Source: Anaerolineales bacterium
Lineage (GTDB): Bacteria > Chloroflexota > Anaerolineae > Anaerolineales > DRMV01
Assembly: GCA_027053355.1 (NCBI GenBank)
Contig: JALUDX010000050.1
Span: 270-42,622, forward strand
Direction of reading: 5' to 3'
Length of the DNA stretch: 42,353 nucleotides
In this document: piece by piece, positions 1-42,353 of the stretch
Position numbering within the stretch: position 1 is the first letter of the stretch
How the letters are laid out: every line of letters begins with the position of its first letter
Notes under the pieces: model-generated
The model's database searches: none
The model's input: the letters and a program-made list of their open reading frames with translations, nothing else
What the model was told of the DNA's origin: nothing
Position numbers and translations under genes: made by a program

Positions 1-368
1 GACACAGATTTACACCGATTGGGTGAAAAACACAGAAGACACAGAAAACCCACAGAAAACACAGAAACTTTTTCTTTGCGCTCTCTGCGCCTCTGCTTCC
101 TCTGCGCCTTTGCGTTCATCCTTGGCGGCCTGGTATGATTGGCGTTACCAACCACCGATTGACACAGATTTACACCGATTGGGTGAAAAACACAGAAGAC
201 ACAGAAAACCCACAGAAAACACAGAAACTTTTTCTTTGCGCTCTCTGCGCCTCTGCTTCCTCTGCGCCTTTGCGTTCATCCTTGGCGACCTTGGCGTCCT
301 CTTGGCGCCCTTGGCGACTTAAAAATCCGTGCTGTCCGTGGTCTATTTTCTTGTGGCTGAACAGTTAC
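1..368 (+). repeat. Composite spacer repeat E1 with tandem 160-bp unit
   Basis: Non-coding repeat block at the window edge. Positions 1-127 recur without a mismatch at 161-287, giving a period of 160 bp. The 33-bp linker at 128-160 and the following bases (131-225) recur identically at 11949-12043. The content is short CACAGA-, CTCTGCG- and CTTGGCG-rich motifs. The block ends at 355-368 with GGCTGAACAGTTAC, the shared right end of the mobile-element family in this window, 6 bp before the rsmA stop. The left end lies outside or is lost. Short open frames here are repeat translations, not genes. Confidence 0.85.
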
Positions 369-374
369 CCCGCC

Positions 375-1232
375 TCACAGCCCGGTTAGGGCTTCGAGGT
401 TGGAGGCCGACGCGGCGCAGGCCGTGAGGCGGGCCCAGTCTTCCCAAGTGAGGGTTTCGGCGCGTTGCCGAGGGTCGATGGCGGCCTGGTTCAGGCAGGC
501 GGTCACCGTGGCAGGCGGCAACCCTAGCCCCGCGGCCAGGGCGTTGCGCAAGGTTTTGCGCCGTTGGGCAAAGCCGGCTCGCGCCAGGCGGAAGAACAGC
601 GCGTGGTGCGCCTGGGGCAGGCGGGGGCGAGGCCAGAGGTCGAGGCGCACTACGGCAGAGTCGACCTTGGGGCGGGGGTAGAACGCGCCCGCGGGCAGCC
701 GCGCTACCATCTTCGGTTGCCCAAACAGTTGCACGCTGAGCGCCAGCAGGTTCATGCGCGGCGGTTGAGCGGTGAGGCGCTGCGCCACTTCTCGCTGCAC
801 GGTGAGCACCATCCGCTGCGGCCGTGGCGAGGCGGCCAACAGGTGGCGCAGCACCGCGGCGGTGATGTAGTAAGGAATGTTGGCGACCACCAGATACGCT
901 TCCCCCTGCATGAGCGCGGCCACGTCTTGATCGAGGATGTCGCCGAAGACCAACGTCACCTGCGGGTAGGGCCGCAACACGCTTTGCAGCACCGCGCGCA
1001 GGCGCTCGTCCACTTCCACCGCCACCACCCGCCGCGCCTGGGCTGCCAGGCGCACCGTCAGGTTCCCCACCCCGGGGCCGATTTCCAACACCTGGTCGTG
1101 GGGCTGAATTTCGGCCGCGGCCACCACTTTTTGCAGCGCGCCCGGGCTGACCAAAAAGTTTTGCCCCAGGCTGCGGTCGGGGCGCAGGCCGTGTTGGCGC
1201 AACAGCCGGGCTACATTTAGGGCAGGATCCAC
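375..1232 (-). CDS. rsmA: 16S rRNA dimethyladenosine transferase RsmA (KsgA)
   Basis: A 285-residue protein that dimethylates the two adjacent adenines in the 3'-terminal hairpin of 16S rRNA, using S-adenosylmethionine. The N-terminus has the SLGQNFL signature. It is followed by the SAM-binding motif LEIGPGVGNLT, the acidic VEVDE motif, GDIL and the catalytic motif IV NIPYYIT, with the C-terminal helical domain at roughly residues 190-285. The frame stays open far upstream, but conserved sequence begins at LNVARLLRQHG. The first plausible start is GTG at 1232, preceded by GGAG at 8 bp. It overlaps the end of the upstream G5/3D gene by 16 bp, so translational coupling is likely. Length is normal for the family. 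Confidence 0.95.
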   Translation of the reverse strand: MDPALNVARLLRQHGLRPDRSLGQNFLVSPGALQKVVAAAEIQPHDQVLEIGPGVGNLTVRLAAQARRVVAVEVDERLRAVLQSVLRPYPQVTLVFGDILDQDVAALMQGEAYLVVANIPYYITAAVLRHLLAASPRPQRMVLTVQREVAQRLTAQPPRMNLLALSVQLFGQPKMVARLPAGAFYPRPKVDSAVVRLDLWPRPRLPQAHHALFFRLARAGFAQRRKTLRNALAAGLGLPPATVTACLNQAAIDPRQRAETLTWEDWARLTACAASASNLEALTGL

Positions 1233-2470
1233 GGGATTTTCTCCGCGGGCGGCGGCGGCGCGACGAAGCACAAGGTGGTCCACTGGTGCCACGATTGATA
1301 GTCGTCGTCGGAGTAGCCCAGGTCGATCCAATATCGGCCGGGGATGCCCCCGCCAATATCCCCGATGACGCCAAAGCCATAGCCGGGCACGTACACTTTC
1401 TGCCCGGCCATGTAGCCGTACCACGAGCGTTTGACCGCGACGATGCCTTTTTGCAGTTTGGCGCCACTGAAGGTGACATGAGAGCAGCGGTCTACCCCCA
1501 GCCGACAGGGGGAGTAGGACGTGGCGTAAACCCGCAGGATACGCCAGCACGTGACCGGCCCGTTGGGGGTTTGCATGGTTTGCGGGACGATTTTGGTGCC
1601 GTAGCCTACGATGCGCGGTTGGGGCGGTTTGACGACCCACGAGGCTTCGATGCGGCGGCCGATTTCTTCTTCGCCCGCGTAGCGGACGCGAATTTCTTGC
1701 GCGGCCAGGCCGTATTGGCCCTGCTGCACTACTTTCAGGGTGTCGAGGGGCGCGTCGGGCAGCGGCTGGGTTTTGGATGAAAACGCGACCGGCACCTGCC
1801 GGAGCACGATTTTTTCGTACACGCTTTGCCAGACGATGGGGCTGCCGCGGGGCAGGGCGCGGTCGTCGGCGGGCGAGGTTTGTTCCAGGCCTTGGGGCGC
1901 GAGCACGCCTGTGAGCAGCGCGCCGCCCACGGTATGGGCGGTGGTGTAGAGCGTGAGGGTGGCGTTGTGGGCAGTGACGGGCACGGGGCGGGCGCGGCGC
2001 AGGCTGATTTTTTGGGGCGCCAGCCACGGCGGGGTTGCCGGCGCGGCCGAAAGCCGGTCGTTGACCCGCAGGGCTTCTCCCGCATCCCACAGGGCAGCGA
2101 CCAGGCTGGCCGCGGTGGTGGTGACGGCGAGGGTGGCCCGGTCGACCTGCAGGCTGAGAGTGGCGCCGCGGCGCACGGTGAGGGCTAAAGGCCCTTCGGT
2201 GGGGGAAAGGGGGCGGTCTGACGACCAGGGCTGGCCGTTCAACACCAGGTGCACGCCTTGGTCGGGCCAGCCCAACATGGCCAGCGCGTCGGCCGCGGTG
2301 CTGCCGGGGCTGAGCAGCAGCCAATGGGGTTGCTCAGGGTGGGCTTCGTCGACCACCCAGAGCCCGATGGGACGCGCGGCTGCCGCGTCGGCGCGGGCGC
2401 GGTGAGCCTCCCACCCCGCGAGGAGCACGCTTATCAGCAGCCACCCCGTCAGCAGCGCGCGGCGGAGCAT
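1217..2470 (-). CDS. Exported G5/3D-domain cell-wall protein (YabE/RpfB-like)
   Basis: A 417-residue protein with an N-terminal hydrophobic segment (about residues 5-22, a signal peptide or anchor). Two or three DUF348-like ubiquitin-fold repeats follow (about 40-200), then a G5-like domain (about 205-285, with VRYAGEEEIGRRIEAS), then a C-terminal 3D domain (about 310-400). The 3D domain keeps the ATSYSPC start and the Asp-rich GDIGG...WIDLGYSDDD motif that binds metal in lytic transglycosylase-type folds. In Firmicutes (YabE) and Actinobacteria (RpfB), proteins of this architecture act on peptidoglycan and are encoded next to rsmA, as here. No RBS is evident at ATG 2470, which begins 4 bp after the preceding small gene, so coupling is likely. 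The catalytic activity is an inference. Confidence 0.85.
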   Translation of the reverse strand: MLRRALLTGWLLISVLLAGWEAHRARADAAAARPIGLWVVDEAHPEQPHWLLLSPGSTAADALAMLGWPDQGVHLVLNGQPWSSDRPLSPTEGPLALTVRRGATLSLQVDRATLAVTTTAASLVAALWDAGEALRVNDRLSAAPATPPWLAPQKISLRRARPVPVTAHNATLTLYTTAHTVGGALLTGVLAPQGLEQTSPADDRALPRGSPIVWQSVYEKIVLRQVPVAFSSKTQPLPDAPLDTLKVVQQGQYGLAAQEIRVRYAGEEEIGRRIEASWVVKPPQPRIVGYGTKIVPQTMQTPNGPVTCWRILRVYATSYSPCRLGVDRCSHVTFSGAKLQKGIVAVKRSWYGYMAGQKVYVPGYGFGVIGDIGGGIPGRYWIDLGYSDDDYQSWHQWTTLCFVAPPPPAEKIPWILP

Positions 2471-2474
2471 GGTT

Positions 2475-2600
2475 TTATTTGACCAACGTGATGACGAAGG
2501 AAAGGATGATCAGCAAACCAATGACGCCCATGATGATTTGCTGGCGCCGCATGGCGCGCTGTTGGGCTTTGCTCATCTTGCGTTTTTTGTTTTTGGCCAT
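2475..2600 (-). CDS. 41-residue single-pass membrane protein
   Basis: A short gene with a strong GGAGG ribosome binding site 6 bp before ATG 2600. The product has a lysine/arginine-rich N-terminus (MAKNKKRKMSKAQQRAMRR) followed by one hydrophobic segment of about 20 residues and a final Lys. By the positive-inside rule it would be an N-in single-pass membrane protein. It stops 4 bp before the G5/3D gene, so it is the first gene of a three-gene unit with that protein and rsmA. I recall similar small proteins from Chloroflexota genomes but cannot name a function. The RBS, spacing and composition make chance unlikely. Confidence 0.72.
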   Translation of the reverse strand: MAKNKKRKMSKAQQRAMRRQQIIMGVIGLLIILSFVITLVK

Positions 2601-2660
2601 CACGAACCTCCGAGCAGGTCAGATTTGGCGCGCCGGGGGGCACGCCGTTCTAATTTTATC

Positions 2661-2896
2661 GTAACTGTTCCGCCTCAAAGAGACCCCACGGATGGCGCAG
2701 TCAGAACACCACAGAAGACACAGAAAGCGCGAAGTCAAAGCGTGATCCGGAATGCGGGAAGAGGTGAGGTGTCAAAGGGTTGGGTGGCTGGTTGCTTGCT
2801 TGGTTACTCAGGTGCCTCTCCCGGTGCCCTCGGCGCCCAAAAATTCGCGACTTTCCGCCATCATCCGCGTTCATCCGTGGGCTGTTTTCCAGTTAC
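2661..2896 (+). mobile_element. MITE-like element E2 with 8-bp target duplication
   Basis: A 236-bp element beginning GTAACTGTTCCGCC and ending AGTTAC, flanked by the perfect direct repeat ATTTTATC (2653-2660 and 2897-2904). The right end has lost about 10 bp of the usual GGCTGAAC part. The interior is the CACAGAAGACACAGAAAG / GATCCGGAATGCGGGAAGAGG / TTCATCCGTGGG type and closely matches E9 and, in reverse complement, E8. It lies in the spacer between two divergently transcribed genes. Confidence 0.85.
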
Positions 2897-3020
2897 ATTT
2901 TATCAGACCCAGCAGGGCGCCACGGCAGCCCCATTTAGGCGATGTTCTTTGGCGTCGGAAGGGGGCGCCCGGACATTCAAAAATTAGGGCAAAAGTAAGG
3001 GGTTCTCTTGGCTCCCGATT

Positions 3021-3050
3021 TTCTTTGGTTCGCCTAAAATGCGGTATAAT
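3021..3050 (+). promoter_or_regulatory. Putative promoter of the SLH-protein gene
   Basis: A consensus -10 box TATAAT lies at 3045-3050, with a weak -35 (TTCTTT, 3021-3026) at 18-bp spacing. The transcript would have a leader of about 80 nt before ATG 3139. It is placed outside E2, so the insertion did not disrupt it. Confidence 0.5.
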
Positions 3051-3070
3051 GAGAGTTGCCCTTACGTTGC

Positions 3071-3087
3071 AAAACCGTTGCGGTTTT
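3071..3087 (+). other. Small hairpin in the leader of the SLH-protein gene
   Basis: AAAACCG-TTG-CGGTTTT is a perfect 7-bp stem with a 3-nt loop in the predicted 5' leader, followed by a T-rich stretch. It could be an mRNA-stability element or a weak attenuator. Nothing identifies it further. Confidence 0.35.
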
Positions 3088-3138
3088 ATTGCGTTTTGTT
3101 CTGTTTTGGTGCTTTTCCCATGAGAAGGAGGCTAGAAG

Positions 3139-6100
3139 ATGGGACGATGGCGAACAATTAGCCTTTTTGTAGTGTTGGCTGTGCTGATGGTTGCGCTTTA
3201 CCCTTTGCCTTCAGCCTTGGCCGCTGCGGACGAGTATACTGTAACGTTGCACGTGCGCGACAGCAACCCGAGCGCGGGTTGGCCGCTGTATGCGCATCTC
3301 AACATCGCGGATACAACTTACAACGATATCTACACCGACCCTGTTACCGGCGAAGTGCAGGTGACTTTGGCCGCCGGCACTTATGACGTCACGGTGGACG
3401 TGATTTGGCCCGGCTACCCCCAGCAGACCGTCCAGATCACGGTAAACCAGGATGGCCTCATAGATATTCCGGTAGACGTCGATGCCTCTGCCTGTAACGC
3501 ACCAGGGTACGAACGGGAAGGCTTTTTCGAAGACTTTGATGGCAACGTCTTCCCGCCGGAAGGTTGGAGCGTCGTCGACAACATCGACGGCGAGAGCCTG
3601 GTCTGGAAATGGAACACGGATTACGACTTGGCCAATCTTACAGGAGGAGAAGGGCTATCCGCTGCTGTCAATAGCGATCAACCATTTGACGGTATACCTT
3701 TTGATACCGAATTGCGCACCCCACCCATTGACCCCGAAACCTTGCCAACGTTGACTTTGTACTATAAGGCGGACTTTCAATACTATGGGGTGGACGATTA
3801 CGCCGAGGCTTTAGATCTGGATATCAGCGTCGACAACGGCGCTTCGTGGACCAACCTTGCCCATTGGCAAGAGGCCGATTATCATGGCGAATTTGCCGTA
3901 GACCTGTCGCCTTATGTTGGGGATTCGCCTTTCATCCTACGCTGGCGCTATTACAGCCCTGAAGACCAGCCATGGGATTATCATGCGGAAGTGGATGATG
4001 TGAGCCTCTCTCTCTGTCATCCTGTGGCCGATGGGCTTATCGTCGGTGACGTGACCGACGCCAACACCGGTGACCCGGTAGGCCAGGTTGCTGTGAGCGA
4101 CGGCGCAGGCCAAGAGGTCACCTGGGTCGACAACGATGACCCCGACACACCCGTGTCCTTGTTTGTCATCGCTGAAGAAGTAGGCAGTGTGACTTTAGAA
4201 GCCACTGACGCGCCGTACGCTTATGACGTGGCTTCTACCACCGTAGACGTGACCGCCGGGGCGGTGAGTTGGGCTTCTGTGCCCTTGCCTGCAGCCCGCC
4301 TCGCCCCTGATAGCGATGCTCTAATCTTTACCCTTGACACAACCGAGCCGACCCTGAGCGAGCCGCTTACCTTGAGCAATGAGGGCGGCTTGTCTACGCC
4401 GTTTGAGGTCTTTGCTGTCAAGGGGGCTGCCCCCCACTTCAATGCGCCGCTCTCGCTGCGCCAGCAATTTCGTACCACCCCTCGCGCGATTCGCGCCTCT
4501 GCCCTCATTCATCAGCCCCCCGCGGGGCATTATCAGCCGCCAAAACTCCCGACCGGCGTGGGGGCAGCCGTAACCCCCAAAGCCGCCGGCGACGTGCTCT
4601 CTCAGTGGGATCCTAACCTGGCGCTGCCGTGGGGCATCGAAGTAGCGCAGGAAAGCGGCAACGTTTGGGTGGGCGATACGGCTGCGGGCACCACCAGCGG
4701 CCAGGATGCCGATTACGAGTATCAACCCGATGGCACGGCCACGGGTCAGCAGATCCCCATTTCCTGGCTGGAAAACGTCAACACCATGGCCATGGGGATG
4801 GCCTACGACCCCTTCACCCATTCTTTATGGCAGACCGACGCGGGGAATGATTATTGTGTGCATGAACTCGACCCGATAAATCTGACGGTCACTGGCCGTC
4901 AGGTGTGCCCCATGATCCCTCCCCCCAATGGGTTGTTGCTCACTGGCCTGGCTTTCGACCCGCTTACCAACACCTTTTTTGGCGGCACCTGGCTCGATAA
5001 TGGCAAAGTTTATCGCTTTGATATGGATGGGAACATCCTGGAAGAGAAAACCCTGAACATTCCCATTACCGGCTTGGCTTATAACCCCAGCACCCACCAT
5101 CTCTTCGTTCTGGTGCGAGCAGATACCCAGCCGGAGGAATGGCGTGACATTTATATCGTTGACACTGATGACAACTACAACGTCATCGGCGGTTTCGATG
5201 TGGGTGGTGACCCCTCGGTGCTGAACCCCAATGGCCAATCGAGCCTGGGGCACGATTGCAATGGGCACCTCTGGTTAACCGACCACGGTGATAGCGAAGG
5301 CAACGGCAAGCAGGTTTATGAGGTGGATAGCGGCGAAACCGGTTGGTGCGATTGGGCTGTCGACTGGCTCTCGGTGTCGCCCCAGCAGGGCTCGCTCGAC
5401 GCGCAGGCGAGCGCTTCTCTCAATGTAAGTATTGACTTGACTGACCAGCCTCCGGGAACTTACGAGGCGCATTTGCTCTTTGCTGGCTATACACCTTACA
5501 GTGAACCGATTACCGACATCCAAGTGCAACTCAAAGACAACGATGTTTTTGCCGACGCCTTGCCCTTGGGCGTCCCTGATAGTGCCATTCGAGACGTGAC
5601 CAGCGCCACCGCGGCCGCCGATGATCCCGATATCTGCGGCGTGGCGCCCCACCAAACCCTGTGGTATCAAATTACGCCGACCACGACTCATGCCATTGGC
5701 ATTGATACCTTCCGCAGCGATTACGATACCGTGGTGGGCGTCTTCCAAGGCTCGGCGGGCAACTTGACTGCTGTGGCCTGCAACGATGACGAAAATGGGC
5801 CTCAGTCGCACCTTTCCTTCACCGGTACCGCGGGTGAGACTTATTTCGTGGTGGTCGGCGCGAAAAACGAAGGCGCCAGTGGTAACTTGCATCTGCACGT
5901 GGCCTCCTTCCCCGATGTCACCGGGGATCAGTGGTACTGGAAATTCGTCGAGGCGCTTTACGCGCAAGGCATCACTGCGGGCTATCCTGATGGCACCTTC
6001 CGCCCCCAGAACCAGGTCACCCGGGCTGAGATCGCGGTCTTCTTGCTGCGCGCTTTGCATGGGAACACGTATACCCCGCCTACGCACAGCAGTTACTCCT

Positions 6101-6465
6101 TCCCCGATATTGCAGACCATTGGGCGCGCGACTGGATCGAAGAGGCAAAGACGGAAGGATTGGTCAGCGGTTACCCTGACGGCACCTATAGACCCAACAA
6201 CCAGGTGACCCGGGCGGAAACGGCCGTGCTCTTGCTGCGTGCGGAGCATGGCAGCGAGTACAACCCGCCTACGCATGAAAATTACTCCTTTTCGGATATT
6301 GTCGACCACTGGGCGAAGGATTGGATTCAACAACTTTACGATGAAGGCTTTGTAAGCGGGTATCCTGATGGCACTTACCGCCCCAACAACCCGGTCACCC
6401 GCGCGGAGATGGCCACGATGCTCGATCGGGTGTTCAGTTACCCGTTGCCCGACCTTACGCCCTAA
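3139..6465 (+). CDS. Exported multidomain S-layer-homology protein
   Basis: A 1108-residue exported protein; AGAAGGAGG precedes ATG 3139. A signal peptide occupies residues 1 to about 29 (cleavage near ALA-AAD). Beta-rich modules follow: a small Ig-like region (30-120), a jelly-roll/MAM-like domain (about 128-290, FFEDFDGNVFPPEGW), a carboxypeptidase-regulatory-like fold (about 295-390), and a propeller-like region (about 490-740, with repeats such as GMAYDPFTHSLW and GLAFDPLTNTFFGG). A pre-peptidase C-terminal-type domain is at about 800-920. Three SLH repeats complete it (about 924-1100), each with a GYPDGT(F/Y)RP motif followed by VTRAE. SLH repeats normally bind secondary cell-wall polymer, so this is probably an S-layer-associated surface protein. 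No protease or hydrolase catalytic site was seen. Confidence 0.88.
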   Translation: MGRWRTISLFVVLAVLMVALYPLPSALAAADEYTVTLHVRDSNPSAGWPLYAHLNIADTTYNDIYTDPVTGEVQVTLAAGTYDVTVDVIWPGYPQQTVQITVNQDGLIDIPVDVDASACNAPGYEREGFFEDFDGNVFPPEGWSVVDNIDGESLVWKWNTDYDLANLTGGEGLSAAVNSDQPFDGIPFDTELRTPPIDPETLPTLTLYYKADFQYYGVDDYAEALDLDISVDNGASWTNLAHWQEADYHGEFAVDLSPYVGDSPFILRWRYYSPEDQPWDYHAEVDDVSLSLCHPVADGLIVGDVTDANTGDPVGQVAVSDGAGQEVTWVDNDDPDTPVSLFVIAEEVGSVTLEATDAPYAYDVASTTVDVTAGAVSWASVPLPAARLAPDSDALIFTLDTTEPTLSEPLTLSNEGGLSTPFEVFAVKGAAPHFNAPLSLRQQFRTTPRAIRASALIHQPPAGHYQPPKLPTGVGAAVTPKAAGDVLSQWDPNLALPWGIEVAQESGNVWVGDTAAGTTSGQDADYEYQPDGTATGQQIPISWLENVNTMAMGMAYDPFTHSLWQTDAGNDYCVHELDPINLTVTGRQVCPMIPPPNGLLLTGLAFDPLTNTFFGGTWLDNGKVYRFDMDGNILEEKTLNIPITGLAYNPSTHHLFVLVRADTQPEEWRDIYIVDTDDNYNVIGGFDVGGDPSVLNPNGQSSLGHDCNGHLWLTDHGDSEGNGKQVYEVDSGETGWCDWAVDWLSVSPQQGSLDAQASASLNVSIDLTDQPPGTYEAHLLFAGYTPYSEPITDIQVQLKDNDVFADALPLGVPDSAIRDVTSATAAADDPDICGVAPHQTLWYQITPTTTHAIGIDTFRSDYDTVVGVFQGSAGNLTAVACNDDENGPQSHLSFTGTAGETYFVVVGAKNEGASGNLHLHVASFPDVTGDQWYWKFVEALYAQGITAGYPDGTFRPQNQVTRAEIAVFLLRALHGNTYTPPTHSSYSFPDIADHWARDWIEEAKTEGLVSGYPDGTYRPNNQVTRAETAVLLLRAEHGSEYNPPTHENYSFSDIVDHWAKDWIQQLYDEGFVSGYPDGTYRPNNPVTRAEMATMLDRVFSYPLPDLTP

Positions 6466-6489
6466 ATTTCACCTTGAGGGCCTGACCGC

Positions 6490-6527
6490 GAGCCCGAGAG
6501 ATTTTCTCTCGGGCTCGTTTTTCTTTT
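6490..6527 (+). terminator. Rho-independent terminator after the SLH gene
   Basis: A perfect 11-bp stem (GAGCCCGAGAG / CTCTCGGGCTC) with loop ATTTT, followed by GTTTTTCTTTT, 25 bp after the stop codon of the SLH gene. Confidence 0.92.
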
Positions 6528-6627
6528 CCCGCTCATTCAAGCATTGCTGGCCGCGCCAGTTCCCAGGCGATGGTGCTTTTGTCCCGTTGAAGGAAAGGTC
6601 GTTGGGCCTGTATTTGCGTTGCCACGG

Positions 6628-6636
6628 TGCTATAAT
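6628..6636 (+). promoter_or_regulatory. Putative extended -10 promoter of the AAA+ ATPase gene
   Basis: TGCTATAAT is an extended -10 box (TGnTATAAT), about 90 bp before ATG 6728. No good -35 is visible, as is usual for extended -10 promoters. Confidence 0.5.
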
Positions 6637-6727
6637 CAACCTGTCTGATATCCCTGCGCCCGGTTGGCCGGTAGAGCGCTATGGCCGTCGGGCTGGTATG
6701 ATCTATTTCTTGGTTATGGAGGCGCCC

Positions 6728-8041
6728 ATGAGCGCGTTGAAAGCCCGAGGCGGCTTTACCCCGCCCCCCATTACCCGTTTGGAAGATACAGGCCTGTCTC
6801 CCCTTTGGTTGCAAGATTTGGTGTTGAAAATTCTTTATTTTCAAGGTTATCTCAGCGGCTATCAGGTCGCGGAGATTGTGGCGTTGCCTTACGCCGGGTT
6901 GGTAGACCGGCTGTTGGAGGTGCTCAAGCGGGAGAAACTGGTCGAGGTCAAGGCCTCGCGCGGGGGGCTGGGCTCGGGGGTGTACGAATATGCCATTACC
7001 GACGCGGGGTTGCGCCGCGCGCGCGAGGCACTGGCGCGTAGCCAATATGCTGGCCCAGCGCCGGTGCCCTTGGCGGTGTACAACAAAGCCATGCGCCGCC
7101 AAAGCCGGGTGCGCGTGCAGGTGACTTCGCGCGTCATGCGCAAGGCGCTGGCGCACCTGGTGCTCTCTGAGCAAACATTTCATCGTTTGGGCCCCGCGGT
7201 CAATTCGGGTGCTTCTATTTTCCTCTATGGCCCGCCGGGCAACGGCAAGACCACTATCGCCCGCGCCATCGGCCAGATGGTGCTCGCCAGCGAGGCCATC
7301 TACATCCCTTACGCCCTGTACGTGGATGGCCAAGTGGTCACCCTTTACGATTCGGTAAACCACAAACTCGCGCCCGAGGAAGACGTCACCCCCAACGGCA
7401 CAGGCTCTCTGCGCGCCAGCAAACGCCGCGACCCCCGCTGGGTGCGCATCCAGCGACCGTTCATCATGGTAGGCGGCGAACTTACGTTGGCCAATCTGGA
7501 TCTCATCTTCGACGAGGTGCACAAATTCTACCAGGCGCCGGTGCAGGTCAAAGCCAACGGCGGCATCTTGTTGGTCGACGACTTTGGCCGCCAGCAAGTG
7601 CGCCCGCGCGACCTGCTCAATCGCTGGATTGTGCCCCTGGAAAACCGCATCGATTACCTCACCCTCCACACCGGCCGCAAAATCGAGGTGCCCTTCGACG
7701 TGCTGGTGGTTTTTTCCACCAACCTGCCGCCGCGCGAACTGGTCGACGAAGCCTTCTTGCGCCGTTTGCGGCACAAAATTTACATCGGCGACCCCTCGTA
7801 CAGCGAATACCGGGAAATTTTCCGCCGGGTGGCGCAGGCCAAAGGGGTGGCTTACAGCGACCAGGCGCTGGCCTACCTGTTGCAAGAGTGGTACATCAAA
7901 CGCAACCGCAAACTGCGCGCCTCTCACCCGCGCGATTTGTGCGACCAGATTTTGGACATTGCCCGTTATCGCAACATTGAGCCGGCTATGACCCGCCAAC
8001 TCATCGATCAAGCCGCTTCAGCCTTTTTTGTGGACTTGTAA
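6728..8041 (+). CDS. AAA+ family ATPase with N-terminal winged-helix-like domain
   Basis: A 437-residue protein; ATG 6728 is chosen because GGAGG lies 5 bp upstream. Residues about 20-105 look like a winged helix (LVDRLLEVLKREKLVEVK followed by a Gly-rich wing and YAITDAGLRRA). The AAA+ core follows at about 140-360. It has Walker A GPPGNGKT, Walker B GGILLVDDFGR, a sensor-1-like VVFSTN and the candidate arginine-finger/sensor-2 segment EAFLRRLRHKI. The C-terminal lid is helical. The architecture suggests a nucleotide-driven remodelling or regulatory ATPase, but no partner gene identifies its target. The next gene starts at the base after its stop, so both are probably cotranscribed. Confidence 0.85.
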   Translation: MSALKARGGFTPPPITRLEDTGLSPLWLQDLVLKILYFQGYLSGYQVAEIVALPYAGLVDRLLEVLKREKLVEVKASRGGLGSGVYEYAITDAGLRRAREALARSQYAGPAPVPLAVYNKAMRRQSRVRVQVTSRVMRKALAHLVLSEQTFHRLGPAVNSGASIFLYGPPGNGKTTIARAIGQMVLASEAIYIPYALYVDGQVVTLYDSVNHKLAPEEDVTPNGTGSLRASKRRDPRWVRIQRPFIMVGGELTLANLDLIFDEVHKFYQAPVQVKANGGILLVDDFGRQQVRPRDLLNRWIVPLENRIDYLTLHTGRKIEVPFDVLVVFSTNLPPRELVDEAFLRRLRHKIYIGDPSYSEYREIFRRVAQAKGVAYSDQALAYLLQEWYIKRNRKLRASHPRDLCDQILDIARYRNIEPAMTRQLIDQAASAFFVDL

Positions 8042-8812
8042 ATGCCTGCTTTTTTCCCTCACCTGCCACGACCGCTGGTCATTGCTCATCGCGGCGCGTC
8101 GGCCGACGCGCCGGAAAACACCTTGCGCGCTTTCCGCCTGGCCGTGGCTCAGCAAGCCGACGCGGTGGAACTGGACGCCAAACTCAGCCGCGATGGCCGC
8201 ATCGTGGTGATTCACGACGATACCGTCGACCGCACCACCAACGGCCACGGCGCGGTGCGCCGCCTCGATTGGGCGGCGCTGCAGCGTTTGAGCGCCGGCG
8301 GCGCGGCCGACGACCCCGAAACCGCCATCCCCCTGTTGGCCGACGTGCTGCGCGCGGTGGTCGACGACTTGCTGGTCAACATCGAACTGACCAACTACGC
8401 CGCGCCGCTCGACGCGCTCCCCTGCCGCGCGGCCGAAACCATCGCGGCCTTGGGCGTGCAAAAACGGGTGTGGATTTCTTCGTTCAACCCCCTGACCTTG
8501 TTCCGATTTGCTCGCTGCCTGCCTGAGGTGCCGATAGGCTTTTTGGTAGACCAGGCGCGCCCCTGGCTTTATACCCTTTTCCGTTGGGTGGTACCCCACC
8601 AGGCCGTCGAACCGCACCTCAAATTGGCGACCGCCCGGGCCGTGCAGCACTGGCGGGGGGAAGGCAAAGCCGTGCTCGTCTATACCGTCAACCAGCCCGA
8701 AGCCATGCGCCGGCTGTTTGCCTGGGGGGTGGACGGCATTTTCACCGACCGCCCCGCCCTGGCTCGTCAGATACGCGACGAGCAGAAGCATGAAAACCGT
8801 TTGCCCGGATAA
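8042..8812 (+). CDS. Glycerophosphodiester phosphodiesterase
   Basis: A 256-residue GDPD-family enzyme that hydrolyses deacylated phospholipids (glycerophosphodiesters) to glycerol-3-phosphate and an alcohol. The TIM-barrel catalytic residues are all visible: His16-Arg17 (IAHRG), Glu43 and Asp45 (VELDAK) and His58 (VIHDD). Metal-site and substrate residues recur at NIEL and at the C-terminal VYTVNQP and [10 protein letters not shown]. No signal peptide is seen, so it is probably cytoplasmic. ATG 8042 follows the ATPase stop directly. The stop codon (8810-8812) lies inside the left end of mobile element E3. Without the element the frame would run on in phase to the ATG of the next gene. The catalytic domain itself appears complete. 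Confidence 0.93.
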
Positions 8813-9104
8813 CCGTTCAGCCTCAAAGAGAAACGACCGATTGCACAGAGAGGGCACCGAGAACCCAGAAGGCGGAAGGGGTCGAGGTACTGAGGGTTTG
8901 AGGTAAAGGGGGGCTGGTTACCCGGTTGTGTAGTGACCTGGTTAGGAGGTGCGCCTCTTGGCGCTCCCTCTGCGCCTTTGTGTTCCTTTGCGCTCTTTGC
9001 GCTACTTTTTTGCGTCTTTGCGTTACTTGGTGCCCAAAAATCCGCGACTATCCGTAATCGTCCGTGTTCATCCGTGGCCTGTTTTCCAAAGGCTGAACAG
9101 TTAC
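8809..9104 (+). mobile_element. MITE-like element E3 between GDPD and GH3 genes
   Basis: A 296-bp element with ends ATAACCGTTCAGCC and GGCTGAACAGTTAC (9091-9104). It is flanked by TTGCCCGG (8801-8808) and CTGCCCGG (9105-9112), a 7/8 direct repeat read as an 8-bp target duplication. The interior carries CACAGAGAGGGCACCGAGA and CTCTTGGCGCTCC / CTGCGCCTTTG-type motifs. It fills nearly the whole 307-bp spacer. Its left end provides the GDPD stop codon, and its right flank abuts the GGAGG of the next gene. Confidence 0.82.
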
Positions 9105-9119
9105 CTGCCCGGAGGAAAG

Positions 9120-11900
9120 ATGCGTCGCCCCCAGCGCCGACGGGCGTTCACCGCCGTCGGGTTGCTTTTGCTCTGGCTGATTGGCCTCTGGCCTGGCCGG
9201 TTCGCACACGCCCAGGCCGACGACCCGCGCGCCTGCGCCCAGGCTGTGTTGGCCCGCCTCACCCCCCAAGAGCGCATCGGTCAGATTTTCTTGATTACCT
9301 TCCAAGGCCACGAGATCACCCCCGACCACCCGGTTTACGACCTGATTGCCCAATATCGCGTCGGCGGCGTGGTGCTGCGCCGCGACAACGACAACATCCT
9401 GCCCACCGAGCCGGCTCTGGTGCCCCAGGCCGTGCAACAAGAAATCATCGCCCTGCAGCGCACCGCGTGGCAAACCGCCCGCCAATCGTCCCCCGGCACG
9501 CAGCCCCCCTCGGGAACCTTCGTTCCCCTGCTGGTGGCCATTGCCCAGGATGGCGATGGCTACCCCCACGACCAAATCCTCGCCGGGATGACCCCGCTGC
9601 CCAGTCCCTTGGCCATCGGGGCCACGTGGCAGCCCCAATTAGCCCAGGCCGTGGGCAAAATTTTAGGCCGGGAACTGGCCGCGCTGGGCGTGAACATGCT
9701 GTTGGGCCCGCCCTTGGATGTGGCCGCCACCCCGCACCCCGGCAGCCCCGGCGATTTGGGCACCGCGACCTTTGGCGGCGACCCTTACTGGGTTGGTCGC
9801 ATGGGGCAGGCCTTTGTCCAGGGCGTGCACGAAGGCGGCGGCGGCCATTTGGCCGTGGTGGTCAAACACTTCCCCGGCTATACCGGCTCCGACCGCTCGC
9901 CCCAAGACGAAGTGGCCACCGTCCGCAAATCGTTAGAGCAACTCAAACAAATCGAACTCGCCCCCTTCTTCACGGTCACCGACCCCAACAGCGACCCCGC
10001 GGCCCGCGCCGACGGCCTGCTGGTCTCCCACATCCGCTACCAGGGCTTTCAGGGCAACATCCGGGCGACTACCCGCCCCGTGAGCCTCGACCCACAAGCT
10101 TTAGCCCAACTCATGGCGCTGCAATCCTTTGCAACCTGGCGCGAGCAGGGCGGCGTCATCGTCAGCGACGACCTGGGCAGCCGGGCGATCCGCCGGTTTT
10201 ACGACCCCACCGAACGCACTTTCAACGCCTTGTTGGTCGCGCGCGATGCCCTCTTGGCCGGGAACGACTTGCTTTACCTGGGGCCGGGCTTCTTCGACCC
10301 GCAAGACCCTGACCAGCCCACCACATTGCAGCGCACGTTGGCGTTTTTTGCCCAGAAATACCGCTCCGACCCGGCCTTTGCCCAGCGGGTGGACGCGGCG
10401 GCCACCCAGGTGCTCACCCTCAAGTGTCGGCTTTATCGCTCCTTTGCCTACGGCGCGACCCTCCCTTCGGCTCAGGCTTTGCAGCACGTGGGGGAGGGCC
10501 AAGACGCGGTGTTTCAGGTAGCCCAGCAAGCCGCCACCCTGCTCAGCCCCGCGCCCACCGATTTGGAAACCGTGCTCCCCACGCCGCCCCAGGTGCGCGA
10601 GCGCATCCTCTTCCTGGCCGACGCGCTGCCCTACCGTCAGTGCAGCGAATGCCCCCAGCAGCAGGCCCTTTCCCCCCAGGCTTTTCGCACTGCGGTGTTG
10701 CGCCTCTATGGGCCGCAAGGCGGCGCCCAGGTCAGGCCGTGGGATTTGCAAAGCCTGACCTTCGCCGACCTGCAGGCCTGGTTGGACGCGCCCGACGACC
10801 ACCCCGAGGTAGGCCGCCAATTGCAGCAGGCCGATTGGGTGGTCGTCGGTTTGTTGGATGTGAACCCCCAGCGTCCCAACGCGCTGGCCTTTCGCCGCCT
10901 GCTCAACCAACAGGCCAACCTTCTGCGGCACAAGAAAGTGGTCGTCTTTGCTTTCAACGCGCCGTACTACCTGGACGCCACCGACATTTCCAAACTTTCG
11001 GCCTACTACGGCTTGTTTAGCAAGGCGCCGCCCTTTGTGGAAGTGGCTGCCCGACTGCTCTTTCGGGAATTGCCTCCCCGCGGCGCGCTGCCCGTTTCGG
11101 TCGCCGGCATTGGCTACGACCTGATCACAGCCACCGCGCCCGATCCCCAGCAGGTCATCTCTCTGTCGTGGGATTTCCCTCAGCCTGCCGAGAAAGCCAC
11201 GCCCACCCCTACCGCAGAGGCCGGCCAAAAGCCGCTGCAAATCACCCCCGGCCAGGCCGTGCCTGTGCGCACCGGCGTGATTTTGGATCACAACGGGCAT
11301 CCTGTGCCCGACGGCACGGTGGTGCGGTTCTTGCTCTCTGCCCCGGGCGGCGAACCTGTGCAGCAAAGCCAAGAGACCACCACCACCGACGGCGTGGCGC
11401 GGGCCACGTTTCAGGTCTCAGAACCGGGCTTGTGGGAAATCCGCGCCCAAAGCGACCCCGCGCGGCGCTCTGCAGTGCTGCAACTGGTGGTGCCTGCGGC
11501 TCAAGGCCAAAGCACCCCACCACCCACCGTCCCCCCCAGCCCTACCGTTGCTCCAACGCTTGCCCCCACCCCGTTTCCCACCCCTGCCCTCCACGCCCGG
11601 CCAGGGTTGACGCTGGACGATTATTTCAAGGCCTTGCTGGTGGCGCTGCTGGCGGCCGCACTGGTTTATCGGGTTGCTCTGCAAACCGGCCGCACCCGCT
11701 GGGGCGTGCGCTGGGGGCTGCTCACCTTCAGCGGCGGCATGGCGGGCTACCTCTTCCTCGCGGCCAGGCGCTCGTGGGCTGCCACGGCCCACGCCCGTTG
11801 GGATGGCTGGGCTGCGGTGTTGCTCACCTTGCTCGGCGCGCTGTTGGGGTTGACGGCCGGGTTGGGGTGGTGGTGGTTACGCCACAGGCGGGGGGGGTGA
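9120..11900 (+). CDS. Membrane-anchored glycoside hydrolase family 3 (NagZ-like) protein
   Basis: A 926-residue protein; ATG 9120 follows GGAGGAAAG. A signal peptide or anchor is at about residues 8-30. The GH3 N-terminal TIM-barrel (about 40-430) resembles bacterial beta-N-acetylhexosaminidases, with LGPPLDVAA, KHFPGY (249-254) and the nucleophile motif VSDDLG (Asp350/351). The usual KHFPGHG...DSH segment, whose His acts as acid/base in NagZ, reads KHFPGYTGSDRSPQDE here, so that His is not evident. A second GH3-type alpha/beta domain spans about 450-680, a beta-sandwich about 695-790 and a Pro/Thr linker about 798-825. Three transmembrane helices end the chain. The likely role is hydrolysis of cell-wall or exopolysaccharide glycans at the outer membrane face. 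Activity needs testing because of the altered loop. Confidence 0.83.
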   Translation: MRRPQRRRAFTAVGLLLLWLIGLWPGRFAHAQADDPRACAQAVLARLTPQERIGQIFLITFQGHEITPDHPVYDLIAQYRVGGVVLRRDNDNILPTEPALVPQAVQQEIIALQRTAWQTARQSSPGTQPPSGTFVPLLVAIAQDGDGYPHDQILAGMTPLPSPLAIGATWQPQLAQAVGKILGRELAALGVNMLLGPPLDVAATPHPGSPGDLGTATFGGDPYWVGRMGQAFVQGVHEGGGGHLAVVVKHFPGYTGSDRSPQDEVATVRKSLEQLKQIELAPFFTVTDPNSDPAARADGLLVSHIRYQGFQGNIRATTRPVSLDPQALAQLMALQSFATWREQGGVIVSDDLGSRAIRRFYDPTERTFNALLVARDALLAGNDLLYLGPGFFDPQDPDQPTTLQRTLAFFAQKYRSDPAFAQRVDAAATQVLTLKCRLYRSFAYGATLPSAQALQHVGEGQDAVFQVAQQAATLLSPAPTDLETVLPTPPQVRERILFLADALPYRQCSECPQQQALSPQAFRTAVLRLYGPQGGAQVRPWDLQSLTFADLQAWLDAPDDHPEVGRQLQQADWVVVGLLDVNPQRPNALAFRRLLNQQANLLRHKKVVVFAFNAPYYLDATDISKLSAYYGLFSKAPPFVEVAARLLFRELPPRGALPVSVAGIGYDLITATAPDPQQVISLSWDFPQPAEKATPTPTAEAGQKPLQITPGQAVPVRTGVILDHNGHPVPDGTVVRFLLSAPGGEPVQQSQETTTTDGVARATFQVSEPGLWEIRAQSDPARRSAVLQLVVPAAQGQSTPPPTVPPSPTVAPTLAPTPFPTPALHARPGLTLDDYFKALLVALLAAALVYRVALQTGRTRWGVRWGLLTFSGGMAGYLFLAARRSWAATAHARWDGWAAVLLTLLGALLGLTAGLGWWWLRHRRGG

Positions 11901-11948
11901 GGTAAAGAGGGCTGGTTGCCTGGTCGCGTGGCGTCCCCTTTGGCGTTC

Positions 11949-12402
11949 TGGTATGATTGGCGTTACCAACCACCGATTGACACAGATTTACACCGATTGG
12001 GTGAAAAACACAGAAGACACAGAAAACCCACAGAAAACACAGAGTAACTATTCAGCCTTGGCAAGAAGAAACCACAGATTACGCAGATTACGCAGAAAGA
12101 GATCCACAGATGAGCATAGATTGGGCGAAAAACACTAAAAAGCCCGCGCTCGCCCTCACTTCTTGGCGGTCTTGGCGTCATCTTGGCGATCTTGGCGACC
12201 TAAAAATCCGTGCTATCCGTGGTCTATTCCCTTGTGGCTGAATAGTTACAACACAGAAACTTTTCTTGGCGCCCTTGGCGCTAATCTCTCTGCGCCTCTG
12301 CTTCCTCTGCGGCTTTGCGTTCACCCTTGGCGACTTAAAATCCGCGGCCATCCGTTTTATCCGCGTTGTCCGCGGCCTATTTCCCCAAGGCTGAACCGTT
12401 AC
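11949..12402 (+). repeat. Composite spacer repeat E4, interrupted by element E5
   Basis: Positions 11949-12043 are identical to 131-225. After the E5 insertion the same sequence resumes at 12250 (AACACAGAAACTTTT) and continues through CTCTGCGCCTCTGCTTCC-like motifs to a right end GGCTGAACCGTTAC at 12389-12402, only 5 bp before the GT4 start codon. No target duplication was found for the composite as a whole. Together with E5 this accounts for the 507-bp spacer; no gene is present in it. Confidence 0.8.
12044..12249 (+). mobile_element. MITE-like element E5, nested, with perfect ends and target duplication
   Basis: The cleanest copy of the family. It is 206 bp, with perfect 14-bp terminal inverted repeats GTAACTATTCAGCC and GGCTGAATAGTTAC, flanked by the perfect 8-bp repeat AACACAGA (12036-12043 and 12250-12257). 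It interrupts the E4 repeat, whose uninterrupted counterpart is seen at 214-230. The interior (ACCACAGATTACGCAG, then AGCCCGCGCTCGCCC, then TTGGCGGTCTTGGCG) closely matches E10 and, in reverse complement, E11. Confidence 0.92.
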
Positions 12403-12407
12403 AACCC

Positions 12408-13544
12408 ATGCGCATCCTCTACTTTTCCCTCGACTACACGCCCCACGACCACCGTTTTTTGGCCGCGCTGGCTCAAAGCGAACACCAGGTGGCCTATTTG
12501 CGGTTGCAGCGCGGCCCCCGCCAGACCGAAGACCGCCCCCTGCCCCCCGGCGTCCGGCAGATTCGGTGGCGGGGCGGCCAACGCCCCTATCGCCGCCGCG
12601 CCCTGCCCGCGCTGTGGTGGGACTTCCGCCGGGTGGTGCGCGCCGAGCGCCCCGACCTGATCCACGCGGGGCCTTTGCAGACCGTGGCCCTCTTCCCCGC
12701 GCTGCTGCGCTTTCACCCCCTGGTCAGCATGTCGTGGGGATACGACCTGCAGCGGGATGCCGAGCGCGGCCCCTTCAACCGCTGGGCTACCCGCCAGGTG
12801 CTCGGCCACAGCGATTGGCTCATCGCCGATTGTCAGGCCGTGGCGCAACGGGCGCAGGCCTGGGGCTTTCCCCCGGAGCGGATCGCCTTGGTGCCCTGGG
12901 GGGTCGATTTGCAACATTTTTCGCCCCAGCCGGCCGACGGCCGCAGCCTGCGGGCGCGCCTGGGTTGGGATGACGCGTTCGTGGTCTTCCACAACCGCTC
13001 GTGGGAGCCCCTCTACGGCGTGGACGTGATGGCGCAGGCTTTTCTGCGCGCCGCCCGGCAAGAACCGCGGCTGCGTTTGATGCTCTTGGGCGGCGGGTCG
13101 TTGGCGCCCCTGCTGCACCGGTTGTTCCACGACGCGCAAATGCTGGATCGGGTGCATTTTTTCGGGCAGGTTTCGCAGCGCGACCTGCCGCGTTATTACC
13201 GCGCCGCCGACCTGTATGTCAGCGCCTCACACACCGATGGCTCGTCGGTGTCGCTGATGGAAGCCTTGGCCTGTGGCTTGCCCGTCGCGGTGTCCGACAT
13301 CCCCTCCAACCGGGAATGGGTGACGCCGGGGCAGGAGGGCTGGCTGTTCCCCGATGGCGATGCGGACGCGCTGGCCGCCCGCATCTTGCAGGCTGTGCGG
13401 CTTCCCCCTGCCGAGCGGGCTGCGCTGGGACGCCGCGCCCGCGCCCGCGCCGAAGCCCAGGCCGATTGGGCGCGCAATTTTCAGCGCGTCCTGGCCGTGT
13501 ACCGCCGCGCCGTCCACCCCTCCCAAAAGGAGCCCGCCCCATGA
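12408..13544 (+). CDS. Glycosyltransferase family 4-type (GT-B)
   Basis: A 378-residue GT-B glycosyltransferase, first gene of a coupled surface-glycan operon. The N-terminal acceptor domain starts MRILYFSLDYTPHDHRF. The C-terminal nucleotide-sugar domain has VPWGVDLQHF, the FVVFHNRSWEPLYGVD segment, LMLLGGG and the E-x7-E-type region SVSLMEALACGLPVAVSD, typical of retaining GT4 enzymes. No signal or membrane segment is seen, so it should act at the cytoplasmic membrane face. ATG 12408 lies 5 bp after a repeat end and has no clear RBS. The stop overlaps the next start as ATGA. Confidence 0.88.
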   Translation: MRILYFSLDYTPHDHRFLAALAQSEHQVAYLRLQRGPRQTEDRPLPPGVRQIRWRGGQRPYRRRALPALWWDFRRVVRAERPDLIHAGPLQTVALFPALLRFHPLVSMSWGYDLQRDAERGPFNRWATRQVLGHSDWLIADCQAVAQRAQAWGFPPERIALVPWGVDLQHFSPQPADGRSLRARLGWDDAFVVFHNRSWEPLYGVDVMAQAFLRAARQEPRLRLMLLGGGSLAPLLHRLFHDAQMLDRVHFFGQVSQRDLPRYYRAADLYVSASHTDGSSVSLMEALACGLPVAVSDIPSNREWVTPGQEGWLFPDGDADALAARILQAVRLPPAERAALGRRARARAEAQADWARNFQRVLAVYRRAVHPSQKEPAP

Positions 13545-14374
13545 CCACCCTGGCCATCATCCAGGCCCGCATGGCTTCTTCGCGCCTGCCGGGGAAGGTG
13601 ATGCTGCCCATTGCCGACGCGCCCATGTTGGCGTGGGTGGTGCGCCGTGCCCAGGCCGCCCGGGGCATCGACCAGGTGGTGGTGGCGACCACCACCGAGG
13701 AAGACGACGCCCCCGTGGCCGCCTGGTGCGCCCGCGCGGGCGTGCCGTGTTATCGTGGCCACCCGTTGGACGTGCTGGATCGCTACTATCAGGCCGCGCA
13801 AGCCTATCGTGGGGAAGTGGTCGTCCGCCTGACCGCGGACTGCCCCTTTTTGGATCCCGCGCTGCTCGACGACCTGTTAGCCCGTTTTGCCGTCCATCGC
13901 CTCGATTTTGCCGCCAACCGTCTGCCTGAGCCGTGGGGGCGCTCTTTCCCCATCGGCCTGGATGCGGAAGTGATGACCCTGGATGCGTTGCAACGCGCCT
14001 GGCGAGAGGCCCGCGCGCCTCATCAGCGGGAGCACGTCACGCCTTATTTTTACGACGACGCGGCCGTCGAGGCCCTGCGCTTTCGGCCCCAGGCCGCGCG
14101 TTGGCGGCAGACCACCACCCCGCGGGGCTTTCGCATCGCGCTGCTGCACGCGGCAGAAAATTTGGGGCACCTGCGCTGGACTGTGGATACGCCCGCCGAC
14201 CTGCAGGCGGCCCGCGCGTTGGCGCAGCGGCTGGCCGCGTTCCCGGCAGACGCCCAAACGTCGTGGCAGACGTTGCTCGCCTTAGTGCAGGCAGAGCCTG
14301 AGTTGATGTCCCTCAACGCGCACGTCCGCCACAAGACCCATCGCGACGTGGACGACCGCCTGCTTTCGTTATGA
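13541..14374 (+). CDS. SpsF-like cytidylyltransferase family protein
   Basis: A 277-residue nucleotidyltransferase of the CMP-sugar synthetase superfamily. It begins TLAIIQARMASSRLPGKVM, the signature of SpsF-type proteins. VVRLTADCPFLDPAL matches the metal- and substrate-binding TADCP motif, and HLRWTVDTPADL is the conserved C-terminal motif. SpsF-like enzymes are linked to spore-coat or flagellar glycans and to nonulosonic acid pathways, where they activate sugars with CTP. The exact substrate cannot be read here. ATGA overlaps at both ends couple it to the GT4 gene and to the GT-C-like gene. Confidence 0.85.
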   Translation: MTTLAIIQARMASSRLPGKVMLPIADAPMLAWVVRRAQAARGIDQVVVATTTEEDDAPVAAWCARAGVPCYRGHPLDVLDRYYQAAQAYRGEVVVRLTADCPFLDPALLDDLLARFAVHRLDFAANRLPEPWGRSFPIGLDAEVMTLDALQRAWREARAPHQREHVTPYFYDDAAVEALRFRPQAARWRQTTTPRGFRIALLHAAENLGHLRWTVDTPADLQAARALAQRLAAFPADAQTSWQTLLALVQAEPELMSLNAHVRHKTHRDVDDRLLSL

Positions 14375-15984
14375 ACTATTGGCCTGTACCCCGGCGTTGC
14401 CCCCGTTTTGGGGGCGTGGTGCTCCTCGCGGCCGCGGCGGTTTTGGCCGCCGCGGTGTATGCCTACGCGCTGGCGCCCTGGGGGCCGTGGGCTTACACCG
14501 ATAGCGCCGCGTATGTCGACGCCGCCCGGCACATTTTAGCCGGGCAGGGGGTGGTTTCCTTGCAAAGCGACGGCCGCCTCACCTTGTTGACCCACTACCC
14601 GCCGGGCTACCCCGCGCTGTTGGCTGGCGCGCTGCGCTTCACCCACGGCGATTGGATTGCCGCCGGTCGGCTGGTGGATGTGCTTTCGCTGGCGTTCTTT
14701 TTGTTCATCGTGGGCTGGTGGCTTTACGAGGCCAGCGGCTGGCCGATTTTGGGGCTGTTGGGCATGGTGCTGCTGGCGACGGGCTTGCCGGTGGCGCGAG
14801 CCTTCACCAGCCTGATGTCAGAGCCGCCTTTTTTGGTGTTGCTGGCCGCGTGGCTCTACGCGCTGTGGCGCAGCGTGCGCAGGGGCCGGCGCGGCTGGTG
14901 GTGGGCGGCGGTGCTGGTGGCCGCGCTCAGCGTGGGCCTGCGCTACGCGGGGCTGCACGCCGGTATCGTGCTGGTGCTCGCTGCGCTGGCCTTTCCGCCG
15001 GAGCGGCCGTGGCAGGCGCGGCTGAAACGGGCTGTGGCAAGCGGTGCGGTTTTCCTGCTGCCCTTTGGGGGGTGGATGGTGTACGCCCGCGCCGCGGGGC
15101 GCTCGCCGGGCGGTTTCACGCCCCCTGGGCAGTGGCTGCCCGCGCTGGGGCTCTTCTTGCGGCGCAGCGGCGAAACCTTTTTGGCCGCCGCGTTCCCTGC
15201 CTGGCTGCACCCGCCGCTGGTCGCGGTGGCCGCGTTTTGGCTTTTGGTTGCCTTGGTGACCGCGAGGTGGGTGCTTGCGCTGTGGCGCTGGCAACGGCAG
15301 GCCGCGGCAGCCCATGCTCCCCTCGCTGCGCTGGCCCTGGTGGCTGTGCTGGACGCGCTCGCCTGGTTCCCTTTTTTGGCCTTCATGTTCGTCTTCATCG
15401 CGCCGTCGCCCGCACTGGACTTCCGCATGTACACACCCGCGTTCGTCATGTGGTTGATCGGCGGGCTGGCCGCGCTGGCGGCCTGGCTGCGGGCAAAGTG
15501 GCCGCAGCGAGAAGGGGCGCTGCGGGTCGCGGCCGCGGTGGCCGTGGTGGCGCTGCTGGCCTGGATGAAGTCGCCTGCCTCGGCCGCGCACCAGGCGTTG
15601 CTCGACATGCGCTATTTCGGCGAAGGCTACACCGCCCGCCCCTGGCAGGAAAGCGTGGCCGAGGGCGTGCTGCACCACGTGGCCGCCCTGCCCCCGGGTA
15701 CCCCCCTTTATTCCACCCAGTGGCCGGCGGTGATGCTTTGGCTGGAGCGCCCGGCCTTTGCTCTCACTGACCTGCCCCGCTATTTGTTGTGGCAAGAGGC
15801 TTCCAGACTGAACCCGCGTCTGATACAATGGCGGGCGCGCGGCGGCGTGGTGGTGGTGCTGTGGCAACCCGGCGCCGACCGCAGCCGCCTGTGGTGGAAG
15901 GCGCTTTTGAAACGCAACGGCGGCACCCTCTGCGACACCGACGCCATCGGTGCGCTATACTGCCGCCCGCCGGTGAAGCCATGA
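14371..15984 (+). CDS. Polytopic GT-C-type (GT39/ArnT-like) membrane protein
   Basis: A 537-residue membrane protein with roughly ten to twelve hydrophobic segments. The first (about residues 15-35) is followed by an extracytoplasmic loop with YTDSAAYVDAARHILAGQG. The Asp in that loop is placed like the catalytic acid of lipid-phosphosugar-dependent GT-C enzymes. The C-terminal soluble part (about 420-537) contains LPPGTPLYSTQWPAVMLWL. The likely role is glycosylation of surface glycans or proteins using a polyprenyl-phosphate sugar, an inference from topology and neighbours. It starts in an ATGA overlap and its stop overlaps the next gene the same way. Confidence 0.78.
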   Translation: MNYWPVPRRCPRFGGVVLLAAAAVLAAAVYAYALAPWGPWAYTDSAAYVDAARHILAGQGVVSLQSDGRLTLLTHYPPGYPALLAGALRFTHGDWIAAGRLVDVLSLAFFLFIVGWWLYEASGWPILGLLGMVLLATGLPVARAFTSLMSEPPFLVLLAAWLYALWRSVRRGRRGWWWAAVLVAALSVGLRYAGLHAGIVLVLAALAFPPERPWQARLKRAVASGAVFLLPFGGWMVYARAAGRSPGGFTPPGQWLPALGLFLRRSGETFLAAAFPAWLHPPLVAVAAFWLLVALVTARWVLALWRWQRQAAAAHAPLAALALVAVLDALAWFPFLAFMFVFIAPSPALDFRMYTPAFVMWLIGGLAALAAWLRAKWPQREGALRVAAAVAVVALLAWMKSPASAAHQALLDMRYFGEGYTARPWQESVAEGVLHHVAALPPGTPLYSTQWPAVMLWLERPAFALTDLPRYLLWQEASRLNPRLIQWRARGGVVVVLWQPGADRSRLWWKALLKRNGGTLCDTDAIGALYCRPPVKP

Positions 15985-16880
15985 CATCTCCCCTGCTGAC
16001 CCTCTTTTCCGCCCCCAAACCCTTTGACCGGGAGCACATCGCCCTCATCCAGCGCAACGCCATCCGTTCGTGGCTTGCGTTGGGGGCCGAGGTGGAAGTG
16101 CTGCTCATCGGCGACGAGGCGGGCCTGGCCGAAACCGCGGCCGAACTGGGCGTGCGCCATTTGCCCCAAGTGGCGCGCAACGAAAAGGGCACGCCCCTGA
16201 TCCCGTCCATCTTTGCCCGCGCCCGGGAGGCCGCCCGCGCGCCTTACCTGGCCTACTTCAACGCCGACATCGTGGTGTTGCCCGATTTCTTAGAGGCGGT
16301 GCGTCGGGTGACGGCCGCGCTGCCCGACCGCTTCTTGATGGTCGGCCGCCGCTGGGACGTGGACATCACCACCCCCTTGGCCTTCAGTCAGGGCTGGGCG
16401 CACCGCCTGCGGGAGGATGTTTTCCGCAGCGGACGCCTGCATTCCCACTTTGGCATCGACTATTTCGTCTTCCCCAAAGGCGCGTATGCCGACATGCCGC
16501 CCTTTGCCGTGGGCCGCGCGGGGTGGGATAATTGGATGATCTACCACGCCCGCGCCCAGGGCTGGAAGGTGATCGACGCCACGCCCGACGTGCTGGCCGT
16601 GCACCAGAACCACGATTACGCCCACCTCGCGGGTCGGCGGGTGTACGACGTGGAAGAGTCGCAGGTCAACGTGCGGCTGGCCGGAGGGCGCAGCCACATG
16701 TTCAGCCTGTGGGAAGCCACCCACCGCCTGGAAAACGGCCGGGTGCGGCGCTACTTTCGCCCGCACATTGCCCTCTTACGGCGGGTGGAATTGGGCCTGC
16801 AGCGCCACGGCTACCCCTCGTCGCGGCCGGCGCGCTTTCTCATCCAGCGGGTGCGCGGCCTGCTGCAACGCTGGCAGTAG
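15981..16880 (+). CDS. GT-A-like glycosyltransferase family protein
   Basis: A 299-residue soluble protein. It begins PLLTLFSAPKPFDREH and has a GT-A-type donor site YLAYFNADIVVLPDF, where Asn-Ala-Asp stands in the DxD position. Later come VGRAGWDNWMIYHA and VLAVHQNHDYAHL, typical of acceptor and metal-site segments. No membrane segment is predicted. It lies inside a run of coupled glycan genes (4-bp overlap upstream; the next gene starts 23 bp after its stop). Donor and acceptor are unknown. Confidence 0.75.
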   Translation: MTSPLLTLFSAPKPFDREHIALIQRNAIRSWLALGAEVEVLLIGDEAGLAETAAELGVRHLPQVARNEKGTPLIPSIFARAREAARAPYLAYFNADIVVLPDFLEAVRRVTAALPDRFLMVGRRWDVDITTPLAFSQGWAHRLREDVFRSGRLHSHFGIDYFVFPKGAYADMPPFAVGRAGWDNWMIYHARAQGWKVIDATPDVLAVHQNHDYAHLAGRRVYDVEESQVNVRLAGGRSHMFSLWEATHRLENGRVRRYFRPHIALLRRVELGLQRHGYPSSRPARFLIQRVRGLLQRWQ

Positions 16881-16903
16881 GCGCCGCTCGAAAGGTCTTT
16901 GCC

Positions 16904-17896
16904 ATGCGCATCGGACAAAACCCGGTCAAGGTCAGCCGCCCTCCGCTGCCACCGCCCCAAGAGGTGACGGTGGTGGTGGTCAACTTCATCCCTTACCTGA
17001 GCGGCTACTTTGAGCGCAGCCTGGAAGTGCTCCAGATTAGCCTGGAAAGCCTGTGGGCCAACACCCGCGTGCCCTTTGACCTGCTGGTGTTCGACAACGC
17101 CAGTTGCCCCGAAGTGCGCGACTACCTGCTCGAAGAGCATCGGGCGGGGCGCATCCAATATCTGGTGCTCTCGGAGAAAAACGTCGGCATCCCGGGCGCG
17201 TGGAATTTCGCCTTCCAGGCCGCGCCGGGCAAGTTCGTGGCCTTTGCCGACTACGACATCTACTTTTACCCCGGCTGGTTGGAAGCCCACCTGCAGGTCA
17301 TCGAGACCTTCCCCAAAGTGGGCATGGTGACCGGCACGCCCATCCGCCCGCCGGTGGAGATTTCTTTCAGCACGCTGGCCTGGGCTGAACGCGAGCCAGA
17401 GGCTGCCCTGGAGCGGGGCGTGTTGCAGGGGTGGGAAGACTACCGCGCGCACGTGCTCAGCCTGGGCTTCACGGAAGAAGAAGCCCGCCGCACCTATCGC
17501 GAAGGCGAAGACATCCGCTTGCGCTACCGCGGGCAGGAGGTCTTCGTGGGTGCAGGGCACTTTCAGTTCGTCGCGCCCAAGGCCGTGTTGCAAGAGGTGC
17601 TGCCGCTGCCCCTGCGCCGCGCGATGGGCGACGAACGGCTGTTAGACCGCCGCATCGACGAAAGAGGCTACCTGCGCCTCTGCCTGCCGCGGCGCTACGT
17701 GCAGCATATCGGCAACGTGCCTTCGGAGGAAATTCTGGCGCTGGCGCAAAAGCGCCCCGCCGCGACGCCGCGCCGCATGCCCCCTCGCGGCCGGCGCTGG
17801 CTCTACACGCTGGCCGACTTCCCCCTTGTGCGGCGGGGGCTGCTGTTCCTCTACAACCGCATTTTCCACCTTTACTACAAACGGGTGAGCGAATGA
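16904..17896 (+). CDS. Glycosyltransferase family 2 protein
   Basis: A 330-residue GT-A enzyme. The N-terminal sequence VTVVVVNFIPYLSGY leads to LLVFDNASCPEVRDYL, the NVGIPGAWNFAF motif and the metal-binding FADYDIYFYPGW (Asp-Tyr-Asp as DxD). A longer C-terminal half contains GAGHFQFVAPKAVLQ and GDERLLDRRIDERGY, which fit acceptor binding. The last 40 residues are basic and hydrophobic, suggesting peripheral membrane contact. AAAGG lies 8 bp before ATG 16904. The stop overlaps the next gene by ATGA. Confidence 0.85.
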   Translation: MRIGQNPVKVSRPPLPPPQEVTVVVVNFIPYLSGYFERSLEVLQISLESLWANTRVPFDLLVFDNASCPEVRDYLLEEHRAGRIQYLVLSEKNVGIPGAWNFAFQAAPGKFVAFADYDIYFYPGWLEAHLQVIETFPKVGMVTGTPIRPPVEISFSTLAWAEREPEAALERGVLQGWEDYRAHVLSLGFTEEEARRTYREGEDIRLRYRGQEVFVGAGHFQFVAPKAVLQEVLPLPLRRAMGDERLLDRRIDERGYLRLCLPRRYVQHIGNVPSEEILALAQKRPAATPRRMPPRGRRWLYTLADFPLVRRGLLFLYNRIFHLYYKRVSE

Positions 17897-19350
17897 GCAC
17901 GCCTCGCGTGATGATCAGCGCCGACCATGGCCTGGCCGTGGTTTACTTTTTGCAAAGCGACGTGGTCGCCCGCTTGTTGGCGGCGGGTGTGGAAGTGGTG
18001 TTGCTCACCGACGACGCCCTTACCCAGCGGCTGGCAGCCCGTTTCGGCCGACCGGGGCTGATTTTCGAAGGGCTGCGACTGGCACAGGTGCAGCGGTACT
18101 TCCACGAGGAAAACTACCGCCTGCAATGGTGGCTGCAATTCTTCCGCCGTGCGGGCGCTTCTAACCGCATCAACCTGGAGGCCGTGGAAAGTTACATCCG
18201 CCAGGTGGAGGCCGAAGCCCACGGCAGGCGCAAGGCTTTGATGCCCGCGGCCAAGGCGGTGGTCGGCGTGCTGCGGCGCAGCAAGGCCGCCCGACAGGCG
18301 CTGGTGCGGCTGCAACGGCGCTTCACCCCCCACCTTTACGACGACCTTTTCGCCCGCTACCGCCCGCAAATGGTCATTGCCGCTACCCCCGGCTGGCGCG
18401 ACGACCGCTACCTGCTGCGCGACGCCGCCGCGGCCGGCATCCCCACCGCCGCGGTCATCGTGGGCTGGGATAATTCCAGCAGTTACAGCCTGCCCGGCGC
18501 GCCGGTGGATCACATCACCTGCTGGTCGGAAATCCAGAAAGAGGAACTGGTGCTGGGCTCGGATTGGCAGCCGGAGCGCGTCCACATCGGGGGCATCCCT
18601 TCCTACGATGGCTATTTTCTGCGCCGCTGGGAAATGCCGCGGGAAGATTACTTCCGCCTGCACTGCCTCGACCCGGAACGCAAACTCATCGCCTACGCGG
18701 CCAGTTTCATCACTTTTTCGCCCAACATCCAAAACGTGGAAGCGTTAGCCCATCTGGTGGCCGACGACGCGCTGGACTACCCCGCCCAGTTGCTAATTCG
18801 CCTGCACCCCAACCATTTTTTGGAAAACGTGCCCCGCTTTACCCGCGAGCGGGAGCAAATCATGGCGCTGGCGCGGGAACTCCCCCATGTGCACGTGGTG
18901 GAGCCGGTGTCGCTGGGCGGCTCGTTGGGCTACTATTCCGGCGAAGATATGCCCGAAAAGTCGTCCATGATGCGCCATGCCGATGTGTTCACCACGGTGT
19001 ATTCCACCATGGTGGTGGAGACCGCCATCCACGACACGCCGGTGGTCAGCGTGTGCATCGACCACCCCACGGGCTGGGAAGACAACTTCTACCTGCCCCT
19101 TTCGCAAATTGGCGGCTGGCCGACGCATTCCCGCTTTCGGGCGTCGGGCGCCGGGAAGGTGGTCTACGACCAGGCAAGCCTGCGGGAAGCCCTGAACGCC
19201 TACCTCCACCGGCCCCAGGCCGAGGCCGAGGCTCGCCGGGCCTTCATTCGGCGGGAATGCACGTTTACCGACGGCAGCGCAGGCCTGCGAACGGCGGCGT
19301 TCTTCCTCGATTTGTTGGGGATCAGCGATGGGAAAGCCCCTCACTCCTGA
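17893..19350 (+). CDS. GT-B-like glycosyl/glycerophosphotransferase family protein
   Basis: A 485-residue protein, last of the coupled glycan genes. It has two Rossmann-like halves. The N-terminal half starts RVMISADHGLAVVYFLQSD. The C-terminal half has LLIRLHPNHFLENVPRF and the segment DVFTTVYSTMVVETAIHDTPVVSV. That Ser/Thr-Glu-hydrophobic pattern is shared by CDP-glycerol glycerophosphotransferases, KpsS-like transferases and UDP-sugar epimerases. WDNSSSYSLPG is another conserved-looking stretch. A transferase role in surface polymer synthesis is inferred; I cannot assign the donor. It overlaps the next gene by 23 bp. Confidence 0.68.
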   Translation: MSTPRVMISADHGLAVVYFLQSDVVARLLAAGVEVVLLTDDALTQRLAARFGRPGLIFEGLRLAQVQRYFHEENYRLQWWLQFFRRAGASNRINLEAVESYIRQVEAEAHGRRKALMPAAKAVVGVLRRSKAARQALVRLQRRFTPHLYDDLFARYRPQMVIAATPGWRDDRYLLRDAAAAGIPTAAVIVGWDNSSSYSLPGAPVDHITCWSEIQKEELVLGSDWQPERVHIGGIPSYDGYFLRRWEMPREDYFRLHCLDPERKLIAYAASFITFSPNIQNVEALAHLVADDALDYPAQLLIRLHPNHFLENVPRFTREREQIMALARELPHVHVVEPVSLGGSLGYYSGEDMPEKSSMMRHADVFTTVYSTMVVETAIHDTPVVSVCIDHPTGWEDNFYLPLSQIGGWPTHSRFRASGAGKVVYDQASLREALNAYLHRPQAEAEARRAFIRRECTFTDGSAGLRTAAFFLDLLGISDGKAPHS

Positions 19351-19825
19351 CGATTTGGCGGCTTATTTGGCCGCGTACGGCATCCGCGGCGAGGTTTTGC
19401 GGCTTAGCCGCCCCACGCCCACGGTCGCGGCCGCGGCCGAGGTGATGGGGGTGTCGCCTGAGCAGATTCTCAAAACCGTGGTGTTCATGGTTGCCGACCG
19501 GCCGGTGTTGGTGATTGCTCGCGGCTTAGGGCGCATCGACACCCGCGCTTTGGCCCGGCAGTTGGGGGTGCCGCGCAAGGCGATTCGGGTGGCGAAGCCC
19601 GCGGAGGTGCTGGAAGCCACGGGCTACCCGGCAGGCGGGGTGCCGCCGGTGGGGCATCGCCAGGCCTTGCCCATCCTGGTGGATCGGCAGGTGCTGGATC
19701 TTCCGTTGGCGTATGCGGGGGGCGGCGCGGTCAGTGCGTTGCTGCGCATTGCCCCGGCTGATTTGCTGGCCGCCACCCGCGCCACGGTGGTCGACGTGCA
19801 ACCCGCGGCTGCCTCTGGCGAGTGA
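19328..19825 (+). CDS. YbaK/EbsC-type aminoacyl-tRNA deacylase
   Basis: A 165-residue single-domain protein of the YbaK/ProX superfamily, which hydrolyses mischarged aminoacyl-tRNA in trans. It contains the family signatures QILKTVVFMVADRPVLVI (with the conserved Lys), a region like the deacylase G-(Y/V)xxGG-xPxG loop (GYPAGGVPPVGHRQ) and ILVDRQVLDLPLAYAGGG. The length matches the family. ATG 19328 lies within the previous gene, so it is translated at the end of the glycan operon although its function is unrelated. Which tRNA it edits cannot be told. Confidence 0.88.
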   Translation: MGKPLTPDDLAAYLAAYGIRGEVLRLSRPTPTVAAAAEVMGVSPEQILKTVVFMVADRPVLVIARGLGRIDTRALARQLGVPRKAIRVAKPAEVLEATGYPAGGVPPVGHRQALPILVDRQVLDLPLAYAGGGAVSALLRIAPADLLAATRATVVDVQPAAASGE

Positions 19826-19971
19826 CCCACGCGCCTGAGTAACCAAGCAACCAGCCACTTAACCCTTTAGCACCTCTCCTCTTCCCGCATCCCGGCTCAC
19901 GCCTTGACCTTCCGCTTTCTGTGTCTTCTGTGGTTTTCTGCCTGCGTCATCCGTAAAGGCTGAACAGTTAC
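19826..19971 (-). repeat. Truncated mobile-element copy E6
   Basis: A reverse-orientation copy of the E2/E8/E9 interior (GTAACCAAGCAACCAGCC, TTCCCGCATCCCGG, TTCTGTGTCTTCTGTGG) ending in GGCTGAACAGTTAC at 19958-19971. The other half and any target duplication are missing, so the copy is presumably deleted up to the stop of the deacylase gene. It ends 30 bp before ATG 20002. Confidence 0.75.
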
Positions 19972-20001
19972 CCGGCAACCACGCCCTTGGGGAGCGCCAT
20001 C

Positions 20002-22956
20002 ATGAGGAAAAACTTGCTCTGGTTTGGATGGAGCCTCTTAGCCACGGTCGCGGCGCTGTTTTGGTTGGTTTATTTTGTGCGTCAGTCGTGGTGGGCCGCG
20101 CCGTACACGGTGGCCTACCGGGTTTACCGGGGTGGGCTGATTGTGGGGTTGGGGGTGGGCGTGGCCGCGCTTTGGGTTTGGGCTTGCCCCCCTTGCCGTA
20201 GGCGCTGGCCGCGCCTTGCCCGGCTGGGTGAGAACTGGCTGCTGCAGCCCGCCTGGCTGCGTTTTTGGGCGGTGGCGGCCTGGTTGAGCACGGGCGCGGC
20301 TTTGCTCCCCCCCCAGCCGGATTTTTTGGGCCTGCCCCAGTGGAAGTACAGCCTGCTTTGGTGGCGCTGGCTGGCCGTAGTGGCCTGGGCCGCATGGGGG
20401 ATGGGGCTGTGGGCCCAGCGGGGGCGCTTGCCCCGGCTTGCTTTGCCCGAACGCCGCGGCGCGGGGTGGGTGCTCGTTGGCCTGGGCTTGACCTTTGGGC
20501 TTTTGGCCGTCACCGGGCTGGGGTGGAAGCGAGCGCTTTACTGGCAGGGCGTGGGGGTGCCGGTGACCAGTGGCGAAGTGTGGCTGGTGCTCACTGTGGC
20601 GGCGGGGGTGGTCATTTTGGGGCGCTGGGTGGGGCGCCGTTTTGGTAGGCGGTTGCACGCGACCGACGGGGCGGTGTTTCTGTTCCTCTGGGCGCTGACC
20701 TTTGTCGTCTGGATGAGCACGCCGCCTACCCCCAGTTATTTCCAGCCGCCCTCTTTCCCACCTAACGAGCAGCACTATTTGGCTTCGGATGCCGCTTATT
20801 TCGCGCTGGGCGCCAACCAGGGGCGGCTGGGCTACGGCTACTTTTCCAGCGCGGCTTTTCCTCATGGTTTGCCCACCGTGGCCCATCAGGGGTTGGCCGG
20901 TCTGCTGGCGCTTTTACACCTGGTGACGACAGATTTTGGGCGTGTTACCGCCTTGTGGGTGTTACTGTTGGCCTTGACCCCGCCGCTGCTTTACCTGCTG
21001 GCTGCGCTTGGCTATTCGCGCGGCAGCGGGCTGTTGCTGGCCGGGTTGGCCATCGTGCGGGAATACAACGTCATCGCCTACGCTCATCGCTTTCGCGTGG
21101 CCGCCCACGTCAAAATTTGGCTCACAGAACCGCTGCTACGGGAAATTTTGGTGCTGCTGACGTTGAGCGCGCTTTTGTTCGTGCAGCAGCCGCAGCGTCG
21201 CAAGGGTTGGCTTTGGGCTGCTGGTGCGCTTTTGGGCCTGGCTTATCTGGTGCGGCGGGAGAGCGAAGTGCTCATTGTGCTAGCCGTGCTGTTGCTTGCT
21301 TTTGAGGTGTTGCGCCAGCGCGTGGGCGGATGGCGGCAAGGTGCGGTTTTGGTAGGAGTGCTCCTTGTGGGGTGGCTTGCCGTTTTAGAGCCGTGGCACG
21401 CGCGGGCCGTCGTTGAGGCGCAGCGCCTTCCTTTTGAGAGGTATCGTAACGGAAGTCGACTTTTCTGGCTTTCTGCCGTCGAGCGGGCGCTTTGGCCTTC
21501 TTTCCGGCCTGAGGTGTTTGCCCTGGCGTCCCCTACGCCCACCACAGGCACGCTGGCTTCCACACCAACGGCTAAGCCCACGGTGACGAGGCCTGCTCCT
21601 ACGGCTACACCCACGGCTGCGGCAACGAAAGCGTCGCCCACGGTTGTGCCCACGGCCTCCACGGCTACACCCACGGCTGCGGCAACGAAAGCGTCGCCCA
21701 CGGTTGCGCCCACGGCCTCCACGGCTACACCCACGGCTGCGGCAACGAAAGCGTCGCCCACGGTTGCGCCCAGCCCGACCGCCGTAGCCGCAATAGCCAC
21801 GGTTGCCCCTACGGCTACGCCCTTGCCGCCCTCGGCTTCGCTGAGCGCTAAACTTCGCCATTGGCACGGTCAATTGTTGTTCAACGTTTTGGATCTCAGC
21901 GTGCGCAATGGCCTGGCGCTTTTGTTCGCCTTCCCTCCCGACGCTGAGTTTTACTCCGTGTACGACACTTTGTGGCGTCATCGCCCCCTTTGGGGCAAGA
22001 GCCTGGACGCGCCGTGGCGGCCTTTTACCCCCGGCATGGCGGTAGTGTGGTTGTTCAACGTGGGCCTCGTGGCTTTGGGTGTGGCTGCGCTGTGGCGGAA
22101 GATGCCCGCGGCTGTCGTGGCGCCAGTTTCGACGGCCTTGGTTTATTTGGGGGCGACCGCGGTGGGGCGCGATGCGGGGGGGCGGTACGTGTTGCCTTTT
22201 GATTGGGTGCTCCCGCTTTTCTACGCGGTGGGCTGGATGGTGTTGTTGCGTGAAGGCGCCAAACTGACCCGCTGGTCGTGGCCACAGTGGTGGCGTTCGC
22301 CGTGGGTGCCGACAAGCGCGGCGAATGGCCGTCGCGGTTGGTGGCTGGGCGGCGGCATTGTGCTGCTGGCCCTGGCGATGCTCGCACTGGAATTCGGCGC
22401 GATGGGTTGGGTGGCTTTTTCAGGCCAGGATGGCGCGGCCCAATGGCCGGGCACCGCGCCACCCCGCTGGCGTCCCGTCACCAACGAGGAATTTTTGACC
22501 CGTCTGGATCAACGCCACGCGTGGGACGATTTGCCCTGGCCGCGCGCGGCGGTGGCTCAGGCCTTGAAGCAAGGATCGGTGGTGGCCGGGTGGGGGTATC
22601 TTTTCTATCCTCGTTATGTGGCGCAGCCCCGGTTGTGTGGCGATTTGTGCCGAGGGTTTTCCCTCACTCAGCCGACGCTTTTCTTCGACGGTTTGGTGGG
22701 GGCCAGCAGGCCCCTGCATTTCGTGCTCCCCGGCAGCCCTTCGCCGCCACGCCTGGCCGATGGCACCGAGATGCTTGTGCTGTATTGCCCTCAAACGGTT
22801 GTCCCTCACAAAACGTTTTCACTTCATGCCTATCATCGTGCGGTGGCTTTGATCACCGTGCGCCGCGAGCATGGCCTGCCCGTGGGGCACCGGGTGTTCC
22901 TCGCTAACCCGACCGATTTGCAACAATGCGCGGCCGCGGCGCAGGCGCGGCGTTAG
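20002..22956 (+). CDS. Large GT-C-like polytopic membrane protein with Thr/Pro repeat loop
   Basis: A 984-residue protein. ATG 20002 has GGAG 7 bp upstream; a TTG at 19987 is less likely. Roughly 12-15 hydrophobic segments are split into an N-terminal set (about 5-490) and a C-terminal set (about 620-820). Between them is a hydrophilic Ala/Thr/Pro loop (about 515-610) containing three copies of a 20-residue repeat. YLASDAAYFALGANQGRLGYG in an extracytoplasmic loop resembles the acidic site of GT39/PMT-like enzymes. A soluble C-terminal domain (about 830-984) follows. The substrate is unknown and membrane glycosyltransferase is an inference. The upstream repeat copy E6 ends in its leader region. 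Confidence 0.72.
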   Translation: MRKNLLWFGWSLLATVAALFWLVYFVRQSWWAAPYTVAYRVYRGGLIVGLGVGVAALWVWACPPCRRRWPRLARLGENWLLQPAWLRFWAVAAWLSTGAALLPPQPDFLGLPQWKYSLLWWRWLAVVAWAAWGMGLWAQRGRLPRLALPERRGAGWVLVGLGLTFGLLAVTGLGWKRALYWQGVGVPVTSGEVWLVLTVAAGVVILGRWVGRRFGRRLHATDGAVFLFLWALTFVVWMSTPPTPSYFQPPSFPPNEQHYLASDAAYFALGANQGRLGYGYFSSAAFPHGLPTVAHQGLAGLLALLHLVTTDFGRVTALWVLLLALTPPLLYLLAALGYSRGSGLLLAGLAIVREYNVIAYAHRFRVAAHVKIWLTEPLLREILVLLTLSALLFVQQPQRRKGWLWAAGALLGLAYLVRRESEVLIVLAVLLLAFEVLRQRVGGWRQGAVLVGVLLVGWLAVLEPWHARAVVEAQRLPFERYRNGSRLFWLSAVERALWPSFRPEVFALASPTPTTGTLASTPTAKPTVTRPAPTATPTAAATKASPTVVPTASTATPTAAATKASPTVAPTASTATPTAAATKASPTVAPSPTAVAAIATVAPTATPLPPSASLSAKLRHWHGQLLFNVLDLSVRNGLALLFAFPPDAEFYSVYDTLWRHRPLWGKSLDAPWRPFTPGMAVVWLFNVGLVALGVAALWRKMPAAVVAPVSTALVYLGATAVGRDAGGRYVLPFDWVLPLFYAVGWMVLLREGAKLTRWSWPQWWRSPWVPTSAANGRRGWWLGGGIVLLALAMLALEFGAMGWVAFSGQDGAAQWPGTAPPRWRPVTNEEFLTRLDQRHAWDDLPWPRAAVAQALKQGSVVAGWGYLFYPRYVAQPRLCGDLCRGFSLTQPTLFFDGLVGASRPLHFVLPGSPSPPRLADGTEMLVLYCPQTVVPHKTFSLHAYHRAVALITVRREHGLPVGHRVFLANPTDLQQCAAAAQARR
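21601..21780 (+). repeat. Three 60-bp tandem repeats inside the GT-C-like gene
   Basis: Period 60 bp with copies at 21601, 21661 and 21721. The first two differ at one position, and the third diverges only in its last 8 bp. Each copy encodes TATPTAAATKASPTV(V/A)PTAS, residues 534-593, in the long loop. The period is a multiple of 3, so copy-number change keeps the frame. Confidence 0.95.
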
Positions 22957-23014
22957 GCGGTGCGGCAGGGGGCTTTCGATCTGCGAATCACATAGCCCCT
23001 TCGTTAGAGAATTT

Positions 23015-23282
23015 GAACTGTTCAGCCACAAGGGAATAGACCCCCGGATAGCACGGATAGCCACGGGTATACACGGATTTTTGGGTGCCAGGGTCGCCAA
23101 CGAAGTTAATGCGAAGATGCGAAAAGGGCAAAGGCAAAGAACGCAAGGTTGACGCTCTCGTAATCCCCCCGCTTCCCGCTTCCCGCTTCCCGCTTTCTGT
23201 GTTTTCTGTGCCTCCTCTGTGTCTTCTATGTTTCCTTGTCCGCAGAATCTGCGGTTTCTTCCTGCTCAGGCGGAGCCGTGAC
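23015..23282 (-). mobile_element. MITE-like element E7 with perfect 8-bp target duplication
   Basis: A 268-bp element with ends GAACTGTTCAGCC (left) and AGCCGTGAC (right, degenerate). It is flanked by the perfect direct repeat GAGAATTT at 23007-23014 and 23283-23290. The interior has the ACACGGATTTTT / TCGCCAACG motifs in reverse orientation and a (CCCGCTT)4 tract at 23168-23195. It has pushed a terminator-like hairpin (23326-23361) away from the upstream gene. Confidence 0.82.
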
Positions 23283-23291
23283 GAGAATTTG

Positions 23292-23300
23292 TGATAAAAT
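23292..23300 (+). promoter_or_regulatory. Weak extended -10-like sequence before the MFS gene
   Basis: TGATAAAAT fits an extended -10 (TGnTAnAAT) and lies upstream of both the hairpin at 23326 and element E8. No clear -35 is present. If it is a promoter for the MFS gene, E8 now sits between it and the start codon. Confidence 0.25.
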
Positions 23301-23325
23301 TCAGGGCAATCTACCTACCCTTGCT

Positions 23326-23361
23326 CTCTGGTGGCGCGAACAACCCCCAGAGACGTTTTTT
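23326..23361 (+). terminator. Probable rho-independent terminator
   Basis: CTCTGGTGG and CCCCCAGAG form a 9-bp stem with one mismatch and a 9-nt loop, followed after 3 nt by six T residues. It probably terminates the 984-residue membrane-protein gene. Without E7 and its duplication the distance from the stop codon would be about 94 nt instead of about 370. An attenuator for the MFS gene is an alternative. Confidence 0.65.
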
Positions 23362-23372
23362 GTTCCCTCATG

Positions 23373-23639
23373 GTAACCGTTCAACCTTGGGGAAGCAGCC
23401 CACGGATGAACGCGGATGATGGCAGATAGACGCGGATTTTAGGGTGCCGAGGGCACCGGGAGAGGCACCGGAGTAACCAAGCAACCAACCACCCAACCAA
23501 CCACCCAACCAACCACCCAACCCTTTAGCACCACACCTCTTCCCGCATCCCGGATTACGCTTTGACTTCCCGCTTTCTGTGTCTTCTGTGGTTTTCTGGC
23601 TACGTCATCCGCAGTGTCTCTTTGAGGCCGAACAGTTAC
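23373..23639 (-). mobile_element. MITE-like element E8 upstream of the MFS gene
   Basis: A 267-bp element with ends GTAACCGTTCAACC and GGCCGAACAGTTAC (23626-23639), flanked by CCCTCATG (23365-23372) and CCCTCGTG (23640-23647), a 7/8 direct repeat. The interior is the reverse complement of the E2/E9 type. It has been expanded by a 12-bp tandem (CAACCAACCACC, three copies, 23482-23517). It ends 30 bp before the chosen MFS start. Confidence 0.85.
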
Positions 23640-23668
23640 CCCTCGTGCAGAGAAACGGAGTGTATCGC

Positions 23669-25042
23669 GTGCCGAAAAACAACACCAGCCGTATTTTGAG
23701 CCTTCTCTTTTTGGGCGTGCTCATGGCCGCCCTGGATATCGCCATCATCGGGCCCGCCCTCCCGGCCATCCGGGACGCTTTCCAGGCCACCGACCGGGCC
23801 GTGGTGTGGGTGTTCACCACTTACTTGCTGTTCAATCTCATTGGCACGCCCATCATGGCCAAACTTTCCGACCGGTTAGGCCGGCGAGATGTGTACATTG
23901 CCGACGTGCTGCTCTTCGTGCTCGGGTCGGTGGTCGTGGCTTTGGCGCCCAGCCTGTGGTGGGTGATTGTGGGGCGGGGCATTCAGGGCTTTGGTGCGGG
24001 GGGCATTTTCCCTGTGGCCGCGGCGGTCATTGGCGACACCTTCCCGCCCGAACGCCGCGGCCGGGCTTTGGGCATCATCGGCTCGGTGTTTGGGGTGGCC
24101 TTTTTGGTAGGGCCGGTGCTGGCCGGGGTGGTGCTCCACTATTTTTCGTGGCACATGCTGTTCTGGGGGCCGGTGCCTTTTGCTCTGGTGCTGATTCCCC
24201 TGGCCTGGCGGTGGCTTCCCGCTCAGGGCACCCCGGCGCGCGGCAGGATGGACGCGCTGGGCATGGCCATGTTGGCCGGGGTGCTGGCCGCGCTGGCCTT
24301 TGCCCTCAACCAATTGGATGCCAAACATCTGGCGGCCAGCCTTCGCTCCCCCCAGGTGGTGTTGCCCCTGGCCTTGGGCGTGCTTTTGTTGTTTGTGCTG
24401 GCCAAGGTAGAGCGCGAAGCCGACGACCCGATCATCCATCCTGCTTTGTTTGGCAGCCGCCAACTGCTGTTGGCCAACGCGTTAGCCTTTGGCGCGGGGG
24501 TCATCGAGGGGAGTACGGTGTTTATCCCGGCGTTGTTGGTGGCCGCGTTTGGCGTCAGCGAATCGCGAGCCAGTTTTATGCTTTTGCCCATGGTGGCCAC
24601 CCTTTCGGTGGGTGCGCCGCTGTTCGGCCACGGCCTCGACCGGGTCGGTTCGCGCCTGGTGATTATCGTCGGCACCCTGTTGGCCGCGCTGGGCACCCTG
24701 GCCCTGGGCTTTTTCTCGCTGACGCCGACCGTGTTTTACCTGGCCGCGGCCGCAATTGGCTTTGGGCTTTCGGCCTTGCTCGGTGCGCCGCTCCGCTACA
24801 TCATGCTGGGGGAGGCACCCCGCAGCGAGCGAGCGGCCGCGCAGGCCTTGATTGCGGTGATGACCAAAGTGGGTCAGATGCTGGCCGCCGCGGCCGTGGG
24901 CGCGGTGGCTGCCAGCATGGGCGGCGGCGCGGTGGGCTACAGCGCGTCGTTTCAGGTGTTGGGCGGCGTGGCTTTGCTCCTTTTTGTCCTGGCGCTTTTC
25001 CTCAAGCGCCGGCATGAGGAAGTGGCTACCCGCCAGGCCTAA
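23669..25042 (+). CDS. MFS transporter, DHA2 (EmrB/QacA)-like
   Basis: A 457-residue transporter with about 12-14 transmembrane helices. Motif A is KLSDRLGRRDVY, motif B lies in IVGRGIQGFGAGG, and motif C is GVAFLVGPVLAG, the antiporter signature. MAALDIAIIGPALPAIRDAF in helix 1 is the typical D1 motif of drug:H+ antiporters. The likely role is export of a hydrophobic or cationic compound driven by proton motive force; the substrate is unknown. GTG 23669 is preferred because GGAG lies 8 bp upstream. GTG 23645, in frame and inside the E8 target duplication, corresponds to an ATG in the left duplicate and could be the ancestral start. It is a single gene between two inverted repeat elements. 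Confidence 0.9.
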   Translation: MPKNNTSRILSLLFLGVLMAALDIAIIGPALPAIRDAFQATDRAVVWVFTTYLLFNLIGTPIMAKLSDRLGRRDVYIADVLLFVLGSVVVALAPSLWWVIVGRGIQGFGAGGIFPVAAAVIGDTFPPERRGRALGIIGSVFGVAFLVGPVLAGVVLHYFSWHMLFWGPVPFALVLIPLAWRWLPAQGTPARGRMDALGMAMLAGVLAALAFALNQLDAKHLAASLRSPQVVLPLALGVLLLFVLAKVEREADDPIIHPALFGSRQLLLANALAFGAGVIEGSTVFIPALLVAAFGVSESRASFMLLPMVATLSVGAPLFGHGLDRVGSRLVIIVGTLLAALGTLALGFFSLTPTVFYLAAAAIGFGLSALLGAPLRYIMLGEAPRSERAAAQALIAVMTKVGQMLAAAAVGAVAASMGGGAVGYSASFQVLGGVALLLFVLALFLKRRHEEVATRQA

Positions 25043-25052
25043 CGCGCCCCGT

Positions 25053-25100
25053 GGCGGCGAGGGCTACCTTCGCCCTCGTCGCCGCCTCGGTCGCTTTTCT
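25053..25100 (+). terminator. Terminator-like hairpin after the MFS gene
   Basis: GGCGGCGAGGGC (25053-25064) pairs with GCCCTCGTCGCCGCC (25072-25086), allowing one G-U pair and a small bulge. A short T-rich stretch (TCGCTTTTCT) follows, 10 bp after the MFS stop. Confidence 0.55.
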
Positions 25101-25114
25101 GGGGGAATTGCCGG

Positions 25115-25347
25115 AGAGCCTCGAAGACACACTGCGGATGACGCAGACCGAAAACCACAGAAGACACAGAAAGCGGGATGTCAAGGCGTGATCCGGGATG
25201 CGGGAAGAGGCGAGGCGCCAAAGGGTTGGGCGGCTGGTTGCTTGGTTACTCGGGTGCTTCTCCTGGTGCCCTCGGCGCCTAAAATCCGCGTCTATCCGCC
25301 ATCATCCGCGTTCATCCGTGGGCGGTTTTCCAACGGCTGAACCGTCC
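25115..25347 (+). mobile_element. MITE-like element E9 downstream of the MFS gene
   Basis: A 233-bp element flanked by the perfect direct repeat ATTGCCGG (25107-25114 and 25348-25355). The left end is eroded to AGAGCCTC and the right end is GGCTGAACCGTCC. The interior (AAAACCACAGAAGACACAG, GTGATCCGGGATGCGGG, CGCCATCATCCGCGTTC) matches E8 in opposite orientation and E2 in the same orientation. Confidence 0.83.
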
Positions 25348-25355
25348 ATTGCCGG

Positions 25356-25612
25356 AAAGCGTTTCGTCATTCGGGCTATTTACGCAGCGTTTTGCGTTAT
25401 ACTGTTAACTGTGCCGCCTTTTCGGAAGAGCGCCCGCGGACGACGCGGACGAGGAGGGCTGGCTTTCGGAGACGCCAAGCGCCAAGAAAGGGCTCAGGGC
25501 GCCAAAGGAGGCGCGCAAGCACCCAAGTAACCCGCCACCCTTTTGCCTCAATCCCTCAATCCCCCAATCCCTTTAATCCCTTACCTCAACATCTGCACAA
25601 AGGAGGAGCCCT
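25356..25612 (+). other. Non-coding spacer before the UPF0173 gene
   Basis: No gene is seen. A TATACT box at 25398-25403 could be a -10 element, but no convincing -35 accompanies it. The rest holds degenerate CGCCAAG-rich and AATCCC-rich short repeats related to the interiors of the mobile elements, and ends in the AAAGGAGGAG ribosome binding site of the next gene. Confidence 0.4.
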
Positions 25613-26302
25613 ATGACGACCAAAATCACCTGGTACGGTCACGCGACCATTGGTGTCGAGACCAGCGACGGCTACAAAATTTTGATCGACCCCTTTTTCA
25701 CCGGCAACCCCGCGGCCAGCACCACCGCCGATCAGGTCACCGCGGACTTCATCGTGGTCAGCCACGGCCACGGCGACCACGTGGGCGATGCCGTGGCCCT
25801 GGCGCAACGCACCGGCGCGCCCATCATCAGCAACTACGAAATCACCAACTGGCTGACCGGCCAGGGGGTGGAAAAGGTGCACCCGCAGCACATTGGCGGC
25901 GGTTTTCGCCACCCCTTTGGCTACCTCAAACTCACCCTGGCCTTGCACGGCTCCGCACTGCCCGATGGCTCATATGGCGGCAACCCCGCGGGCATTTTAT
26001 TGACCACCAACGACGGCCTCAAACTCTACTTTGCCCAAGATACCGGCCTGTTTGGCGATATGCGACTCATCGGTGAAGAGGGCCTCGACCTGGCCATGCT
26101 CCCCATTGGCGACAATTTCACCATGGGCCCCGACGACGCGCTGCGGGCGGTCAAACTCTTGGCGCCCAAGCACGTCATCCCCATCCACTACAACACCTGG
26201 CCGCTCATCGCTCAAGACGCGGAAGCCTGGGCGCAGCGGGTCAAAGCCGAGACCGACGCGCAGGTGCACGTGTTGCAGCCGGGCGACGTGTTTACCCTGT
26301 AA
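25613..26302 (+). CDS. UPF0173-type metal-dependent hydrolase
   Basis: A 229-residue metallo-beta-lactamase-fold protein. The N-terminal ITWYGHATIGVET and the zinc motif SHGHGDH (His51, His53, Asp55, His56) are clear. Further metal ligands are in ALHGSA, FAQDTG and the C-terminal HVIPIHYNTWP. The whole sequence follows the UPF0173 (YtkL-like) pattern and length. The cellular substrate of the family is not established. AAAGGAGG lies before ATG 25613. It starts a short run with the methyltransferase and recO. Confidence 0.92.
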   Translation: MTTKITWYGHATIGVETSDGYKILIDPFFTGNPAASTTADQVTADFIVVSHGHGDHVGDAVALAQRTGAPIISNYEITNWLTGQGVEKVHPQHIGGGFRHPFGYLKLTLALHGSALPDGSYGGNPAGILLTTNDGLKLYFAQDTGLFGDMRLIGEEGLDLAMLPIGDNFTMGPDDALRAVKLLAPKHVIPIHYNTWPLIAQDAEAWAQRVKAETDAQVHVLQPGDVFTL

Positions 26303-26326
26303 ATCGACCCTCACGCCCCGACCCCG

Positions 26327-27058
26327 ATGCCTGACGCCGCGACCACCCTGCTGGCGCTGAACCGGGCGTTCTATGCCCGGTTCGGTGCGGCCTTTGCGGA
26401 AAAGCGGGGGCGCCTGCAGCCAGGCGTCGCTCGCTTGTTGCCGCGCATTCCTCCCGCGGCGCGGGTGTTGGATCTCGGCTGTGGCCATGGTGCGGTGCTG
26501 CGGGCACTGCGCGGCCAGGGCTTCCACGGCCGGTACATCGGCCTGGATTTCAGCCCCGCGCTGCTCACGTTGGCCCAACCGGCGGCTCGCGAGGCGCCGA
26601 CCGAGGCCGACTTCCGCTTTTTGCCCCGCGACCTCACCGCGGCCGGGTGGGAAGAGGGCCTGCCCGCACCCTTCGATTTCGTGCTCGCCTTTGCCGTGCT
26701 GCACCACATCCCCGGCGCGGCGCGGCGGCAACGGCTTTTGCGGCAGATCCGCGCGCTCTTGCCCGCAGGCGGGCGCTTCTTCCATTCCCACTGGCAGTTC
26801 CTCAACAGCCCCCGCCTGCGCCAACGCATCCAACCCTGGGCCGCGGCCGGCCTTTCTGCCGCGGACGTGGAAGCGGGCGACTATCTGCTGGATTGGCGAC
26901 ACCAGGGCTACGGCCTGCGTTACGTGCACCATTTTTCCCCCGCGGAATTGCGCCGCCTGGCCGCGGCCACGGGCTTCGAGGTGCGCGAGACCTTCTTCTC
27001 CGACGGCGAAGGCGGCCGCCTGGGGCTTTATCAGGTTTGGGAGGCCGTGGATGCCTAA
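26327..27058 (+). CDS. SAM-dependent methyltransferase (class I)
   Basis: A 243-residue Rossmann-fold methyltransferase. Motif I is VLDLGCGHGAVLRAL, motif II is YIGLDFSPALL and motif IV is FDFVLAFAVLHHIPG. After the core there is a stretch QFLNSPRLRQRIQPW and later LLDWRHQGYGLRYVHHFS. That arrangement recalls Trm9/ALKBH8-type tRNA wobble-uridine methyltransferases, but the assignment is tentative. The stop overlaps recO by 8 bp, so translation of recO is probably coupled. Confidence 0.8.
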   Translation: MPDAATTLLALNRAFYARFGAAFAEKRGRLQPGVARLLPRIPPAARVLDLGCGHGAVLRALRGQGFHGRYIGLDFSPALLTLAQPAAREAPTEADFRFLPRDLTAAGWEEGLPAPFDFVLAFAVLHHIPGAARRQRLLRQIRALLPAGGRFFHSHWQFLNSPRLRQRIQPWAAAGLSAADVEAGDYLLDWRHQGYGLRYVHHFSPAELRRLAAATGFEVRETFFSDGEGGRLGLYQVWEAVDA

Positions 27059-27818
27059 GCCCCGCACCTGGACGGTGGACGCGCTCATCCTGCGCCATGC
27101 CGATTTTGGGGAAGCGGATCGCCTGCTGGTGTTTTACGCCCGGAGGCAAGGCAAAGGACGAGCGTTGGCTAAGGGGGTGCGCCGCATCCGCTCGCGCAAA
27201 GCCGGGCATGTCGAGCCGCTGACCGCAACGCGGTTGCTCCTCGCGCAGGGCCGCGACTTGAACATCGTGACCCAGGCTCAGGCGCTGCTCACCTTCCCCT
27301 ACCTGCGCGACGACCTCACCCGCTACGCCTACGCCATGCACGTGGCTGAACTGGCCGACAAATTTACCTACGAAGGCGAAGAACACCCCGGCCTTTACCG
27401 CCTGCTGGTGCACACTTTCGAGCAGTTGGAAAAGCACCCCGACCTGAACTTGGTGACCCGCTACTACGAACTGCGTTTGCTCGATCTGACCGGCTTTCGG
27501 CCTGAATTGCAGCGCTGTGTGCTCTGCGGCCAGCCGTTGCAGCCCGAACCGCAGTTCTTTTCCCCAGGGCTGGGCGGGGTGGTTTGCCCTCGTTGTGGCC
27601 AGGCGCAGTGGGGGTTGCGCCCCCTGAGCGTGGACGCGTTGCGCTACCTGCGCCATTTTCAGCGCAGCGCCTTTGCCCAGGCCGAGCGCGCCCGCCCATC
27701 CCGCACCGTGCACGAGGAAATGGAGCACCTGATGCTTGCCTATCTCACTCACGTATTGGAACGGCGGCTGCACAGCCCGGTCTTTCTGCAGCACCTACGC
27801 CGCTTGAAAAACGGGTAA
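27051..27818 (+). CDS. recO: DNA repair protein RecO
   Basis: A 255-residue recombination mediator that, with RecF and RecR, loads RecA onto SSB-coated single-stranded DNA. The N-terminal OB fold starts WTVDALILRHADFGEADRLLVFY. The basic segment KGRALAKGVRRIRSRKAG fits DNA binding. A four-cysteine zinc site (CVLCGQP and VVCPRCGQA) lies in the helical C-terminal domain. Length is usual. GGGAGG lies 6 bp before ATG 27051. Confidence 0.95.
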   Translation: MPKPRTWTVDALILRHADFGEADRLLVFYARRQGKGRALAKGVRRIRSRKAGHVEPLTATRLLLAQGRDLNIVTQAQALLTFPYLRDDLTRYAYAMHVAELADKFTYEGEEHPGLYRLLVHTFEQLEKHPDLNLVTRYYELRLLDLTGFRPELQRCVLCGQPLQPEPQFFSPGLGGVVCPRCGQAQWGLRPLSVDALRYLRHFQRSAFAQAERARPSRTVHEEMEHLMLAYLTHVLERRLHSPVFLQHLRRLKNG

Positions 27819-27991
27819 AATACCAATGAGGGAGGCGTGGCCTCTTACACCGTTTGCAAAATTGCCCGGTGGCAGGAGCATGGCCGAAAAGAGCGCAGTG
27901 CACCCATACTGACGCTCCAACACGGCTTTGTGCTTGTCTTTTAACCGTGGGGTTTCTACGGTTCCCAAAAAATTGTTCAAGGAGGTGTTTT

Positions 27992-29866
27992 GTGAAGAAC
28001 CGCAAAATTCTTGCCTTGCTGGGCCTGTTGGTGCTGGCGGTGGCTGCGGTCATCGTGTTTGCCCGCCCCGCCCCCGCGCAGGCCCACCCCGCCCGCGAAG
28101 CGGGCAACGTGACGTTGGTGCTGCTGCATACCAACGACGTGCATTCCCACATCGAGCAGTTCAACAAATACGGTGGCTTCTGCAGCGAAGAGAAAGCCGC
28201 GGAGGGCAAATGCTTCGGCGGCGTGGCCCGGGAAGTGACCATGCTCAACAAAATCCGTGCCGAGCACCCCGACGCGCTCTTGCTGGACGCGGGTGACCAG
28301 TTCCAGGGTACCCTTTTCTTCACCGAGTATCAGGGGAAGGCCGCCCAGGAATTCATGAACAAAATGAAGTACGATGCCATGGTCGTCGGAAACCACGAGT
28401 TCGACTCGGGCCCCAAGACCTTGGCCGAATTTATCAAAGGCGCCAACTTCCCCGTGTTGGGCGCGAACGTCGACGCCAGTCAAGACCCCGACCTGAAAGG
28501 GCTGCTCAAGCCTTACGTGGTGCTCACTGTCAATGGCGAGAAAGTCGGTATCATTGGCGTGACCACTGAGTTGATCGAGATCCTTTCCAGCCCCGGCCCC
28601 AACGTCAAGTTCTCTGACCCCATCGCGGCCGCGCAGAAATATGTCAAAGAATTGGAGGGTCAAGGCGTCAAAGTCATCATCGTGCTTAGCCACTTGGGCT
28701 ATCGCCGCGATCAAGAATTGGCCAAGAAAGTTGGCGGCATTGATGTCATCGTTGGCGGACACACCCATACCTTCTTGGCCAACGACAACGACAAGGCCGC
28801 AGGCCCCTACCCCACGGTGGTGGATTCCCCACGCGGCGAACCCGTGCTCATCGTCACCGACAAATGCTACGGCCAATACTTGGGCGACTTGCAGGTGACT
28901 TTCGAAGACGGCGTCGCCAAATCGTGGGAAGGCGGGCCCATCCTGCTGGATGCTTCGGTCGAGCAAGACCCGGCCACCCTGGCGCGGGTGAAAGAACTGG
29001 CCAAACCCTTGGAAGAACTGCGCCACCAGGTCATCGGCCAAACCAAGGTCGATTTAGACGGCGAACGCTCGTCGTGCCGCTTCAAGGAATGCACCATGGG
29101 TGACCTGGTGACCGACGCCATCCTCTGGGCGACCAAAGAGCAGGGCGTGCAGATTGCCTTCCAAAACGGCGGCGGCATCCGCGCCAGCATCCCCGCGGGT
29201 GATGTGACCGTGGGGCAGGTGTTAGAGGTGCTGCCCTTTGGCAACACGGTGGCGACCTTCAAACTCAAAGGCGCCGACATTTTGGCCGCGCTGGAAAACG
29301 GCGTCAGCAAGGCCGAGAACCCCGAAAACGAAGGCACAGGCCGCTTCCCGCAGGTGGCGGGCTTGCGCTACACGTGGGACCCGACCCAGCCTGTGGGGCA
29401 TCGCATTGTGAGCGTTGAAGTGCGCAACGCGGATGGCTCGTACAGCCCCCTGGAAATGGACAAGGTCTACATGGTGGCCGCGAACAACTATGTCCGCCAT
29501 GGCGGCGATGGCTACAAGATGTTCAAAGACAAGGCCATCGACCCTTACGACTACGGCCCCCTGCTGGCCGATGTGGTGATGGATTACATCAAAGCCCACT
29601 CGCCGGTTTCGGTAGCGCTGGATGGGCGCATCAAGCAAGGCCATGCGCCCACGCCGACGCCCGAGCCGACTCCCACGCCCAAGCCCACCGCCACGCCGGT
29701 GCCCACGGCGACGCCGGTGCCCACACCTACCCCGGTACCCATGCCCACGCCCACGCCTGTGCCCACCCCCGCACCCAGCAGCGGTGGCGGCGCAGCCTGG
29801 ATTTGGGTGATCAGCGTGTTGTTGGTGTTGATTGGCGGCTTGGCCGTGGCACTGAAGCAGCAGTAG
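27992..29866 (+). CDS. Membrane-anchored 5'-nucleotidase (UshA family)
   Basis: A 624-residue protein; GTG 27992 follows AAGGAGG at 6 bp. A signal peptide is at about 1-31. The metallophosphatase domain (about 40-330) has [25 protein letters not shown] and GGHTHT, the ligands of the dinuclear metal centre. The C-terminal substrate domain (about 350-535) has NGGGIRASI and the nucleobase-binding segment [15 protein letters not shown] Thr/Pro-rich linker (about 545-590) and a terminal hydrophobic helix follow, anchoring it to the outside of the membrane. Probable role: dephosphorylating nucleotides or UDP-sugars outside the cell to salvage phosphate and nucleosides. Confidence 0.92.
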
Positions 29867-29888
29867 CCTCTTTCCCCTGGCTGTCTAT

Positions 29889-29927
29889 CACAGGAGCAAG
29901 CCCCCGCGGCTTGCTCCTGTGTGTTTT
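29889..29927 (+). terminator. Rho-independent terminator after the 5'-nucleotidase gene
   Basis: A perfect 14-bp stem CACAGGAGCAAGCC / GGCTTGCTCCTGTG with a 5-nt loop, followed by TGTTTT, 22 bp after the stop. Confidence 0.9.
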
Positions 29928-29952
29928 CATCCGTATTCAACCGTGGTATGAT
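29924..29952 (+). promoter_or_regulatory. Putative promoter of the SDR gene
   Basis: TTTTCA (29924-29929) and TATGAT (29947-29952) are separated by exactly 17 bp. The -35 overlaps the T-tract of the preceding terminator. The leader before ATG 30062 would be about 100 nt. Confidence 0.4.
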
Positions 29953-30061
29953 AGCCGCTGTGCGTGGTTTGCGTAACCTTTTTGTGGTTGCGGCGCGGCG
30001 CTGGGATGATGCCCCTGGCCGCGGCTGCAATCGCTCTCTACCCTAAACGCCGAGGGTTGTT

Positions 30062-30889
30062 ATGGAAGAAAATACCCCTGCTCAGTGGTTCAGCCTGGAG
30101 GGGCGCGTCGCGGTGGTGACCGGCGGCGCGGGCCTGTTGGGCGAGCAGTTTTGCCGCACTTTGGCCGCGGCTGGCGCGGCGGTGGCCGTGGTAGACTTGG
30201 CCGCCGAAGCCGCGGCGCGGGTCGCGGAGGCCATCCGCGCCCACGGCGGCCGCGCCCACCCCTACCCCCTCGATATCACCGACCCCACCGCCGTGCGCGC
30301 GGCTGTGGACGACATCCTCACCCGCTGGGGGCGGTTGGACGTGCTGGTCAACAGCGCCGCCTTAGACCCCAAAGTCAACGCCGAAGGGCAGGTGCGCTCC
30401 GCGGGCACGTTCGAAGACTTCCCCTTGGTCGCCTGGCAGCAGGCGCTCAATGTCAACCTGACCGGCACCTTCCTCATCACGCAGGCCGCGGCCCGCGCCA
30501 TGCGCCGCCAGGGCAAGGGCAGCATCATCAACATTTGCTCCACCTACGGCCTGGTGGGGCCCGACCAGCGCATCTACCAAAAGCCGGGGCAGCCGCCCCA
30601 ATACAAGCCTGTGTACTACACGGTGACCAAGGCAGCGATGCTGGGCTTTACCCGCTACCTGGCCACTTACTACGCGGGCACCGAAATTCGGGTCAACGCC
30701 CTCACCCCCGGCGGGGTGTATAATCACCAGGACGAGGCCTTTGTGCAGGCATACAGCGCCCGCACCGTGTTGGGGCGCATGGCGCGCAAAGACGAAATGA
30801 GCGGCGCACTGCTCTTTTTGGCCTCTGACGCGTCTTCGTACATGACCGGCGCCAACCTGGTGGTCGACGGCGGCTGGACCGCGTGGTGA
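30062..30889 (+). CDS. Short-chain dehydrogenase/reductase, PtmA-like
   Basis: A 275-residue classical SDR. The NAD(P)-binding motif is VVTGGAGLLGEQF, and LVNSAALDPK replaces the usual NNAG. The catalytic Ser is in CSTYGLVGPDQRIY and the catalytic Tyr-Lys pair in YYTVTK. It ends DASSYMTGANLVVDGG. The GPDQRIY and ALDPK features fit the oxidoreductases (PtmA, 'flagellin modification protein A') found in nonulosonic acid clusters, and neuA and neuB genes follow, so a role in that pathway is inferred. The reaction is not established by sequence. Element E10 begins 12 bp after its stop. Confidence 0.83.
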   Translation: MEENTPAQWFSLEGRVAVVTGGAGLLGEQFCRTLAAAGAAVAVVDLAAEAAARVAEAIRAHGGRAHPYPLDITDPTAVRAAVDDILTRWGRLDVLVNSAALDPKVNAEGQVRSAGTFEDFPLVAWQQALNVNLTGTFLITQAAARAMRRQGKGSIINICSTYGLVGPDQRIYQKPGQPPQYKPVYYTVTKAAMLGFTRYLATYYAGTEIRVNALTPGGVYNHQDEAFVQAYSARTVLGRMARKDEMSGALLFLASDASSYMTGANLVVDGGWTAW

Positions 30890-30901
30890 AGGAAACGGGA
30901 G

Positions 30902-31117
30902 GTAACTGTTCAGCCTCGGCAAGAAGAAACCACAGATTACGTAGATTACGCAGAAAGAGACCCACAGATGGGCACAGATTGAGCGAAAAACACTAAAAAG
31001 CCCACGCTCGCCCTCGCTTCTTGGCGGTCTTGGCGTCATCTTGGCAACCTTGGCGACCTAAAAATCCGTGGCTATCCGTGTCCCCCGTGGTCTCTCTCCT
31101 TGTGGCTGAATAGTTAC
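30902..31117 (+). mobile_element. MITE-like element E10, without target duplication
   Basis: A 216-bp element with ends GTAACTGTTCAGCC and GGCTGAATAGTTAC (one mismatch between the inverted ends). The interior is nearly the same as E5. The flanks AACGGGAG and GGATAAAG do not match. A deletion next to it is suggested, because a 5'-truncated hicA remnant starts immediately beyond its right end. Confidence 0.85.
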
Positions 31118-31123
31118 GGATAA

Positions 31124-31297
31124 AGTATTGTGCGCCGCGGCAACCATATTGCGCTGCTCCGAGAAAATCCTGATGGCACCAGAACACCGCTCACCATGCC
31201 CAACCATCGTCGCCTCAAGGCTTCGACCCTTCGCACCATTTTGCGCCAGGCAGGAATTGCCCGCGAGGCTTTCCTGCGTTACTATGAGAATTGCTAA
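31124..31297 (+). pseudogene. 5'-truncated HicA-family toxin remnant
   Basis: The frame from 31124 to the TAA at 31295-31297 encodes a 57-residue tail. It keeps RRGNHIALLRENPDG, then TPLTMPNHRRLKASTLR and ILRQAGIAREAF, the central and C-terminal parts of the dsRBD-like HicA/YcfA mRNA-interferase fold, including the conserved Gly-Asn-His. The first 20-25 residues of the family are absent. The frame is closed by TAA at 31121 just beside element E10. GTG 31130 could start a 55-residue peptide but has no RBS. No HicB antitoxin partner is nearby. It ends 3 bp before neuA. Confidence 0.75.
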
Positions 31298-31300
31298 CCC

Positions 31301-32536
31301 ATGCCTGAAGTCTTAGCCCTCATCCCCGCGCGGGGCGGCTCCAAATCCATCCCCCGCAAAAACATCAAGCCCTTTGCCGGGCACCCGCTCATTGCTTACA
31401 GCATTGCCGCGGGGCTGCAGGCCGAGCACGTGGGGCGGGTGATCGTCTCGACCGACGACCCAGAAATTGCCGCGGTGGCGCGCGACTACGGCGCAGAAGT
31501 GCCCTTCCGCCGGCCGGCCACCCTGGCGCAAGATGCCACCCCCGACCTGCCCGTGTTCACCCACGCCTTGGCCTGGTTGGAAGCGCACGAAGGCTACCGC
31601 CCCGACCTGGTGGTGCAACTTCGCCCCACCACGCCAGTGCGCCCCCCCGACCTGGTCGACCGGGCGGTGCGCCTGCTGCTGGAGCACCCCGAAGCCGATT
31701 CGGTGCGCGGGGTGGTGCCCTCGGGGCAAAACCCCTACAAGATGTGGCACATCACCCAGGCCGGCCGGCTGGCGCCGCTGTTGGAAGTGCCCGGCCTTGC
31801 CGAGCATTACAACGCCCCCCGCCAAAGCCTGCCGCCCACTTATTGGCAGACCGGCCATATCGACGTCATCCGCCCCCGGGTGTTTGCCGCGGGCAGCATG
31901 AGCGGCCAAGTGATTCTGCCGGTGGTGCTTGACCCCCTGTACACCGTGGACCTGGATACCTCCCTGGATTGGATGTGGGCCGAATGGTTGGTGCGCCATG
32001 TCGACCTGGCCATGGTCTGGCCGGGGCGTAAGCCGCGCCCCATGCCCCGCCGGTTGCGCCTGCTGGTCTTGGACTTCGACGGCACCCTCACCGACGATCG
32101 GGTTTGGGTGGATCAGGATGGCCGTGAGATGGTGGCCGCCCATCGGGGCGACGGCTTTGGCATCGCCCGTTTGCGCGCCGCGGGGGTGGAAGTGGTGATC
32201 CTCTCCCGCGAAACCAACCCCGTGGTGGCCGCCCGGGCGCGCAAACTTCAGGTGCCCGTGTTCCAGAGCGTCACCGACAAGGCCGCCGCGCTGCGCCGCC
32301 TGCTGCAGGAACGGGGGGTGCCCGCGGCCCAGGCCGCGTTCGTCGGCAACGACATCAACGACCTGCCCGCCTTCCACGAAGTGGGCTGGGCGGTCGCCGT
32401 GGCCGACGCCCACCCCGACGTCCGCCGTGCCGCAGATTGGGTGCTCTCTCGCCCCGGCGGCCACGGCGCAGTGCGCGAACTCTGCGACCTGATTTTAGAC
32501 CAACGCCTTTCTCCGGAGGACTCCCATGAGCCGTGA
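31301..32536 (+). CDS. neuA: Acylneuraminate cytidylyltransferase fused to KdsC-like HAD phosphatase
   Basis: A 411-residue two-domain enzyme. Residues 1 to about 235 are a CMP-sialic acid synthetase: ALIPARGGSKSIPRKNI is the CTP-binding loop, VIVSTDDPEIA and LVVQLRPTTPVR follow, and TVDLDTSLDW gives the metal-binding Asp residues. Residues about 250-405 are a capless HAD phosphatase. It has LDFDGTLTDD (Asp258, Asp260), ILSRE, the Lys of TDKAAALRRL and VGNDINDLPAF, so all four HAD motifs are intact. The fusion suggests that a 9-phosphorylated nonulosonate is dephosphorylated and activated with CTP by one protein. It overlaps neuB by 11 bp. Confidence 0.9.
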   Translation: MPEVLALIPARGGSKSIPRKNIKPFAGHPLIAYSIAAGLQAEHVGRVIVSTDDPEIAAVARDYGAEVPFRRPATLAQDATPDLPVFTHALAWLEAHEGYRPDLVVQLRPTTPVRPPDLVDRAVRLLLEHPEADSVRGVVPSGQNPYKMWHITQAGRLAPLLEVPGLAEHYNAPRQSLPPTYWQTGHIDVIRPRVFAAGSMSGQVILPVVLDPLYTVDLDTSLDWMWAEWLVRHVDLAMVWPGRKPRPMPRRLRLLVLDFDGTLTDDRVWVDQDGREMVAAHRGDGFGIARLRAAGVEVVILSRETNPVVAARARKLQVPVFQSVTDKAAALRRLLQERGVPAAQAAFVGNDINDLPAFHEVGWAVAVADAHPDVRRAADWVLSRPGGHGAVRELCDLILDQRLSPEDSHEP

Positions 32537-33407
32537 AATTCGCCTCGGCGACCGCCTGGTGGGCGATGGACACCCCACCTACATCATCGCCGAAATCGGC
32601 ATCAACCACAACGGCAGCGTCGACATTGCCAAACTGCTGATCGACGCCGCGGTCAAAGCCGGTGTCGACGCGGTCAAGTTTCAAAAACGCACCCCCGAAA
32701 TTTGCACCCCCCGCGATCAGTGGGACAAAATGCGCGAAACCCCCTGGGGCTACATCCGCTACATCGACTATCGCCACAAGGTGGAATTTGGTCGGCCTGA
32801 ATACGAAGAAATCGACCGCTACTGCAAGGCCAAAGGCATCACCTGGTTTGCCTCGGTGTGGGACAACCCCTCGGTCGATTTTTTGGAACCCTTCGAACCC
32901 GTGGCTTACAAAATTCCCTCGGCCGCGCTTACCGACCACGACCTGCTGCGGCACGTGCGCGCCACGGGGCGGCCGGTCATCCTTTCTACCGGCATGTCGA
33001 CCATGGAACAGATCCGTGCTGCGGTGGATGTGCTGGGCCAGGAAAACCTGGTGCTCATGCACGCCACCAGCACCTACCCCTGCGAGCCCGACGAGTTGAA
33101 CCTGCGGATGATTCAGACCCTGCGGCAGGAGTTCCCCACGGTGCCCATTGGCTATTCGGGGCACGAAGTGGGGCTGGTGACCACCGCGGTGGCCGTGGCG
33201 TTGGGCGCGTGCATGGTCGAGCGACACGTGACGCTGGACCGCGCCATGTGGGGCAGCGACCAGGCCGCGTCGGTGGAACCCGGCGGCTTGCAGAAATTGG
33301 TGAAATACATCCGCGTCACCGAGCGCGCCTTGGGCGACGGCGTCAAACGGGTGTACGAATCGGAGATCCCCGCACTGCGCAAATTGCGGCGGGTGGGGTT
33401 GCCCTGA
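32526..33407 (+). CDS. neuB: N-acetylneuraminate synthase-family protein lacking the SAF domain
   Basis: A 293-residue TIM-barrel enzyme that condenses phosphoenolpyruvate with a six-carbon sugar (ManNAc-type or its 6-phosphate) to give a nonulosonic acid. It has YIIAEIGINHNGS, AVKFQKR, VILSTGMSTMEQI, the STYPC segment, IGYSGHEVG and the metal/substrate motif VERHVTLDR, followed by GSDQAASVEPG. The chain ends right after the barrel (ALRKLRRVGLP). The about 60-residue C-terminal SAF (antifreeze-like) domain of usual NeuB/NANS proteins is missing and is not found in the next bases. GGAGG lies 5 bp before ATG 32526. Element E11 begins 16 bp after the stop. Confidence 0.9.
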   Translation: MSREIRLGDRLVGDGHPTYIIAEIGINHNGSVDIAKLLIDAAVKAGVDAVKFQKRTPEICTPRDQWDKMRETPWGYIRYIDYRHKVEFGRPEYEEIDRYCKAKGITWFASVWDNPSVDFLEPFEPVAYKIPSAALTDHDLLRHVRATGRPVILSTGMSTMEQIRAAVDVLGQENLVLMHATSTYPCEPDELNLRMIQTLRQEFPTVPIGYSGHEVGLVTTAVAVALGACMVERHVTLDRAMWGSDQAASVEPGGLQKLVKYIRVTERALGDGVKRVYESEIPALRKLRRVGLP

Positions 33408-33422
33408 AGTCGGAGCGCCTGC

Positions 33423-33624
33423 GTAACCATTCGGTCACAAGGAGAGAGACCACGGAGGACACGGATAGCCACGAATTTTTAGGTCGCCAAAGTCGCCAAG
33501 ATGACGCCAAGACCGCCAAGAAGCGAGGGCGAGCGTGGGCTTTTTAGTGTTTTTCGCCCAAACTGCGCCAATCTGTGAAATCGGCGTAATCTGCGGTTTC
33601 TCCTTGCCGAGGATGAACCGTGAC
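33423..33624 (-). mobile_element. MITE-like element E11 with perfect target duplication
   Basis: A 202-bp element with degenerate ends GTAACCATTCGGTC and ATGAACCGTGAC. It is flanked by the perfect 8-bp repeat GCGCCTGC (33415-33422 and 33625-33632). The interior is the E5/E10 type in reverse orientation. It separates neuB from the KpsS-like gene. Confidence 0.86.
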
Positions 33625-33647
33625 GCGCCTGCAGTGAGCACCGCGCC

Positions 33648-35231
33648 ATGAATTTTTCGGCCAAAGTTTTTCACGCGTTGGGCCGCTGGCGTCTGCAACG
33701 CGCCGCCCAGGCCATCGCTCGCCACGCGCCGCGGCCTCGAGACGCCGCGGCGGTGGTCTTTTTCAACGCCTCGACCCGTATCTGGGGGCTGAGCCAAAAC
33801 GCGGCCTTTCAACTGCTCACCGCGTGGAGCCTGCGCTTGCAGGGCGTGCCGGTGGTGCAGTTCGTGTGCCGCCGCGGCATGAGCCGCTGCATCTTGGGCA
33901 CCGACCCCGACGCGCCCGACAAAGCCCCCCCCTGCGCAGCCTGCCAGCGCCACAGCGATCGCCTCTACGCGGGGACGCCGCAAGTGGGGTTCACCTTCCA
34001 CCCCGACCAGGGGTTAGACGCTGCCCTCCGCGACCTCGACGTGCCGGCCTTGCAAACCTTTGCCTACCAGGGCGTGCCCTTGGGGCCGTTGGTGCTGCCT
34101 GGCTTGCGTTGGCGCTTGCGCCGCCACAACCTCAACGACGACCCGGGGACGCGCGCGGTGTACCGCCAGTTCATCCGTTCCGCGTGGCAGGTGGCGCAAG
34201 ATTTCACCGCCCTGCTCGATCGAACCGCGCCCCAGGCCGTGGTGCTGTTCAACGGCCAGTTCTTTCCCGAGGCCACAGCCCGTTGGCTGGCCCGGCGTCG
34301 CGGCATTCGCACCATCACCCACGAGGTCGGCCTGCGTCCCCTCACCGCCTACTTCACCACAGGGCAGGCCACCGCCTACCCCATTGCCATCCCCGACGAC
34401 TTTGCGCTCACCCCTGAGCAAAACGCCCGCCTCGACGCCTACCTCAGCCGCCGCTTTCGGGGCGATTTCACCATGGCGGGCATCCGCTTTTGGCCCGAAA
34501 TCCGCGGCCTGGGGGAAGATTTCTTGCGCTTCGCGTCTCGCTTCCGCCAGATTGTGCCCGTTTTTACCAACGTGGTGTTCGACACCAGCCAGCCCCATGC
34601 CAACGTGGTCTTCCCCCACATGTTTGCCTGGCTGGACGAGGTGCTGGCCTTGGCCCGCCGACACCCCGAGACGCTGTTCGTGTTGCGCGCTCACCCCGAC
34701 GAGCAGCGCCCCGGCAAGGCGGCGCGCGAAAGTGTCCGCGATTGGGTGCGCGCTCGTCAGGCCGACCGGCTTCCCAATGTGCGTTTCGTGGATTCGCAAG
34801 AATATCTCGATTCTTACGACCTGATCCGCCGGGCCAAGTTTGTGATGGTGTACAATTCCACCATCGGGTTGGAAGCGGTGCTCTTGGGCAAGGCCGTGTT
34901 GTGCGCGGGCAAGGCCCGGTTTACTCAATATCCCATCGTTTTCTTCCCCCAGAGCGTGGCTGAATTTCGCCGCCAAGCCGAAGATTTTTTGGCGGCGGAA
35001 GCGGTACCCCTGCCCCCAGCGTTTCAGCGCCAGGCGCGGCGGTTTTTGTATTACCAACTTTACAAAGTTTCGCTGCCTTTCGAGGCGTTTTTGGAAGAAG
35101 ACCCGTACCAGCGGGGCTACGTGCGCCTGAAGCCCTTTGCCCCGCGCGCGCTGCAGCCCGAAAACAGCGCCACCATGGCGGTGCTCAGCGAAGGCATTCT
35201 CCGGCGCGGGGAATTCGTCATGCCCGGCTGA
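33648..35231 (+). CDS. KpsS-like capsule polysaccharide transferase family protein
   Basis: A 527-residue GT-B-like soluble protein. The N-terminal half has VVFFNASTRIWGLSQ and a Cys-containing stretch (CRRGMSRCILGTD, then PPCAACQRHSDRLY) that could hold a structural cysteine cluster. The C-terminal half has TLFVLRAHPDEQRPGKAAR, NVRFVDSQEYLDSYDLI and FVMVYNSTIGLEAVLLGK, the pattern of the capsule_synth family (KpsS/KpsC). Known KpsS/KpsC enzymes transfer Kdo from CMP-Kdo. Its position directly after neuA and neuB makes a CMP-nonulosonate donor plausible, but this is inference. The start codon ATG 33648 lacks a strong RBS. Confidence 0.75.
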   Translation: MNFSAKVFHALGRWRLQRAAQAIARHAPRPRDAAAVVFFNASTRIWGLSQNAAFQLLTAWSLRLQGVPVVQFVCRRGMSRCILGTDPDAPDKAPPCAACQRHSDRLYAGTPQVGFTFHPDQGLDAALRDLDVPALQTFAYQGVPLGPLVLPGLRWRLRRHNLNDDPGTRAVYRQFIRSAWQVAQDFTALLDRTAPQAVVLFNGQFFPEATARWLARRRGIRTITHEVGLRPLTAYFTTGQATAYPIAIPDDFALTPEQNARLDAYLSRRFRGDFTMAGIRFWPEIRGLGEDFLRFASRFRQIVPVFTNVVFDTSQPHANVVFPHMFAWLDEVLALARRHPETLFVLRAHPDEQRPGKAARESVRDWVRARQADRLPNVRFVDSQEYLDSYDLIRRAKFVMVYNSTIGLEAVLLGKAVLCAGKARFTQYPIVFFPQSVAEFRRQAEDFLAAEAVPLPPAFQRQARRFLYYQLYKVSLPFEAFLEEDPYQRGYVRLKPFAPRALQPENSATMAVLSEGILRRGEFVMPG

Positions 35232-35361
35232 GGCTGGCGGCCTGGGCGTCGCTCTCTGCGCCTTGGGGCGAGGCGTGCCTTGCCTTGCCTTGCCTTGCCC
35301 CTACCCTGCACCTCTGCCTCAACGCCCTTAGCGGCTTATTTCCCCCCAGCCGAACCGTTAC
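35232..35361 (+). repeat. Spacer with mobile-element end remnant and GCCTT tandem
   Basis: A short degenerate stretch (CTCTCTGCGCC motifs) with about 4.5 copies of GCCTT at 35277-35299. It ends in AGCCGAACCGTTAC (35348-35361), the right end of the spacer element family. No left end or target duplication is visible. Confidence 0.6.
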
Positions 35362-35384
35362 GCAGGCTAAGTGGTTGTAAAGCC

Positions 35385-37010
35385 ATGAGCAACCTGAAGC
35401 GTCGTGTTGCGCGGTGGGATGTTGCCCTCGCCCTGCTGATTGGGGCGACCTTGCTGGGCGTCCATCTTTACCTTGCCCTTACGCCCGCCAACTCGTTTTT
35501 GCGGTGGTTTCACTTCGACGACGCGTTTTATTATTTCAAAACCGCCCAAAACATCGTGGCCGGTCGGGGGGCAACCTTCGACGGCACCGGCGCGACCAAC
35601 GGTTTTCACCCCCTTTGGATGGTATTATTGTTGCCGCTGTTTGCCGTGGCGCGCGGCTCCTTGATTTTGCCGTTGCGCCTGGTGTTGGTGTTGGTGGGGC
35701 TCCTGTTCGCGGCCTCGGTGGCTGCGTTTTATCGGGAAGGGCGGCAGCAGTTTGGCGCGGTCGCGGTGTTGTTAGTGCTCAGCGGCTGGTTGCTTACCCC
35801 GCGGCTGTATTTGCAGGTAGCGGCCGGAGGCATGGAAAGCACCCTTAGCGTGTTGGGGCTGCTGACCTTTTGGGCAGCGTTGGCGGCCATGGAACGCGCC
35901 CGGCGGGGAACTGACCCGCGGGCAGTGGCGGTGGTGGGCTTCGCAGCGGCTTTTGCCATGCTGGCCCGGCTGGATAACGCCCTTCTGGTGGCCGTGACAG
36001 GGCTGATGCTGCTTGCTCGCTGGCGGCGCGCCGGGGTGGGCTGGCGGCAGATGCTGCGACTGGCTCTGGCCTTTGGCCTACCCGGCTTCGTGGGCGTGGG
36101 CGCGTTCCTGCTGTGGAGCCGCCTCGCGGTGGGCACGTGGCTGCCGGTGAGTTCCCAGGTCAAGATGTGGTGGGGCGGGCTGGACGGCACGGTTTACGGC
36201 AAAGCGTGGCGTTACCGCCTGACGCACACAGCAGGGCGGTTTTTCCACACCCCGCTGCGGGATTGGCCGACCCTATTCGAGCGCTATCGCGCCCTCTGGT
36301 TGCCCCGCTTGTTACCCGTAGCGGTGCTGGGGCTGGTCGCGGCCGCGTTGGGCTGGTGGCTTTGGAAGCGGTATCCTCGCTGGCGGTTGAATTTTCGGCG
36401 GGCTGCCCTGGATTTCATGCTGTGGGGCTCCCTCTTCCACGCCTGCTACCTCGAACTTTGCTCTGGGTTGAGCCCGTTGCGCGATTGGTATTGGTCGGCC
36501 GAAATCGTGACCGCGGCGTTGTTGGGCGCTTTTTTGCTCGCCGCGGCGGCCCAGTGGGTGGAAGCCCGTGGCCTGCAGCGAGGGCTGCGCGCACTGACAG
36601 CCTGCGTCGTCGTGCTGATGAGCGTGGCCTTTGCCCGCTGGGCGTGGCGTGCTTACTCGCTGCAGAACGGCCACTTGCACGTCTATTTGCAGCAGGCCAA
36701 CTGGGTGGAAGCCCACACCCGCGCCACCGATGTCTTGGGCGCCACTGGCGCCGGTGCGTTGGCTTATTTTGCCGCCCGGCGTAAAATTCTCAACCTCGAT
36801 GGCCTGATTGCCCCGCCAGCCTATTTTTGGGCTTTGCGCTCCGGCCGGGGCGCGGCTTATTTGCAGGCCCACGGCCTGAAGTACGTGCTCGGCCAATACT
36901 GGCTTACCCAGGCCGAACCTTATCGGCGCATTTTCGCCGACCATTTGCAGCCCTTGACCACGGACGATTACGACGGTCAGCGCCTCACCCTTTACGAATA
37001 CCGCCCCTGA
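35385..37010 (+). CDS. Polytopic GT-C-type (GT39-like) membrane protein
   Basis: A 541-residue membrane protein with about ten transmembrane segments. After the first helix (about 14-32) an extracytoplasmic loop contains FHFDDAFYYFKTAQNIV. The Asp-Asp pair matches the catalytic acidic site of ArnT/PMT-type glycosyltransferases, followed by NGFHPLWM. The C-terminal soluble domain (about 430-541) has VLGATGAGALAYFAAR and ILNLDGLI. It probably transfers a sugar from a polyprenyl phosphate onto a surface glycan or protein. The donor is unknown. It is followed after 13 bp by a GT2 gene. Confidence 0.8.
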   Translation: MSNLKRRVARWDVALALLIGATLLGVHLYLALTPANSFLRWFHFDDAFYYFKTAQNIVAGRGATFDGTGATNGFHPLWMVLLLPLFAVARGSLILPLRLVLVLVGLLFAASVAAFYREGRQQFGAVAVLLVLSGWLLTPRLYLQVAAGGMESTLSVLGLLTFWAALAAMERARRGTDPRAVAVVGFAAAFAMLARLDNALLVAVTGLMLLARWRRAGVGWRQMLRLALAFGLPGFVGVGAFLLWSRLAVGTWLPVSSQVKMWWGGLDGTVYGKAWRYRLTHTAGRFFHTPLRDWPTLFERYRALWLPRLLPVAVLGLVAAALGWWLWKRYPRWRLNFRRAALDFMLWGSLFHACYLELCSGLSPLRDWYWSAEIVTAALLGAFLLAAAAQWVEARGLQRGLRALTACVVVLMSVAFARWAWRAYSLQNGHLHVYLQQANWVEAHTRATDVLGATGAGALAYFAARRKILNLDGLIAPPAYFWALRSGRGAAYLQAHGLKYVLGQYWLTQAEPYRRIFADHLQPLTTDDYDGQRLTLYEYRP

Positions 37011-37023
37011 CACAGGTTGAAAA

Positions 37024-37971
37024 ATGTCGTCTTCGCCTTGTTGCTCCATTGTTATTCGCGCTTACAACGAAGAGAAGCACATTGGCCGCCTGCTGGAAGG
37101 CATTATGCAGCAGGCGGAGCAAAATTTCGAAATCATTTTGGTGGATTCCGGCTCTACCGATGCCACGGTGGCCATTGCGCGGCGTTACCCGGTGCAGGTG
37201 GTGCATTTGCAGCCTCATGAGTTCACCTTTGGCCGCGCCCTCAACGTGGGCATCGCCCAGGCGCGGGGTGAATTCATCGTGATGGCCAGCGCGCACGTCT
37301 ACCCGGTATATCCCGATTGGCTGACGCGGCTGGTGGCGCCTTTTGCCGACCCGCAGATTGCGCTCACCTACGGCAAGCAGCGCGGTGACCGGCGCACCAA
37401 GTTTTCTGAGCATCAGATTTTCGCCCGCTGGTTCCCCGAGCAATCGAATTTGCGGCAGGAGCACCCTTTCTGCAACAACGCCAACGCGGCCATCCGGCGG
37501 GCGTTGTGGGTCGAGCACCCTTACGACGAAACCCTCACCGGCCTGGAAGACCTGGCCTGGGCCAAGTGGGCGCTCAGCCAGGGTTATTTGCTGGCCTATG
37601 TGGCCGAGGCCGAAATCGTGCACGTCCACGAAGAGACCCCGCGCAAGGTGTTCAACCGCTACCGCCGCGAGGCTATGGCCTTCAAGCGGTTGTACCCCGA
37701 AGCCCATTTTTCGCTGTGGGATTTCGCGCGCCTGTTCGCGGCCAACGTAAGCAGCGACGTGTACCACGCGGCGCGGCAGGGCGTCCTGTGGGGTAACCTG
37801 AGCAGCATTTTTTGGTTCCGCCTGATGCAATTTTGGGGCACGTATCGTGGCTATCGCATGGCGCAAAGCCCCTTGACCGACCAATTGCGGCAGACTTTTT
37901 ATTACCCGCGCGGGCGGCGTGTGGAAACGCCTGTTGCCCGCGATGGCGTGGAGCCTATCCGTTATGAATAA
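37024..37971 (+). CDS. Glycosyltransferase family 2 protein
   Basis: A 315-residue GT-A enzyme. CSIVIRAYNEEKHIGRLL and ILVDSGSTDATVAIA bind the nucleotide part. FTFGRALNVGIAQARGE leads to MASAHVYPVYPDWL, where Ser-Ala-His occupies the place of the usual DxD metal site. Acceptor-side motifs NNANAAIRRALW and LTGLEDLAWAKWA follow. The C-terminal 90 residues are amphipathic. The pattern resembles rhamnosyltransferase-like GT2 proteins. It overlaps the next gene by 8 bp. Confidence 0.86.
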   Translation: MSSSPCCSIVIRAYNEEKHIGRLLEGIMQQAEQNFEIILVDSGSTDATVAIARRYPVQVVHLQPHEFTFGRALNVGIAQARGEFIVMASAHVYPVYPDWLTRLVAPFADPQIALTYGKQRGDRRTKFSEHQIFARWFPEQSNLRQEHPFCNNANAAIRRALWVEHPYDETLTGLEDLAWAKWALSQGYLLAYVAEAEIVHVHEETPRKVFNRYRREAMAFKRLYPEAHFSLWDFARLFAANVSSDVYHAARQGVLWGNLSSIFWFRLMQFWGTYRGYRMAQSPLTDQLRQTFYYPRGRRVETPVARDGVEPIRYE

Positions 37972-38908
37972 GCGCCTGTGGCTTATCTGGGGTTTGATGG
38001 GGCTGGTCGTCGCTTTTTTGGCTGCCTGCACGGCAGCCCAGGCCACGCCTTCCCCCCGCCCCTTGCCCTCGCTGCGGCCTTCGCCCAGCGCCACGCCCTT
38101 TCGCCCCTCGCCGACGCCGTTGCCCCTGGCCGCGCGGGTCAACGGTACGCCGATTCCTCTGGCCGATTTTCAAGCCGAATGGGCGCGTTTCCGCGCCGCA
38201 CAGCAGCAACTTGGCACGGAAATCGCACCACAACCCTTGGCCGAGGCGCAGCAGCGCGTCCTCGACGACCTGATCGACCGCTTGCTCCTGGCCCAAGGCG
38301 CGCGGGAACACGGGTACACCCCGCCCGATGACGAGGCGTTGTGGGCCCAGGCCGTCCGGCAGGCCGGTGGTGAGCAGGCGCTGCGGCGCTTCCTCGACCA
38401 GATGGGCTACGACCGCCAGTCTTTTTTGCAGGCGTATCGCCAAACCGAGGCCGCGGCCTGGATGGTGCGCTATTTAGCCGCGCAGGTGCCCGAAAAGGCC
38501 GAACAAGTGCACGCCCGGCAAATCTTAGTTTATAATGAACAAGAGGCGCAAAAACTTGTCGCCCGCCTGCAGCATGGCGAAAAGTTCGAAGACTTGGCCG
38601 CGGCTTACGACCCCATCGGCCGAGGCGATTTGGGTTGGTTCCCGCGAGGCTACCTTTTGCAGCCTCAGGTAGAAGAGGCGGCTTTCGCGCTGCAACCCGG
38701 CCAGGTGAGCGAGATCGTCACCACCGGGCTGGGGTACCACATCATCAAAGTCGAGGCGCGTGGCGTGCGTGTGCTTTCGCCCGATGCCCGCCGAGCGCTG
38801 CAGATGCAGGCCGTGCAAGCGTGGCTACGGCAGCGGCGCAGCCACAGCGAAATTCAAAGGCTGCTTCCCACCCCCACCGTCGAGCCTCAGCCTGCCCCTA
38901 CCCCCTGA
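37964..38908 (+). CDS. PpiC/PrsA-like peptidylprolyl isomerase lipoprotein
   Basis: A 314-residue extracytoplasmic foldase. The signal peptide ends in a lipobox (FLAAC, Cys22), so it is probably lipid-anchored. A Pro/Ser-rich stretch (about 28-52) is followed by a SurA_N-like helical chaperone region (about 55-180, RVNGTPIPLADFQAEW). The parvulin domain (about 187-280) has HARQILVYNEQEA, GEKFEDLAAAY, GDLGWFPRG and GLGYHIIKV. It likely helps fold secreted proteins such as the SLH and GH3 proteins. ATG 37964 is inside the end of the GT2 gene, so the genes are coupled. Confidence 0.88.
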   Translation: MNKRLWLIWGLMGLVVAFLAACTAAQATPSPRPLPSLRPSPSATPFRPSPTPLPLAARVNGTPIPLADFQAEWARFRAAQQQLGTEIAPQPLAEAQQRVLDDLIDRLLLAQGAREHGYTPPDDEALWAQAVRQAGGEQALRRFLDQMGYDRQSFLQAYRQTEAAAWMVRYLAAQVPEKAEQVHARQILVYNEQEAQKLVARLQHGEKFEDLAAAYDPIGRGDLGWFPRGYLLQPQVEEAAFALQPGQVSEIVTTGLGYHIIKVEARGVRVLSPDARRALQMQAVQAWLRQRRSHSEIQRLLPTPTVEPQPAPTP

Positions 38909-38956
38909 GGAGACTGCTTGTAGTTACCTGCCCAGAAGCGCTGCAGTGGCTTTTCG

Positions 38957-39030
38957 CCCTCACCTTACCCCCGCTGCGCGCCCCCTTTGTCTTCGCTCAG
39001 GGCGGCAATAAAAAGGGGGCGGGGTGAGGG
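38957..39030. repeat. Nested inverted repeat after the foldase gene
   Basis: CCCTCACC (38957-38964) pairs with GGTGAGGG (39023-39030), and inside it GCCCCCTTT (38980-38988) pairs with AAAGGGGGC (39012-39020). This can fold as a long imperfect hairpin. It resembles the CCCTCACCCC-type dispersed repeats of many bacteria and may also act as a 3' mRNA structure. There is no T-tract. Confidence 0.6.
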
Positions 39031-39143
39031 TAAAGGCAAAAGTTAGAAACCTGTTCAAGTTTGTGTCAGGTAACCAAAATTTCCCCAGTACCCCAGTACC
39101 CTCATCCCCTCTCACCCCCGATGCGAATTTTTGCGAGGCAACG

Positions 39144-39875
39144 ATGGATTCTTTAGGTTTTACTGACGAAGAACGTCCCCGCCGCCGGAAATCTTTGGCT
39201 TTGGTGTGGAACTTGCTCACGGTGTTGGTGTTAGTGAGCGCACTGTGTTTGTTGAGCGGCTTTGTGCTCATTTTTGTCAACCCGCAGGTGCCGTTCAACC
39301 CGTTGCCGCCGCCCACGTTGCCGCCCACTTTGGGCGTTCCTACGCCGACGCCCACGTTGCCGGTGGTGACCTTGCCGCCGACGTGGACGCCTACCCCCAC
39401 CATAACACCCACGCCGAGCAAAACGCCCACCCCCACCAATACGCCTTTGCCCACGCCAACGCCCACCCCCGCGCCCGCAGTCACCCCTACGGCTTACCCT
39501 TACGAACTGCAGCCAGGCACGCCCACGTACACCAGCAGCAAAATTTTCCACAGCGAAAGCAATTGCAACTGGCTGAGCGTGGCCGGGCAGGTGCTCGACG
39601 CTCAGGGGCAGGGGGTGGTGGTCGAGGTGGTGGTGCGGGGCGCGCTGGACGGGCAGGTGATCGATCGTTATACGCTTAGCGGTCAAGCCAGCCAACGTTT
39701 CGGCCCAGGCGGTTATGAGATTCAACTCAGCAACCACCCGGTGGCCAGCGAACATACCTTGTATGTGCAACTGGTAGACCCCAGCGGCGTGCCCCTTTCC
39801 GCCCAGGTGTATTTTGACACCCACGACACTTGCGCGGAAAACATCGTGTTGGTGAACTTCCGCCAGGTGCCGTAG
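39144..39875 (+). CDS. Membrane-anchored Thr/Pro-linker protein of unknown function
   Basis: A 243-residue protein. A basic N-terminus (EERPRRRK) precedes one transmembrane helix (about 20-45), so the rest is outside. A Pro/Thr-rich linker follows (about 50-115, many TPTPT units). The C-terminal beta-rich domain (about 125-243) contains SNCNWLSVAGQVLDAQG, YTLSGQASQRFGPGGYE and DTHDTCAENIVLVNF. This looks like a carboxypeptidase-regulatory or Ig-like fold with two or three Cys residues. No catalytic motif is recognisable. ATG 39144 is preceded by GAGG. It faces rpsA convergently across a shared terminator. Confidence 0.78.
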   Translation: MDSLGFTDEERPRRRKSLALVWNLLTVLVLVSALCLLSGFVLIFVNPQVPFNPLPPPTLPPTLGVPTPTPTLPVVTLPPTWTPTPTITPTPSKTPTPTNTPLPTPTPTPAPAVTPTAYPYELQPGTPTYTSSKIFHSESNCNWLSVAGQVLDAQGQGVVVEVVVRGALDGQVIDRYTLSGQASQRFGPGGYEIQLSNHPVASEHTLYVQLVDPSGVPLSAQVYFDTHDTCAENIVLVNFRQVP

Positions 39876-39964
39876 CGTAGGGTTTGTGGTCATTGTTCGT
39901 TTTAGCACCTCAAACTTTTCCGCTTCTTGTTTTCTGTTGCCAAGGGACAGATCTTTTGCTCAAT

Positions 39965-40012
39965 AAAACAGCCGCAGCGGGCCCCGCAAAGGGCGCTTGC
40001 TGCGGCTGTTTT
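39965..40012. terminator. Bidirectional terminator between convergent genes
   Basis: AAAACAGCCGCAGC (39965-39978) and GCTGCGGCTGTTTT (39999-40012) are perfect 14-bp inverted arms around a GC-rich 20-nt loop. There is an A-tract on the left and a T-tract on the right, so it can stop transcripts of both the 39144 gene and rpsA. Confidence 0.88.
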
Positions 40013-40038
40013 TGTGTTCAAGCCGATGGGGAGGGGTG

Positions 40039-41514
40039 TCAGGCTTCGGCAGGGGCTTCGTCGTCGGTTGATGTGGGTTCGGGTTCTTCTGCCGCGGCTT
40101 CGGCCTCTGTTTCGGTTTGCGCTTCGGCTTCGGCTTCAGCCTGGGCGGTGGCTTCGGCCGTTTCGGCTTCGACTGGTGTTTCGGCCTCGCCTGCAATCGC
40201 GGTTTCCTCGGTAATGGCTTCGGCCGCGTCGGCTGCTACGGCTTCTTGTTCTTGCGCGGCCATCCCTGCTTCTTCCAGCGCCACTTGCAGATCCAGGTCG
40301 GCGTAGGCCAGGGAATCCACTTTCTTCAGGCTCAGGCCAATGCGGCGGCGTTCCGGATCAATGCGCACGATGCGCAGGGTGACCCGTTCCCCTTCGCTGA
40401 CCACTTCGCGCGGGTGCTCGATGCGCTGGTCGCTCAGTTCGGAGATGTGAATTAGCCCTTCTAAGCCGTTGTCTAAGCGGGCGAACGCGCCGAATTTTTC
40501 CAGGCGGGTGATTTCTGCTTCCACCAGCAGCCCTTCGCGCAGCCCTTTGACCTTTTGCTTCCACGGGTCTTCTTGCAGTTGGCGAATGGAAAGGCCGATG
40601 CGTTTGCGCTCGCGGTCGACTTCGATGACCTTGACGGTGACCTCTTGGCCCACTTTGAGGACGTCGCTGGCTTTGCCCACCCGTTCCCACGAGATTTCGG
40701 AAAGGTGTACCAGGCCGTCGGCGCCGTCGATGTTGACGAAGGCGCCAAAGTTGGTCAAACTGGTCACCCGCCCGGTGCGGATGTCGCCCACCTGGAGGTC
40801 GTTGAGGAGTTGCTCTTTGAGCATTTCCCGCGATTCGCGGGCTGCCGCGCGTTCGGAAAGGATCAGCCGCCGCCGTTCGCGATCCACTTCAATGACCCGC
40901 ACTGCAATGGGCTGACCGATGAGGGCTTTCCATTGCTCCAGGTCTTTGTCGGGGCGGCCGCCGCCCACCGAGAGGCGACGTTCGCGGCTCACTTGCGAAG
41001 CCGGGACGAACCCGCGCAAGCGTCCAAACCGCACCACCAGCCCGCCTTTGTTGACGTTGGCAATCACCCCGTGGAAGATCTCTTTGCTCTCCCGCATGGC
41101 TTCAGCCCGCTCCCAATCTTCCACCTCTAAGGCGCGGGTGTAAGAGAGCCGGGCTGTGCCGTCGTTGTCTACGGCCACCACGTATACCGGGATCTCTCGG
41201 CCTTCTTCGATGGCCGCGCGCTCTTCATCGCTCAGGCGCTCCAGGTCGCGTTTGGGGATGATACCTTCAGATTTCGCGCCGATGCTCACCAAAACTTCGT
41301 TGTCGGTGATGCTGGTAATCACACCGCGGCGCACATCCCCCACTTGCGGGAACTCCAACGAAAAGCCTTCGGCTTCTAGGAGATCCTCCATGCTTTGTGG
41401 TTCTTCGTCAAGGCTTTCAGGGACTTGATTTTCTTGATTTTCTGGTGCTGAGGTTTCAGAAGGGATTGGTTCAGGTGCAACCTCCTGCCCCTCGGGGGCG
41501 TCTTTCCATTCCAT
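40039..41514 (-). CDS. rpsA: 30S ribosomal protein S1
   Basis: A 491-residue protein; ATG 41514 has GGAG 7 bp upstream. It has four S1 RNA-binding domains at about 58-126 (GDVRRGVITSITDNEVLVSI), 140-215 (IFHGVIANVNKGGLVV), 230-300 (GDIRTGRVTSLTNFGAFVNI) and 315-390 (VEAEITRLEKFGAFARL). A Glu/Ala-rich acidic tail of about 90 residues follows. Four domains, rather than the six of E. coli S1, is usual for Gram-positive-type and related phyla. It binds mRNA on the 30S subunit. The tail is low-complexity and of unknown role. Confidence 0.93.
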   Translation of the reverse strand: MEWKDAPEGQEVAPEPIPSETSAPENQENQVPESLDEEPQSMEDLLEAEGFSLEFPQVGDVRRGVITSITDNEVLVSIGAKSEGIIPKRDLERLSDEERAAIEEGREIPVYVVAVDNDGTARLSYTRALEVEDWERAEAMRESKEIFHGVIANVNKGGLVVRFGRLRGFVPASQVSRERRLSVGGGRPDKDLEQWKALIGQPIAVRVIEVDRERRRLILSERAAARESREMLKEQLLNDLQVGDIRTGRVTSLTNFGAFVNIDGADGLVHLSEISWERVGKASDVLKVGQEVTVKVIEVDRERKRIGLSIRQLQEDPWKQKVKGLREGLLVEAEITRLEKFGAFARLDNGLEGLIHISELSDQRIEHPREVVSEGERVTLRIVRIDPERRRIGLSLKKVDSLAYADLDLQVALEEAGMAAQEQEAVAADAAEAITEETAIAGEAETPVEAETAEATAQAEAEAEAQTETEAEAAAEEPEPTSTDDEAPAEA

Positions 41515-41543
41515 GGCCCAACTCCGTGTTAAAAGATGAAGCA

Positions 41544-41573
41544 ATTATAACAGGGGTTAAGAAAAGTTGGCAA
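41544..41573 (-). promoter_or_regulatory. Putative rpsA promoter
   Basis: On the minus strand TTGCCA (-35, 41568-41573) and TGTTATAAT (extended -10, with TATAAT at 41544-41549) are 18 bp apart. The leader before ATG 41514 is about 25 nt. The strength of both boxes fits a highly expressed ribosomal gene. Confidence 0.75.
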
Positions 41574-41642
41574 CGTTTGCATAAAAGTTTGAGCAGGGGT
41601 AGGGTAAATTAGAGGACGGGGCGCCTACAGGGGCGCGGCGGG

Positions 41643-42353
41643 TCAGCCGCAGAGGCGATGCGCTTCGGCTAAGGTGAAAGCGCGTTCGTAGAGGGCGCGG
41701 CCGATTACCACCCCGGCCAGCCCGGCTGCACGCACGGCGCAGACGTCGTGCAGCGAGCCCACCCCCCCCGAGGCGATGACTTTCAGCCCGCTGGCCTGCT
41801 GCAAGGCCACGGCCGCGGCAATGGCCGGCCCGGTTTGGAGGCCGTCGCGCTGGATGTCGGTAAAGATCACGGTGCGCAAGCCTAAGGCGGCCAGGCGGCG
41901 GGCGAACGCGGGCGCTTCTAACGCGGTGGCTTCAGCCCAGCCGCTCACCTGCACCCGCCCGGCCCGAGCGTCGATGCCCACCGCGATGCGCGCTGCCCCC
42001 CAGCGGCGGAGGGCTTCGGCGACGGCCTGGGGCTGGCGGGCGGCCAGGGTCCCCAGCACCACCCGCTGCACCCCTAACGCCAACGCCTGGGCTACGGCTT
42101 CCAACGACCGCAGCCCTCCGCCAAACTGCACCGACGCGCCGGCTGCGGCCGCCGCGCGCAAAATTGCCTGCAGAGCGGCCTGATTGGCCGTGTCTTCCTC
42201 GCCAAACGCGCCGTCGAGGTTGACCACGTGCAGCCAGCGCGCGCCCTGCGCCAGCCAGGCACGGGCCGTGGCCGCGGGGTCGGCCGCGTAGACCGTCTGT
42301 CGGTTCGGGTCGCCTTGGCTCAGGCGCACCACCTGGCCGCCGCGCAAATCAAT
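41643..42353 (-). CDS. hisA: HisA, ProFAR isomerase (5' end beyond the window)
   Basis: At least 237 residues of the phosphoribosylformimino-AICAR isomerase of histidine synthesis, a (beta/alpha)8 barrel. It begins at the edge with IDLRGGQVVRLSQGD, which includes the first catalytic Asp. Further motifs are LHVVNLDGAFG, VQFGGGLRSLE, the second catalytic Asp in FTDIQRDGLQTGP, and VIASGGVGSLHD. Only a few N-terminal residues should be missing. It lies upstream of rpsA on the same strand, but rpsA has its own promoter. Confidence 0.94.
   Translation of the reverse strand: MDLRGGQVVRLSQGDPNRQTVYAADPAATARAWLAQGARWLHVVNLDGAFGEEDTANQAALQAILRAAAAAGASVQFGGGLRSLEAVAQALALGVQRVVLGTLAARQPQAVAEALRRWGAARIAVGIDARAGRVQVSGWAEATALEAPAFARRLAALGLRTVIFTDIQRDGLQTGPAIAAAVALQQASGLKVIASGGVGSLHDVCAVRAAGLAGVVIGRALYERAFTLAEAHRLCG

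What the first reader, a model, noticed from the sequence alone, without database searches (positions are those of the whole stretch)
23365..25355. MFS efflux gene bracketed by inverted copies of the same element
E8 (23373-23639) and E9 (25115-25347) are similar in interior, opposite in orientation and flank a single transporter gene. Each has its own distinct target duplication, so they inserted independently. The arrangement could still move as a composite unit or invert by recombination between the arms, switching transporter orientation.
Basis: partly seen in the sequence, partly recalled or inferred. Interest (0 to 1): 0.5.

Follow-up and report, generated by a model that had tools for sequence, protein, structure and literature searches.

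The report
Two old mobile-repeat copies flanking transporter
A drug-efflux-type gene in an uncultured bacterium happens to lie between two worn copies of a very abundant short mobile DNA element, an ordinary arrangement that shows no sign of moving the gene or flipping it.

Summary
E8 (23373-23639) and E9 (about 25116-25348) are inverted, about 86%-alike copies of one short element around an MFS gene (23669-25042). Each has its own 8-bp target duplication (7 of 8 and 8 of 8 matching). The genome (Anaerolineales by its named relatives) is full of them: 172 exact end motifs, control 0. The duplication is 8 bp and hardly any other length: 32 exact among 129 short end pairs, 0.34 expected. One precise empty site was found between congeners. 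Ends and duplication match the single-ORF ISBst12 group of IS66 transposons: a complete relative in the same order and published ISDge4. No IS66 transposase was found in this genome. So these are IS66-type MITEs, probably stranded. Composite mobility is unsupported: 0 of 308 end pairs 1.0-3.5 kb apart share a duplication. Each element still pairs with its own duplication, so no net inversion shows, and E9 has lost most of one end. E8 lies in the MFS leader, 29 bp from the start; four of five congeners have an operator-like palindrome there that is missing here.

The parts
23373..23639 (+). E8: IS66-type MITE, 267 bp, terminal inverted repeats GTAACCGTTCAACC / GGCCGAACAGTTAC
   Evidence: 52 BLAST matches to this stretch in the genome, a lower bound since 40 of 339 candidates were scored
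23365..23372 (.). left target duplication of E8 (CCCTCATG)
   Evidence: listed as a 1-mismatch duplication
23640..23647 (.). right target duplication of E8 (CCCTCGTG, 1 mismatch)
23669..25042 (+). MFS transporter gene (GTG start with GGAG upstream, by eye), 457 aa, nearest DHA2/EmrB-like models but below their cut-offs
   Evidence: one match in each of five congeners at 76-78% protein identity
25116..25348 (-). E9: inverted, worn copy of the same MITE; outer (right) end GGCTGAACCGTCCA, inner (left) end lacks about 8-9 nt (25115-25347 is equally possible)
25108..25115 (.). left target duplication of E9 (TTGCCGGA; the shared repeat is ATTGCCGGA, 25107-25115)
25349..25356 (.). right target duplication of E9 (TTGCCGGA; the shared repeat is ATTGCCGGA, 25348-25356)
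23290..23301 (+). TGTGATAAAATT: possible -10 region of the MFS gene by comparison with congeners (by eye; no match in the promoter scan)
   Evidence: 0 promoter-like sites found
25613..26302 (+). downstream neighbour, metallo-beta-lactamase-fold hydrolase

Best explanation
E8 and E9 are two independent, old insertions of a high-copy, non-autonomous element (a MITE) of about 190-300 bp. Its ends are GTAACNGTTCRGCC and it makes an 8-bp target duplication. It was most likely mobilised in trans by an IS66-family transposase of the single-ORF (ISBst12) group acting on those ends. Such a transposase is not found in this genome now, so the copies are probably stranded. Shown: the shared ends, the 8-bp duplication, the copy number, the uneven spread within the genus, one precise empty site for a family member, and similar ends plus an 8-bp duplication on a complete IS66 element in the same order. 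Inferred: that an IS66 enzyme did the moving, and that it is gone. The gene between E8 and E9 is a passenger only by position. The only plausible effect is on its leader, since E8 ends 29 bp upstream of its start.
For: End motif GTAACNGTTCRGCC: 172 exact hits in this genome, 0 for the control pattern; 425 against 13 with 1 mismatch. Sample of 863 kb: 32 exact and 48 near-exact (at most 1 mismatch) 8-bp duplications among 129 pairs at 60-400 bp, shuffled 0.34 and 0.88; 0-1 exact at lengths 6, 7, 9, 10; 117 end-bounded elements in a non-overlapping set limited to 600 bp, 76 of them 186-269 bp. Same genus: 138 hits in G002 and 65 in G003, but 5, 0 and 0 in G004, G001 and G005. Empty site: G004 has a single AAAACCAG upstream of the metallo-beta-lactamase-fold gene; G002 has AAAACCAG, a 193-bp element, AAAACCAG at the same point. 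IS66: of 22 IS66 loci, L087 in G022 has ends GTAACCGTTCAGTT / GTAACCGTTCAGTA, 1617 bp, exact duplication CTCAATTT, around a 491-aa ORF that is an IS66 transposase (NF033517, 301.6 bits over a cut-off of 180); L098 has GTAACTGCTCACGC ends, 1450 bp, a 7-of-8 duplication. PMC12898284 (passages seen): ISDge4 of the ISBst12 group has ends GTGACTACTCAGCA / GTAACTGCTCAGCA, one ORF and an 8-base direct repeat on a new insertion. Midpoints inside predicted ORFs: 16 of 51 elements with a duplication, 43 of all 117, where 86% of the sampled sequence is ORF (crude ORF calling).
Against: No IS66 transposase was found in G000 by PF03050 or NF033517, nor in the MITE-rich G002 and G003. The one congener with a clear IS66 gene (G001) has no exact end motif. 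Only 2 of 22 IS66 loci gave paired ends with a duplication of at most 1 mismatch; two more (L086, L092) have paired ends without a matching duplication. The IS66 ends agree with the MITE consensus at only 10-12 of 14 positions. The interior of the MITE is not shown to derive from an IS66 element. The E8 duplication is imperfect and E9 lacks most of one end.
Confidence: 0.85

Rival explanations
1. E8-MFS-E9 is a composite transposon that moves or has moved as a unit.
For: Both outer ends are recognisable. The MFS gene lies in different neighbourhoods in the congeners.
Against: The outer flanks do not match and each element has its own duplication. 0 of 308 end pairs 1.0-3.5 kb apart share an 8-bp duplication with at most 1 mismatch, 0.46 expected. 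No IS66 transposase was found in the genome. Gene order around the neighbouring gene also differs between congeners, so a changed position needs no transposon.
Confidence: 0.03
2. The segment between E8 and E9 inverts by homologous recombination and switches the transporter.
For: Inverted arms of about 230-270 bp, with an identical run of 29 bp. A 374-bp block at 98.9% in two contigs may reflect exchange between repeat copies elsewhere in this genome. 7 exact cross-matches of flanks between different elements, control 0.
Against: The duplications of E8 and E9 still pair within each element. The arms are only about 86-88% alike. No promoter-like site was detected in 22950-25620. Of the 7 cross-matches, 4 come from two pairs of elements that keep their own duplication and 3 each involve at least one element without a matching duplication, so none is a clear swap.
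Confidence: 0.05
3. The elements belong to a transposon family other than IS66 that also makes 8-bp duplications.
For: No IS66 gene found in the genome. IS66 membership rests on ends, duplication length and relatives, not on a linked transposase.
Against: Ends of IS66 elements of the same order and of published ISDge4 agree at 10-12 of 14 positions with the MITE consensus, with the same duplication length in L087, L098 (7 of 8) and ISDge4.
Confidence: 0.1

Closest known systems
ISBst12 group of the IS66 family (ISDge4 of Deinococcus geothermalis, PMC12898284; passages seen)
   Same: 14-bp ends beginning GTRACTRCTCAGC, 8-base direct repeat on insertion
   Different: ISDge4 encodes its own transposase; E8 and E9 encode none and are about 250 bp
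Bacterial MITEs, for example MITEPsy1 and MITEPsy2 of Pseudomonas syringae (PMC3189936; passages seen)
   Same: short, no coding sequence, terminal inverted repeats, more than one copy
   Different: those are listed as 'IS5?' and unknown and have 2-6 copies; here the ends are IS66-type and there are over a hundred exact end motifs
Composite transposons (recalled)
   Same: two related elements bracket a gene
   Different: no shared outer duplication, no transposase, one inner end largely deleted

Membership tests
MITE (non-autonomous DNA transposon) | terminal inverted repeats | tested here: met
   E8 ends agree with the family consensus at 13 and 14 of 14 positions; 372 left and 375 right end motifs (up to 3 mismatches, so part of them chance) in 863 kb. 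E9 keeps only one end.
MITE (non-autonomous DNA transposon) | target duplication of fixed length | tested here: met
   8 bp: 32 exact of 129 pairs, 0.34 expected; 0-1 at lengths 6, 7, 9, 10
MITE (non-autonomous DNA transposon) | short, no coding capacity, many copies | tested here: met
   76 of 117 copies are 186-269 bp; 52 E8-like matches in the genome, a lower bound
MITE (non-autonomous DNA transposon) | precise insertion shown by an empty site | tested here: met
   for a family member upstream of the metallo-beta-lactamase-fold gene, G002 against G004; not possible for E8 and E9 themselves, whose surroundings are not syntenic
IS66 family, ISBst12 group (as source of the ends) | ends of the GTAAC..[T/C]TCA type | tested here: met
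   L087, L098, L086; ISDge4 ends in PMC12898284
IS66 family, ISBst12 group (as source of the ends) | 8-bp duplication | tested here: met
   L087 exact
IS66 family, ISBst12 group (as source of the ends) | encodes an IS66 transposase (needed for an IS, not for a MITE) | tested here: not met
   none found in genome G000; E8 and E9 are too short to hold one
Composite transposon | one target duplication around the whole unit | tested here: not met
   outer flanks CCCTCATG and TTGCCGGA differ; 0 of 308 pairs at this distance
Invertible promoter or gene switch | both orientations in a population | not testable with these tools
   no reads; one assembly only

The most novel reading that the evidence does not exclude
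Insertion of E8 in the leader rewired the efflux gene. In four of five congeners (G002-G005) the promoter region carries a palindrome TTACC-N4-GGTAA between a -10-like TGGTAMAAT (by eye) and the start, as expected for a repressor site. In this lineage the palindrome is absent from the window and from 863 kb of the genome, and the leader is occupied by E8, so the gene may be constitutive or driven from within the MITE.
Probability: 0.15. Interest if true: 0.35.

Novelty: new member of a known kind. Interest (0 to 1): 0.17.

Why it matters
It replaces a speculative gene switch by a plain explanation and names the likely mobilising family of a very abundant repeat in some Anaerolineales genomes. 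IS66-type MITEs of this group did not turn up in my paper searches (8, 0, 2, 0 and 0 papers, seen as listings except for passages of PMC3189936). The uneven spread in one genus (172, 138 and 65 against 5, 0 and 0 exact end motifs) offers a natural comparison of genomes with and without a MITE expansion.

Tried and rejected
Composite unit and inversion: rejected or unsupported, see the rivals. RNA family in the window: none at Rfam gathering scores. E8 as a structured RNA: z-score -1.22, not unusual. Autonomous copy of the element inside the sample: no end pair 1.0-3.5 kb apart with an 8-bp duplication of at most 1 mismatch. The IS66 gene of congener G001 (L084/L199): no family ends around it. 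Weak IS66 match in G004 (L201, 26 bits, under the cut-off): no family ends. In one search I gave the wrong strand of L098 and got no family; its IS66 assignment rests (128.9 bits, minus strand). Words in the MITE interior as a general feature of the phylum: CRCGGATGAACRCGGATR occurs in 13 of 400 Chloroflexota genomes, 85 times here and 9 times or fewer elsewhere, so it is not general. One text search with four repeat words found one paper, on Bacteroides fragilis capsule loci, seen as a listing only. Empty site for E8 and E9 themselves: not possible, because the neighbours found here were not seen beside the MFS gene in any of the five congeners (the contigs of G001 and G005 end close to the gene on one side). 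My first guess of IS66 came from recalled end and duplication features and was tested afterwards.

Full report
What is there. The window is C50:270-42622 of a 2.45-Mb draft genome in 215 contigs. The nearest named relatives found with the MFS protein are Anaerolineales and Chloroflexota MAGs; one of them, JALVOR010000205.1, has the contig length of congener G003's contig C205, 13670 bases. E8 (23373-23639) and E9 (about 25116-25348) lie in opposite orientation around one MFS gene (23669-25042; PF07690; DHA2/EmrB-type models score below their cut-offs). E8 ends in GTAACCGTTCAACC and GGCCGAACAGTTAC, with flanks CCCTCATG and CCCTCGTG. E9 keeps its outer end (GGCTGAACCGTCCA) but has lost about 8-9 nt of its inner end, and is flanked by ATTGCCGGA on both sides. 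The two copies match in inverted blocks of 142, 68 and 61 nt at 86-88%.

It is a transposon family. The end motif GTAACNGTTCRGCC occurs 172 times exactly in this genome against 0 for the reversed control, and 425 against 13 times with one mismatch. In 60 stretches totalling 863,380 bases I paired left and right ends (up to 3 mismatches each). The stretches were not random: they come from long contigs and from contigs listed with the motif or with E8 matches, so densities are not to be extrapolated. At distances of 60-400 bp, 32 of 129 pairs have an exact 8-bp flanking duplication and 48 have one with at most one mismatch (shuffled: 0.34 and 0.88). At lengths 6, 7, 9 and 10 there are 1, 1, 0 and 0 exact ones. 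At 401-1000 bp, 1 of 100 pairs is exact and 4 have at most one mismatch (shuffled 0.04 and 0.26). A non-overlapping set of up to 600 bp, whose choice favours pairs with a duplication, holds 117 elements, 33 with an exact and 18 with a one-mismatch duplication; E8 is among the latter. A first pass on the first 20 stretches, 377 kb, gave 13 exact of 58 pairs under 400 bp.

It inserts precisely. Upstream of the metallo-beta-lactamase-fold gene that follows the MFS gene here, congener G004 reads TTATACTAAAACCAGCCGTTTC, while G002 has AAAACCAG, a 193-bp family member, and AAAACCAG again at the same point. Copy numbers differ sharply inside the genus: 172 (G000), 138 (G002), 65 (G003), 5 (G004), 0 (G001) and 0 (G005) exact end motifs; G001, G003 and G005 are only 77-82% complete. 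A BLAST search with E8 over 301 genomes of the order, in which two candidates per genome were scored, found matches in 18, this genome included; outside this genome and G003 they cover parts of E8 only.

Which transposase. GTAA ends and 8-bp duplications suggested IS66 (recalled), so I searched for IS66 transposases. Of 41 genomes, 7 have matches, 22 loci in all, 2 of them under the cut-off; G000 has none. L087 in G022 (same order) is a complete element: 1617 bp, ends GTAACCGTTCAGTT and GTAACCGTTCAGTA, exact duplication CTCAATTT, one 491-aa ORF that is an IS66 transposase by NF033517 and PF03050. L098 has GTAACTGCTCACGC ends, 1450 bp and a 7-of-8 duplication. L086 has GTAACTACTCAGC ends and L092 GTAAGCGTTCAG ends, both without a matching duplication. 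Searches looked at all 22 loci, at 13 of them; the other 18 loci gave no pair of ends around the gene, though several (L088, L094, L096, L099, L101, L103) show a lone related end. These ends agree with the MITE consensus at 10-12 of 14 positions when ISDge4 is counted in. PMC12898284 (passages seen) reports ISDge4, ISBst12 group of IS66, with ends GTGACTACTCAGCA and GTAACTGCTCAGCA, one ORF and an 8-base repeat on a new insertion. The ends and duplication of E8 therefore fit non-autonomous relatives of that group. A second search with NF033517 again found nothing in G000, G002 and G003. Either the driver was lost, or it is missing from these draft assemblies.

Composite or switch. Each of E8 and E9 pairs with its own duplication, so they inserted separately and have not exchanged flanks an odd number of times. 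Among 308 end pairs 1.0-3.5 kb apart, none shares an 8-bp duplication with at most one mismatch (0.46 expected), so no trace of gene-carrying units of that size was seen in the sample. Seven exact cross-matches of flanks between different elements were found, against 0 in the reversed control: four come from two pairs of elements that each keep their own duplication (same target word, or a copied block), and three each involve at least one element whose own flanks do not match. I read none as a clear swap, but they do not exclude one. The arrangement is common: 65 E8-type copies in the sample give 19 adjacent pairs on the same stretch, 8 of them inverted; 6 pairs lie 1-2 kb apart, 2 of them inverted, one being E8/E9. 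The best partner of E8 among the 51 elements with a duplication is 84% identical, so this insertion looks old; other members have partners at up to 99%.

The gene. The MFS protein has one match in each of the five congeners at 76-78% identity. In G002, G003 and G004 it is followed by what looks like the start of ftsH (my reading of the translation); in G005 it follows what looks like a tRNA gene (by eye). None of 17 window proteins tested, the MFS protein aside, lies beside it in the stretches of the five congeners; in G001 the downstream side and in G005 the upstream side are cut by contig ends. Position is therefore fluid with or without E8 and E9. In G002-G005 a TTACC-N4-GGTAA palindrome lies upstream of the start; it is absent from the G001 locus, from this window and from the 863-kb sample. 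E8 ends 29 bp before the GTG start. That E8 affects expression is inference only; the promoter scan found no sigma-70-like site.

Verdict. An ordinary pair of MITE insertions. The family is worth a name as an IS66-type MITE expansion in Anaerolineales; the bracket around the transporter needs no explanation beyond the density of the elements.

Noticed in passing
L030-L033 upstream of the MFS gene; absent at window 23280-23668: Palindrome TTACC-N4-GGTAA with a -10-like TGGTAMAAT upstream in four of five congeners, absent here and in 863 kb of this genome: a likely repressor site lost in this lineage.
   Followed up: partly
window 12044-12249 (L012 12313-12518) and L019 3817-4022: Two 206-bp elements with the same duplication AACACAGA, 99% identical, inside a shared block of 374 bp at 98.9%: a nested element copied with its surroundings, perhaps by recombination or gene conversion between repeats.
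   Followed up: partly
window 281-368, 2661-2904, 8807-9105, 19831-19954, 23016-23047, 30902-31118, 33422-33577: Further copies or fragments of the same end-sharing repeats, one every few kb.
   Followed up: no
L109 and L110: In G002 and G003 other family members sit upstream of the metallo-beta-lactamase-fold gene at different points, and in G003 (L030) a lone end lies about 145 bp upstream of the MFS gene: independent insertions before the same genes.
   Followed up: partly
window 21555-21772: 60-nt direct repeats inside the 989-aa ORF upstream of E8, probably a repetitive low-complexity protein stretch; no Pfam family in that ORF.
   Followed up: no
G001 (L084/L199): The only IS66 gene over the cut-off in the genus sits in a genome without any exact family end motif.
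   Followed up: partly
G037 (L062, L068, L074, L079): Elements of 112-130 bp with related ends (GTAACTACTCAGCC type) and 8-bp duplications in another family of the order, alongside a partial IS66 gene in that genome.
   Followed up: no
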